In this document: positions 1 to 64,000 of the stretch, piece after piece | Position numbering within the stretch: position 1 is the first letter of the stretch | Layout of the letters: each line of letters begins with the position of its first letter | Program-made: the position numbers and the translations under genes | Origin: Thermothelomyces thermophilus ATCC 42464 | Lineage: Eukaryota > Ascomycota > Sordariomycetes > Sordariales > Chaetomiaceae | Assembly (NCBI RefSeq): GCF_000226095.1 | Contig: NC_016474.1 | Coordinates: 124,001 to 188,000, forward strand | Length of the DNA stretch: 64,000 bases | Direction of reading: 5' to 3' | Notes under the pieces: generated by a model | What the model was told of the DNA's origin: nothing | The model's database searches: none | Seen by the model: the letters and a program-made list of their open reading frames with translations, nothing else

Positions 1-154
1 GTGAGTTCCTGGTCGCTTCCTACTCTGGCCTTGGGTACCTCTTTAATTACCCCTGGTCCCAATTCTGAACAAACCGCCCATGAATGAGGGAATAGGAGAA
101 GGCGTGCCCGGATTGAGGATGAGATGCTAATGAGGGGGGAAACACATTGATTAG

Positions 155-1024
155 CCACCGCATCAGCGGCAAGACCCCGATCGAGGACATTGTCGAGACC
201 ATGAAGGAATTCGTCGAGTGCGCCCCTCCCTCCGCCCTTGTTTCGCATCTGTGTCTTTCCGTTCCTCCCACTCCCACCAAACCCACCTAATTACCCCTTG
301 CTCTCGTTTTCCTGTTCCTTCTCGCACCTAACCTTGGCCCCTCCACCATACGCTGACGACGCAACATAGATCCGGCCAGGTGCGGTACCTCGGGCTCTCC
401 GAGTGCGGCGCCGACACGCTCCGCCGGGCGGTCCGCGTGCACCCGATCCACGCGTACCAGATCGAATACAGCCCGTTCACGCTCGACATCGAGCGTCCCG
501 GCTCGGGCGGCGGCAGCGGCGGCAGCGGCGTGGACGATACCCTGGCGCGCACGTGCCGCGACCTGGGCATCGCCATTGTCGCCTACTCCCCTCTCGGGCG
601 GGGGGTGGTGACGGGCCGGCACGCCTCGGCCGACGAGTTCCGCGCGGAGCTCGAGGAGAACGACTTCCGCCGGCTGGTGCCGCGCTTCTCGGCCGACAAC
701 CTGCCGCACAACATGCGGCTCGCCGAGGTGTTCAAGGAGCGGGCGGCGGCGGCGGCGCGCAAGGGGAAGGGGAACGAGGGGTGCACGCCGGCGCAGCTGG
801 TCCTGGCGTGGCTCATGAAGCAGGACGGCGTGTTCCCCATCCCGGGGACGAAGAGGATCGCGTTCCTGGAGGAGAACGTCGGGGCGAACGCCGTCTTCGA
901 GCGCATGACGGACGACGACGAGAGGGAGATCCGGGCGGCCGTCGAGAGCGCCGAGGTCCGCGGGACGCGCTACCCGGAGGCCATGATGGGCGGGCTGGTA
1001 AAGGACACGCCGCCGAGACAGTGA
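155..1024 (+). CDS. Aldo/keto reductase, C-terminal part (5' end outside window)
   Basis: NADP-dependent oxidoreductase of the aldo/keto reductase superfamily (TIM barrel, probably cytosolic); the substrate cannot be told. Two exons are visible, 155-217 and 370-1024, around an intron at 218-369 whose splice keeps the frame (VE|SGQVRYLGLSE). The window opens with GTGAGT, which looks like the 5' splice site of a previous intron ending at TTAG 151-154, with a branch-like GCTAATG near 126. Family motifs seen are the TPIED helix, QIEYSPFTLDIE, the VAYSPLGRG strand and IPGTKR...LEENVGA, the usual cofactor-binding end. The Gly/Ser-rich stretch GSGGGSGGSG after the TLDIE strand is an unusual low-complexity insertion. 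The stop is TGA 1022-1024. Family membership is clear; closeness to yeast-type pyridoxal reductases is inference from overall similarity. Confidence 0.86.
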
Positions 1025-1857
1025 TATGAAGTGATGGGTGACGTGATGGCACCGAGTCAAGCAAGACTGAATCTCCGTGATCTCTCGGACTTGTCGCTCA
1101 TCTTCGCCGTTCTTTCGTCTCTCTCCTTTTCTTCGGTGCCTAATAATATAATTAGGGAACCAATCGCGCAGTGCCTCCTTGCAGGATGGATCTTGTGCAC
1201 GCCGGATGACTTGTCTTGCCTGTGGCTACAATTTGGCTCTCATGTCAGTCGTAGATTATCGGGACACCCAGCTCCGCAAAATCGGTCGTGGGGGGCTTGT
1301 CATTGCTAAGTCCATGCTTCCCCGAAGGTGTACATGGGTTCGACGCTTCCGGAAGCTCTGGGCGCGGAACAATCCCGCAACTAGGTTGGAATCAGAGCTA
1401 CAGTCCCTTTAGCTGAGGATAGCAACCTAGTTGCGCGTCTGTGATTCGGAACCACTGGATGGTGAGACCAACAGGGACACGTAATTATATCAGACCTCTC
1501 TGTCTCGGGATGCCCACGGCTACAGCTTCTTCTTTTCACACTTTCTTCAATGTATCTACCTACTTATTAATTATACGTCGTGAGCGTGTGGGAGTACGAG
1601 GAATGAGCGCTGCAAGGAGATGCTTGAGAATGCCATGCAGGTCTAAGAAACGGACATGAAAGCTCTGTGCAAAACGAATCACAACATTTTGTAATTATCT
1701 TACTCAAGAACTAGGTTTCTGTGTGAGTTCATACTAAGAATAATTAGCATGTGCCGTTCGTACCCTGCTACTCTATAAACGATATTAATTAGCTAATCAT
1801 CTAACTTTGAGTTTTGCTTATGAACAGGGCGCTAACTTCTCTCCCTCCTAAGCTTGC
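1025..1857. other. 3' flank of the reductase gene, no gene seen
   Basis: Mixed-composition sequence between the reductase stop and the copia element. Short open frames show no family resemblance and no conserved splice pattern. It holds the 3' UTR and ordinary intergenic DNA, growing more AT-rich toward the element. The last five bases (CTTGC, 1853-1857) are the left copy of the target-site duplication. Confidence 0.6.
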
Positions 1858-2071
1858 TATCAGAAGCTGTAGAGCTTCTAAGAGTATTAGCTACATACGT
1901 GCTACAGCGTATAAGGCGTCGTTGCCAACGCTTTGGCCAGTTCCTTTGTCAATAAATATTAGTCGTTTTGTCTCCTTTGTAGATAGTTTTAACAAGGCAC
2001 TCTGTCTCCTTCGTACAGTCACCTACTATAGACTGCTTTTAACGCTCCCGGAGCTCCTACTACGTTCGGTA
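1858..2071 (+). repeat. 5' LTR of copia element C1
   Basis: A 214-bp direct repeat of 23903-24116, colinear over its whole length with mainly C/T and G/A differences. The TG start has become TA and the terminal CA has become TA, as expected of RIP. A short open frame covering this LTR is chance. Confidence 0.93.
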
Positions 2072-2088
2072 GTTATAAGCCTGGCGCC
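2072..2088 (+). other. Probable primer-binding site of C1 (half initiator-tRNA type)
   Basis: The sequence directly after the LTR, GTTATAAGCCTGGCGCC, resembles the complement of the anticodon arm of fungal initiator tRNA-Met (GTTATGAGCCCAGCGC, from memory); about 13 of 17 positions agree and two of the differences are RIP-type. Drosophila copia and yeast Ty5 prime from a half tRNA at this place. The role is inferred. Confidence 0.5.
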
Positions 2089-2099
2089 TTGACTACTCC

Positions 2100-3497
2100 T
2101 CTGCTAATGTATCTTTAATATTAGTAGTAGCTTCTTCTATTACGAACTCTCTTACCTTGCTTTAATACGCTTTTGACGACGTGTCTATTATGTCTGAGAT
2201 CCTAGTTAAGACTTCTATATGCCTTATAGGGCCTAGTTTCTAGAACTTGTGGTATATTAAACTGTAGTTATAGGCTAAATTCGCTGGTATATAGGGATTT
2301 GTCGACCCTGATGGCGACCGCGAGCTAGATCTGGAAGTTCCGTAGCGCCTAACCTATAAGTAAGCTAGAGATAACCTTATCCTAGCTTCCTAGGAGTAAC
2401 TTATAGAAGGATTATTGCCCTTGATATCTATAGATTTAATACCTTCTAATGTAGCTATCGTAGCTAAATTCGTATAACTATAAGACTTCTTTTATGAAGA
2501 TATTATATATACTATAGACGTTAGTAAGTAGATAGGATAGCTATAATACTAGCTAGTATATACTATAGATTCTAAGCTTTATAAAGCTATAAAAGCATAT
2601 AGGAAGAGGGATATTAACCTTATTAGAGGGATTATCTAGGCGCTTTGCTCTATACTTATACTATCTATTGTAATGCTCTATACGATAGTTACTATATAAT
2701 ATATAACTAGTCTTAATATACCTAAGCGTTTAGGAGTCAATCTATAGCGCTAGATTTGTGACTTTAATATTACCTTCTAGCGAGCTATCTAATACGATAT
2801 CCTAGAAGTATAAGGTATATAAGGACTTTACGCCTTCCTTGATACTATTGTTATATATATCTTGCTAACCTAGGTAGCAAATAAAAGAATAGAAATCGAG
2901 CTTGCTAATAGTATAGGATAGCTACTTCTAGAGCTTAATACCCTTATTATAATAGCTAAGATCCTAATTAATAAGGATATATAACCTAGAGTCTCTTAAA
3001 AGTATAGAATCTTCTTGATAACTTATATACTAATACTTCCTATAGCTTAAAAAAGTAGTAAGGAGAGAGGTAGAGACTTGTATATTTAGTAGTATAATAC
3101 GAGATGTCCTTATAAGTATCTAAGACATCTATAGGATCCAGTAGACTATTATATACTTAAGCAAGCTATTCATAGTAATAAGTAATATTTATATCTTTTC
3201 GATAAGGAGTATAAGAGGATTTACTAGGAGCTTAATAAGCCAAAGTAGGCTAAACTAAAAAATTAACTTATTACTAAGTAAGGGGAGCTATTCTATTCTA
3301 GGTAGTTAAGGGTAGGATACCCTAGTTCCTTTAATATATTAATTATTAGCCCTTAACTACTTGGCAAGCTTTCGACTTACTATAGGGCGTTTAGTATAGT
3401 CGCTCTATAATATTATCCTCTTTTAAAAAGCACTCTACTAGACTTATATAACATAACCTACTTAGTTAACGATAAGAAGTTCCTTTTACCTAAGACG
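2100..3497 (+). pseudogene. C1 gag and start of protease (RIP-inactivated)
   Basis: Left coding part of the copia polyprotein before the E1 insertion. Near 3105-3160, in the frame that later reads protease, lies a mutated zinc knuckle with Cys, Lys, Tyr (from Cys), His and a final Tyr-Tyr (from Cys), resembling the gag knuckle of fungal copia elements. Just before 3497 the frame reads a V-N-D-K-K-F-L-L-P-K stretch typical of the region after the protease active site. It resumes without a shift at 18760 once E1 and one AGACG copy are removed. The gag start codon could not be fixed. The frame holds many TAG and TAA stops of RIP type. Confidence 0.65.
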
Positions 3498-3955
3498 TAT
3501 AACAAACCTAACTCAGACTTCTTCTAAAAGGGTTCAGACGAAGGTAGATTGAGCGGGACAAGCAGACAAGTCGTCTAAGGGATTCGGTAAAGCTAAAGGG
3601 TTTATAATAACACTAGAGTTATCTCTTACAGTAGTTAATAACGATGCTTAGTATAAGTACTATGATTATAAGGGTTGCTATCACTAGTAAACTCCTAGAG
3701 TCTACTATAACGAGTGACTATTTATATATATATATACTTCTGTCGGTTGCTTATAGTCCCCTTCTATCCTGTCCTTAGATTGCCTTCGGTAGCTAGCTAT
3801 TCTCTGCTATCTTTCCCTTTTTGGCAATTGTTTGCCTGTGGTAGCCTATGCTTCCTAGCGATCCTATATTAGCCTCGCTTCGTATCCTTCTTGATTAGTA
3901 GCTTATTTAGCCTGCTATACCTTACTAGGTTATAGTATATAGTTAGCTTATAATA
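3498..3955 (-). repeat. 3' LTR of E1
   Basis: A 458-bp LTR, direct repeat of 18297-18754. Its TGTGACGAACC end has decayed to TATAACAAACC and its GTGACA end to ATAATA, all RIP-type changes. It is adjacent to TSD copy AGACG (3493-3497). Confidence 0.93.
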
Positions 3956-4071
3956 TAATGCCCCTTCTTTAGGGCTTTTGACTTAAAAGCTTCTTATGAC
4001 TTGTCTTAAATATTACTAATACCCCCTTTTCCTAGTAGGTAATGTCCTTCTTCTATTAACTTCCTTTTACT

Positions 4072-4749
4072 ATAGCTAATTATATTCCTAGGAATTGTTA
4101 TAATCTTAAATATAAACGATATACTATTATAATTAAGATTAAGTAAGAGGGTTATAAAGTTACTATATCTTATAAGCGTTATTAGAATACGAAGCTACGA
4201 AAGCATTATATAATAATAAAGAGTTTAAACAAGTATTAAAACTATATTTATATAGGTAAGAAGTATAGTAGTCTAAACGTTATAGATACCTATAGGTTCC
4301 TCGTTATTTTCCTTTGTAGTCTTAGGTTACTAACTATCTTAGTCCTTTCGAATTTGTTAGAGCAAGAGAAGGTTTCAAGGGAGATTACTAAGACCAAGGT
4401 ATTACTTGCTTAGACATTAAGCCGTTTAAGTCGATTACGTCGTTTATAGCAATCCCTGCGCGATCGTAGTACCAAAGTTTTTCGTCGTAGCGTAGCTCGT
4501 CTAGAGGAGGAGGAAGAGCTAAATACTCCTTTGCCGATGTTAGAGACGTAAACCCTCGCGGGTTAGGCTTAGGCGTTAGGTGCTTTTGATATGCTTGATT
4601 AGGAGTCGATTAGGTTAGATCCTAGTCCTAATTCTAGCAGGTTCCTTTCTTTTTCTATTAGGGAATAGGCTTTAGAGCCGGTTTTTATAGCTAGTTAGGA
4701 TTTTACTAATAGAACTGCTTTAGTACCTTAAGGCAATTTAGGTTTTTAA
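4072..4749 (+). pseudogene. E1 antisense ORF (six-Cys protein), opposite to gag-pol
   Basis: A 678-nt reading frame on the strand opposite E1 gag-pol, between pol and the 3' LTR. The start is ATA where X has ATG (ATAGCTAAT against ATGGCTAAT), and the stop is TAA 4747-4749. The length equals that of the matching frames in E2 and X. Cys codons of the N-terminal motif have largely become Tyr. The last 65 nt overlap the end of pol tail to tail. See the X copy for the best-preserved reading; the function is unknown. Confidence 0.75.
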
Positions 4750-7030
4750 TAGGTTCTTATAAGTTATCTTCTAATCTAAAATTAAGCTATTTGACTAGGT
4801 ACTATAGTTCTCTACTAATGATATATAAATCTAGAATCTCTTTAATGTTCTATTCTTTCTCTTTATCCTTTGCTTCGATATATATAGTAACCTTAGCGTT
4901 CTTTAGTATTAGTTCGAGAAGTGAAATATAAAAAATATCTATCTATAGTTATATAGATAATAGTAACAATAGTTAGTAGTTAGATATCGAAATTCGTTCT
5001 TTAATAACGAAGGGTCTGACCTTCTTAAAGTCTAGCTTTGTGCTTAGTCGTTTGGTTTATAAGTTTTGTATGATTAGGTAGACTTTGTCTCCCCTCTTTA
5101 GGCAAGGTCCCTTGAGCCTATATTTATCGTAGTAGTTCTTTATTCTAGTCTTGATAAACTTGAGTTCCTTTTTAAGCTTTTTATATAGTACGTATATTTG
5201 TTCTGCTTTGACTGCTGCTCTTGGCACTATAACCTCTAGTCCTTACCTAAGGTCTGCTTTATATCTATAGTTCGCGAAGAATAGTATAACTTTAGTTATT
5301 TCTATTGGCGTTATATTATAAGCAAGTTATATTGTTAGTAATAGTATGACCTAGTTGTCTTACTAGTACTTGATATAAGAACGGAGATACTGTTTAATAA
5401 CTTGGTTTAGTCGCTCCATTTGTCTATTAGTCTGTAGGTAATATACCGTTAATAGCTTACTATTAATACCTAATTATTATATTAACGCTTACTGAAACTT
5501 CGACACGAACTTAGTATCTCTATTAGTAATCTATTCTTATAGCTAAATATATATTAATATAACTTGCCGATAGATTACGTCTACTAACTATTTTACTATC
5601 TAGGACTCTTTATAGGGAAAGAAGTATACCTATTTAATTAGGCGATCTATTATAGTAAGAATACTATTATAAGTTACTCTTATAGCTATATCCTTAGATT
5701 CCGATAGCTTTGTAATAAAGTCTATTATAATTAAACTTTATAGTTTATTAGCTATTAGCAATGGCTAAAGTAGCCTATATAGCTTGTATCGTGCCGTTTT
5801 GCTTCGATTGCAAATGTCGTAGTTCCATATAACTTTCTTAACTTATACTATTAACTATAGAAAGTTATAATGTTTCCCAACTTATACGACAATCTTTATA
5901 ACTCCTTTATATCCTCTAAGTTTCGACTTATAGAGTTCCCAAATCATTCGTAGCTATTAATCCCCATTATAGATATATACTTTACCTCGGTACTAGAGTT
6001 TCCTATCTCTTTCTTCTACTCCGTTAGGTATTAGTAGTCCAGGTACTACTTAATACTATATCTTATTAATCCTTTCTTCTCGAAAGATTGCGTAATACTC
6101 TAAGAACGAGTCAAGTAGATCATCTTCTATAGGTGTCTACGTTTCGTGATGTAGCGTTCCGTCTGTTCGTTCTTTGAATAACGGTAGTGTTGTTTCCGTT
6201 CGTCCTTCTATATAATCCGTTCGTCGGCTTAAGATGTCTGCTTATACGTTCTCTTTGCCCTTCTTATAGCAGATCTCGAAGTTAAATTCCGTAAGGAATT
6301 CTACCTATTATATTTGTCGTCTATTAAGCTCCTTTGTCGTTATAAAGTATCGCAAGTTCTTATAATCTATATATACTTATACTAGTTTAATTATACCGCT
6401 AAGGTATAGTCGCTATTCCTTGAAAGCTTTAATAATTATAAGTAGTTCCTTATTATAGATTAGATAATTGAGACGTAGTCTATTAAGCTTCTTTAAAAAG
6501 AAGGCTATAAGATATAGCTTTCCTTGTCTGTCTCGTTATCCTAATTATCCTCCGATAGTATAGTCTAAAGCATCCGTTTCTACCTTAAATGGCTTCTTAG
6601 GATCTAGTAGTACTAGTATTAGATCTTTGGTAATAGCGTTATAGATTTACGTAAATACTTGCTTATGCTATTCTTTCTATTAGAATTTAGTGTTTTTCCT
6701 AGTAAGTTTATATAAAGGTCGTACAATCGCTCTAAAGTTCCTAATGAACATCTAGTAGAAGTTTATAAATCTAATAAAGCTTTATACTTCTATAACTAAC
6801 ATCGGTTGTAGCCAATTCTTAATAGCTTTAACCTTTAAAGGTTCTATCTAGATTTATCTTAGGGATATCTTATATCCTAAAAATACCGTTTTCCTAATAT
6901 AGAATTCGCTCTTTTCCTTATTAACTAATAGTTCATATATATATAGCGTGTCTAATATTACTTTTACGTACTTCCGGTGTTTGTTTATTGTCTTAGAGAA
7001 GATAAGTATATTATCGAGATAATATACCGT

Positions 7031-7490
7031 TATTACGAGCCAACCATATACCGCGACCCGGTGGAGCACAGGAGGCTAAATGAGCTACCAATCAAGAAGG
7101 GCACGAAGCGAGGCTGATACAAGATCACTAGGGAGCGCAGGCTACCATAGGCAAACGATTACCAAAAGGGAAAGATAGCAGAGGATAGCTAGCTACTAAA
7201 GGCAATCTAAGGATAAGATAAAAGGGGACTATAAGCGATCGGCAGAAGTATATATATATATAAATAGCCACTCGTTATAGTAGACTCTAAGAGTTCACCA
7301 GTGATAATAACTACAACCTATAATCACAAGTACTTATACTAAGCATTACTAACCATTATAGGAGATAACTCTAGTGTTATTATAAACTCTTTAGCTTTAC
7401 CGAATCCCTTAGACGACTTATACGTTTATCCCACTTAAATTTACCTCTATCTAAACCCTTTTAGAAGAAGTCTAAGCTAGGTTCGTTATA
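7031..7490 (+). repeat. 5' LTR of E2
   Basis: A 460-bp LTR starting TATTACGAGCC (from TGTCACGAGCC) and ending GTTATA (from GTCACA), direct repeat of 14199-14658. It is clearly less mutated in its U3 than the E1 3' LTR a few kilobases away. Confidence 0.93.
7249..7310 (+). promoter_or_regulatory. LTR core promoter: TATA tract and probable transcription start
   Basis: An alternating TA tract ending TAAATAG lies at 7249-7267. About 50 nt downstream, AGTGATAATAA (7300-7310) matches, allowing for RIP, the reverse complement of the primer-binding region just after the LTR. In Tf1/sushi-type elements the first bases of the transcript pair with that site, so this is the likely start of R. Confidence 0.5.
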
Positions 7491-7506
7491 CATTACTATT
7501 ACTCTC
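7491..7506 (+). other. Primer-binding region of E2
   Basis: Sixteen bases directly after the 5' LTR and 12 nt before the gag start codon. It carries no obvious TGG tRNA 3'-end complement. Its counterparts in X and Z are complementary to an 11-nt stretch in the LTR, which suggests self-priming. Confidence 0.45.
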
Positions 7507-7517
7507 TTTATTCTGTT

Positions 7518-9980
7518 ATAGCTTAGAACGGAGGTAATTTCGACCTCGATATCGACATAGCTACTAACGTCACGGCCGAATAGCTGCTTGCCTAGCTCGG
7601 TCAACTCTAGTAGCGGATCTAGGAGTTAGACTAGAGAGACAAGGTTGCTTAAGCTCGGATCAAGGAACTCGAAAACGGCGAAAAGCACTCGTAGAAGCTA
7701 GTTAACGAGGCCTACACCAAAATTAAGGCACTCGAGGGCGCCAAAGCGAACCGTATTAAGATCGAACTACCTGGTAAGTATAGAGGAACTAAGGAGGATC
7801 TTATAGGATTCCTAACGAACCTCCGATCCTACTTCTGGCTTAATGACGACAAGTTTCCGGATGATAAAGCCAAAGTCTTCTATATAGCTATAAGACTAGA
7901 GGGTAAGGTACTTAGATGGTTCGAGCCTATATAGAATGACTATCTTACTAAGGAAGATAAAGACGACCAAGACGCGTTTATATAGGCAGTCTTTCGATCT
8001 TATGACTAGTTTAAAGAAGAGCTTTAGAAGGTTTTTAGTGACAAAGATAAGAAGATTTATATATAAGAAAGACTTGCTAGTCTTCGATAGACCAAGTTAG
8101 TAGCCTTCTATACTATATAGTTTAGATAGGATATATTTAAGTCTTAGCTTAATAATAAGGTATTAATATAACTATTTTATAATAGCTTAAAGGAGAAGGT
8201 TAAAGATAAGTTATATAAGTATAACTAGCCTAAGACCCTGGATAAATATATTATATAGGCTATTAGAATTAATAATCGACTCTATATATAAGAGTAGTAG
8301 AAATGAGGTTAGACGAACGGAACTACGGTTAAGGTTAACAATAAGAAAAAACGAGTATACGTTAGCATATCGTATAAGATATATCCTAGAGCTATAGATA
8401 TAGATATAGTATAAAAGTAAGATAAGAAAAAGACGGCTAAAGATAAGTCTAACGTTATCTACTATAACTATAGAAAGAAAGAACACTATAAACGAGAATG
8501 TCAAAGCCTAAAGAAAGACTAGAAACTAGTCCTTAGAAAGGAAATTATAGCTATTAACGAAAATACCAAGGATGTTATCAAAGTAGCGGCTATAAGCTAC
8601 GAGAACAGGGATAGCGATATAGATAGTCTCGGACGTAATGGCGATAGTAAAGACGAACAAACACCGTACTCCGAACTGGTTACTATAGACCTAGAAATAG
8701 GTCTTGCCGAATAGGATACGGCAAGAGAATATATACTACTAATTTCGATTCTTCTAGCCTTAAGGTAGTAGGGTTTCACAGTTACCTAGAGGCAGGATAG
8801 ATCGTAGACGACCAATACCTAAGGAATTGAAAGACCCGGACCTAATGTTCTATTCCTCTAGGAACGAATCGAATAGTATCGTAACGAAGTTTTCCGGCTT
8901 AATACGGAACTACGCAAACGGGATAGACGCTTGATTTGACTTACCTAGTAGAGTGATGAAATAAGGGACAAGATAAGGGAACTCTGACGTATTATAGAAA
9001 CTATTAAAGGGGAATAGCCTATAATATATAATAGGCCTAATAGCTATACCAAGTATTTTGACGATTAGCAACTTAGCTACGACGTATAGAACCTAGAGTA
9101 CTAGTTTATACGCGTAAACCATGGAAAAGACAAACGTATATAGGAAAACTACTAGAAGAAACACTCCTATCTTAGCATTAGAGTACCTATAGTATATATA
9201 TAGTAGGAAGGATTTAGAAAAGAATTCTAATACCTTCTAGGCAACGCTATATAACCATACCTATAATATAAGGCATATATATAAGTGCTTTAGTTCTAGT
9301 GTATATTATACGAATGCCGATATTACTTTCGCGACAAGTTCGAAAACAATCACTAGCTAACCTAACAAGGAAATGAGGACAGAAGCCTCCGCCCTGTAGA
9401 ATAGGTCTATAATGTAGGAAACAGAGCGGCTGAATTGCTCTGGAAAATCGAAGCCCGTGATCTAGAAGGCATTACGGTAGTATTAAAACGAGCCTAGCCT
9501 AGGTACTACAGAACAGGACGAGATATATAGGACTCGTACCAAAGTAACGACTACCTCTACTACGCGGACGAAAAGAAATCGCGGATTTAGGAGCTTTAGA
9601 TGAAGCTATAGTACGTACGACAGAAAGTAAAACGGACCTAATAGTAGGAAGCTATTAGCACTCAATGGCTCGTAGAAATAAGTACGATCGACAAAACCGC
9701 TATTAGCCGAATAACCGAAGAGGTTAGCACTAACCTAGGAAACGGGTCAGGGCCCTTCGAGGGGCCTGAAAACTATTAATGCCTATATAATGGCAAGTGG
9801 TAGCATAGTATAGGAGGAACTAGTATAAGAGACTACTATATCAAGACCTCCTAGTAGAAACATAGGAAATTACTATAATCTTTAGACGATGGCGGCAAGA
9901 CAAGCGATTATAGATAATAGCATAATGGAAATAGTACGGAATACTTATACTAGTAGATAGTAAAGCAAAGATAAACCTGA
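7518..9980 (+). pseudogene. E2 gag, long form (820 codons), RIP-inactivated
   Basis: Starts at ATA where X has ATG (ATGGTTCAGAACGG) and ends at TGA 9978-9980. The length, 2463 nt, is identical in X and Z. The N-terminal half is a coiled, charged segment followed by the capsid-like region with KIELPGKYRGTKEDLIGFL and LRWFEPIWNDYLT-type motifs. A CCHC knuckle follows near codon 315-328, with Cys changed to Tyr. About 490 further codons before protease include a second Cys/His cluster. Stops are mainly TAG from CAG. It overlaps pol by 40 nt. Confidence 0.82.
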
Positions 9981-12900
9981 TTTCGCCGATACTTATGAAT
10001 TAGCTATAGATACTCTAGAGAATAAAACGGAAGCATAGTATAGTTAAAGGGCTATTTCCGATATAATAGGTATATAGGGAGACCAAACCGATCGATATTA
10101 CTATAGCAGGGAAAACTATAATAGTTATATTTAATATTATAGATATAGGCGACAATAAAGATATAATATTAGGATTATTATAGTATAAAGATTATAACCC
10201 GGACATTAGCTAGAAGAATAGTAGCTACCTACGACCCTAAATGGAGTTATATTTGACTAGCGAGATAGGGAGCACACAAGGATCGCGAGCGGACAATGCT
10301 TAGAGGAAGGCATGTCCTACAGATCTACCGTAAGAGACGGACAGTAGTAGGCAGACTACTACGGACTCTAGAAGAAGTAGTATAACGACACCGATGTTAC
10401 GATAGGAGGAACAAGCTAAATTACTAATAGCTATTCTCTCCGTTAATAAATGCGGAGCACTGTAACTAGAGTAGTAGGTTGAGATAGGAGAAATCGCTAG
10501 TATCGCTATAGACAGAACCAAGTTTATATACTATTAGAAAGCCGAGAGATAAGATAAGACTAGGGAAGTACCAAAGGAATACGAAGGATACCTAACATTC
10601 GAACTAAAGCATCTAGAAGGATTACTAGAATACGGCCTATAGGATTATAAGATTAAGCTTAAGGAAGGAATATAACTAAAGTTCTTTAAAATTTACTATA
10701 CAAGCTAGATATAGAACGAAGAACATAAGCGATATTTAGAGGAGAACCTTTAAAGAGGATATATCCGCCTGTTAACATCGCTAGTAGGCTACCTAATTCT
10801 ATTTATACCTAAGAAAGACAGAAAGCTATAGTTATACGTCGACTATCGGCAACTTAACGAATAGACTGTGAAAAACCGATACTCGTTACCGCTAATCTCA
10901 CGGCTCCAAGATTAGTTAGCAGGAGCCTAATATTTTATACGTCTTGACTTGCTATCGGCCTATAACTATATATAGATTAAAGAAGGCAATAAGTGGAAAA
11001 CGGCCTTTAGGACACCTTATAACTACTACAAATACCTCGTCATGCTATTTAGACTTACGAATACGCCGGTAACGTTCTAAGCCCTAATTAATTAAGCTAT
11101 CTAACCCTTTCTCGACAAATTTACGGTATATTATCTCGACGATATACTTATCTTCTCTAAAACGATAGATAAATACCGGAAGTATATAAAAGTAGTACTA
11201 GACGCGTTATACGTGTATAAGCTATTAGTTAATAAGGAAAAGAGCGAATTTCACGTTAGGAAAACGGTGTTTTTAGGATACGAAATATCCCTAGGATAAA
11301 TCCGGATAGAACCCTTAAAGGTTAAAGCTATTAAGGATTAGCTACGACTAATATTAGTCACGGAAGTACGAAGTTTCATCAGGTTTACAAACTTCTACCG
11401 GATGTTCATTAGGAGCTTTAGAGTAATTATACGACCTTTATATGAACTTACTAGGAAGAATACTAAATTCTAATAGGAAGAGTAATATAAGTAAGTATTT
11501 ATATAGATCCGCGACGCTATTACTAAAGATCTAGTATTAGTATTACTAGACCCTAAGAAACTATTTAAGGTAGAAACGGACGCTTTAGACTATACTATCG
11601 GAGGATAATTAGGATAACGAGACAAACAAGGGAAGCTATATCCTATAGCCTTCTTTTTAAAGAAGCTCGATAGACTATATCTTAATTATCCGATCTACGA
11701 TAAGGAACTACTTACGATTGTCAAAGCTTTTAAGGAATGGCGACTATATCTTAGTAGTACGATCAAGCTAGTATAAGTATATATAGACTATAAGAATTTA
11801 TAGTACTTTATAACGACGAAGGAGCTTAATAGATAATAAATACAATAGGTAGAATTCCTTACGGAATTTGATTTTGAGATCTGCTATAAGAAGGGTAAAG
11901 AGAACGTACGAGCGGACGCCTTAAGCTGACGAACGGATTATATAGAAGGATAAACGGAAATAACGCTACCGTTATTTAAGGAACAAATAGATAGAACGCT
12001 ATATTACGAAACGTAGATACCTATAGGAGGTAACTTACTTGACTTGTTCCTAAAATGTCATATAATCTTTCGAGAAGAAAGGATTAACGAGGTATAGTAT
12101 TAAGTAATACCCGGACTAGTGGTACCCGATGGAGTGGAAGAAAAAGATAGGAAACTCTGGTACCAAGGCAAAGCATATATCTATGACGGGGATCAATAGT
12201 TACGAATGATTCGAGAACTCTACAAATCGAAACTCGGAGGATATAAAGGAGTTACGAAGACTATCATATAAGTCAAGAAATACTACGACTTTCTATAGCT
12301 AATGACATAAGTTAAGGAAGTCATATAGAGCTACAATATCTATAATCGAAGCAAAATGGCACGATATAAGCTATATAGGCTACTTTAGCTACTGCTAATA
12401 GCTAACAAACTATAGAGTTTAGTTATAATGGACTTTATTATAAAACTGCTAGAATCTAAGGATATAGCTATAGGGGTAATCTACGATAGTATTCTTACCA
12501 TAGTAGATCGCCTAACTAAATAGGTATACTTCTTTCCCTATAAGGAGTCCTAGATAGCTAAATAGCTGGTAGACATGATCTATCGGTAAGTTATATTAGT
12601 ATATACTTAGCTATAGGAATAGATCACCGATAGAGATACCAAGTTTGTATCGAAGTTCTGGTAAGCGTTAATATAACGATTAGGCATTAATAGTAAGCTG
12701 TTAACAGCATACTACCTATAGACTAATAGACAAACGGAACAACTAAACCAAGTTATTAAGCAGTACCTCTATTCTTACGTTAACTACTAGTAGGACGACT
12801 AGGTCATGCTATTACTAATAGTATAACTCGCCTACAATACAACGCTAACGGAAACGACCAAAGTTATACCGTTCTTCACGAACTATAGATATAAAGTAGA

Positions 12901-13468
12901 CCTTAGGCAAGGACTAGAGGTTATAGTGCCAAGAGTAGTAGTCAAAGCAGAACAAATGTATATACTATATAAGAAGCTTAAAAAAGAACTCGAGTTTGTT
13001 AGAACTAGAATAAAGAACTATTACAATAAATATAAGCTCGAGGGACCTCGCCTAGAGAGGGGAGACAAAGTCTACCTAATCGTACGAAACCTACGAACCA
13101 AACGACTAAACACGAAGCTAGACTTTAAAAAGGTCGGACCCTTTGTTATCAAAGAACGAATCTCGACATCTAACTACTAACTATCGTTACTGTCATCTAT
13201 ACAACCATAGATAGATGTTTTTTATATTTCACTTCTCGAACTAGCACCGAAGAATGCTAAGGTTGCTATATATATCGAAGTAGAGGACAAAGAGGAAGAA
13301 TAGGATATTAAAGAAATCCTAGATTTACGTATTATTAATGGAGAACTATAGTACCTAGTTAAATGGCTTAATTTTAGACTAGAAGATAACTTATAGGAAC
13401 TAGTTAAGAACCTAAGTTGCCCTAAGAAACTAGAGTAGTTCTATTGGCAGAATCCTAACCGGCTATAA
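9941..13468 (+). pseudogene. E2 pol, RIP-inactivated
   Basis: A 3528-nt frame, -1 relative to gag, starting at ATA for ATG just before the protease active site (LVDSK for LVDSG). RT carries VDYRQLNE and the active site VYYLDDIL. RNase H reads VETDALDYTIGG, YDKELLTIV and ENVRADALS. Integrase has the MDFI, TKFVSKFW and TNRQTEQLN blocks of the DDE core. The chromodomain (LDLRIINGELQYLVKW with Q as TAG) ends before TAA 13466-13468. A clean local stretch at 12926-13180 covers the end of integrase. Stops are almost all RIP-type. Confidence 0.9.
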
Positions 13469-14081
13469 GAACCGGCTCTAAAGCCTATTCCTTAATAGAA
13501 AAAGAGGGGAACCTGCTAAAATTAGGATCGGGATCTAACCTAACCGACTCCTAATCGAGTATATTAAAAGTACCTAATGCCTAAGCCTAACCTGCAAAGG
13601 TCTATGTCTCTGACACTAGTAGAGGAGTATCTAATTCTTCCTCCTCCTCTAGATAAGCTATACCACGACGAAAAACCTCGGCATCACAATTGCGTAGGGA
13701 TTGCTACAAACGACGTAATCGACTTAAACGGCTTAGTGTCTAAGTAAGAAGTGCCTCGGTCTTAGCAATCTCTTTTGAAACCTTCTCCTACTTTAATAAA
13801 TTCGAAAGGACTAAGATAGTCAGTAACCTAGGACTACAAAGGGAAATAACAAGGAACCTATAGGCATCTATAACGTTCGGGCTACTATACTTCTTGCCTA
13901 TACGAACATAGTTCTAATACTTGTTCAAACCTTCTATCATTATATAATGCTTTTGTAGCTTCGTATTCTAATAACGCTTATAAGGTATAGCGACCTTGTA
14001 ACCCTCTTGCTTAATCTTGATTATAATAGTATGTCGTTCGCGCTTAAGATCGCGACGGTTCCTAGGAACACGATTAGCTAT
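13404..14081 (-). pseudogene. E2 antisense ORF (six-Cys protein)
   Basis: A 678-nt minus-strand frame, again with ATA for the start codon (ATAGCTAATCGTGTTCC) and TAA at the end. It overlaps the end of E2 pol by 65 nt. Most motif Cys codons read Tyr, consistent with G-to-A change of TGT. Preservation of length and frame in three copies argues that it was a real gene before RIP. Confidence 0.76.
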
Positions 14082-14198
14082 AGCAGAAGGAAGCTAGCAA
14101 AAGAAGGACGTTACCTATAGGAAAGAAAAGGGGGTATTAATAGTATTTAAAACAAGTTATAAAGCTTTTAGGTCGAAAGCCCTAAAGAGGGGGCATCG

Positions 14199-14658
14199 TA
14201 TTACAAGCCAACCATATACCGCGACCCGGTAGAGCACAGGAGGCTAAATAAGCCACCAATTAAGAAGGGCACGAAGCAAGGCTAACATAGGATCGCTAGG
14301 GAGCGCGGGCTACCATAGGCAAACGATTACCAAAAGGGAAAGATAGCGGAGGATAGCTAGCTACTAAAGGCGATCTAAGGACAGGATAGAAGGGGACCAT
14401 GAGCGATCGGCAGAAGTATATATATATATAAATAGCCACTCGTTATAGTAGACTCTGGGAGTTTACTAGTGATAGTAACTACAACCTACAATCACAAGTA
14501 CTTATACTAAGCATCATTGACCATTGTAGGAGACAACTCTAGTGTTGTTGTAAACCCTTTGGCTTTACCGAATCCCTTAGACGACTTATACGTTTGTCCC
14601 GCTTAAATTTACCTCCGTCTAAACCCTTTTAGAAGAAGTCTGAGTTAGGTTTGTTATA
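14199..14658 (+). repeat. 3' LTR of E2
   Basis: A 460-bp LTR preceded by the polypurine tract CCTAAAGAGGGGGCATCG. It ends TTTGTTATA, next to TSD copy ACTGT. Confidence 0.93.
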
Positions 14659-15805
14659 ACTGTAAATTTGTCGAGAAAGGGTTAGATTGCTTGATTAATT
14701 AAGGCTTAGAACATTGCTAGCGCGTTTATAAGTCTAAATGACATAATAAGGTACTTATAGTAGCTATAGGGTGTCCTAAAGGCCGTTTTCTACTTATTGT
14801 CTTCTTTAATCTATATATAGTTATAGGCTAATAGCAAGTTAAGATATGTAAAATATTAGGCTCCTACTAACTAATCTTAGAGCCATAAGATTAGTAGTAA
14901 TAGGTATTGGTTTTTTATAGTCTATTCGTTAAGTTGCTAATAGTCAATATATAACTATAGCTTTCTATCTTTCTTAGGCACAAACAGGATTAGGTAGCCT
15001 ACTAGCGATATTAATAGGCAAATATATTCTCTTCGAAGGTTCTCCTCTAAATATCGCTTAAGTTCTTCATTTTAAGTCTAGCTTATATAATAGATCTTAA
15101 AGAACTTTAGTCATACTCCTTCCTTAAGCTTAATCTTATAATTCTATAGGCCGTGTTCTAATAGACCTTCTAGATACTTTGGTTCGAATGCTAGGTGTCC
15201 TTTATATTCTTTTAGTACTTCCCTAGTTTTATCTCGTCTCTTAGTTTTCTAATAGTATACAAACTTGGTTCTATCTATAGCAATACTAGTAATTTCTCCT
15301 ATCTTAATCTACTACTCCTATTATAATGCTCCGCATTCGTCAATAGAGAGAATAGCTATCGGCGGTTTAGCTCGTTCCTCCTATCGTGATATCGATGTCG
15401 TTATACCGCCTCTTCTAGAGTCCGTAGTGGTCTATCTGCCACTATCCGTCTCTTACAGTAGATCTATAAGATATACCTTCCCCTAAGCATCGTCTACTTA
15501 TAATCTTTATATACTTTCTATCTTACTAGTTAAATATAACTCTATTTAAGGTTATAGGTAGCTATTATTCTTCTAGCTAATATCTAGATTATAATCTTTA
15601 TACTATAGTAATCTTAATATTATATCTTTATCATTACCTATATCTATAATACTAAATATAACTACTATAGTCTTTCCTACTATAGTAATGTCAATTAGTT
15701 TAGTTTCCTTATATACCTATTATATTAGAAATAGCCCTTTAACTATACTATACTTCTGCTTCATTCTCTAGGGTATCTATAGCTAATTTACAAGCGTCGG
15801 CGAAA

Positions 15806-18269
15806 TCAGGTTTATCCCTACTCTACTATCTACTAGTACAAACATTTCGTGCTGTTTCTATTGTGCTATTATCTATAGTCGCTTATCTTACTGCCGTTAT
15901 CCAAAGATTACGGCGATTTCCTATGTTTCTACCGGGAGGTCTCGATATAGTGGTCTCTTACACTAGTTCCTCCTATACTATGCTACCACTTACCGCTACG
16001 CGGGTGTTAATGGTTTCTAGGCCCCTCGAAGGGCCCTAACCCATTTCCTAGGTCAGTGCTAACCTCTTTAGTTATTCGGCTAATAGTAGCTTTGTCGATC
16101 GTGCTTATTTCTGTAAGCTATTAAGTGCTTGCGGCTTTCTACCATTAAGTTTATTCTGCTTTTCGTCGTATATGCTATAGCTTTATCTAAAGCTCCCGAA
16201 TTCGCGCGATTTTTTTTATCTATATAATAGAGGTAATTGTTACTCTAGTACGAGTCCTATATATCTTGTCTTATTCTATAGTGCCTAGGCTAGGCTCGTT
16301 TTAGAACTATTATAATACCTTCTAGATCGCGGGCTTCGATTCTCTAGAGCAATTTGGCTATTCTATTTTCTGTATTATAGACCCATTCTATAGGATATAA
16401 GCTTCCGTCCTTATTTCTTTGTCAGGTCGGCCAGTGATTGTTTTCGAATTTGTTATAGAAGTAGTATTGGCATCTATATACTATATATTAGAACTAGGGT
16501 ACTTATATATATGTCTTGTATTAAAGATATAGTTATATAGTATTGCCTAGGAGGTATTAGAATTCTTTCCCAAATCCTTTCTATTATATATAGACTATAG
16601 GTACTCTAATACTATAGTAAGAGTATTTCTTCTAGTAGCTCTCCTATATATACTTATCTTTTCTACGATTTACATATATAAATTAGTATTCTAAGTTCTA
16701 TATATCGTTACTAAGTTACTAGTTATCAAGGTACTTAGTATAGCTATTAGGCCTATTATATATTATAGGCTATCTTCCTTTAATAGTTTTTACGATATAT
16801 CGGAGTTCCCTCGTCTTATCCCTTATCTCGTCACTCTACTAGACAAGTCAAATCAAGCGTCTATCCCGTTTATATAGTTCTATATTAAGCTAGAAAACTT
16901 TATTACGATACTATTTAATTTGTTCCTAGAGGAATAGAACATTAGGTCTAGGTCTTTCGATTCCTTAGGTATCGGTTATCTACGATCTATCCTGCCTCTA
17001 TATAACTGTAAAACCCTACTACCTCAAGGCTAGGAGAATCGAAATTGGCAGTACGTATTCTCTTGCTATATCCCATTCGGCAAGACCTATCTCTAGGTCT
17101 ATAGTGACTAGTTTAGAGTACAGTGCTTATTTATCTTTACCGTTACCGTCGTGTCCGAAACTATCTATATTACTACCCCTGTCTTTGTAGCTCGTAGCCG
17201 CTACTTCGATAACGTCCTTAGTAGTTTCGTTAATAGCCGTAATTTCCTTTCTAAGGACTATCTTCTACTCTTTCTTCGGGCTTCGATATTCTTGCTTATA
17301 GTGCCCTTTCTTTCTATAGTTATAGTAGGTAATATTAGACTTGTCTTTAGTCATCTTTTTCTAGTCTTGCTTCCATGCTATATCTATATCTATAGCTCCG
17401 GGGTACGTCCTATACAAGGTACTAACATACGTTCGCTTTTTCTTGTCATTAGCCTTAACTATAGTTCTATTTATTTGACCTCGTTTTTACTACTCTTATA
17501 TATAAAGTCGATTATTAATTCTAATAGCCTATATAATATATTTATTTAGAGTCTTAGGCCGATTATACTTATATAGTTTATCTTTAACCTTTTCCTTTAA
17601 ACTATTATAAAATAGTTATATTAATACTTTATTATTAAGCTAAGACTTAAGTATATCCTATCTAAACTATATAGTATAAGAGGCTACTAACTTAGTCTAT
17701 TAGAGATTAGCAAGTCTTTTTTATATATAAATCTTCTTATTTTTATTATTAAAAACCTTCTAAAGCTCTTCTTCAAAACGGTTATAAGATCGAAAGACTA
17801 CTTATATAAACGTATCTTAGTCGTCTTCGTCTTCCTTAGTAAGATAGTCGTTCTATATAGGCTCGAACTATCTAAATACCTTACCCTCTAGTCTTATAGC
17901 TATATAGAAGACTTTAGCTTTATTATCTAGAAACTTGTTATCATTAAGCCAGAAGTAAGATTAGAGGTTTATTAGGAATCCTATAAGATCCTCCTTAGTT
18001 CCTCCGTATTTACTAGGTAGTTCAATCTTAATATAGCTCGCTTTGGCGCTCTCGAGTGCCTTGATTTTGGTATAGGCCTTATTAACTAATTTCTACAAGT
18101 ACTTTTCGCCGTTCTCGAGTTCCTTGATTCGAGCTTAAGCAGCCTTATCTCTCTAGTCTAACTCCTAGATTTGCTAATAGAGTTAACCAAGCTAGGTAAG
18201 CAGCTATTTAGCTATAACGTTAGTAGCTATATTGATATCGAGGTCAAAGTCACCTCTGTTCTAAACTAT
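15806..18269 (-). pseudogene. E1 gag, RIP-inactivated
   Basis: Minus-strand gag, starting at ATA (18269) and ending at TGA (15806-15808). It is 2464 nt, one base longer than in E2, X and Z, so this copy carries a single-base indel as well as RIP stops. It contains the same capsid-like blocks, the mutated CCHC knuckle and the second Cys/His cluster. Plus-strand open frames here are shadows. Confidence 0.8.
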
Positions 18270-18296
18270 AATAGAATAAAGGGAGTAATAGTAACG

Positions 18297-18754
18297 TGTA
18301 ACGAACCTAACTTAGACTTCTTCTAAAAGGGTTTAGACAAAGGTAGATTGAGTAGGACAAGTAGGCAAGTCGTCTAAGGGATTTGGTAAAGCTAAAGAGT
18401 TTATAATAACACTAGAGTTATCTCTTATAGTAGTTAATAACGATGCTTGGTATAAGTACTGTAATTGTAAGGGTTGCTATCACTAGTAAACTCTTAGAGT
18501 CTATTATAACAAATGACTATTTATATATATATATACTTCTATCGGTCGCTTATAGTCCCCTTCTATCCTATCCTTAGATTGCCTTCGGTAGCTAGCTATC
18601 CTCTGCTATCTTTCCCTTTTTAGCAATTGTTCGCCTGTGGTAGCCCGCGCTCCCTAGCGATCCTGTGTCAGCCTCGCTTTGTGTCCTTCTTAATTAGTGG
18701 CTCATTTAGCCTGCTACACCCTACCGGGTCGCGGTATATGGTTGGCTTGTGATA
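18297..18754 (-). repeat. 5' LTR of E1
   Basis: A 458-bp LTR (TGTAACGAACC to GTGATA), less mutated than its partner at 3498-3955 and adjacent to TSD copy AGACG (18755-18759). Confidence 0.93.
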
Positions 18755-18759
18755 AGACG

Positions 18760-21700
18760 TTTGTTAAGGTAGAAGATCCTAAGTTTATCGAAGCAGGTAT
18801 AATGACCTTTCCTATTAGTAAGAGGGGTATTTAGGTAATTGAGAACGTTCTAGATAGACTATATAGACTATATACTAAGAGCTTAACACTTAAGGATATC
18901 GCTATTATCAAAGGATTCTATATTAACATTGTCTTAGAAGCTTTATTACTTAAGGTAGGCGCTTAATACTATAGCTTAGATTGCTTACTATATTTTAGAA
19001 TACTAGAAAATAATGTTATCCTTTGTAAGTTAGAACGTAAGTATAATCTTACCTTCCTCGAATATAAGCCACTTTCTTACTATTCGAGCTTCCTAGACTA
19101 TATCTTAATTAGTAAAGCAGATATTATAAATGTTCGTATATTCTCATAGAATATGTTCGCTATATATGATAGAAGGTCCTAGATATAAGCATTACCTATT
19201 ATAGGAGAAGATACTAAGGATCTTTAGTACTTAAGAGCTAGCTACCTTAGACTAGAAGTATTAAAAGCGCTTATTAATAATACCAGAAATATCTATATTA
19301 AAGGGATAGCATATATTAAGTATAAGAGCTATACTTATACTTATATAAGCAAGGTTATCTCTAGGAAAACACTACCTAAGTAGAAGTCTATACGCCTGTT
19401 TTAGCGAGTAGCCTAGGATCTATTCGACTATCCTAAAGTAATTAATAGATTGCGATAGCTACTTATAATTATTAATAAGTATAGTAGGAAGCTCTTCCCT
19501 TTCCTTTTAACGATAAAGTCGCTAGACTAGATTATAGGAGTCATCTAGAACTTCGAGAGCTAGGTAAGACGCTAATATAGGCTTGCTATCTATAAGATTA
19601 AGCAAGATAATAATATTATAACGATTAGTTTAGCAAGGTATATACTAATACGCTACTAGACTTAGGCTATAGAAAGCGGTATTAATCTTAAACTCTTACC
19701 TTCATATACCTATAAGCCTAACGGACTAGTAGAGCAAGTAGGGCAAGAGCTAATCTTATGCTTAATTAAGATGCTTGATGGCGCGAATCTGCCTATAAAG
19801 CTCTAATAAGAAAGCGTATAAGCGGCGGTATACTTATATACGATAAGCCTAAGCTATACTTACTCGTTTAGAACTCCTAACGAAGTACTCTATAGCTAGT
19901 TTAAATAGTATTTTCGCTAGTACGAACCTAGCTTAATAATTATATTAACCAGTAACTTATACCTAGACTAGAGTAGCATCTTTATATATAGATACTAGGT
20001 ATATATTTTCTATAAAGATAGGGAAGCTAAGTAGCGTATAAAGAACTTTAAAGTACTACTATATAGGCTAATAGGGTATCTTATAGGATATCGTATATTT
20101 AATATCTATCGTATTTAGATACCTAAGCTTGATAGGGTCATTATAACTTATAACGTTCGCTTTGATAAAAAGACTTTCTACTATCTAGGCAAAGAGTAAC
20201 TAATAGAGTTATTACTAGCGGTAGCAAGCTAGGAAGTCAATTAATTCGATCTTAGCAAAGATTCCTAGGATACCAATTTCCTCTAGGAAGCGTTATAATA
20301 GACCTAATAACCAGTAAAAGACTCTATTATAGTGGCTTAGCCGCCCTTATTATAAGAGAGTCTGGTAGTAGATTAACCTCTCTAATAAGGTTAAGACTCG
20401 GGGGTAAGGGAGCTCTCTAATATATAGCCTATAAGCGAGTAATTAGTTCTAGAGACTCTTATAGTAGAGACGTAAGCAATAGATAAACTTACTAAATGGA
20501 TAGAGAGCTTTAGAGGACTTTTGACCCCTAAATATATACCTAAGCCCTTGGTAACTTGCCTTATACTAGCTAGAAAAGGGGATATCTACTAGGAAGTAGG
20601 AAGGTTTAAATTAGGGCCTTCCTAGTCACTAGCTAGCTGACTAGACGCTAGGGAGAGCAAGGGAGCCGTCGGATCTAATAGAGAAATACCTTCTATAGAA
20701 GAGTCGAGCGTACGTAGTATACTAATAGAAGAGCTCGAAGCTAGGGATAGTATTACCAATATATCGTACCTGGCTAGGCTAGAGGAGCAGAGCGTTAAGC
20801 AAAGTCCGGATTAGCTAACGTATCCTTTAGAAGGTAGAAGCAAAGGAGAAGCTATTTAGTAACCTCTTATAAGAAAAGGCAGAGGTAGGAGGAGGGTTTA
20901 TAAACCTAAGGACTCTATCTAATCAAGTAAAAGGCTATAAAATAAAGGGAAGGTTAATTACTATTACTCTTTTATCTATATAACTAAGGAACTCTAGTAA
21001 TAGTTCTATAAGACTTACCTACCTAATTAATAGAAAGCTTACCTAGAGGACTAGAGTATAAGAACAATATATATAGTATTTACTACTACTATACGATGGA
21101 AGGATACTATACACCTTAGAGCAGCCCTAAATAAGCTACGTTAGTATATCGACGATCTTACTCGCGTTCCTACTAACTAGTAAGACCTATATAATCACCC
21201 GTTAGGATAATAATTCAAAGACACGGCTCGTAAGGAGATACGTAACTTAGAGAGCAGGGGAACGTAGAAGATTATACCGCGTAAGTAGGCGAAAGCACGA
21301 CCTATCTTATTAAAATAGGTCTTTATGTATAAGTTTAATAAGGACGGTTTCTTAGAGAAATACAAGGCAAGAATCTATATACAAGGAGATCTATAAGATA
21401 TTAGCTTAGTGGAAAGTACGTATATAGTTACTCTAGTAGCGTAGTCATTCTATATAATAATAGCGATCGCTATATACTTTAACTTAGAGGTCAAGCAGTT
21501 TAATATAGTATAAGCGTTCCTTAACGCTAAACAACCCGAAGACGATCCTATTGTCTACGAATTACTAGAAGAATTTAAGTAGCTAGGGAAATACGTAGAG
21601 TTACAAAGAGCTCTATATAGCTTAAGAGACTTACTACTCTAATAATATAAGGAGTTCTATAAAACGCTATTAGATCTAGGTATAGAACTACTAGGTAAAG

Positions 21701-22740
21701 AGAAGTGTCTCTTCTTAAGCTACGATAAACGAGTTATCCTAATCTTCTATATTAATGACTTCTTAGTCTTCTTCTATAAAAGTAATGCTATAGCGGCCGA
21801 GCGTATAATAAAAGGAATTAAAGCTTGATATAATATCTATAAGCAAGGTAATATCGGTTAGTTCCTTAGTATTAGGGTGATTCGAGACCGACCTATATAT
21901 AAGATATAGTTAATCTACGACTAATATATTAGAAAGGTAGTAAGAAGATATAGGCTAGATGTGCCTAGTATGTACGAGCTAACTCCCTTAAGCTATAAGG
22001 AACTTAAGAAGTTCAAAGGGAGCGCTACTAGTATATAGATCAAATAATATTAGGAGCTCGTTAGATTAATCCTATACTATATAGTTATACTATGTCTAGA
22101 TATTATATACGCCTATTTAGTACTCTCTTAATATCTGACTAACCTAGGACTAGACTACTTATTAGAAGTATAGTAAGTAGTAAGATATCTATTTAGGAGC
22201 TCTTGCCTATTAATCTAATATGGAGGTAAGCGAGCGCTAGAAAGTCTAACGCTTATAATCGCTAGGGACGCTTCGTACGTAGATAATCTAGATATATAAT
22301 ATTTATTATAGGGATATATCTTCTTTCTATTCGGAGGTCCTATTATATAGAAGGCATTATACTAGGATACTATTATAACGTTAAGCACTAAGGTAGAACT
22401 TCTAACGCTCTCCTTTATAGTAAGAGAGGCTATAGCACTTAAAAGGCTATTTACAGATATCGATCTTAAGCTTAAGGAACTTTAGAATATCTATTACAAT
22501 AATTAACAAATGATAAGACTAGTAATAGCTAAGAATAAACATATTAATACTTACCTATAATATATAGATATCTATAATATATAGTTATACTAGGAAGTAA
22601 TAAAAGGAACGTTTAAAGCTATATATCCACTAACTAGTTAAATACTAGTAGATAGGCTTACTAAACGACTTAACTAATAAGCCTTTAAGCATTAGAAGGC
22701 TCTCCTTAATTTTTAAGATATTAGTTATAGGCTTATATAA
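18760..22740 (+). pseudogene. C1 copia pol: protease end, integrase, RT, RNase H (RIP-inactivated)
   Basis: Continues the copia frame after E1. In order: the protease tail (IEAGIMTFPISKRG, IKGFYINIV); the integrase zinc-binding region near 19250-19360 with Cys read as Tyr; the integrase core ending YKPNGLVEQ near 19720; a linker; then RT near 21300-22000 with KARIYIQGD, FNIVQAFLNA and the active site FYINDFLVF (copia YVDD) near 21750. RNase H follows, with LSTKVELLTLSFIVREAIALK and VDRLTKRLN near the end at about 22690. In-frame stops are nearly all TAG or TAA in place of Gln. Ty1/copia assignment rests on integrase preceding RT. Confidence 0.88.
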
Positions 22741-22750
22741 CTAGGGGGTA
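22739..22750 (+). other. Inner copy of the C1 polypurine-tract sequence
   Basis: AACTAGGGGGTA directly after the RNase H end, where a copia PPT is expected, but followed by GAGG rather than an LTR. The same 12 bases recur at 23891-23902 immediately before the 3' LTR. Confidence 0.6.
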
Positions 22751-22829
22751 GAGGATAAGTTAAATTTATTAAATAAAATACCGCCTAAATATTCCTTATC
22801 TACTACTATTAGCCGTTACTAGGATTAAT

Positions 22830-23664
22830 AGCCTTGTCCTTACCTTTATCCTAGCTAGGTAACGACGTAGCGCCTAACGTGTCATCGGACGCGCTAATAT
22901 AAGCATTATAAGCCTCCTTAATCTTACCTAACTAATAGAAGATATTATATACCGAGTAGGCGATCTTTATAAAACGCGCGAGTTTAGCCTTATTAAGCTT
23001 ATACTCCTTTATATTGTCTATACTAGCACATTTTAAGTCACTTTAAAGAACTATATATAACTTCTTAAAATCCTATACATAATTGTTAGCAATTTGCCTA
23101 TATATTAGGGGTAGAGGTTTAGGATCTAGGGACTTATAGAAGCCTTAGCTCTATCTAGTAGAGCCTTTGTCAAATCCTTTACCGACCTAATATAAAAGGT
23201 AGGACTATCGTTACAATTAGTATAAGCATTACAAGAGCTATTAGACGTATAGGCGATTAGCGTACATCTCTTTACACTTATAGGAACCATAGGTATAATG
23301 GTAGTAGCAGGAGCTAGCGCCGGAATGATCGTAACATTCGCCAAAAGAACGTCCTACTAGAGCCGACTATATACATATTCTATAGGGCACCTTATAAAGC
23401 TCGCTAGTAATAATATCGCTATATTTAGTTAGCTCGAACGATCTTAATGTAACTAGTAAAGCACTAGAAAACTATAAAACCGGTATAAAATCAATTAAAT
23501 GGAGATAATAGGAACATTTATAATTTAGAAGCTAGTTTAGAAGCTTTAGCATACTTACGCTTTCAAGGGGTTATAGGAGTAGGAGTCGACCTACTAGTAG
23601 TAGTAGTATTCACGGTAGGCATACCTAACGAATCATCTGTTAATTCGAGCATAAGAGGCATCAT
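22830..23664 (-). pseudogene. Antisense coding block in the 3' region of C1
   Basis: Minus-strand sequence between copia pol and the 3' LTR reads as protein in three pieces. The first, 23664 to 23518, begins MMPLMLELTDDSLG and is Ser/Thr-rich then Lys-rich. The second, 23344 to 23126, reads SVKDLTKALLDRAKAS after a Cys-containing stretch. The third, about 23135 to 22830, contains SLDPKPLPLIYRQIANNYV and LNKAKLARFIKIAYSVYN, with TAG/TAA only at likely Gln positions. The frame changes between pieces suggest an intron and one indel or a second intron. No family was recognised. It could be a captured host gene or an element-specific accessory gene. Read-through of the joints is inference. Confidence 0.45.
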
Positions 23665-23890
23665 TCTATTATTATTATTACAATTAAAACTAGTAATACT
23701 ATCACTACTATAATTATAATAGCTATATTTAATCTATAGCTTCAAAGGAATCGCTCTACTATACTCAACTCTTTTAGACTTCCAAATACAGAAGGCAAGC
23801 CCCTAAAAGAGCTATCAAGGTAAGAGTAACAAAGGATATAATACCAAGAACAGTATCACCACAAAGTATAGTTAAATGACTATCGCCTTT

Positions 23891-23902
23891 AACTAGGGGG
23901 TA
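23891..23902 (+). other. C1 polypurine tract next to the 3' LTR
   Basis: AACTAGGGGGTA abuts the TGTCAGAAGC start of the 3' LTR, the expected plus-strand priming site. Its duplicate lies 1152 bp upstream. Confidence 0.7.
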
Positions 23903-24116
23903 TGTCAGAAGCTATAGAGCTTCTAAAAGTATTAGCTATATACGTGCTATAGCGTATAAGGCGTCGTTGCTAACGCTTTGGCTAGTTCCTTTGTCTATAA
24001 ATATTAGTCGTTTTATCTCCTTTATAGATAGTTTTAACAAGGCACTCTGTCTCCTTCGTACAGCCACCTACTGCAGACTGCTTTTAACGCTCCCGGAGCT
24101 CCCACTGCGTTCGGCA
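23903..24116 (+). repeat. 3' LTR of copia element C1
   Basis: A 214-bp LTR, less RIP-mutated than its 5' partner; it keeps the TG start and CA end. It is followed by TSD copy CTTGC (24117-24121). Confidence 0.94.
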
Positions 24117-24121
24117 CTTGC

Positions 24122-25839
24122 TTAATTATTATAGGGACTCGAGATCCCTATGCAAGTTAACCAACTTCTTGACTTAGCGGCATCGACGTATCCGTGCCAT
24201 TCTGTTTAAATATAAATATACCCGCCATGTCCGCACACTCCGCTCGCCATGCTGTTTGATCCTAGGAGCTTACGTTTGTCGTCTATCAGTATTAGTCTTC
24301 TGCTCTACTACATCACTCTTCTACCTAGCTACTAAGAGGCAACTACAGGCCGCTCGGCTCATATTGTCGATGTTGCAACTTGCCGGCGCCATGGTTACCC
24401 TTGAAAACATCACAGATGCCCTGAATAGGTGATTAGTGCAGCTAGTTAATAGGGATGATCCTTAACTTGGTAGTTTTATTGTTTGACCGCCACCTCGTCT
24501 GCCCTCGCTTCCTGTTCTTCCTCCTCTAGCAGACAGACAGTGGTACCCAAGTCCTTGCTGAGCTCACGTTTTGACCACATTCAGTCCTATGCATACCTCT
24601 TCAATCTCAGCTAATTAGTGGGAGCCTTGTCAAAGGTACCTAGCTTTCCTTGTCACCAAGGGGGTCGATGAGACGTTTGACTTGGCAACGACGATGAGAT
24701 GCAAGTTCTTGAGCTAGATTTTGTGTTGCTACACTCCAGACGAAATACTTGTAGATTGACATTTTCGGCCGGATAACTCGGGTTAATGTACGGATTAACT
24801 AGTAGGAAAGTGCTGTCGAAAATGCTCTGGGGCCGCTCAACAAGGTGAAAAATTCAGAATACGAGACCTCACTTGGGGAGGCTGCTTGGCGCCCTCGGAA
24901 ATTACGAGTGGCAGACGATCATCTTAAGGCAGGAGCTCTGAAACCTACGCAAAAAAGCTGGCTCGAATTTTCGAATACATTCGTGTGCAGGAGGCATCAG
25001 AACCAGACTCTGCTATTCCTGGCATGTGGTAGCAAGGTTTCAAGACAAGAACGGCTTCAAAGGAATGTATGCAGTGAGATTGAGCAACAGAATCGGAAAG
25101 CAGGAACGACAATACGCCGATGGTAGGGAGCTAAGCCGTATCAGGCTATTTAGACGAGACAGATTCGATCCGTCAGATGCCCTGCTTGCCGAACCTGCTT
25201 CTGCAGGCGGTCCAAGAGCGGGGCACAGAAGGTACGGGCGACTGGCTTGCGCAGTGCCAACGCTTTGAACCCTGGCTTGGGCGGGCTCCGCCGCTCCCCT
25301 TTTTCCACAGCAACGAACCCCCTTCGTTCCCTAAGCCTCGATTCTGCCGCACACCAACCGCGGAGCAACCAAACGACGGGCGCCGGGATCACGCCCAAAA
25401 CAGCCCCAAGCTCGATGACGGACTCGTGCCGCCCAGTCTCTCGTTGATGTATCCATCCCACTTTCGTTCACCCCCCACCTTCGCTCTATAATACTTCTTT
25501 TGCTGTTGACACGACTCACCACGCACCACGGCCCCCGACCGTTGAGGAACTAATCGTGCCACCTCGTCTCTTCTCGCATCGTTGCATCGTCGTATCGTCA
25601 TATCGTCACACCACCGCGCCATCGCACTATTCCGAGACCCTTTAGACCTCCGAGTCTTTCTACTCAAGTGTTTTTTTCGCCTCTTGCTGCCGCCGGAACG
25701 GGACAACTGCCGCCGACATCAGGTCCGGCTGCGGTTCTTGCAGGCTTTCCTCCGACTACTACCCCTCCCGCGAAGAAACTACCCTTCGGTTCGAGTCGCC
25801 GAACGGCGGGGGCCCTGACCGGCCTCAACCTCCGCAACC
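24122..25839. other. Upstream region of CHS7, no separate gene seen
   Basis: Single-copy-looking DNA between the copia element and CHS7. The first 700 bases have mixed composition. From about 25150 the sequence is GC- and pyrimidine-rich, like a fungal promoter and 5' UTR. Overlapping open frames at 24845-25967 lack family resemblance, a consistent frame or splice support. Confidence 0.55.
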
Positions 25840-26916
25840 ATGGGCTTCGGAGATTTCGACAGCATCTGCCGCATGGCACCACTGCCGCTATGCTCGTCCA
25901 TCGGCCCGATAACATCTATCGCGAGCGGCGTGGGGATAGAGCCGGACTGTTACGCGCGCAACATTGAGGTGGCCAACACCATGATCTTTCAAGGCGCCGC
26001 GAGCGCCATGCACATCGTGGCGCTGGTCATGACCGTCGTCATGGTGCTGCACGTACGGGGAAAGTTCACAGCAGTTGGTAAGGCAAAACCGGGCCCCTGT
26101 CGGGCGTGCCGTTGACAGACACACACGTACTGACCGGGCTTCCGTTTTCTCGCAGGCCGAAAGGAGATCCTTACCTTCTTCTACCTCTACATGCTCCTCA
26201 CCTTCCTCTCCCTCTGCGTCGACGCCGGCGTAGTACCACCGGGCTCGGGGCCCTATCCCTATTTCGTCGCCGTCCAGGCCGGGCTCAGCTCGGCGCTGGT
26301 GACCTGCTTGATGATCAACGGCTTCGTCGGCTTTCAGCTGTACGAGGACGGCACGCCGCTCTCGCTCTGGATGCTGCGGTTCTGCTCCGCCGCGGCCTTC
26401 GTCATCTCGTTCCTCGTGGCCCTGGCGACCTTCAAGACGTGGGCCGGGCTGGGTCCTACCAAGACGGTCGGGCTGTTTGTGGTGCTGTACCTGCTGAATG
26501 CGGTGCAGCTGTTCGTGTACGTGGTCCTGCAGATCCTCCTCGTGACGCGCACGCTGCAGGACCGCTGGCCTCTGGGCGACATCGCCTTTGGTGTTTTCTT
26601 CTTCGTCGCCGGCCAGGTCATCCTGTACGCCGCCAGCTCGCCCATCTGCAACGCCGTGAGCCACTACCTGGACGGCCTCTTCTTCGCCACGACGTGCAAC
26701 CTGCTCGCCGTCATGATGGTGTACAAGTACTGGGACTCGATCACTAAGGAGGATCTGGAGTTCTCGGTCGGCACCCGCATGAACAATTGGGAGGTTAAGG
26801 ACCTGCTCCCCGAGGAAGACCGCCGGGCCACCATGTACCACGACGACCCATACGGCCAATCAACGGCCTATGACACCCCATTTTCGCCCACTTCGAATAG
26901 GTATTCGAGGTACTAA
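25840..26916 (+). CDS. CHS7: Chitin synthase export chaperone Chs7
   Basis: ER membrane chaperone needed for export of class IV-type chitin synthase (Chs3 in yeast) to the cell surface. Two exons, 25840-26077 and 26156-26916, give 332 residues; the 78-bp intron has GTAAGG and CGCAG ends. The protein opens MGFGDFDSICRMAPLPLC, the family's conserved start. About seven hydrophobic segments follow, at roughly residues 48-70, 84-104, 115-140, 148-172, 182-206, 220-240 and 250-272. Conserved blocks include CYARNIEVANTMIFQG, SSPICNAVSHYLDG and FFATTCNLLAVMMVYKYWD. The C-terminal tail is polar and Tyr/Ser-rich, as expected for a cytosolic end. The start context CAACCATGG is good. Length matches the family. 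Confidence 0.95.
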
Positions 26917-28791
26917 GTCTTTTGAACCAAGCTTCGGTCCCGAATGGTTTGGGGGCCAGCGGCAAATGGTGGTGGTTGCCGCTGTGCCGCACCCCCCCCC
27001 CCCTCCCTGGCGTAGGAATGCGATGCAGTGCAATGACCATGTTCTATTTTTGTTTCATCAGCATCAGCGTGTTGGCTGTTTTCTTTCTGGCGTTGGGGTG
27101 GTTTTCTGAACGGGAAACGAATGGTTCACGGGACAAAGTAGCGGTTGTGGTTTTAATTAGCTTAATAAGTGGCGAGGGGGAGAGAAGTGCCGGTTTATGG
27201 TGTAGAGTGGTGGTACTCGACTTCCTTTGCTTGTGGTCTATTGCTGCTTGGACGCAATCTTCTACGCCTTTTTTTCTTTAATTCAATACAGCCGTATTCA
27301 CCAGTTAGCTTACCCTACTATTTCTGCTGCTGTAATGGGGCCCAACGGGGCGAAGCAGCGATTCATGAACTTGCGCCATGCAAGTTTGTGGCTATTTTTG
27401 TGTTGCGCTTGTTGGAACGGGCACCAATTCCACGTTAACATGGCTGGCCCAACCAGGCAGTGTTCAGTTTAGATGCAGCCAATAGCAAAAGAAGGGGACG
27501 CTTAAGTTTCCTTTCAATGTCGGTATTCCTGGCGAGCACGGCAGGATTTGATACTTGTGCAACCTTACAGTACCAACGCTCCAGAAACAGCAGCTAGATA
27601 GGTACGTGGGCTCAGTTTAAGGTATATTCTCCAGGTACTACTTCGTACTTACATGTAGCATAGATTGTCCTGCTTCTCCATCTTTCGACACCTGACGGGG
27701 TATGGTGGGCTCGCAAAAGAGCCCGAGATCCGCCCTGGTCTAGGATCCCCCTCGGCTCACCCACGCATAGGTGCTCAGGGGCTGGAACGGAAAACACCGA
27801 GTGCAATCAATCGTAATTCCCAGACATAGCCCGCGCCATCTCCGTCGCTCCCTCATAGTGACGCGTTCGCCATTTCACCATCAACGTTTCAGCCTGCCAA
27901 AATCGACGTCCGGGAAACTGAAACATCGCACTGCATGTCTGCAGGTGGAGGTAGGCATTTACTCTCTCCTATTTCTTTTTTTCTAAGTTTTTGTTTTGTT
28001 CATCCGTCCTTCTTTGAATTGAAAACTCCGCTTGACTGATGTGTGGCCTGCTGATCATGACAGGCCCAACATGAAGAATCCAACTGCCGATGCGAACAGA
28101 TAGACTGGCCAAGTTCCACTGACGAAATAATTATCTGCAGCCTATCCCGGCAAACATCGCGACAACCACCTGCACTTTGGCACTCCCTCGTGTCCGTAGC
28201 CCGTAGCCGTCTTCAGTCGGACGGGTCGCGCAACCCCAGATACCTCAAACGTCAATCCACCCGCTTCTTTCAACGGCTTTGGAAAAATCGCGTATCCGAT
28301 TCAGGCCGATTCGACCTGCCGCACCTCGAGTTCCTCTGGATCACTTTTTGTTCTCCGGTTCCCAAAGCGCGTCTGTTTCCACCAGGCGCGCCTTCCCCTT
28401 ATCGCCCACCTGCCTGGGCAGCCTAGCGCAGGAATTTCTTCGGCTGCCACTAAGTAGGTAATAGGTCGCAACTAGGCACAGTTACACTGGCATGCGACCC
28501 TTTTTTTAATTATTCCTGGCGGCGCCCCTCCCCCTCCCCCCCAAAATAGAATCCCGCTCTGACTGAGATAAAGGTCGATATTTACTTCAATTCATCTTTT
28601 GTCGGACTCTGGCCCTTTTGATTACCGATCACGCCGCTTACTGTGTCTCAATTCTCTGTCGGCACCGACCTAGTTCATCGCGCCGCAAACGTCATCTCTT
28701 ACTCATCCCACTTCAGTACACCCACTCATAATCCTTCATTCGTATCTCACCCCAGACGTTCAGTCCATCGCCGGCGGATCAACGGCATATT
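26917..28791. other. CHS7 3' flank and upstream region of the next gene
   Basis: No gene recognised. A C-run lies near 26992-27003. The short frames here do not resemble known proteins. The last 300 bases are pyrimidine-rich and probably hold the promoter and 5' UTR of the 28792 gene. Confidence 0.55.
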
Positions 28792-31700
28792 ATGGCGATT
28801 TCGTCCCCAGCGACCGCCGCAGCGCCGGCCGCAGCACCGTCACCACCATCATCATCAGCTGCACCATCATCAGAAGCACCATCAGCAACAGCAGCACCGC
28901 CGGCTGCATCTTCTGCCATGGCCAACTCCGTCGCCGAAAAGGAGACAGCCGCCGAACCGGATCCTGATCCCTGGCCGCAAATCGAGCACAACTACTTCAC
29001 CTCGATGCGCCTGCACCGCGAGCGAGAGGACGCCGCCCTCGCCGAGGCATACCACGCCAAGACGGACCCGCTGCGCCAGCGGCTCGTCGACAATTACAAC
29101 GCCCAGGCGGAGCTGCTGCGGCAGCTGCGGGCGCTGCGGGAGCAGTACGACACCGCCCAGGCCGAGCTGGGCGCGCTGGAGGAGGAGTGGCAGGTGCTCA
29201 TGGACGAGAAGAGGCGCGAGCGCGAGCGCGAGGACGAGGAGCGGCGCGCGTGGTTCCGCAAGTACCGGAGGGGCGGCCTGGCTTATCGTGGGGCCGGGGC
29301 TGCTACCGCGACCGCTACCGCTACTGCTACTGCTACTGCTACTGCTACTGCTACTGCAGCTGATGCTGATGCTGCTGCCAATGGTAGTGACGTGAATGGG
29401 CAAGGGAATGCCGAACGGGACGGCGAGCGGAGGAAAGTCGGGGATAGCCGGGTCGACGGTCTCGATAAGGGTGGAGAAGGGGAGGTCGAAGCTGAGGTTT
29501 CCAACGGACAGCAATCGCAGGCCCAGGCAAATGGGGAGGAGCAGAGGCGGGAGGAGAATGAGCCTGAGAGTGAGGGCAGTGGCGAAGAGCATGACAAGGG
29601 TGCCGTTGAGCAAGAGCAGAGAAACGGCATGGAAGTGGACGCGCAACCGAGTGCGCTCGCGAAGAGTGTGGAAGTCCTGGGCTTTGCTCAAGGCCGCGAG
29701 AAGGGGCAGGAACACCGACAACCTGCCAACGGGGATCGGGACGCGCCGGGCGTGCCATCGTCTGTGAACGATCACACGGAGAAGCCTCGGTTCGAGCCGG
29801 AGAAAATTGATGATGATAAGAGGGTATCTGATGGACAGGGAGACACTGTATCAGAAGACCGACCCACGAATGAGCACTCCTCGCCGCCTGTGGCTGGGCA
29901 AGGGGAAGGGGAGTCCCGGACAGTCGAGGCATTGAGGGCGGATGAGCGCGCCAAAAGCTCGCTAGCCGAGAGGAACACGGCGGAAGCTGTGCCCTCGGTT
30001 CCCCCCGGCAAAAGCATCGAAATGGACAGCTCTGAAACTGTCAATGGGGCTGACCTTCCCCGACGCATCGTATCACCACCAACGACCGAGGCCGGATCTC
30101 CTGTTGAGTCGCGAATGCGGGATCAACAACCAGAGAGTGCAGAACCAACCGCAGATGCTCAGCAGGGAGGAATCGAGCTTACCCAAAATGCTTCAAGAGT
30201 TGAAATATCTGGCATCAACGGGACAGTTGGGAGAAGGGATGGGGATGGGGATGTGGAAATGCCGGACGCCCAAATACGGCCGGAGAACGATACAAACGGT
30301 GCACTGGGCAACGATAGGCCCCAAGCTGCGTCGGCTGCTCTTGGAGCCCCAGCCTCCCCCTCCTCGTCATCCGAGCTGAGCTCGCGCAATACGACCCCCG
30401 AACTGGACACCCCAGTATACTTGGGCAGGGATCCGAGCCCGTCCGAGACACCAGAACAGAAGTCCTTAGGGAACATTGAAATCCTCGGGGAGTCAGGCGA
30501 TCCGATTGGGCGAGTAAAGGCAGAAGACTTTGGAAACAGTGTAATGAGCCGCATTGTCCAATTGCCGGTCAAACGGCCGGTCCAGATCCGCTCTGGCCGC
30601 AAGTTCACTACCGACGATCTCGACGCCGTCGAGCGTCCGGAACCAGGCAATGCTAGACCGTCCAGATTCGTTAGCCTTTTTGTCCAGGCAACAGGTGAGC
30701 TGCAAGCCCGGCCCTGCTTGGACTGCACTGCCGACGGCGGTCCCTACTTGGACTGTGTCATGGTCGATGATCCCGAGTTCCCTCGGTGCGGAAACTGCGA
30801 GTGGAATCAGCGGTGTTGCCAAGGAGGCACTACGGAGCGCCCTTCTGATTCGCGCCAAAACCTCACGAGCAAGCCGCCGGCGGATTCGCCTACCAAGAGG
30901 CGCGCGTCAAGCAGCGGCCCCACGGCTATAGACCCCGCAGCAGAGAATCGAGAGAGCAGGGAAGAGTTGAAGCCCTCGACCAGCAACTCGGACGGACGAG
31001 ATAGCAGGGAAGCGGCCACGAAGAAGGGCCCGCGGAAGTCGCTTCCGGGTAGTCGAAATGTACCGCTGCCATCGACCCCTTCAACATCCTTCCAGGATGA
31101 AGGTGAACTGCTGCCCGAGATCACCAAGGACGTCCTTTCTCTCAAGCATGACGGGGTTGTGTTTACAGATCCGCCCATTATGCGCGGCGTGCCACTGGCC
31201 AAGATCTCGCCAGAGCACCCCTATTGGGAGCCCGACTGGAAGCCGCTCGAGGAGATCGTGGAGCCGGTGTGGCAGAAACACCAGGAAAGGTATGACCAGC
31301 TCGAAAGGTCGGGAACGACGTACCGTGACAAGCACTTGGCGAACCGAGACGCGAAGCGCGGCCGCCTCATTCTCAAGTTCCTGGAGGAGGGCGAGTTGCA
31401 CCCGTACCAACTGGTCGGGAAACAATGGATCAATCACAGGCTCACCAACTACGATACGCTCTACCGGCTGGCGCAACTGCTGACTGACGAGCTGCCCAAG
31501 ATGAATCTGGACGTCACCCCGTCGGAATGGCTACGCCACCGGCTGCACGAGTTGTATCTGGAGCACGGGGACAAGCTCGACGTGGCCAACTGGATAAGGA
31601 GAGCGTACCACGACCGCAAGATCGAACAACTCCGGTTGAAGAACGGCTTTCCCCGCGTCGGGCGCCCGCCGGCTCACGCATCCAAGAGCACGGAGCCCGG

Positions 31701-32687
31701 CGGTAGCAGTAAGAAGGCGACGGGGCCGCGGTCGCTGAAGCGCAAAGACCCGCACCAAACGCCAGAGTCGACACCGAGCAAGTCAAAGACGGGCAGCACG
31801 TTGAGAGAATCCCCTTCGGTAGCATCGGATGCAGGGTCGTCATCGGCAGCGGCAACAGCAAAGACAGGGGGGCCAGGGCAGCAGCCCAAACCGAAGAAGA
31901 TCAAGATCATCACGAGCCAGCCCCAGCTCCAACCCAGCAGCAAGCCCCCATCGACCAAGGCTCCCAAGATCATTTTGAACAGCCCGTATCCGCCATCCGC
32001 CACCAGCGACAAGGCGCCCGCTTTGAAGGGCAGCCGGGCTGCAGCCAAGGGGAAGGAAGACGACCAGGGCTCGGCGCTCGAATACGACGGATACACCTCG
32101 AGCGACTCCATCAGCGGCGACACGCTGCACGTCAACGACTGGCGGCTGCACCAGGTCAAGACGCGCACGTTTGCGACCAACCCGCAAGTGACGCAGTACT
32201 GGCACTGGGTGACGGAACAGAAGGAGCACAACCTGATCGAGCACCAGGTGCTCGAGTCGGTGGGGCCGCCGGTCAAGTGGTCCATCTTCAAGAGGCCGTA
32301 CAATTTCCACCTGAAGCTGCCCGACATCCAGGAGGTGTCGTTCGCGAGGGCCAGTAACAGGGTGGTGGTGACGCATCGCAAGGGGAGGGACGGTAAGGAC
32401 CTGGCTCCGCGGGGAGACATTATGGCCGAGTTCAAGCGGGACAGGACGAAACGCAGGTTCTTGACCTTCCTGCGTCGGGATAAAGGAGTCAAGGTTATCG
32501 AGCTGTCGAGGTAGGTTTTTTGCAAGAGGGTTCTTTTTTCTCTTTTTTCCCCTTGTTTCCTTGTTTCTCCATCTGTGTGATCATGGTTGGCAATGGATGC
32601 TAATGCCGCGCTTTGCACAGGGAGGCGATCGAGGCCAAGTGGAATTCTCTCTCTCCCGAGACTCTCCCTGGCCCGGACTCGGATTAG
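28792..32687 (+). CDS. Large DUF3716-like Cys-cluster protein, probably nuclear (function unknown)
   Basis: Two exons, 28792-32510 and 32621-32687, give 1261 residues. The 110-bp intron (GTAGGT ... GCTAAT ... CACAG) joins LSR to a 22-residue end, EAIEAKWNSLSPETLPGPDSD; without the splice the frame stops at TAG 32512. The N-terminus is Ala/Pro/Ser-rich, then a charged coiled-coil-like stretch (about 60-150), an Ala-Thr repeat (about 171-190) and a long acidic, disordered part. Six or seven Cys at 642, 645, 655, 666, 669 and 675/676 form a CxxC-C-CxxC-C cluster of the fungal DUF3716 type (recalled, not searched). A Trp/His-rich segment (about 800-960), a Lys/Pro-rich linker and a conserved-looking C-terminal domain (about 1110-1240, NDWRLHQVKTRTF, YWHWV) follow. 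A second ATG at 28918 (GCCATGG) could be the true start. Chromatin or DNA binding is only a guess from basic and Cys-rich segments. Confidence 0.85.
29303..29360 (+). repeat. GCTACT-type coding microsatellite
   Basis: A run of ACCGCT/ACTGCT hexamers inside the DUF3716-like gene encodes alternating Ala-Thr, followed by a short GATGCT-type Ala-Asp run. The length is a multiple of three, so the frame tolerates changes in repeat number. Confidence 0.8.
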
Positions 32688-33665
32688 CTTCGCAAGGCCC
32701 TCTGAAAGGGCGAAGGCGTAGGCGTTTTGCTGAGCCTACTCCAGGGATGCGGATTGCGACATCATTGCTCTCTTGCATTCTTTATTTCTTAATTGTGTCA
32801 ATTGTGTCAGTTGTTTCGTGTCGAGTGTCCTATATGGCTTATATATGACGAGTTTGAGCGGGACGGCCCACAGGAGGAAGGACACTCGTTCAAGGAAATC
32901 GTAGCATTTTTTTTATAGATACCCGGTGCACAGAGTTTGGCGTCGGGAAAGTGCTTTACCACCATTTCATTGCCCCCCCCCCCCCCCCCCAACCCCACCC
33001 TGTCTTTCCTTTGTATTCTTGCTACTTTCAAGGAGGGCTGGTCAAGGCTGGGAAAGAGGGCTGGATGGCTCCGATCCCAGTATGTGTTGGTGATTCTGCT
33101 CTTGTCTGAGAATGCAAATGTTGGGGGGGAAAGGCGGTCCTCAGGTACTGTACGTTAAGCCAGTGTTACAAGCTATGTATGTATATATAACCCGCAATCA
33201 TAAATTGGACGCCGATTATGCGCACTGCAGTGTAGCCTTCTTTGCCTTCTTTGCATACTTGTTCCTTTCACAGCCCATTCGTCTCGGATGAGTGGCAGGC
33301 CATGGGGGTGGGTGCGACGCGGGCGCCTGGGAAGAGGTCCCAGGTTGCTTCAGTGGAGTTCTAGGGATCTTTAGTGTGCCCTCAAGGGGGAGAAGATCTT
33401 AGCCAGGGGTTCCATGCCCGTGCCTTCCTGGCGAGCGTGCAGGCAAAGGCGGTGTGCGCGGCAGGTGGCAGAAAGGTGACTTCGGAAGATGCCGCCAAAA
33501 TTTCCCAAAGGCTCCAATCGTAAACGATGACAAGTGAACCACACCACGCCCGGCGCCCGGCAGCGACGAGAATCGACACGAGCCAAACCCGCGACATCGA
33601 GTCTCACGGCGCAAAAAAAGGTGCAGCCCCGCCCCGACGTCGTCCCGCCCACCACTATCGCCAAG
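32688..33665. other. Intergenic: 3' flank of the 28792 gene and promoter of the bS6m gene
   Basis: No gene seen. It contains an 18-base C run (32973-32990) and a compact region upstream of the ribosomal-protein start. Confidence 0.6.
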
Positions 33666-34280
33666 ATGTTGTACGAGACGATTGGCATTGTGCGTATTCC
33701 CCGGTCAGAACGCGAGCGACAGAGAGCAATTGGGGCGAGCGAAGCTGACACACACAACCATTGCGGTTTCCAATCCAGGTCCGCCCGGGCAATCTGAAGG
33801 AAGTGAAAGAGTGAGTGCGCACCTATTTAACCCCCCCCCCCTCTCCCGCCTCATCAGAGTCTTGACCACTCTTTTTTCTTTTTTCTTTTTTTTTTTTTTT
33901 TTTTTCATCCTTCCAACCCCTCTTTCGCTCATCGCGCGCGCTAACGACTGCCCGGCCACCCGTCTGCCGTTGTTTCTCATTTGTTTAGAATCGTCCTTAC
34001 CGCCGGCCAGCTAATCCTCCGCCAGGGTGGCGTCATCCGCGACGTGGCCAACTGGGGCGTCTTCCACCTGCCGCGCGCCATCTCGCACAACCAGACGCGC
34101 TACACGCGCGGCCACTACTTCGTCCTGCGCTACGACGCCGGCGTCGCCACGCACCAGGACGTCACCAAGACCCTCCGGCTCGACCCGCGCGTCATCCGCT
34201 CCGGCGGCGTCAAGCTCGGCGACGGCAAGCTCGAGACCCTGAGCAAGTTTGGGGCGGTGCAGTGGAAGAACATGGAGTGA
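33666..34280 (+). CDS. MRP17: Mitochondrial small-subunit ribosomal protein bS6m
   Basis: Mitochondrial counterpart of bacterial S6, a small-subunit protein of the mitoribosome. Three exons, 33666-33689, 33779-33810 and 33989-34280, give 115 residues. The first exon is only 24 nt (MLYETIGI) and the second 32 nt (VRPGNLKEVKE); all splice joints keep the frame (GTGCGT/CCAG, GTGAGT/TTTAG). Family signatures are MLYE.IGIVRP, TAGQLILRQGGVIRDVANWGVFHLPR, HYFVLRYDA and LRLDPRVIR. The length fits fungal S6m. Intron 2 (178 bp) carries a C run and a long pyrimidine tract (33872-33905). The symbol follows the yeast orthologue. Confidence 0.93.
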
Positions 34281-35441
34281 ATATCTTTGCTACTTTCCTC
34301 CCTGTCTGGGTCCGGTTCATTCGGCCTTTTTGTCGTTTCCGATCTAGACGGGGGGGGGGGGGGGGGGGGAAGGAGTGGAAGGAAAAGGAGGATGGCTTTC
34401 CATCCGATTGCGATGGGATGCGGTATGATGCGAACGAAGAAGCCCCCAGACCTTGGCCTTCTGATAAGGATGGACACGGCAGATTCAGCAATAAGAACAG
34501 CAGCTGAGGGAGAACGACGGACTTGGTTCTTCTGAGCCTGGCCGGGAGTTCAAAGAGCAAATTGGAAAGCAAGGAATACGATTGCGGTGCCGGACAAGGC
34601 TCCGAAATGTCTTGGGCCTTCGGTTCAAGAAGAACCCGCCCACAACAGGTTTGGGACAGCAGGACGGGATGGAGCTGTACGATTAGACGCTGTACGGTAC
34701 GTGTATGTACACATGATAGATTGACTTGGCTCTGGCATGACTGGGGACTGCGAGATGTACAACAAACAATCACATGTCTCTCCACGGGCCCTTGGGTTCA
34801 GAGTATCATCGCCTTCGGGGCTGAGCAAGAAGTCAAGGCAAAAATGGGCAAGAAGAGGTGAGTTACTGCTTGGCAAGCATCCAGAGTTACATTAGCCTGT
34901 CCCGCGCACAATTTATTCTTCCCGGACACGAGCTCGGCCTTATTTACACCATCGCTGTCTCCCGGTCCTGGTCCGATTCAGGGGGGGCAAAAGCCCAGCT
35001 AACCCGGCCTCGCTTTGGCGATGTCTCGGTCAAGCATATTACGACGCTGTGAGGGTACTTTACATGTATGTACAGTACATCAACCACCTAGGGCTGTAAC
35101 GTAGTATTTTCTCATTAGATACTCAAGCCAATCCGGTGACCCCCACCCAAGCAGAGCCGAATCCTGTCCCTAGCCCATTGCAGGTGACCAACATACGGCT
35201 GCACGAGGAGGCTCTCTGTTCGTTTCTTTATACTCGACTTCAGATCAAGTACAACCTGAGGGCATCGAGATCTATAGACAATCGAGCGGATACGTATGCG
35301 TATGTCCTGTCCCATGCACAATCTTGCCCGCCGTACCAGAAGAGTGGGCATTGAGGGAGAAAACCACTTCCTTCCTCTGTCTCATCTACGTCCACACGCC
35401 GTCATAGCAAAAAGAGATGGGCCTCAACACCGGGAGCCCGG
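34281..35441. other. Region between convergent genes
   Basis: 3' flanks of the bS6m gene and DCN1, which converge. A 20-base G run lies at 34350-34369. Short frames on both strands have no family resemblance. Confidence 0.6.
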
Positions 35442-36505
35442 TTACTCCACTACCATGCTCTCGCCATTATTGGCATTCGGGACGATACCCTTCTCCTTGC
35501 ACCAGATCACAAACTCGTCAATGAGCCCCGGCCACGCCTGTTCCTCCGACCAGAAGCTCAGCGTCTCGTCTTGCATCGACTTGGCCGCAAACAGCCGCGT
35601 CTGTGTCCACAAATCTTTGCTGACGGTCCGCTTGTACTCAACTTCCTCTTCCCCGTCGCTGTTGACCTTGACGACGCCAAATTTCTCCTTGAGAAAGCGC
35701 GTCCATGCGCCCAGCCAGTCCACATGAGCCGACCGCCACGGATTCTTGTCCGGAACGTACAGGCCCTCCCAGAAACCCACAGCAACCGCCATGGTAATCG
35801 CCTTTTGCCCCGGTTCGCGGCCAACCTGGAACGCGAAGTCGTAAATCGTCTTGAAGTAGTTGGGGTCCGTCAGCGCCTGGGCGATGCGCGCGTGCACGAG
35901 TTGGCGCTGGCCTGCCCAGTCGGGAGTCACGCGGCCGCTGCCGCCAGAGGCGGCAATGACATCTGCCCAGCCGTCGACGAACCCAGCGCGCGTGATGATG
36001 CCGATTGACTCGGCCCGCACAATCTCGAGAACGACGAAGAGCTCATAGCTGGCCGGATTGACGTTTAGTCTCTCGAGATAGGCCATGCACTGCTCGGCGC
36101 CGATCTCCGCCACGGGTTCCAAGTCGTCTCGTGCCTTGTCTTCTTCTGTTGGAAAAAGAAAGAGGAGGGTGAGCGAGAGCACCCTTACCCAGGTGAGCTT
36201 TGTGGTACAAACATACCCGAAATGAGCTCATCAAACAGCTTGTTTAGCTGTGCCTTGGTTCCCGCGTCGGCCTTCCTGTTGGCCCCATGGTTTTGTGTGT
36301 CATTGTAATACCTGCCCAAGGACCAGCCTAGTCAGATTCCTGGCCTCGAAAGACCCGCCGAAAGAGCAGAGCCAACAGAAGTCAAACATAAATAACAGGA
36401 CAAGAACGGCATGGGGTCGGACCTTGCCGCCTCCTGGGCTTTCGTGTAGGGTTTCTGGGCTGCGGCCGACCCGCCTGTCGCCCTCTTCTTGCCAGCTTTC
36501 GGCAT
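35442..36505 (-). CDS. DCN1: Dcn1-like neddylation factor (PONY domain)
   Basis: Scaffold-type E3 that promotes attachment of Nedd8/Rub1 to cullins. Three exons on the minus strand, 36505-36423, 36311-36217 and 36145-35442, give 293 residues. The joints read QEAA|RYYNDTQ and ELIS|EEDKARDD, and the introns are 111 and 71 bp. The N-terminal piece MPKAGKKRATGGSAAAQKPY is the basic start common in filamentous fungi. The PONY region spans about residues 60-275, with YELFVVLEIVRAESIGIITRAGFVDGW, FKTIYDFAFQVGREPGQKAI, WRSAHVDWLGAWTRFL and TVSKDLWTQTRLFA. No N-terminal UBA domain is obvious. Upstream in-frame ATGs (36751, for example) would add a low-complexity extension; I prefer 36505 from family length and sequence. 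Confidence 0.9.
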
Positions 36506-39009
36506 GGTCTGGGTGTTCGCATCGGGGGCCTGCGCCTTGCCTGACCCTCTCATGCGGTCCCGTATCGGGAGCAGTCCAGGAGAGCGATGTGACGATGGCG
36601 GGGGAAGAACAAGAGTTGCGTCGCTGCTATCCGTCTCGGTCGACGCTTCAGGGTGGGATGGCGACTTCGACTCTGGTTGTTTGTGAAAATAGGAATGAAA
36701 GAAACGGCGCAGCCCGGGCATGGTTGGGGAAGGGTACCGCAACCAGTGCAATCATTTGAGAAAACGGGGAAAGAACAATGCTATTAAGGACGAGATAAAT
36801 GGGATGGGCGTGAACGACGGGTTTGGCGGGAAGGTGCGGCTAAACAGAACACTTGACATAGTCTGACTCCGCTAAGATCTGAAGCTCTTCAGAGGTGACA
36901 GTGGCAATCGAAAGAGATGTTGGAACACACAGGGGTCGAAGTAGGAAGAGTTCTCGTCAGGAAAGAAAAGAAAAAAAAGGAGGACCAAGAGAGGTGATGC
37001 TCGGCTACGGTTACGTGCTGCCTTTCTGCGTACTTGATGAGACATGGTGTCGCAATGCCGATCTCATCTTCCAGAACGCTTTCGACAACGGCCGGTCATG
37101 GGAACGGCGCAGCGGCGCCGGGCATCTCGTCTCGACGCCGCGGTAGGTGCCCACTTCCATGGAACGTGGGGCCAAGGAATTAACAACAGGGGAAAAAAAA
37201 AGAAAGAAAAGACAAAACAGATGCAAAGAAAGGAAGAAAGGGAAAAGGACGCGAGATACATAAGTCGCAACGATGCAAGGACAGGAAATTTACCGACTTA
37301 CTGGTTCAGCGCGGCATCCAGATTGTAATTATGGTTCCTCAGGTACTGTCGCATTCCAGGTCAACAGTCAGCGCATGTCACGCTGAGTAGTGCACGGCAA
37401 GGGAAGGATGGGATGGAGAGGCCCATCGGTATCGGGCCGAAAGAGCCACCCCGTCGGCCATGCGAGGCGATGCGATGTGAAAAAAAGCGGGCGGAGCGCC
37501 CTGCGGCAGTGGTGCTCGGAGGTTGCGCGCCCGCGCCCGCGCCCGCGCCCGCTCGCAGGCGCGAGAGCGGGCGGAAGAACGGGACGGAAAGCAAAGGGGG
37601 GCAAAAAAAAAACAAGGGGAAACAAAATGAAAGAAGAAACCTGAACCCACCGCCTGCGCGCTCTCTCTCGTCGTTCTCGTGACGGCCGCGAACTGCTCGA
37701 CAGCCAGGGCCCGCCTCGTCGGAGTCGCGGGCATCTTTGGGGGCGCGGCCTGAACGAAAACCAGCAGCGACAGGCAGGACCGAGCAGTTTTGCGAGGAGT
37801 GGTGCGCCGAGGTTTTGGGGTGTTCTGTCTGTGGTGACTCGGTCGCAGTTGCACGTGGTGGCTTGGTCGCAAAGAAATCGCAGCGTTTTGGGAATCGTGA
37901 ACGGGCTAAGCTGGCTCTTTCTGGGCTGCAAGGTTGTGTGCCCCGTGTTGTAGTCGAACTTCTCGGTCCTGCCAAGACAGCCGGGCTCAGGACAGTTGGG
38001 CGGCCGAATCGGGTTGCAGGGCACGCGGGATGCTCCCGTAACTACCTTACTTCCGTAGAGGGGTACTACTAGTACGTGTAGTGTAGGACGGGTTCCGCGC
38101 GCGGGCAGTCTGCGACTATCAAGCGGGGCAAGAGAGTCAGCACAACGGACGGCGGGTTAAATAGTTGAGTGACTCGAGCTAAAGAGCGGTTGGCGAGACG
38201 AGAGTCCTCCCTCAACAAGCGGAGCAGCAGTGATCGGTCGGTCGCTTGGTCTCCAAAGTTGAACGATCCTGCAACGAGGGAAAGTTTAGACGGCTGGAGT
38301 CCGAGGGGCGACGAGGCTGAAAAACGTCATTTGGGGGAACGGGGTGGGGTGGTTGCAGCAGCCATTTGGCACGGCGCCCCGTCGCCCTGAGCTGTGGGCC
38401 GCAAGTGGCTATCAACAAGGTGCACAGCAGGTTGAAGGCTTGGCATCGCGGGGCGCCGAACAGGGCAAGCAGGTGAACACTTGGTACTAGGTATGTTATG
38501 TAGTATACACAGTAGAATACCTTAAGATTAAGAAAAAATATGTATTTCAGGCACCTAAACTAAGTATGTACGAAACATCTTTCCTTTATCACACTTACAA
38601 ATACGGGATCGAGTAGCGCACAACGGAGATCAAGCATCCTCAGTCAACTAGTCAACTCTCCTGACCAAAAGGGGAGAAGGGGGGGGGGGGGGTTAAGGGG
38701 GTATCGCAATCTCAGATCCTGCTACGGAGTACCCAGGTAGTTACATATATAGCCTGCCGCCCATTCCACCACTCATGCAGTGCTGCCTAAACAGAAGAAA
38801 AAGAAACTCCGCCGGCGATGATGATGGTATGAACTGTAAAACAGGGACTCAAAAAAAAAAAAGAAAGAAAGAAGCAGACATTAACTGCTCTCCCGACGAT
38901 TATATACCGGGGCCGTACCCATCTCGCCTCGTGGTCCCTAACGTTGTCCCAACTCTCTCTTCAGGCGGTCCGTCATCCTACCGATCGCGGCGTACCTGGT
39001 AGGGCTTAA
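36506..39009. other. Long region upstream of DCN1 and downstream of MVP1, no gene supported
   Basis: About 2.5 kb, GC-rich to about 38450, then AT-richer. It contains a GCGCCC-type tandem repeat near 37528-37552 and a G run at 38679-38692. Open frames on both strands at 37361-38072 overlap one another, are low in complexity and resemble nothing known. A spliced 5' UTR or a non-coding transcript cannot be excluded. Confidence 0.5.
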
Positions 39010-41714
39010 TTAGTCGCCAAGCGGCATCCCCTCGAGGCCGTCGAGCAGGCGGCGCCAATTGTCGGCCAGCATCTCGGAGTACTTGATCCGCTCCTGTGCC
39101 CAGTCCTGGTTCCAGCGCGAGACATTGTACTGCGTATGCTGGAAGTAGATCAGCTCGTCCCGGAGGCACTCCTTGACAAACACGGAGCGGTTGTGCTGGT
39201 TGACGATCGACTCCTTGTCCTGTCCGGCGTGGGTTAGGCATGCTCTGCAAGCAGCCAAGACGGGGAGAGAGAGTTAGGGGCAGGGCCGTAGCTCACCTTG
39301 ATGATCGCCTCCACGACCTTCTCGATCTCGCCTGGCTTGACCAGCCCTTCGGGCTTGGCCCGCAGCGACGCCAGCTTGCTCTCGTTGGCGGCGATGCGCT
39401 TCTCGAGATAGGGGATGTTGTCCTTGTCGAGCCGCTCTCTGCGGTCGAAGAGGTCCCGCAAGCTGACGAGGGCGTCCCGCTGACGCTTGAGGTCCTCCAG
39501 GACGCCCGACTCCCAAGCCCGCGACTCGTCCTCCATGAGGCTCTGCGCCGTGCGAAGGTGCCGGCTCATGGCCTGCAGGCCGTCGTTGAGCAGCGGCACG
39601 TCGTTGGTGTCGGTCGCGTACGTGTCGGCGCTCGCTTCCGTGAGGGACAAGAGCGAGAGGGCGAGCCGCGCGTGGTCGGCCGCCACGCCCTCGGTGCGCT
39701 TGACCAGGCGGTCCATGAGGTTGCAGATCGTGATGTACAGCTCGGCGCTCCGCTTGACACCAGCGCGGGTGCGGGCAAAGAGATCTTCGAGAGAGGGCGG
39801 TAGGGAATCTTCGAGCCCCGGGGGCAGAGGGCGGCCGGTGAACTCGTCTTGGACGGAGATGGTCGCTTGCTTTCGCCATACGGAGAGTTCCTGGTGCGTA
39901 GACAGTCAGCAAGACCACCATTTGGCCGTATGAACAAACCGGGAGGGCCACCCACGGTAGGCACGGTCAGGAACATGATGACGAGCTGCTCCTGGCTCAA
40001 GACGGGGTGCCGAACGAGTGCGTTCAGGAACCTAGCCAAACCACGGCGCCGCTTCTCTATGAAGGCGCCATCGTTGGACAGATGGTTGCCGTTGACTGGG
40101 GAAGGGGAAAGGGTTAGCGACAACACGGCCAAGTTCCGGGGGGGAGTGGGCGAGGGAGATGGCAATGTTGGTCAAGAACCTACCGGCGACTCGTTTTGGC
40201 GGCAAGAGGGGTAGGACTCTGAATGGATACCGCTTGTGCAAGCAGTCGAGCAGCCACACAAAGTCGCTGTACCGCCGAATCACCTTGCTTCCCCTCCTCG
40301 TGCTCGTTACTTCATAGTTATGGTGTTGGAACAGGAACATGCCCTCCTTCTCTGGCATCAGGGTCACGATGATATGCTCCTGCACGGGGGCTCCATTCCG
40401 CCCGCCGCCAATGGTCCTGTTGGCAGCAGCGGGCGCCGGGGGTAGAACACCGGCCGTCTCTTGAGAAGCCCCGCCGGCGGTTGGGATGCCGCCGAACGGC
40501 GCAGCCGGATTCTGCAATTGCTCGTTGAACCCGCCACCGGTGGCTGGCGCGTTCCTACCATCCATGGCTCCCCATGCACCGGGCGCCTCGACGACGGAGC
40601 CCGCGCCCGACGGCGGGACGTTGGTGGTAAAGGTCGACGTGGTCCGGCGCGGCAGAGTCGCTTGTGGGCCGGTTGGGAAGGCATTCCCATTCGGAGGACC
40701 CGCCGACGAGGAGCGGTCGTGGCCATTCAGTCGCGGCGCCTCGGGGCCGTGATCGTGATTCCTATGCAGATCGGGTGTGTTCCACGGGTCCTCGGGGTAC
40801 TCCATCGACGGCTTCCTGACGCTCCGGTGTCGTGCCGGGGAGACGGGGTCGGGGGCTCTCGGCGGCGTCGCGGGTCGTTGCGGTGGCTTGGCCGCGAGCT
40901 CCTCTGCGTGCGCAAGGGCTGATGTACTGTCGACGATACCGTGGAGCTTGAGCCGGGGGAGATCTGGGGAAATGGCGGCGCAAGCTGGTTAGCTCCGATA
41001 ACAATAAAGAGATGGATAGGCTTAGGGCCCACTCGCCGCGGGCGCTGCACAGCCGAGCCCGCGTTATTTCGTAGTCCGCAAAACGGGATCCGGCGAGGAA
41101 AGCCGACGCGTGCTCGAAGTAGGATAAGAGGGCACCGACTGCGAGCGAGAGTCGCGGATGAAGGAAGCACCGGGTTTGGGGGAGCGGGGAAGAGAGTAGA
41201 ACGTTTACTCACCCCGGCGTCGCTCGTCTACCGTATCGAGACTAACCGGTTCGCCTTCCTGTGCGAGGCCAATCAGGGCCAGCAGCACATTAAATTGGTT
41301 CCTATCCAGAGACACGTCCTCGGCGCTGCCGCCGGGCGCAACAATGCTCATGATCCGCGCCTGGTCGTCGGCGCCGAGCTTCGCGGCGGCCAGTGTTTTC
41401 GCGACTCCGCCGGCACTGATGCGGCCTGCACTGCCATCTTCCGCGACCATCTTTTCGAAAACGTCAATGTAGCTGTCGGGTACCGTGGAATTGGCGAGGA
41501 GGTTGCGGAGCACGTCGGCGCGCGTCTGTTGCCTGCGGGGCGTGGGCATGTCCCAGGGCGAGTCGGAGCCGGCATCGTCGTCCGCGAAGAGCGCCGTGGT
41601 GGTCGACCGAGTCATTGGCGGTTCGTCTTCGAACAGAGACGGCCTGCCGTTGCCGAAGTTGCTCGATCGCATGTCGGGCGACCCCTCCGGTGAGGGGGTG
41701 CCGAAGAGAGACAT
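39010..41714 (-). CDS. MVP1: Sorting nexin Mvp1 (PX-BAR, SNX8-like)
   Basis: Endosomal sorting nexin that binds PI3P and helps retrieve vacuolar/Golgi cargo. Five exons on the minus strand: 41714-41213, 40963-40184, 40095-39956, 39890-39297 and 39219-39010, giving 741 residues. All four introns (249, 88, 65 and 77 bp) have GT-AG ends and keep the frame. The last uses GGACAG at 39220, with the branch CCTAAC close by. Residues 1-167 hold an EH-like helical region (VPDSYIDVFEKMV...GRISAGGVAKTLA). A Pro/Gly-rich linker follows, then the PX domain (about 364-477) with the phosphoinositide motif RRYSDF and PLLPPKR. The rest is a helical BAR region (about 490-735) with SLEDLFARTRAGVKRS and YFQHTQYNVSRWNQDW. 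Length agrees with fungal Mvp1. Confidence 0.94.
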
Positions 41715-42230
41715 GCCGACTTGTTCTGTCGGGGGGACGGGGAGGGGAGAGTGGTGAAACGGAATGGGTGTCGCGACGTCTCGCCGCGCGGGACGCAGAG
41801 CGGGACTCGGAGCGCGCGGGGATCGCTACGGTGGTTATCGCAGGGTTTGAAAATCGTTCGGCGAGGCGAGAGTCGTAATGCAGTCAAAACGCACAGCACA
41901 GAAAACAACGATGTGGGGTAAGAAATTGTCCAGGCCGCCTCGGCCTCTCGAAACATCGGAACAGCAAGCTCGACGCTTTGGCGGCGCGGACGTCGTCAGC
42001 ACAGGGGAGGAGTGGATGGGCTTGGGAGGTGCTACAGCTCCAGGCGCCTGCCCTGCTAGACAGGGGCCCCCAACGTACAACGTACCCGGTGGTTAGTGCT
42101 GACTAATTAGTTCAGAACTACCACCTGTCTCCCGACAGGTGGGGCCAAACCCCCCGGACGCCCAGATACAGCCGGACAGGAAGATATAACCACTGCTACA
42201 AGCCCAATTTAAACCACTTTCCAATATACG
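41715..42230. other. MVP1 promoter/5' UTR and edge of the gene island
   Basis: GC-rich upstream region of MVP1 to about 42100, then a transition to AT-rich, RIP-like sequence. A short palindrome, CACCTGTCTCCCGACAGGTG, lies near 42122-42141. No gene seen. Confidence 0.55.
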
Positions 42231-42860
42231 ATGCCTCTAACCGACCAAATCTAGGAACTAGCTAGTATATAGGCCGCCAAATGGCTCCCTGCTGCTTAAA
42301 CTCGCTACCAAACTAACCGCTTACCCTATAGAAAAGAACCTAGTATATAGCATACGGCTTAACTACTCAAGACTAGAAAGACCCAGGTTAGCCAGCACTT
42401 AAAGTCTTTAAAGAATACTAGGCTTCTAGCCACCAGTAGTGATACAGCTACATTCTAACAGCTAGATATGGTAATCTTAAAGCTTTCGATAGTGTCCTTA
42501 AGTTTATTAAAGAATATCTCTAGTTCTTTTACCTACTACTTGGCCAAGTCGGTTTGCTTTAACTAGTTTAAAGAATATCAGCTAAAACCATAGATGATCC
42601 AATTTCTAACACGGCCACTAGTGTTTACTAACAGGAGGGTAAGGAGGATCACGACGTGCCTATAAATAGTTAGTAGCATCTTGGAGAAGATCTTTAGTAG
42701 TAAGAGAACTAGATTTGATGAGTTAGTACGTGTATCCTTCGAGGGCGGGATCTTCGTCGTTTCGAAGCGACCAAGGTCTTCTAACTATATTACTACTGGT
42801 GGCTGGAAGCCTAGTATCTTTTAAAGACTTTAAGTGCTAGCTAACCTCGGTCTTTCTAAT
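42231..42860. pseudogene. Inverted pair of transposase-like fragments, RIP-mutated
   Basis: Left arm 42372-42450 and right arm 42782-42859 are inverted repeats (about 78 bp, near-identical apart from C/T and G/A changes). The plus frame from ATG 42231 reads MPLTDQIQELASIQAAKWLP with TAG for Gln. The minus frame from about 42858 reads the same repeated peptide (VSQHLKSLK.TRLPATSS) and continues into a charged stretch ending PPVSKHWWP, resembling the HTH/CENPB-type N-terminus of pogo/Fot1 transposases. That family is a tentative call. The arms may be an inverted duplication within coding sequence rather than true terminal inverted repeats. Confidence 0.4.
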
Positions 42861-43259
42861 TAGGAAGTTTAAAAAGCGACATGCCTATAAGTCTATAGTA
42901 GTAACACTAGGGATAAAATATAATAACTATTACTAAGAGGCTAAAAGAGAAGGCACTACTATAACTAAGAGCGTTAAGAGCAATAGGGATAGGAGGTATA
43001 ATATAGAGGGAAAGGGAGATAAAGCCAAGTTATATAACTAGTTATTTGACTAGTTATAACTAGGTAGAATTGAATTTTATTACGTTTTTAAGCTTTACAG
43101 GGCCTAGTTTACAATTAAACTATTTACAGCTATTTAAGGCTATTATTACAAGGCTAATTAAACTTAATAGCACCTTATAGTAGACTAGGCCTACTAAGGC
43201 TCTAGCCCTACTAAGAATTATAGCCACTTACATCTTCCTATAGGCTGGCTCTAGACACC
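42861..43259. other. AT-rich RIP-affected flank of element Y
   Basis: Highly mutated sequence without recognisable coding content, perhaps the rest of the degraded transposon. It ends directly at the LTR of Y. Confidence 0.45.
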
Positions 43260-43658
43260 TGTGACGAACCCAACTCAGACTTCTTCTAAAAGGGTTCAGA
43301 CGAAGGTAGATTGAGCGGAGCCAGCAAGCAGGTCGTCTAAGGGATTCGGTAAAGCCAAAGGGTTCACAACAACACTTCAGTTATCTCCTCACAATGTTAA
43401 GGTACTGTGAGTTGTGATTGCTATCACTAGTGAACTCCTAGAGTTCGCTAGAACGAGTGACTATATACAATTTCCTTGTCCTTCCCCCTTAAGTCTTAAT
43501 CGTACGATCGCTACTACGATCCTATAATCGTTACCCAAGTGCTCGTCTTGATTGAAGTACGATCACTACGATCACTTCCTGATTAGTCCTTAGGTCTTGT
43601 AGTTCCTAATTGGTTCTATACGCCTTGCCGGGTTGCCTTATATAGCCAAATCGTGACA
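43260..43658 (-). repeat. 3' LTR of Y, with internal deletion
   Basis: A 399-bp LTR (TGTGACGAACCC to CGTGACA). It is 23 bp shorter than the 422-bp LTRs of Z, owing to a deletion near 43395-43410 in the R-U5 part; the ends are well preserved. Confidence 0.9.
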
Positions 43659-43790
43659 CGATGCCCTTCCTTTAGGTCTTTCGTCCTCGAAAGACTCTGG
43701 TCCGTTTCAAATAGCGCTAACATCCCCTGTCTATACGTAATTACGTTTCCCAGTTTCTTCCCTCCTTTGCCTTCCTACGATATTATCGAG

Positions 43791-44429
43791 ATAGCTAATT
43801 ATATAAGAAAGAAGTCGAAATCTAAACCTGCTATATCGACTCTTTGTACTAATTACCTTCTTATGGCGATTCTTTCTTTAGATAGCCTTTTAATAATGCG
43901 TCCTTGCTTGCTATATAAGTCTAAAGGCCTCAGTTTATATAAGGTCTCGAAAGCCGATTCTTCTCGATATATAGAGTATATCTATAATAAATGCTTAAAT
44001 TGTAACGTTCTTGGTGTCTCCCCTACTTAGCTTCGGTCTATCGCGGCTTAGTATTAGAAATTTAAGGATAAACTTATAGCTACTAAGGAGCAAGTCCTTC
44101 GTCTTCGGAAATAAAAACGCATATGGTTTAAGAAGATAATAAGGGCTATTACTTAGGGTATTGACAGTATGGAGGAGTTAGAGCAAGTAGAGCGTAAGGA
44201 GGCTACGGCGGCGGTGGTAGTAGAGGCTTCTAGGGTTACTATGTCCTCCTCGACCCTATCTTGCCTGTCTGCCGATTTCGGACAGCTTTAGGATACCGTA
44301 TATCCTAAAGTTCCTTTAGATCTGTCCTTACTAGCTAATTTCGGGTTAGTCTCTGGTTTATTGCTTTCGGTCGATTAGGGTTCCTCTAGTAGAACTGCTA
44401 AAGTTTCTTAAGGTAATTTAGGTTCTTAA
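43791..44429 (+). pseudogene. Y antisense ORF (family-2 Cys-rich protein)
   Basis: A 639-nt frame on the strand opposite gag-pol, with start ATA for ATG (ATAGCTAATTATATAAG) and stop TAA 44427-44429. The product has C19, C40, Y43, Y51, Y60, Y63, C68 and C71, where the Tyr codons TAT/TAC probably were Cys. The spacing resembles CxxC-C-CxxC-C. A Lys-rich helix and an acidic Ser-rich tail follow. It overlaps the end of pol by 191 nt. The same frame and length occur in Z. Confidence 0.72.
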
Positions 44430-46202
44430 TAGGTTCCTATAAGTTATCTTCTAGTCTAAAATCAAGCTATTTAACTAGATATTATAGTTCTCTATTAACG
44501 ATATATAAATCTAGAATTTCTTCGACGTCCTATTCTTCCTCTTTATCCTCTACTTCGATATTTATAGTAATCTTGGCGTCCTTTAGCGCTAGTTCTAAGA
44601 GTAAAATATAAAAAACGTCTATCTGTAGTTATATAGATAATAGTAACAATAGTCGATAGTTAGATATCAAGATTTGCTCTTTGATAACGAATAGTCCTAA
44701 TTTTTTAAAGTCTAGCTTCTTGCTTAGTCATTTGGTTTGTAGGTATCGTGAGATTAGGTAAACTTTGTCTCCCCTCTCTAGGTAAGGTCCCTTAAGCCTG
44801 TATTTGTCATAGTAGTTCTTTATCCTTGTTTTGACAAACTTGAGTTCCTTCTTAAGCTTTTTATATAATATGTATATTTGTTTTGCTTTGACTACTACTC
44901 TTGGCACTATGATCTCTAGTCCTTGTCTAAGGTCTACTTTATATCTATAGTTTGCAAAGAATAGTATAACCTTAGTCATTTCTATTAGCATTATATTATA
45001 AGCGAGTTATACTATTAGCAATAGTATGACCTAGTTATCTTGCTAGTAGTTAATATAAGAATGGAGGTACTATTTAACGATTTAGTTTAGTCGCTCTGTT
45101 TGTCTGTCGGTCTATAGGTAATATGCCGTTAATAGCTTACTATTAATGCCTAATCGTTACATTAATGCTTGCCAGAACTTTGATACGAATTTGGTGTCTC
45201 TGTCGGTGATCTATTCTTACGGCCAAGCATATACTAATGCAACTTACCAATAGATCACATCTACTAGCTATTTAGCTATCTAGGATTCCTTATAGGGAAA
45301 GAAGTATACCCATTTAGTTAGGCAATCTACTATAGTAAGGATACTGTTATAGATCACTCCTGTAGCTATGTCTTTGGATTCTAGCAGCTTCGTGATAAAG
45401 TCTATCGTAACCGAACTCTATAGTTTGTCAGGTATTAGCAGTGGCTAAAGTAACCTATACAGCTTATATCGTGCCGTTTTGCTTTGATTATAGATATTAT
45501 AGCTCTATATGACTTCCTTAACTCGTATCATTAACTATAGAAAGTTATAGTGTTTCTTAACTTATATAACAGTCTTTATAACTCCTTTATATCCTCCAAG
45601 TTTCGACTTATAGAGTTTTCAAATCATTTGCAGCTATTAATCTTTGTTATAGATATACGCTTTGCCTTGGTACCAGAGTTTCCCATCTTTTTCTTTTACT
45701 CCGTTAGGTACCACTAGTCTAGGTGCTACTTGATACTATGTCTCGTTGATCCTTTCTTCTCGAAGGATTATATAACATTCTAGGAATGAGTTGAGTAGAT
45801 CATCTTCTATAGGTGTCTGTATTTCGTGATATAGCGTTCCGTCTGTCTGTTCCTTAAATAACGGTGGTGTTGTTTCTGTCTGTTCTTCTGTATGACCTGT
45901 TCGTCGGCTTAAGATATCCGCTCGTACGTTTTCTTTACCCTTCTTATAGTAGATCTCGAAGTTAAATTCTACGAGGAATTCTGCCTATTATATTTGTCGT
46001 CTGTTAAGCTCCTTTGTCGTTATAAAGTATTGTAGGTTCTTATAATCTGTATATACTTATACTAGTTTAATTGTACTGCTAAGGTATAGTCGCCATTTCT
46101 TAAAAGCTTCGACAATCATAAGTAGTTCCTTGTTATAGATCGGATAATTGAGATATGGTCTATCGAGCTTCTTTAAAAAGAAGGCTATAGGATATAGCTT
46201 CC

Positions 46203-46624
46203 TATCACGATTTGGCTGCATAAGGCAACCTGGCAAGGCGTATAGGACCAATTAGGAATTACAAGACCTAAGGACTAATCAGGAAGTAATCACAGTGATC
46301 GCACTTCGATTAAGATAAGCACTTAGGTAACGATCGTAGGACTATAGTAACGATCATATAATCAAGACTTAAGGAGGAAGGACAGGGAATTATATATAGT
46401 CACTCGTTCCACCGGACTCTAGCAAACTCTAGGAGTTCACCAATAGTAACAATTACAATCATAGTACTTATACCAAGCATTGCTAATTACTATAAGAAAT
46501 AACTCTAAGTGTTATTATAAACCCTTTAGCTTTACCAAATCCCTTAGACGACCTGCCTACCTGTCCTACTTAATCTACCTTTGTCTAAACCCTTTTAGAA
46601 GAAGTCTAAGCTAGGTTCATTACA
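46203..46624 (+). repeat. 5' LTR of Z
   Basis: A 422-bp LTR from TATCACGATTTGG (TGTCACG) to TTCATTACA. The probable transcription start AATAGTAACAA lies at 46442-46452. Confidence 0.93.
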
Positions 46625-46640
46625 CGTTATTACTACTCCC
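46625..46640 (+). other. Primer-binding region of Z
   Basis: The reverse complement of these bases contains AGTAGTAATAA, which is found exactly in the 3' LTR of Z (near 53206-53216) and with two RIP-type changes in its 5' LTR. This fits self-priming by the transcript's 5' end. Confidence 0.55.
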
Positions 46641-46651
46641 TTTGTTCTATT

Positions 46652-49114
46652 ATAGTTTAGAACAGAGGTGACTTCGACCTCGACACCGACATAGCTACCG
46701 ACGTCACAGCCAAATAACTGCTCGCCTAGCTTGGTTAACTCTAGCAGCGGATCTAGGAGTTAGACTAGAGAGATAAGGCTGCTTAAGCTCGAATCAAGGA
46801 ACTCGAGAATAGCGAAAAGTACTTGTAGAAATTGATTAACGAGGCCTATACCAAAATCGAGACGCTCGAAACCGTCAAAGTAAGCTATATTAAGATCAAA
46901 CTACCTAGCAAATACAAAGGAACTAAGGAGGATCTTATAGGATTCCTAACTAACCTCTGATCTTACTTTTGGCTTAATAATGACAAGTTTCTAGACGAAA
47001 AAGCCAAAGTCCTTTATATAGCTACGAGACTAGAGGGCAAGGTACTTAGATAGTTTAAGCCTATATAGAACGACTATCTTACCGAGGAAGACGAAGACGA
47101 CTAAGACGTGTTTATATAGGTAGTCTTCTAATCTTACGACCGCTTCGAAGAAGAGCTTCGGAAGGTTTTTAGTAACAAAGACGAGAAAATTCATACGCAA
47201 GAAAGACTTGCTAATCTCCGATAGACCAAGTCAGTAGCCTCCTACGCTATATAGTTTAGATAGGACATATTTAAGTCTTAACTTAACAACGAGGCATTAA
47301 TACAATTATTCTATAACGGCCTAAAGGAAAAGGTCAAAGATAAGCTATATAAGTATAATCGGCCTAAGACTTTAGATAAATATATCGTATAGGCCATTAG
47401 AATTGATAATCGGCTCTATATATGAGAGTAGTAAAAATAAGGTCAAACGAATAGAACTATAGTCAAGGCTAACGATAAGAAAAAGCGAACGTACGTCAGT
47501 ACTTCATATAGGACGTACCCTAGAGCTATAGATATAGACGTAACGTAGAAGCAAGACTAGAAGAAGATAACCAAAGACAAGTCTAATGTTACCTACTATA
47601 ACTATAGAAAGAAAGGGCACTATAAGCAAGAATGCCAAAGCCCGAAGAAAGAGTAGAAGCTAGTCCCTAGAAAAGAAATCGCGGATATTAACGAAACTAC
47701 TAAGAACGTTACCAAAGTAGTAGCCATAAGCTATAAAGACAAGGATAGCAACACGGATAGTTTCGGATATGACGGCAATAAAGAAGACAGACAAGTACTA
47801 TACTCCGAACTAATTACTATAAACCTAGAGATAGGTCTTGCTAAATAGGATATGGTAGGAGAGTACGTACTACCAATTTCGACTCTCCTAGCCTTGAGAC
47901 AGTAGGGTTTTACGATTATATAGAGGCAGGATAGATTGTAGACGACCAATACCTAAGGAACCGAAAGACCTAGACCTAATGTTCTATTCCTCTAGGAACG
48001 AATCGAAGGGTACCGTAACGAAGTTTTCCGGCTTAATATAGAATTACGCGAACGGGATAAATGTTTGACTTAACTTGCCTAGTAAAGCGATAAGATGAGG
48101 GACGAGACGAGGGAACTCTAACATATCGTAGAAACTATCAAAGGAGAACAGCTTATAGTATATAATAGACCCGATAGCTATGCCAAGTGCTTTGACGATT
48201 AGCAACTTAGTAACGACATATAGAACCTAGAATATTAGTTTATATATATAAACCGTAGAAAAGACGAGCGTATATAGGAAAGCTACTAGAAGAAACACTC
48301 CTACCTTAGCATTAGAGTACCTACAGTCTACATATAGTAGGAAGGATTTGAGAGAGAATTCTAATACCTTCTAGGCAACGCCACGCGATTACACCCTTGA
48401 CACGAGGCACATACGCAAGTGCCCTAGTTCCAATGTATGGCACACAAATGCCGATACCACTTCTACAACAAATTCGAGAACAACCACTGGCCGACCTGAC
48501 AAGGAAATGAGGACGGAAGCTTACGCCTAGTGGAGTAGGTCTACAATATAGGAAACAGAGCAGCCGAATTGCTCTAGAAGATTAAAGACTAGAGTCTAGA
48601 AGGCATTACGATAGTTCTAAAACAGGCCTAGCCTAGGCACTATGGAATAGGACGAGATATATAGGACTTATGCTAGAATAACGATTACCTCTACTACGTG
48701 GACGAAAAAAAGTTACGAATTTAGGAGCTTCAGATAAAGCTATAGCACGTATAATAGAAAGCAAAACGGACCCAATAGTAGGAAGCTATAAGCACCTAAT
48801 AGCTTATAGAAATAAGTATAATAGATAAAGCCGCTATTAGCCAAATGACTAAAGAGGTTAGTACTAACCTAGGAAACGGGTTAGGGCCCTTCGAGGAGCC
48901 TAGAAACCATTAACGACTATATAGTAACAAGTAATAACGTAGTATAGGAGGAACTACTGTAAGAGACTACTATATCGAGACCTCCCGGCAGAAATATAGG
49001 AAATCGCTACAATCTTTAGACGACGGCGGCAAGACAAGCAACTATAGATAATAGCATAATGGAAACAGCACGAAATGCTTGTACTAGTAGACAGTAGAGT
49101 AAAGATAAACCTGA
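46652..49114 (+). pseudogene. Z gag, long form, RIP-inactivated
   Basis: 2463 nt, the same length as in E2 and X. Start ATA for ATG, stop TGA 49112-49114. The capsid-like blocks, the CCHC knuckle (YNYRKKGHYKQEC, Cys to Tyr) and the second Cys/His cluster (QCMAHKCRYHF) are all readable. Confidence 0.83.
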
Positions 49115-52100
49115 TTTCGCTAACGCTTATAAATTAGCTATAGATACCCTAGAGAATAAAGCGGAAGTATAGCATAGTCAAAGGACTATTTCCGATGTAA
49201 TAGGTATATAGGGAGACTAAACCGATTGACATTACTATAGTAGGAAAGACTATAATAGTCGTATTTAGTATTATAGATATAGGTAACGACAAAGACATAA
49301 TATTAGGGTTACTATAGTATAAAGATTACAACCTAGACATTAGCTAGAAGAATAGTAGCTACCTATAACTCTAAACAGAGTTATATTTGACTAGCAAGAT
49401 AGGGAGCGTGTAAGGATCGCGAGAAGACGATGCTCAAGGAAAGGCATGTCCTACGGATCTACCGCAAGAGACAGGCAGTGGTAGACAGACCACTATAGAC
49501 TCTGGAAGAAGCGGCAAAACGATACTAACGCTACAATAGGAGGAACGAGCTAAACCGTCGATAGCTGTTCTCTCCGTTAATGAGTGCGGAGCACTGTAAC
49601 TAGAGTAGTAGGTCGAGATAGGAGAAATCGCTAGCATCGCTATAGACGGAACCAAGTTCGTATACTATTAGAAAACCGAGAGACGAGACAAGACTAGGGA
49701 AGTACCGAAGGAATACAAAGGATACCTAGCATTCGAACCGAAATATCTAGAAGGGCTATTAGAATACGGCCTATAGGATTATGAGATTAAGCTTAAGGAA
49801 GGAGCACGATTAAAGTTCTTTAAGATTTACTATACAAGCTAGATGTAGAACGAAGAACTTAAGTAATATTTAGAGGAAAACCTTCGAAGAGGATATATCT
49901 ACCTGTTTAAATTTATAGTATATTATCTTAATGATATACTTATCTTCTCTAAGACAATAGACGAACACTAGAAGTACGTAAGAGTAGTACTAGACACGCT
50001 ATACGCGTATAAGCTATTAGTTAACAAGGAAAAGAGCAAATTCCACGTTCGGAAAACGGTGTTTTTAGGGTATAAAATATCCCTAAGACAAATCCGGATA
50101 GAACCTTCAAAGGTTAAAGCCATCAAGAATTAGCCATGACTAACAATAGTCATAGAAGTACGAAGCTTCATCAGATTTACAAACTTCTACCGAATGTTCA
50201 TTAGGAACTTTAGAGCGATCGTACGACCTTTATACAAACTTACTAAGAAGAATACTAAATTCTAATAGGAAGGACAACACGAGCAAGCATTTATATAGAT
50301 CTACGACGCCATCACTAAAGACCTAGTACTAGTACTACCGGACCCTAAGAGGCCATTTAAGGTAGAAACAGACGCTTCAGACTACGCCATTGGAGGACAA
50401 TTAGGATAACGAGACGGACAAGGAAAGCTATATCCTATAGCCTTCTTTTCAAAGAAGCTCGACAGACTATATCTCAATTATCTAATCTATAACAAGGAAC
50501 TACTTACAATTATCAAAGCTTTTAAGGAATGGTAACTATACCTTAGTGGTACGATCAAACCAGTATAAGTATATATAGATTATAAGAACCTACAATACTT
50601 TACAACGATAAAGGAGCTTAACAGACGACAAATACGATAGGTAGAATTCCTCGTGGAATTCAACTTTGAGATCCACTACAAGAAGGGCAAGGAAAACGTA
50701 CAAGCAGACATCTTAAGCCGACGAACGGGTTATATAGAAGGACGAACGGAAACAACGCCACCGTTATTTAAGGAACAAATAGACAGGACGTTATATCACA
50801 AAACGTAGATACCTGTAGAAGATGATCTACTCGACTCATTCCTAGAATGTTATATAATCTTTCGAGAAGAAAGGATTAACGAGGCATAGTATCAAGTAGC
50901 ACCCGGACTACTGGTACCTAACGAAGTAGAAGAAAGAGATGGGAAACTCTGGTACTAAGGCAAAGTATATATCTATAATAGGGATCAATAGCTACAAATG
51001 ATTCGAGAACTCTACAAGTTGAAACTCGGAGGATATAAAGGAGTTATGAAAACTGTTATATAAGTCAAGAAATACTACGACTTTCCACAGTTAACGGCAC
51101 AAGTCAAGGAAGTTATATAAAGCTATGACATCTGTAACTAAAGCAAAATGGCACGATATAAGCTATATAGGCTACTTTAGCCACTGCTAATACCTGACAA
51201 ACTATAGAGTTCGGTTACAATAGACTTTATCATGAAGCTGCCAGAATCCAAGGACATAGCCATAAGAGTAGTCTATAACAGTATCCTTACTATAGTAGAT
51301 CGCCTGACTAAATAGGTATACTTCTTTCCCTATAAGGAGTCCTAGATAGCGGAATAGTTAGTAGACGTAATCTATCGGCAAGTTACATTAGTACACGCTT
51401 AGCCGCGAGAATGGATTACCAACAGAGACACTAAATTCGCATCGAAATTCTGGCAAGCGTTAATATAACGATTAAGCGTTAATAGTAAACTGTTAACGGC
51501 ATATCACCTACAGACCAACGGACAAACAGAGTAACTAAACCAAATCGTCGAATAGTATCTCCGTTCTTACGTCAACTACTAATAAGATGACTAGGTCATA
51601 CTATTACTAATAGTATAGCTTGCTTATAACACGACGCTAATAGAAATAACCAAGGTCATACCATTCTTCGTAAACTACGGATATAAAGCAGGCCTTAGAC
51701 AAGGACTAGAGATTATAATGCCAAGAGCAGTAGTCAAAGTAGAACAAATATACGTACTATATAAAAAGCTTAAAAAGGAACTCAAGTTTGTCAAAACAAG
51801 GATAAAGAACTACTACGACAAACACAGGCTTAAGGGACCTTGCCTAGAGAGGGGAGACAAAGTTTACCTAATCTTACGATACCTATAAACTAAATAACTA
51901 AGCGAGAAGCTAGACTTTAAAAAATTAGAACCATTTATTATTAAAGAGCAAATCTCGATATCTAACTATCGACTATCGTTACTATTATCTATATAACTAC
52001 AGATAGACGTTTTTTATATTTCACTCTTAGAGCTAGCGCTAAAGAACGCCAAAGTCGTTACAAATATCAAAGCAAAAGACAAAGAGGAAGAATAGGATGT

Positions 52101-52386
52101 CAAAGAAATCTTAGATTTACGAGTCATTAATAGAGAACTATAATATCTAGTCAAATGGCTTGATTTTAGACTAGAAGATAACTTATAGGAACCCGTCAAG
52201 AACCTAAATTACCCTAAGAAACTTTAGCATTTCTACTAGAGGAACCCTAATCGACCGAAAGTGACAGACTAGAAACTAACCCAAAATCGGCTAGCAAAGA
52301 CGGATCCAAAGGAACTTTAGGATACACGGTATCCTAAAGCTGCCCGAAATTGGCAGACAAACGAGATTGGGTCGAAGAAGATATAG
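49075..52386 (+). pseudogene. Z pol with 114-codon in-frame deletion in RT
   Basis: Starts at an intact ATG before LVDS and overlaps gag by 40 nt. Colinear with E2 pol except for 342 bp missing at 49907/49908 (E2 10774-11115), which removes the RT fingers and palm up to just before the YxDD block (YYLNDIL here). Downstream RNase H, integrase and chromodomain are colinear without further indels. The end is placed at the TAG 52384-52386 shared with Y; an earlier TAG at 52270 is CAG in Y. Confidence 0.85.
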
Positions 52387-52834
52387 TAACCCTAGAAGTT
52401 TCCGCTGCTGCCGCCGCCTTAGCCTCCTCACGCTCTACTCGTTCTAACTCCTCCACACTATTAATACCCTAAGTAATAGCCCTTATTATCTTCTTAAACT
52501 ATATCCGCTTTTATTTCCGAAGACAAAGGACTTGCTCCTTAATAGCTATAAGTTTATCCTTAAGTTTCTAATACTAAGCCGTGATAGAACGAAGCTAAGT
52601 AAGGGAAACGCTAAGAACGTTACAATTCGAGCATTTATTGCAGACGTACTCTACGTATCGAGAAGAGTTAGCTTTCGAGACCTTATATAAACTAATGCCT
52701 TTAGACTTATATGGCAAACAAGGATATATCGTTAAAAGGCTATCTAAAGAAAGAATCGCCACAAGAAGGTGATTAGTACAAAGAGTCGATATAGTAGGTT
52801 TAGATTTCGACTTCTTTCTTATACGATCAGCTAT
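52196..52834 (-). pseudogene. Z antisense ORF (family-2 Cys-rich protein)
   Basis: A 639-nt minus-strand frame, ATA for ATG (ATAGCTGATCGT) to TGA 52196-52198, colinear with the Y copy. It reads CLPYKSKG then YVEYVCNKCSNC, keeping more Cys than Y in the second cluster. It overlaps pol by 191 nt. Confidence 0.74.
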
Positions 52835-52966
52835 CTTAATAATATTGTAGGAAGGCAAAGGAAGGAAGAAACTAGGAAACACAATTATGTATAGATAGGG
52901 GATATTAGCGCTATTTAAAACAGACTAGAGTCTTTCGAGGACAAAAGACCTAAAGGAGGGGCATCG

Positions 52967-53388
52967 TATTATAATTTGGCTATATAAGGCGACCCGGCAA
53001 GGCGTATAGGACTAATTAGGAACTACAAGACCTAAGGACTAATTAGGAAGTGATCGTAGTGATCACACTTCGATTAAGATAAGCACTTGGGTAACAATCA
53101 CAGGACCGTAGCAGCGATCGTACGATTAAGACTTAAGGAAGAAGGATAGGGAATTGTATATAGTCACTCGTTCTACCGGACTCTGGCGAACTCTAGGAGT
53201 TTACTAGTAGTAATAATCACAATTACAGTACTCATACTAAGCATTGCTGATTACTGTGAGAGATAACTCTAAGTATTGTTATAAACCCTTTGGCTTTACC
53301 GAATCCCTCAGACGACCTGCCTACCTGTCCTGCTCAATCTACCTTCGTCTGAACCCTTTTAGAAGAAGTCTAAGCTAGGTTCGTCACA
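52967..53388 (+). repeat. 3' LTR of Z
   Basis: A 422-bp LTR preceded by the polypurine tract CCTAAAGGAGGGGCATCG. It ends TTCGTCACA, next to TSD copy CTTCC. Confidence 0.93.
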
Positions 53389-56188
53389 CTTCCCTTATTT
53401 GTCTCGTTATCCTAATTGTCCTCCAATGGCGTAGTCTAAAGCGTCCGTTTCCACCTTAAATAGCTTCTTAGGGTTTGGCAGTACTAGTATTAGATCTTTA
53501 GTAATGGCGTCACGGATCTACGTAAATGCTTACTCATATTACTCTTCCCATTGGAATTTAGCATTCTTCTTAGTAAGTTCGTATAAAGGTCGTACGATCG
53601 CTCTAAAGTTCCTAATAAACATCCGGTAGAAGTTCGTAAATCTGATAAAGCTTTATACTTCCGTAACTGTCGTTAGTTATAGCTAATTCTTAATAGCTTT
53701 AACCTTTAAAGGTTCTATCCGAATTTGTCCTAGGGATATTTTATACCCTAAAAACACCGTTTTCCTAACGTAGAATTCGCTCTTTTCCTTGTTAACTAAT
53801 AGCTTATATACGTATAGCGCGTCTAGTACTACTCTTACGTACTTCTGGTGTTCGTCTATTATCTTAAAGAAGATAAGTATGTCGTTAAGATAATATACCG
53901 CAAATTTGTCAAGAAAGGGTCGGATAGCTTGATCAATCAGGGCTTAGAACGTTGCTAGCGTATTTGTAAGTCCGAATGGCATAATAAGGTACTCGTAGTA
54001 GCCATAGGGTATCCTAAAGGCCATTTTCCACTTATTACCTTCTTTGATCCGTATATAGTTATAGGCCGATAGCAAGTCAAGACGCGTAAAATATTAGGCT
54101 CTTACTAACTAATCTTAGAGCTATAAGATTAGCAGTAACAGGTATCGGTTTTTCACAGTCTATTCGTTAAGTTACCGATAGTCAATATATAACCGTAGCT
54201 TTCCGTCTTTCTTAGGCACAAATAGGATTAGGTAGCCTGCTAGCAATATCGACAGGCAGATATATCCTCTTCGAAGGTTCTCCTCTAAATATCGCTTAAG
54301 TTCTTCATTCTATATCTAGCTTATATAGTAAATCTTAAAGAACTTTAGTCATGCTCCTTCTTTAAGCTTGATCTCGTAATCCTATAGGCCGTATTCTAGT
54401 AATCCTTCTAGATATTTCGGTTCGAATGCTAGGTATCCTTCGTATTCCTTCGGTACTTCCCTAGTCTTGTCTTGTCTCTCGGTTTTCTAATAATATATAA
54501 ACTTGGTTCTATCTATAGCAATACTAGCGATTTCTCCTATCTTAACCTACTGCTCTAATTGCAGTGCTCTACATTCGTTAACGGAGAGAACAGCTATCAA
54601 CGGTTTAGCTTGTTCCTCCTATTATATCGTCGTTATCGTTTTACCGCTTCTTCTAGAGTCTGTAGTAGTCTGTCTACTACTATCCGTCTCTTGCGGTAGA
54701 TTCGTAGGATATGCCTTCCCTTAAGCATCGTCCTCTCGTAATCCTTGCGTACTTCCTATCTTGCTAGTCAAATACGACTCCATTTGGGGTCGCAAGTAGC
54801 TACCATTCTTCTAGCTAATGTCTAGGTCATGATCTTTATACTATAGTAACCCTAATATTATATCTTTGTCGTCGCCTATATCTATAATACTAAATACGAT
54901 TACTATAGTCTTCCCTACCATAGTGATATCGATTAGTTTGGTCTCCCTATATACCTATTATGTCGGAAATAGTCCTTTAACTATGCCATGCTTCCGCTTT
55001 ATTCTCTAGGGTATCCGTAGCTAATTTATAAGCGTCGGCGAAATCAGGTTTATCTCTACTCTACTATCTACTAGTACGAGCATTTTGTACTGTTTCCATT
55101 GTGCTATTGTCTACAATTGCTTGTCTTGCTGCCGTCGTCTAAAGATTGTAGCGATTTCCTATATTTCTACCGGGAGGTCTCAATATAGTGGTTTCTTATG
55201 CCAGTTCCTCCTATACTACGCTACCACTCGCCACTATACAGGTATTAATAGTTTTTAGGCCCCTCGAAGGGCCCTAACCCGTTTCCTAGGTCAGTGCTAA
55301 CCTCTTTAATCGTTTAGCTAATAGCGGCTTTATCTATCGTGCTCATTTCTGTGAGCCATTAGGTGCTTATAGCTTCCTACCATTAGGTCTGTTCTGCTTT
55401 TCGTTATACGTACTATAGCTTTATCTAAAGCTCCTAGATCTACGATTTCTTTTCGTCCGTGTGGTAGAGGCAGTCGTTACTCCAGCACGAGTCCTATATG
55501 TCTTGTCCTATTCTGTAGTACCTAGGCTAGGCTCGTTTTAGTACTACTATAATGCCTTTTAGATCGTAGGCTTCGATCTTCTAGAGCAATTTAGCCGCTC
55601 TGTTTCCTACATCATAGACCCATTCTACAGGGTGGAGGCTTCTATCCTCATTTCCTTATCGGGTCGGCCAGTAATTGTTTTCGAATTTGTCGTGAAAGTA
55701 GTATTAGCATTTGTATACCATACATTAGAACCAGGGCACTTGCATATATGCCTCGTATCAAGGGTACAATCGCGTAGCGTTACCTAGGAGGTATTGGAAT
55801 TCTCTCCTAAATCCTTCCTACTATATATAGACTATAGGTACTCTAATGCTAAGGTAGGAGTGTTTCTTCTAGTAGCTTTCCTATGTACGCTTGTCTTTTC
55901 CGCGGTTTATATATATAAACTGATATTCTAGGTTCTATACGTTGTTACTAAGTTGCTAATCGTCAAAGTACTTGGCGTAGCTATTAGGCCTATCGTATAT
56001 TATAGGCTATTCCCCTTTAATGGTTTCTATAATACGTCAGAGTTCCCTTATCTTGTCCCTTATTCTATTACTTTACTAGATAAGTCGAATCAAGCGTTTA
56101 TCCCGTTTATATAGTTCCGTATTAAGCCGGAAAACTTCGTTACGGTACTCTTCGATTCGTTTCTATAGGAATAGAACATTAGGTCTAG

Positions 56189-56639
56189 TATAACGAACCC
56201 AACTCAGACTACTTCTAAAAGGGTCCAGACGGAGGTAGGTTGAGCGGGACAAGCAGGCAGGTCGTCTAAGGGATTCGGTAAAGCCAAAGGGTTCACAACA
56301 ACACTTAGAGTTATCTCTTATAGTAATTAGCAATACTTGGTATGAGTACTGTGATTATGATTGTTACCACTAGTGAACTCCCAGAGTCTACTATAACGAG
56401 TGACTATTTACATGTATATATACTTCTGCCGATCGCTTATAGTCCCTTTCTATCCTGCCCTTGGATCGCCTTTAGTAGCTAGCTATCCTCTGCTATCTTT
56501 CCTTTTGGCAATTGTTCGCCCGTGGTAGCCCGTGCTCCCTAGCGATCTTGTGTTAGCCTTGCTTCGTGCCCTTCTTGATTAGTAGCTCATTCAGCCTGCT
56601 GCACCCCACCAGGTCGCGGTATATGGTTAGCTCGTGACA
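56189..56639 (-). repeat. 3' LTR of X
   Basis: A 451-bp LTR, TATAACGAACCC (from TGTGACG) to CTCGTGACA. In element orientation it is preceded by the polypurine tract AAAGAGGGGGCATCG. Confidence 0.93.
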
Positions 56640-56755
56640 CGATGCCCCCTCTTTAGGGCTTTCAACCCGAAAGCTTCTTATGACTTGTTTCAAATACTAC
56701 TAACACCCCCTTTTTCTAGTAGGTAACATCCTTCTTCCGCTAACTTCCTTTTGCT

Positions 56756-57433
56756 ATGGCTAATCGTGTTCCTAGGAATCGTTACAATCTCAAACGCGAA
56801 CGACACGCTATTGCGATTAAGATTAAGCAAGAGGGTTACGAGGTCGCTATACCTTGTAAGCATTGTTAGAATGCGAAGCCGCGAAAGTATTATATAATAA
56901 TAGAGGGTTTAAACAAGTATTAAAACTGTGTTCGCATAGGCAAGAAGTATAGTAGTCCGAACGTTATAGATGCCTATAGGTTCCTTGTTATTTTCTTTTA
57001 TAGTCCTAGGTTGCTAACTGTCTTAGTCCTTTCGAATTTGTCAGAGCAAGAAAAGGTTTCAAAAGAGATTACTAAGACCGAGGCGTTACTTGCTTAGACA
57101 TTAAGCCGTTTAAGTCGATTACGTCGTTTATAGCAATCCCTACACGATCGTGGTACCGAAGTTTTTCGTCATGGTATAGCTCGTCTAGAGGAGGAGGAAG
57201 AACTAGATACTCCTCCGCCGATGTTAGAGACGCAGACTCTTGCGGGCCAGGCTTAGGCGTTAGGTGCTTTTGACGTGTTCGATTGGGAGTCGATCGGGTT
57301 GGATCCCGGTCCTAATTCTAGCAGGTTCCCCTCTTTTTCTACCGGGGAATGGGCTTTAGAGCCGGTTCTTATGGCCGGTCAGGATTCTGTCGGTAGAACT
57401 GCTCTAGTTTCTCAGGGCAATTCAGGTTCTTGA
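56756..57433 (+). pseudogene. X antisense ORF encoding a six-Cys, coiled-coil, acidic-tail protein
   Basis: Best-preserved copy of the family-1 antisense gene: ATG 56756, TGA 57431-57433, 678 nt. The start MANRVPRNRYNLKRERHA is basic. Cys positions are 34, 37, 46 (Tyr), 55 (Tyr), 58 and 65 (Tyr), giving CxxC-x8-C-x8-CxxC-x6-C when TAT is read as mutated TGT. A helical, Leu/Arg-rich segment (SRLSRLRRL) and an acidic stretch (RLEEEEELDTP) follow, then a Ser/Gly-rich end. Internal TAG/TAA codons are RIP-type. It sits between pol and the 3' LTR on the opposite strand and overlaps the pol end by 65 nt. Zinc binding is inferred from the spacing. Confidence 0.78.
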
Positions 57434-60400
57434 TAGGTTCCCATGAGTTATCTTCTAGTCCGAAATCAAGCCATTTGACTAGGTACTATAGTTCTCTATT
57501 AATAATGCGTGAATCTAGAATTTCTTTGACGTCCTATTCTTCTTCCTTATCTTCTACCTTAATATATATAGTAACCTTAGCGTTTTGCGGTGCTAGTTTG
57601 AGAAGTGAAATATAAAAAATATCCGTCCGTAGTCGCATAGATGATAGTAACGATAGTTGGTAGTTAGATGTCGAAATTCGTTCTTTGATAACGAAGGGTC
57701 TAACCTTCTTGAAGTCTAGCTTCGCGCTTAGTTGTTTGGTTCGTAAGTTTCGTACGATCAGGTAGACTTTGTCTCCCCTCTCTAGGCAAGGTCCCTTGAG
57801 CCTGTGTTTGTCGTAGTAATTCTTTATTCTGGTTTTGACAAACTCGAGTTCCTTTTTAAGCTTTTTATATAGTGCGTACATTTGTTCTACTTTGACTGTT
57901 ACTCTTGGCACTATGACCTCTAGTCCTTGCCTAAGGTCTACTTTATATCTATAGTTCGCGAAGAACGGTGTGACTTTAGTTATTTCCGTTAGCATTGTAT
58001 TATAAGCGAGTTATACTATTAGTAATAGTATGACCTAGTCGTCTTGCTAGTAGTTAACGTAAGAACGGAGATATTGCTCGACAACTTGGTTTAGTCGCTC
58101 CGTTTGTCTGTTAGTCTATAGGTGATATGCCGTTAACAGCTTACTATTAACGCCTAATCGTTATATTAACGCTTGCTAGAACTTCGATACGAACTTGGTG
58201 TCTCTATCGGTGATCTATTCTTGCGGCCAAGCATACACTGATGTAACTTGCCGATAGATCACGTCTACTAACTGTTCCGCTATCTAGGACTCCTTATAGG
58301 GAAAGAAGTATGCCCATTTAGTCAGGCGATCTACTATAGTAAGAATACTATCGTAGATTACTCTTATAGCCGTGTCCTTGGATTCTGGCAGCTTTGTAAT
58401 GAAGTCTATTGTAATTAAACTCTATGGTTTGTTAGCTGTTAGTAGTAGCTAAAGTAGCCTATATAGCTTATATTATGCCGTTTTGCTTCGATTGTAGATA
58501 TTATAGTTCCGTACGACTTCCTTAACTCGTACTGTTAACTATAGAAAGTCGTAGTGTTTCTTAACTTATGCGATAGTCTTTGTAACTCCTTTGTATCCTC
58601 CGAGTTTCGACTCGTAGAGCTCTCGAATCATCCATAGCTATTGGTCTTTATCGTAGATATACGCTTTACCTCGGTACTAGAGTTTCCTATCTTTTTCTTC
58701 TACTCCGTTAGGTACTAGTGGTCTAGGTACTACTTAATACTATGCCTTGTTAATCCTTTTTCCTCGAAAGATTGCGTAGTATTCTAGGAACGAGTCAAGT
58801 AGATTATCTTCCACGGGTATCTGTATTTCGTGATATAGCGTTCCGTCTATTCGCTCCTTAAATAACGGTGGTGTTGTTTCCGTTCGTCCTTCTATATGAT
58901 CCGTTCGTCAGCTTAAAGCGTCCGCTCGTATGTTCTCTTTGCCCTTCTTGTAGCGGATCTCAAAGTTAAATTCCGCGAGGAATTCTACCTATCGTATTTG
59001 TCGTCCGTTGAGCTCCTTCGTCGTCGTAAAGTATTGCAGGTTCTTATAATCTGTATATACTTATACCGGTTTAATCGTACTACTAAGGTATAGTCGCCAT
59101 TCCTTGAAAGCTTCGACAATCGCAAGTAGTTCCTTATTATAGATTAGATAATTAAGACATAGTCCGTCGAGTTTTTTTAAAAAGAAGGCTATAGGATATA
59201 GCTTTCCTTGTCCGTCTCGTTGTCCTAATTGTCCTCTGATAGCGTAGTCTGAAGCGTCCGTTTCTACCTTGAATAGCTTCTTAGGGTCTAGCAGTACTAG
59301 TACTAGATCTTTAGTAATGGCATTCCGGATCTACGTAAATGCTTGCTCGTGTTACTCTTCCTATTAGAATTTAGTATTCTTCTTAGTAAGCTTGTACAAA
59401 GGTCGTACGATCGCTCTAAAGTTCCTAATAAACATCTGGTAGAAGTTTACAAATCCGATGAAACTTCGTACTTCCGTAACTGACGTCGGTCGTAGCCAAT
59501 TCTTAATAGCTTTAACCTTTGAAGGTTCTATCCGGATTTGTCCTAGGGATATTTTATATCCTAAAAAGACTATCTTCCTAATATGGAATTTGCTCTTTTC
59601 CTTGTTAACTGATAGCTTGTATATATATAGCGTGTCTAATACTGCTTTTACGTGCTTCCGGTGTTTGTCTATCGTCTTAGAGAAGATAAGTATGTCGTCG
59701 AGATAACATACCGTAAATTTGTCGAGAAAGGGTCAAATAGCTTAATCAATTAGGGCTTAGAACGTTGCCAGCGCGTTTGTAAGTCTAAATGGCATGACAA
59801 GGTACTTGTAGTGGCTATAGGGTGTCCTAAAGGCCGTTTTCCACTTGTCGCCTTCTTTGATCTATATATAGTTGTAGGCTGATGGCAAGTTAAGACGTAT
59901 AAAATATTAGGCTCCTGCTAACTGATCTCAGAGCTATGAGATTAGTAGTAACGGGTATCGATTTTTCACGGTCTGTTCGTTAAGTTACCGATAGTCGACA
60001 TATAACCGTAGCTTTCCATCTTTCTTAGGCATAAATAGGATTAGGTAGCCTACTAGCGATATCGACAGGTAGATATATCCTCTTCGAAGGTTCTCCTTTA
60101 AATATCGCTTAAGTTCTTCGTTCTATATCTAGCTTATGTAGTAAATCTTAAAGAACTTTAGTCGTGCTCCTTCCTTAAGCTTGATCTCATGATCCTATAG
60201 GCCGTGTTCTAGTAGTCCTTCTAGATATTTTGGTTCGAATGCTAGGTATCCTTTATATTCCTTCGGTACTTCCCTAGTCTTGTCTCGTCTCTCGGTTTTC
60301 TAGTAGTATACGAACTTGGTTCTATCTATAGCGATGCTAGCGATTTCTCCTATCTTAACCTACTACTCCTATTACAGTGCTCCGCATTTGTCAACAGAGA

Positions 60401-60896
60401 GAATAGCTATTGGCGATTTAGCTCGTTCCTCCTATCGCGATATCGATGTCGTTATGCCGCCTCTTCCAGAGTCTATAGTAGTCTGCCTACTACTGTCCGT
60501 CTCTTACGGTAGATCCGTAGGACATGCCTTTCCTTAAGCATCGTCTACTCGTGATCTTTGTACGCTCCCTATCTTGCTAGTCAAATACGACTCTGTTTAG
60601 GGTTATAGGTAGCTACTATTCTTCTAGCTAATGTCCAGGTCGTAGTCTTCATACTATAGTAACCTTAATATTATATCTTTATCGTTACCTATATCTATAA
60701 TACTAAATATAACTGCTATAGTCTTTCCTACTATAGTAATGTCGATTAGTTTAGTCTCCCTACGTACCTATTACGTTGGAAATAGCCCTTTGACTATACT
60801 ATACTTCCGCTTTATTCTCTAGGGTATCTATAGCTAATTTACAAGTGTCGGCGAAATCAGATTTATCTTTACTCTACTATCTACTAGTACGAGCAT
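57369..60896 (-). pseudogene. X pol, RIP-inactivated
   Basis: 3528 nt from ATG 60896 (MLVLVDSR, protease active site with Gly changed to Arg) to TAA 57369-57371. RT, RNase H, integrase and chromodomain blocks are as in E2. An open stretch at 57534-57995 covers the integrase end (ERGDKVYLIVRNLRTKQL). The protein ends WEPIKNLNCPEKLEQFYRQN-like, typical of chromodomain elements. Confidence 0.9.
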
Positions 60897-63319
60897 TTCG
60901 TGCTGTTTCCATTATGCTATTATCTATAATCGCTTGTCTTGCCGCCGTCGTCTAAAGATTGCGGCAATTTCTTATATTTCTGCTAGGAGGTCTCGATATA
61001 GTGGTCTCTTACGCTAGTTCCTCCTGTACTACGTTACTACTCGCTGCTACGTAGACGTTAATAGTTTCCGGGCCCCTTGAAGGGCCCTGACCCGTTTCCT
61101 AGGTTAGTGCTAACCTCTTCGGTTATTCGGCTGATAGTGGCTTCGTCGATCGTGCTCATTTCCGTGAGCTATTAAGTGCTTGCGGCTTCCTACCATTAGG
61201 TCCGTTCTGCTTTTCGTCGTACGTACTATAGCTTCGTCTAAAGCTCCCGAATTTGTAATTTCTTTTCTTCCGTATAATAGAGGTAATTGTTGCTCTAGCA
61301 CGAGTCTTATATATCTCGTCTGGTTCCGTAGTACCTAGGCTAGGCTCGTTTTAGAACTACTATGATGCTTTCTAAATTGCGGGCTTCGATCTTCTAGAGT
61401 AATTCGGCCGCTCTGTTTCCTGTATCGTAGACCTATTCTACAGGGCGTAAGCTTCTGTCCTCATTTCCTTGTCAGGTTAGCTAGTGATTGTTTTCGAATT
61501 TGTCGCGGAAGTGGTATCGGCATTTGTGTGCCATACACTGGAACCAGGGCACTTGTACATGTGCCTCGTGTCGAGGGTGCAGTCGTATAGCGTTACCTAG
61601 AAGGTATTAGAACTCTTTCCCGAATCCTTCCCATTATACGTAGATTGTAGATACTCTAGTGCTAATATAGGAGTATTTCTTCTAGTAGCTTTCCTATATA
61701 CGTTTGTCTTTCCTGCGGTTTACGTGTATAAACTAGTATTCTAGGTTCCGTATATCGTTACTAAGTTACTAATTGTCAAGGTACCTAGCGTAGCTATTAG
61801 GTCTATTATATACTATAAGCTATTCTCCTTTAATGGTTTCTACGATACGTCGGAGTTCCCTTATTTCGTCCCTTATTTTATCGCTCTACTAGGCAAGTCG
61901 AATCAAGCGTTTATCCCGTTTGTATAGTTCTATGTTAAGTCGGAAAACTTCGTTACGGTGCCATTCGATTCGTTCCTAGAGGAATAAAGCATTAGGTCCG
62001 GGTCTTTCGATTCCTTAGGTGTCGGTTGTCTACGATCTATCCTGCCTCTATGTGACTATGAAACCCTACTGCCTCAAGGCTAGGAGAATCGAAACTAGCG
62101 GTATATACTCTCCTGCTATATCCTATTCGGCAAGACCTGTCTCTGGGTTTATAGTGACCAGTTCGGAGTATAGTGCTTGTTTGTCTTCACTATCGCCGTC
62201 GTATCCGAGACTATCTATATCACTATCCTTGTCTTCGTAGCTTGTAGCTGCTACTTCGGTAACGTTCTTGGTAGTTTTATCGATATCCGCGATTTCTTTT
62301 CTAGGGACTGGCTTCTACTCTTTCTTTAGGCTTCGGCATTCTCGCTTGTAGTGCCCTTTCTTTCCGTAGTTATAGTAGGTAACATTAGACTTGTCTTTAG
62401 TTGTCTTCTTCCGGTCCTGCTTCTATGCTACATCTATATCTATAGCTCTAGGGTATGTCCTATACAAGGTACTAACGTACGCTCGCTTTTTCTTGTCGTT
62501 AGCCTTAACCGTAGTTCCGTTCATTTGACCTCGTTTCTGCTACTCTTATATGTAGAGTCGATCATCGATCCTAATAGCCTATACGATATATTTGTCTAAA
62601 GTCTTAGGCCGATCGTACTTATATAGCTTGTCCTTAACCTTTTCCTTTAAGCCATTATAGAATAATTATATTAGCGCCTTGTCGTTAAGCTAAGACTTAA
62701 GTATATCCTATCTAAACTATATAGCGTAGGAGGCTACTAACTTGGTCTATCGGAGATTGGCAAGTCTTTCTTGTGTATGAATCTTCTTATCCTTATTGCC
62801 AAAAACCTTCTAAAGCTCTTCTTTGAAACGGTCGTAAGATCGGAAGACTGCCTATATAAACGCGTCTTGGTCGTCTTTGTCTTCCTTAGTGAGGTAGTCG
62901 TTCTATATAGGCTCAAACTATCTAAGTGCCTTACCCTCTAGTCTCGTAGCTATATAAAGGACTTTGGCTTTATTATCCGGAAACTTGTCATCGTTAAGCT
63001 AGAAGTAGGATCGGAGGTTTGTCAGGAATGCTGCAAGATCCTCCTTAGTTCCTCTATATTTGTTAGGTAGTTCGATCTTGATGTACTTTGCTTTGGCGCC
63101 CTTAAGTGCCTCGATTTTGGCGTAGGCCTTGTTAACCAACTTCTACGAGTACTTTTCGCGGTTCTCGAGTTCCTTGATTCGAGCTTAAGCAGCCTTGTCT
63201 CTCTAGTCCAACTCCTAAACCCGCTGCTGGAGTTGACCAAGCTAAGTGAGCAGCTATTCGGCCGTGACGTCGGTAGCCATATTGATATCAAGGTCGAAGT
63301 TACCTCCGTTCTGAACCAT
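60857..63319 (-). pseudogene. X gag, long form, RIP-inactivated
   Basis: 2463 nt from an intact ATG (MVQNGGNFDLDINMATDVTA) to TGA 60857-60859. The capsid-like region spans about codons 90-260. The CCHC knuckle is at codons 315-328 (first two Cys read Tyr; H323 and C328 kept). A second cluster, C595, C600, H603 and H611 (QCMAHKCRYHF, NNHW), lies in an extra 490-codon region before protease. A gag of 820 residues is much longer than that of most Ty3/gypsy elements. Confidence 0.84.
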
Positions 63320-63330
63320 AATAGAACAAA

Positions 63331-63346
63331 GGGAGTAGTAACAACG
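63331..63346 (-). other. Primer-binding region of X
   Basis: Sixteen bases between the 5' LTR and gag. AGTAGTAACAA on the plus strand matches the LTR stretch AGTGGTAACAA (minus strand, 63519-63529) at 10 of 11 positions, the remaining pair being a possible G-U. That stretch lies just downstream of the LTR TATA tract (63564-63580), consistent with self-priming. Confidence 0.5.
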
Positions 63347-63797
63347 TGTGACGAACCTAACTCAGACTGCTTCTAAAAGGGTCTAGACGGAGGTAGGTTA
63401 AGCGGGACAAGTAGGCAGGTCGTCTAAGGGATTTGGTGAAGCTAAAGGGTTTATAACAACACTTAGAGTTGTCTCTTATAGTAATTAGCAATGCTTGGTA
63501 TAAGTACTATGATTGTAATTGTTACCACTAGTGAACTCCTAGAGTCTACTATAACGAGTGACTATTTATATATATATATACTTCTACCGATCGCTTATAG
63601 TCCCTTTCTATCCTGCCCTTAGATCGCCTTTAGTAGCTAGCTATCCTCTGCTATCTTTCCTTTTGGCAATTGTTTGCCTATGGTAGCCTGTACTCCCTAG
63701 CGATCTTATGTCAGCCTCGCTTCGTGCCCTTCTTGATTGGTGGCTCATTCAGCCTGCTGCACCCTACCGGGTCGCGGTATATAGTTGGCTCGTGACA
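63347..63797 (-). repeat. 5' LTR of X
   Basis: A 451-bp LTR with intact TGTGACGAACC and GTGACA ends, containing a TATATATATATA promoter tract; adjacent to TSD copy TTTAG. Confidence 0.94.
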
Positions 63798-64000
63798 TTT
63801 AGGTCTTTCGGTTCCTTAGGTATTGGTTATCTATAATCTATCCTGCCTTTATATAACTATAAAACCCTACTACCCTAAGGCTAGGAGAATCGAAATTAGC
63901 GGTATATACTCTCTAGTCGTGTCCTATTTAGTAAGACCTGTCTCTAGGTTTATAGTAACCAGTTCGGAATACGGTACTTGTTCGTCTTCACCGTTACCAT

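Follow-up and report, generated by a model that had tools for sequence, protein, structure and literature searches.

Sequence evidence for an antisense gene between pol and the 3' LTR of Ty3/gypsy chromoviruses in Thermothelomyces thermophilus

The locus

The window, a stretch of 64,000 nucleotides, corresponds to C3:124001-188000 of the Thermothelomyces thermophilus genome (38.7 Mb, 7 contigs), the assembly covered by all own-genome searches described here. It harbours several decayed gypsy retrotransposons, one of which, the E1 element (~56193-63797), is bounded by LTRs of ~447 bp (56193-56639 and 63351-63797) that are 92% identical. Since the reverse transcriptase and integrase-end pieces are encoded on the minus strand (Table 1), the 3' LTR is the one on the left, and the plus-strand frame at 56756-57433 is antisense and situated between pol and the 3' LTR; the minus-strand pol pieces and the LTR pair thus bear out the strand and position given in an initial annotation made from the sequence. 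The same annotation had listed five such frames in the window, three of 678 nt and two of 639 nt, all opposite pol, which could be confirmed. Both 639-nt frames align with an intact 639-nt gene over all 639 positions.

Table 1. Coordinates of the E1 element features and of the further antisense frames in the window
Feature	Position	Strand	Basis or remark
E-type antisense gene, decayed copy (E1)	56756..57433	+	678 nt from ATG to stop, antisense to pol; 42 copies compared
Predicted in-frame intron, 51 nt, E type	56976..57026	+	splice signals over 42 copies; P0001 junction
Six-Cys cluster	56855..56950	+	some positions are Tyr in this decayed copy; family conservation
Leader, 3' LTR to antisense start codon	56640..56755	+	element comparisons
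Inferred R-U5 half of 3' LTR	56193..56412	-	conserved between element types; boundary inferred from break in similarity
Inferred U3 half of 3' LTR	56413..56639	-	strongly diverged between element types
pol C-terminal part, reaching over chromodomain	57369..57842	-	alignment; chromodomain named on intact relative
pol piece, SH3_Tf2-1 integrase end	57537-58010	-	Pfam match
Reverse transcriptase piece, fixing the sense strand of the element	59367..59732	-	RVT_1, E 7.5e-12
5' LTR of E1 element	63351..63797	-	LTR pair comparison
Second E-type antisense frame copy	4072..4749	+	678 nt
Third E-type antisense frame copy	13404..14081	-	678 nt
I/Y-type antisense frame, decayed	43791..44429	+	639 nt; intact relatives L041-L055
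I/Y-type antisense frame, decayed	52196..52834	-	639 nt; intact relatives L041-L055

Each of the 70 loci checked, 40 of the E and 30 of the I/Y type, has pol on the opposite strand, 3' of the ORF, and an LTR on the 5' side; L071 and L072 were left out of this count. The frames display two hallmarks of the antisense accessory ORFs of LTR retrotransposons (aORF-3R): they lie opposite to gag-pol, after the pol end and before the 3' LTR, and they are present with coding constraint in most copies of the family, the latter with respect to copies found to carry the gene. The antisense gene and the end of pol overlap tail to tail, by 194 nt in the I type, by about 125 nt in the F type, and by 65 nt in the decayed E1 copy of the window, where pol runs past the chromodomain to its first stop codon, at 57369-57371. 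A Chromo match (PF00385, E 3.5e-15) in the pol tail of an I copy identifies the carrier as a gypsy element with a chromodomain. The initial annotation had included neither this overlap with pol and its chromodomain, nor the intron, nor the finding that U3 and the antisense gene vary where the element body is conserved.

Decayed and intact gene copies

The initial annotation had ascribed the frame to all five gypsy copies, which is true for the window and an understatement for the genome, where at least 150 E-type matches (the best 150 of 260 candidates scored) and at least 72 matches of the other kind were obtained. Three of the E-type matches are stop-free over the first 125 residues, and the least decayed full-length E copies read contain two internal stops. 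From 43 extracted E-type copies 42 were compared, L001 being the window copy again. All of their 369 internal stops, which are distributed over 18 codon positions, fall on codons that are CAR, TGG or CGA in another copy, and all are compatible with the RIP-type decay that had been annotated. In the antisense frame no codon is a stop in every copy, whereas each of the other five frames has 3 to 8 such codons. The reported equality of lengths holds for 36 of the 42 copies, which measure exactly 678 nt; the remaining six differ by indels at one T-run, which is located inside the predicted intron, and indels in the E type are found in the intron only.

The splice signals of this predicted 51-nt intron were read across the 42 copies: the donor reads GTAGGT in 14, ATAGGT in 27 and ATAGAT in one, the branch point RCTRAC is present in 40 and the acceptor TTAG in 41. 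In the E1 copy of the window the donor has a changed form. Removal of the 51 nt produces a junction as in the own-genome gene model P0001, which may itself be a computed model, and improves the profile match of the E type to the family from E 1.8e-6 to 2.3e-7. Transversions shared by at least two E copies number four in the 51 intron nucleotides and one, a synonymous change, in the 627 exon nucleotides. Phase is the same as for the F-type intron described below, and position agrees within about one residue.

With the homologue P0003 as query, 72 own-genome matches were retrieved (best 150 of 202 candidates scored), the last three of which are short and weak; 15 of the 72 listed matches are full length and stop-free (L041-L055). 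Identity of these I-type ORFs to L041 is 99.7-100%; 4 of their 639 nt are polymorphic, and no intron is present at the E/F intron position. In the I-type element at L071 the 414-bp LTRs show 100% identity, and that at L072 has long open gag and pol frames; the 639-nt frames of the window (Y and Z) are decayed members of this kind. Precise intron loss in the I type could have resulted from reverse transcription of a spliced antisense RNA. In the pol of I copies, 20 polymorphic sites within 864 nt are arranged in blocks, a pattern that suggests recombination, whereas the antisense frame hardly varies.

A search with the pol tail yielded 18 F-type copies with a stop-free pol tail (best 150 of 905 candidates scored; L073 and L075-L091, the decayed F-like copy L074 being left out). 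Their antisense gene consists of two exons separated by an intron of 66-80 nt (GTAAGC...CTAG). None of the 18 is open when unspliced, and all 18 encode one identical protein of 196 aa after intron removal; the intron length modulo 3 is 0 in nine, 1 in four and 2 in five copies. The exons of the 18 copies differ by one substitution and no indel, so these copies are young and silent on selection. Further types, G (L094, L095) and H (L096, L097, L099), have the R-U5 as before and different genes, bringing the number of antisense gene types to at least five; L098 was left out of these comparisons. The G type also looks two-exon, and an I-like coil fragment (L096, 3-137) adjoins an H-type element, which suggests nesting or a further type. 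In the same genome, the I and F groups, both recently amplified and with intact antisense genes, thus occur beside RIP-decayed relatives.

Selection on the antisense frame

The initial annotation had made the case for a gene dependent on an open antisense frame in unmutated relatives and on purifying selection. An open frame is indeed present in the I type, in the F type after intron removal and in full-length proteins from other sources, and purifying selection is apparent between F and G, where 180 codons of the antisense gene yield a dN of 0.435 and a dS of 1.398 (dN/dS 0.31). The differences are distributed over the three codon positions as 60/57/102, and as 59/51/97 outside the pol overlap (p 1.6e-4), with dS being saturated. 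In five of six shifted-frame controls dN exceeds dS, the exception being exon 1 shifted by two (dS 0.72, dN 0.62). One of the three reverse-strand frames, whose third positions coincide with those of the antisense frame, also has pS > pN (0.68/0.34 in exon 1, 0.66/0.45 in exon 2), but contains three stops in each exon. The antisense frame shows the largest contrast (0.71/0.35 and 0.79/0.40, respectively) and is the sole frame of six that is stop-free in both exons.

Comparison of one I copy with 17 decayed relatives provides a second test: transversions are synonymous in six and non-synonymous in six cases, as opposed to 80% non-synonymous expected (p=0.018). The corresponding ratios are 0.56 to 2.8 for the other five frames and 0.13 for pol in its own frame; within the pol/antisense overlap, which holds four events, constraint was seen in neither frame. 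E-type transversions (4 synonymous, 5 non-synonymous; 81% non-synonymous expected) have a p of 0.07. On this sequence evidence, the window frame is a decayed copy of a genuine antisense gene of a Ty3/gypsy chromovirus.

Protein family and predicted structure

A profile search, as had been proposed in the initial annotation, retrieved 213 related proteins at E<=0.1, among them full-length ones from other sources. Among 120 aligned relatives, 107 span the Cys cluster and 91 keep all six Cys; the organisms named in this list are Sordariomycetes. The six-Cys cluster, the helical segment and the acidic tail that had been read from the decayed frame are seen on intact relatives, and the basic start was likewise recovered: in members chosen for their Cys pattern the N-terminus is positive in 83% of 71 and the tail negative in 98.5% of 68.

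Zn2Cys6 clusters follow the spacing C-x2-C-x6-C-x5..12-C-x2-C-x6..9-C. The F-type cluster, C-x2-C-x6-C-x8-C-x2-C-x6-C, fits this spacing; in the family the first 6 is replaced by 7 in 74 of the 91 members and kept in 17. The predicted model comprises the cluster and a long helix with block-mean pLDDT values of 89-98. Structure comparisons gave weak lists throughout, in which Zn2Cys6 DNA-binding domains made up 4 of 5 listed PDB matches for a 139-aa model, 5 of 5 rows in a second comparison and 3 of 3 rows for the full-length model. No member matched Pfam Zn_clus above its cut-off: 11 of 120 reached E<=1, the best 0.073, and the F-type piece scored 13.1 bits (cut-off 21). The best Pfam match of the E-type Cys region is DUF3716 (E 0.014 to 0.045 in three sequences), which stayed below its cut-off as well (best 15.7 bits vs 22) and is absent from the Pfam matches listed for P0123 and the F type.

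Six Pyricularia oryzae models (P0038, P0056, P0074, P0082, P0086, P0095) differ in their N-terminal halves, i.e. the Cys cluster and the start of the coil, and are almost identical in their C-terminal halves; some of them differ by a 19-residue in-frame insert. These differences suggest that mosaicism and splicing also occur in this other genus.

A conserved body with a variable U3 and antisense gene

When E1 is compared with an intact I element, the number of transversions per nt lies between 0 and 0.010 for all 200-nt windows of pol and gag, and likewise for the LTR's first 200 nt. Transitions in these body windows range from 0.075 to 0.24, which fits RIP. Between LTR positions ~225 and ~1125, i.e. 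across U3, leader and antisense gene, transversions rise to 0.22-0.35, and the U3 window of the 5' LTR is also raised (0.165). F and I elements exhibit the same pattern: R-U5 and the start of gag are 96.6% identical over 1324 nt and RT is 97.6% identical over 1001 nt, and in a region-by-region comparison, from which type H was left out as the LTR motif was not found there, identity is 0.97 for R-U5, 0.52 for U3 (null 0.44), 0.72 for the leader (null 0.48) and 0.51 for the gene (null 0.48). The leader is therefore conserved to an intermediate degree, and U3 scores a little higher than shuffled sequence.

Between F and G, in a comparison limited for G to LTR, leader and gene, a dS of 1.4 in the gene contrasts with a difference of about 4% in R-U5. 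Because fast protein evolution leaves dS unraised, exchange between older lineages is the simplest account of this divergence. In G and H the LTR and the leader are shared (82-85%), but the antisense genes are not; hence, the two parts can also separate.

Relation to known antisense genes

As a kind, such genes are already known: antisense genes at this place have been described in plant elements and in Boty of Botrytis. The closest counterpart is brtn, carried in antisense by Boty-like chromoviruses of Botrytis cinerea and Sclerotinia and credited to Zhao et al. 2011 (PMC7264820, PMC4227169, PMC8365987, PMC5987419). According to the excerpted accounts, this gene too is antisense and sits near the pol/3' LTR end of its carrier, a fungal gypsy element with a chromodomain in gag-pol; an intron, a Zn2Cys6-like cluster and type exchange are not mentioned in them, the comparison being one of descriptions, not of sequences. 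Whereas brtn is known from Botrytis and Sclerotinia, the organisms named among the 120 relatives belong to the Sordariomycetes. In plants, gene23 of Grande, RIRE2 and TRP28 of Retand are antisense ORFs of gypsy elements that likewise lie between pol and the 3' LTR in most copies, and for which a nuclear or DNA-binding product has been proposed and, for gene23, an own promoter (PMC7264820, PMC11963269). As far as these excerpts extend, a six-Cys cluster is not described for them, and Retand belongs to a non-chromovirus lineage and contains another domain, PF04195, which is absent among the Pfam matches shown here.

Antisense genes are also found in deltaretroviruses, e.g. HBZ of HTLV-1 (in the excerpts of PMC7264820 and PMC11963269). 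Antisense orientation and, as predicted for the fungal gene, origin from the 3' LTR and nuclear location are points of likeness, again by description, not sequence. HBZ is also spliced and has a coiled coil, which the fungal gene would share; in the latter a Cys cluster stands in place of the bZIP, and the host here is a fungus. With fungal Zn2Cys6 factors such as HAP1, PPR1, PUT3 and Leu3 the likeness is one of layout, with a coiled-coil helix coming after the Zn cluster; the antisense protein is much smaller and has no Zn_clus match near the cut-off. Within a literature covering antisense ORFs in LTR elements or in this host, the Zn2Cys6-like layout and the intron appear to be new, as may be the switching between types. 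For antisense genes of LTR retrotransposons, the excerpted sources give no established function (PMC7264820, PMC11963269, PMC4227169, PMC8365987, PMC5987419).

Possible function of the antisense gene

These observations may be accommodated in the following manner: The antisense gene would be transcribed from the 3' LTR or the leader, on the strand opposite to gag-pol, and its RNA spliced. The product would be a small nuclear protein with a basic N-terminus, a Zn2Cys6-like cluster, a coiled-coil helix for dimerisation and an acidic tail, which may bind DNA and adjust transcription from the U3 of its own element. Protein and U3 together could constitute the control module of the element, since U3 and antisense gene differ most between otherwise near-identical elements, and this module may be exchanged by template switching during reverse transcription. 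The very different gene versions in related elements suggest that the gene may set each element's control. As a whole, from the real antisense gene to the spliced, small nuclear DNA-binding regulator of its own U3, we assign this explanation a probability of roughly 0.6; the earlier proposal, in which an accessory or regulatory protein is expressed from a separate antisense promoter, appears plausible. A bolder extension, which we consider rather doubtful, is that U3 and antisense gene form an immunity-like self-recognition module: the protein would act on the matching U3, resident copies would control newcomers with the same module, and a module swap on the same gag-pol body would allow escape, reminiscent of the exchange of repressor and operator in phages.

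The main competing view retains the gene and its protein and assigns it to integration or assembly, as a nucleocapsid-like nucleic-acid chaperone or a partner of Gag, Pol or the chromodomain instead of a transcription regulator. A basic N-terminus and a Cys-rich cluster would also suit binding of RNA or cDNA, and the long helix would suit assembly; yet the tail is acidic, the structural matches, though weak, are to Zn2Cys6 DNA-binding domains, and joint variation with U3 is not predicted, which leaves such a role unlikely. Alternatively, the antisense RNA could be the functional product, giving rise to dsRNA, small RNAs or interference with pol transcription, with the frame being secondary. 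The gene does overlap the 3' end of pol, and antisense transcripts of LTR elements can yield siRNA, according to an excerpted account (PMC7264820). An RNA-only role, however, would need neither purifying selection at the protein level, nor six conserved Cys, nor one protein emerging from 18 copies solely upon removal of a frame-breaking intron, and we deem it improbable, although an RNA role may exist in addition to the protein.

Capture of a host transcription-factor gene that hitch-hikes and is dispensable to the element would account for the fungal Zn2Cys6-like layout. Place and orientation are constant in the 70 loci of two types, though, at least five divergent gene types occupy the same place beside one R-U5, and the gene is under purifying selection, all of which speaks against a passenger and makes this origin very improbable. 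Least credible, to the point of being negligible, is that the frame is a by-product of opposite-strand codon composition, or chance. An intact copy has other long open frames on the minus strand of this stretch, and shuffling the I-type stretch produced a frame of at least 212 codons in 6 of 2000 cases; but family search, selection tests, stop controls and F-type splicing all single out the antisense frame, it alone among the six frames of the F-G comparison is free of stops in both exons, and most of it lies outside pol.

One genome contains at least 33 copies with an intact antisense gene, of two types; the intron offers a clean test of expression; and near-identical element bodies with different U3 and antisense gene represent a natural exchange experiment. 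Together, copies, intron and natural exchange make the function of the antisense gene testable in vitro and in reporters. The family also suggests that some gene models termed 'hypothetical protein' in Sordariomycete genomes are retrotransposon genes.

Outside the retrotransposon stretches, a GC-rich part of the window contains an open frame of 1240 codons (28792-32514, plus strand).
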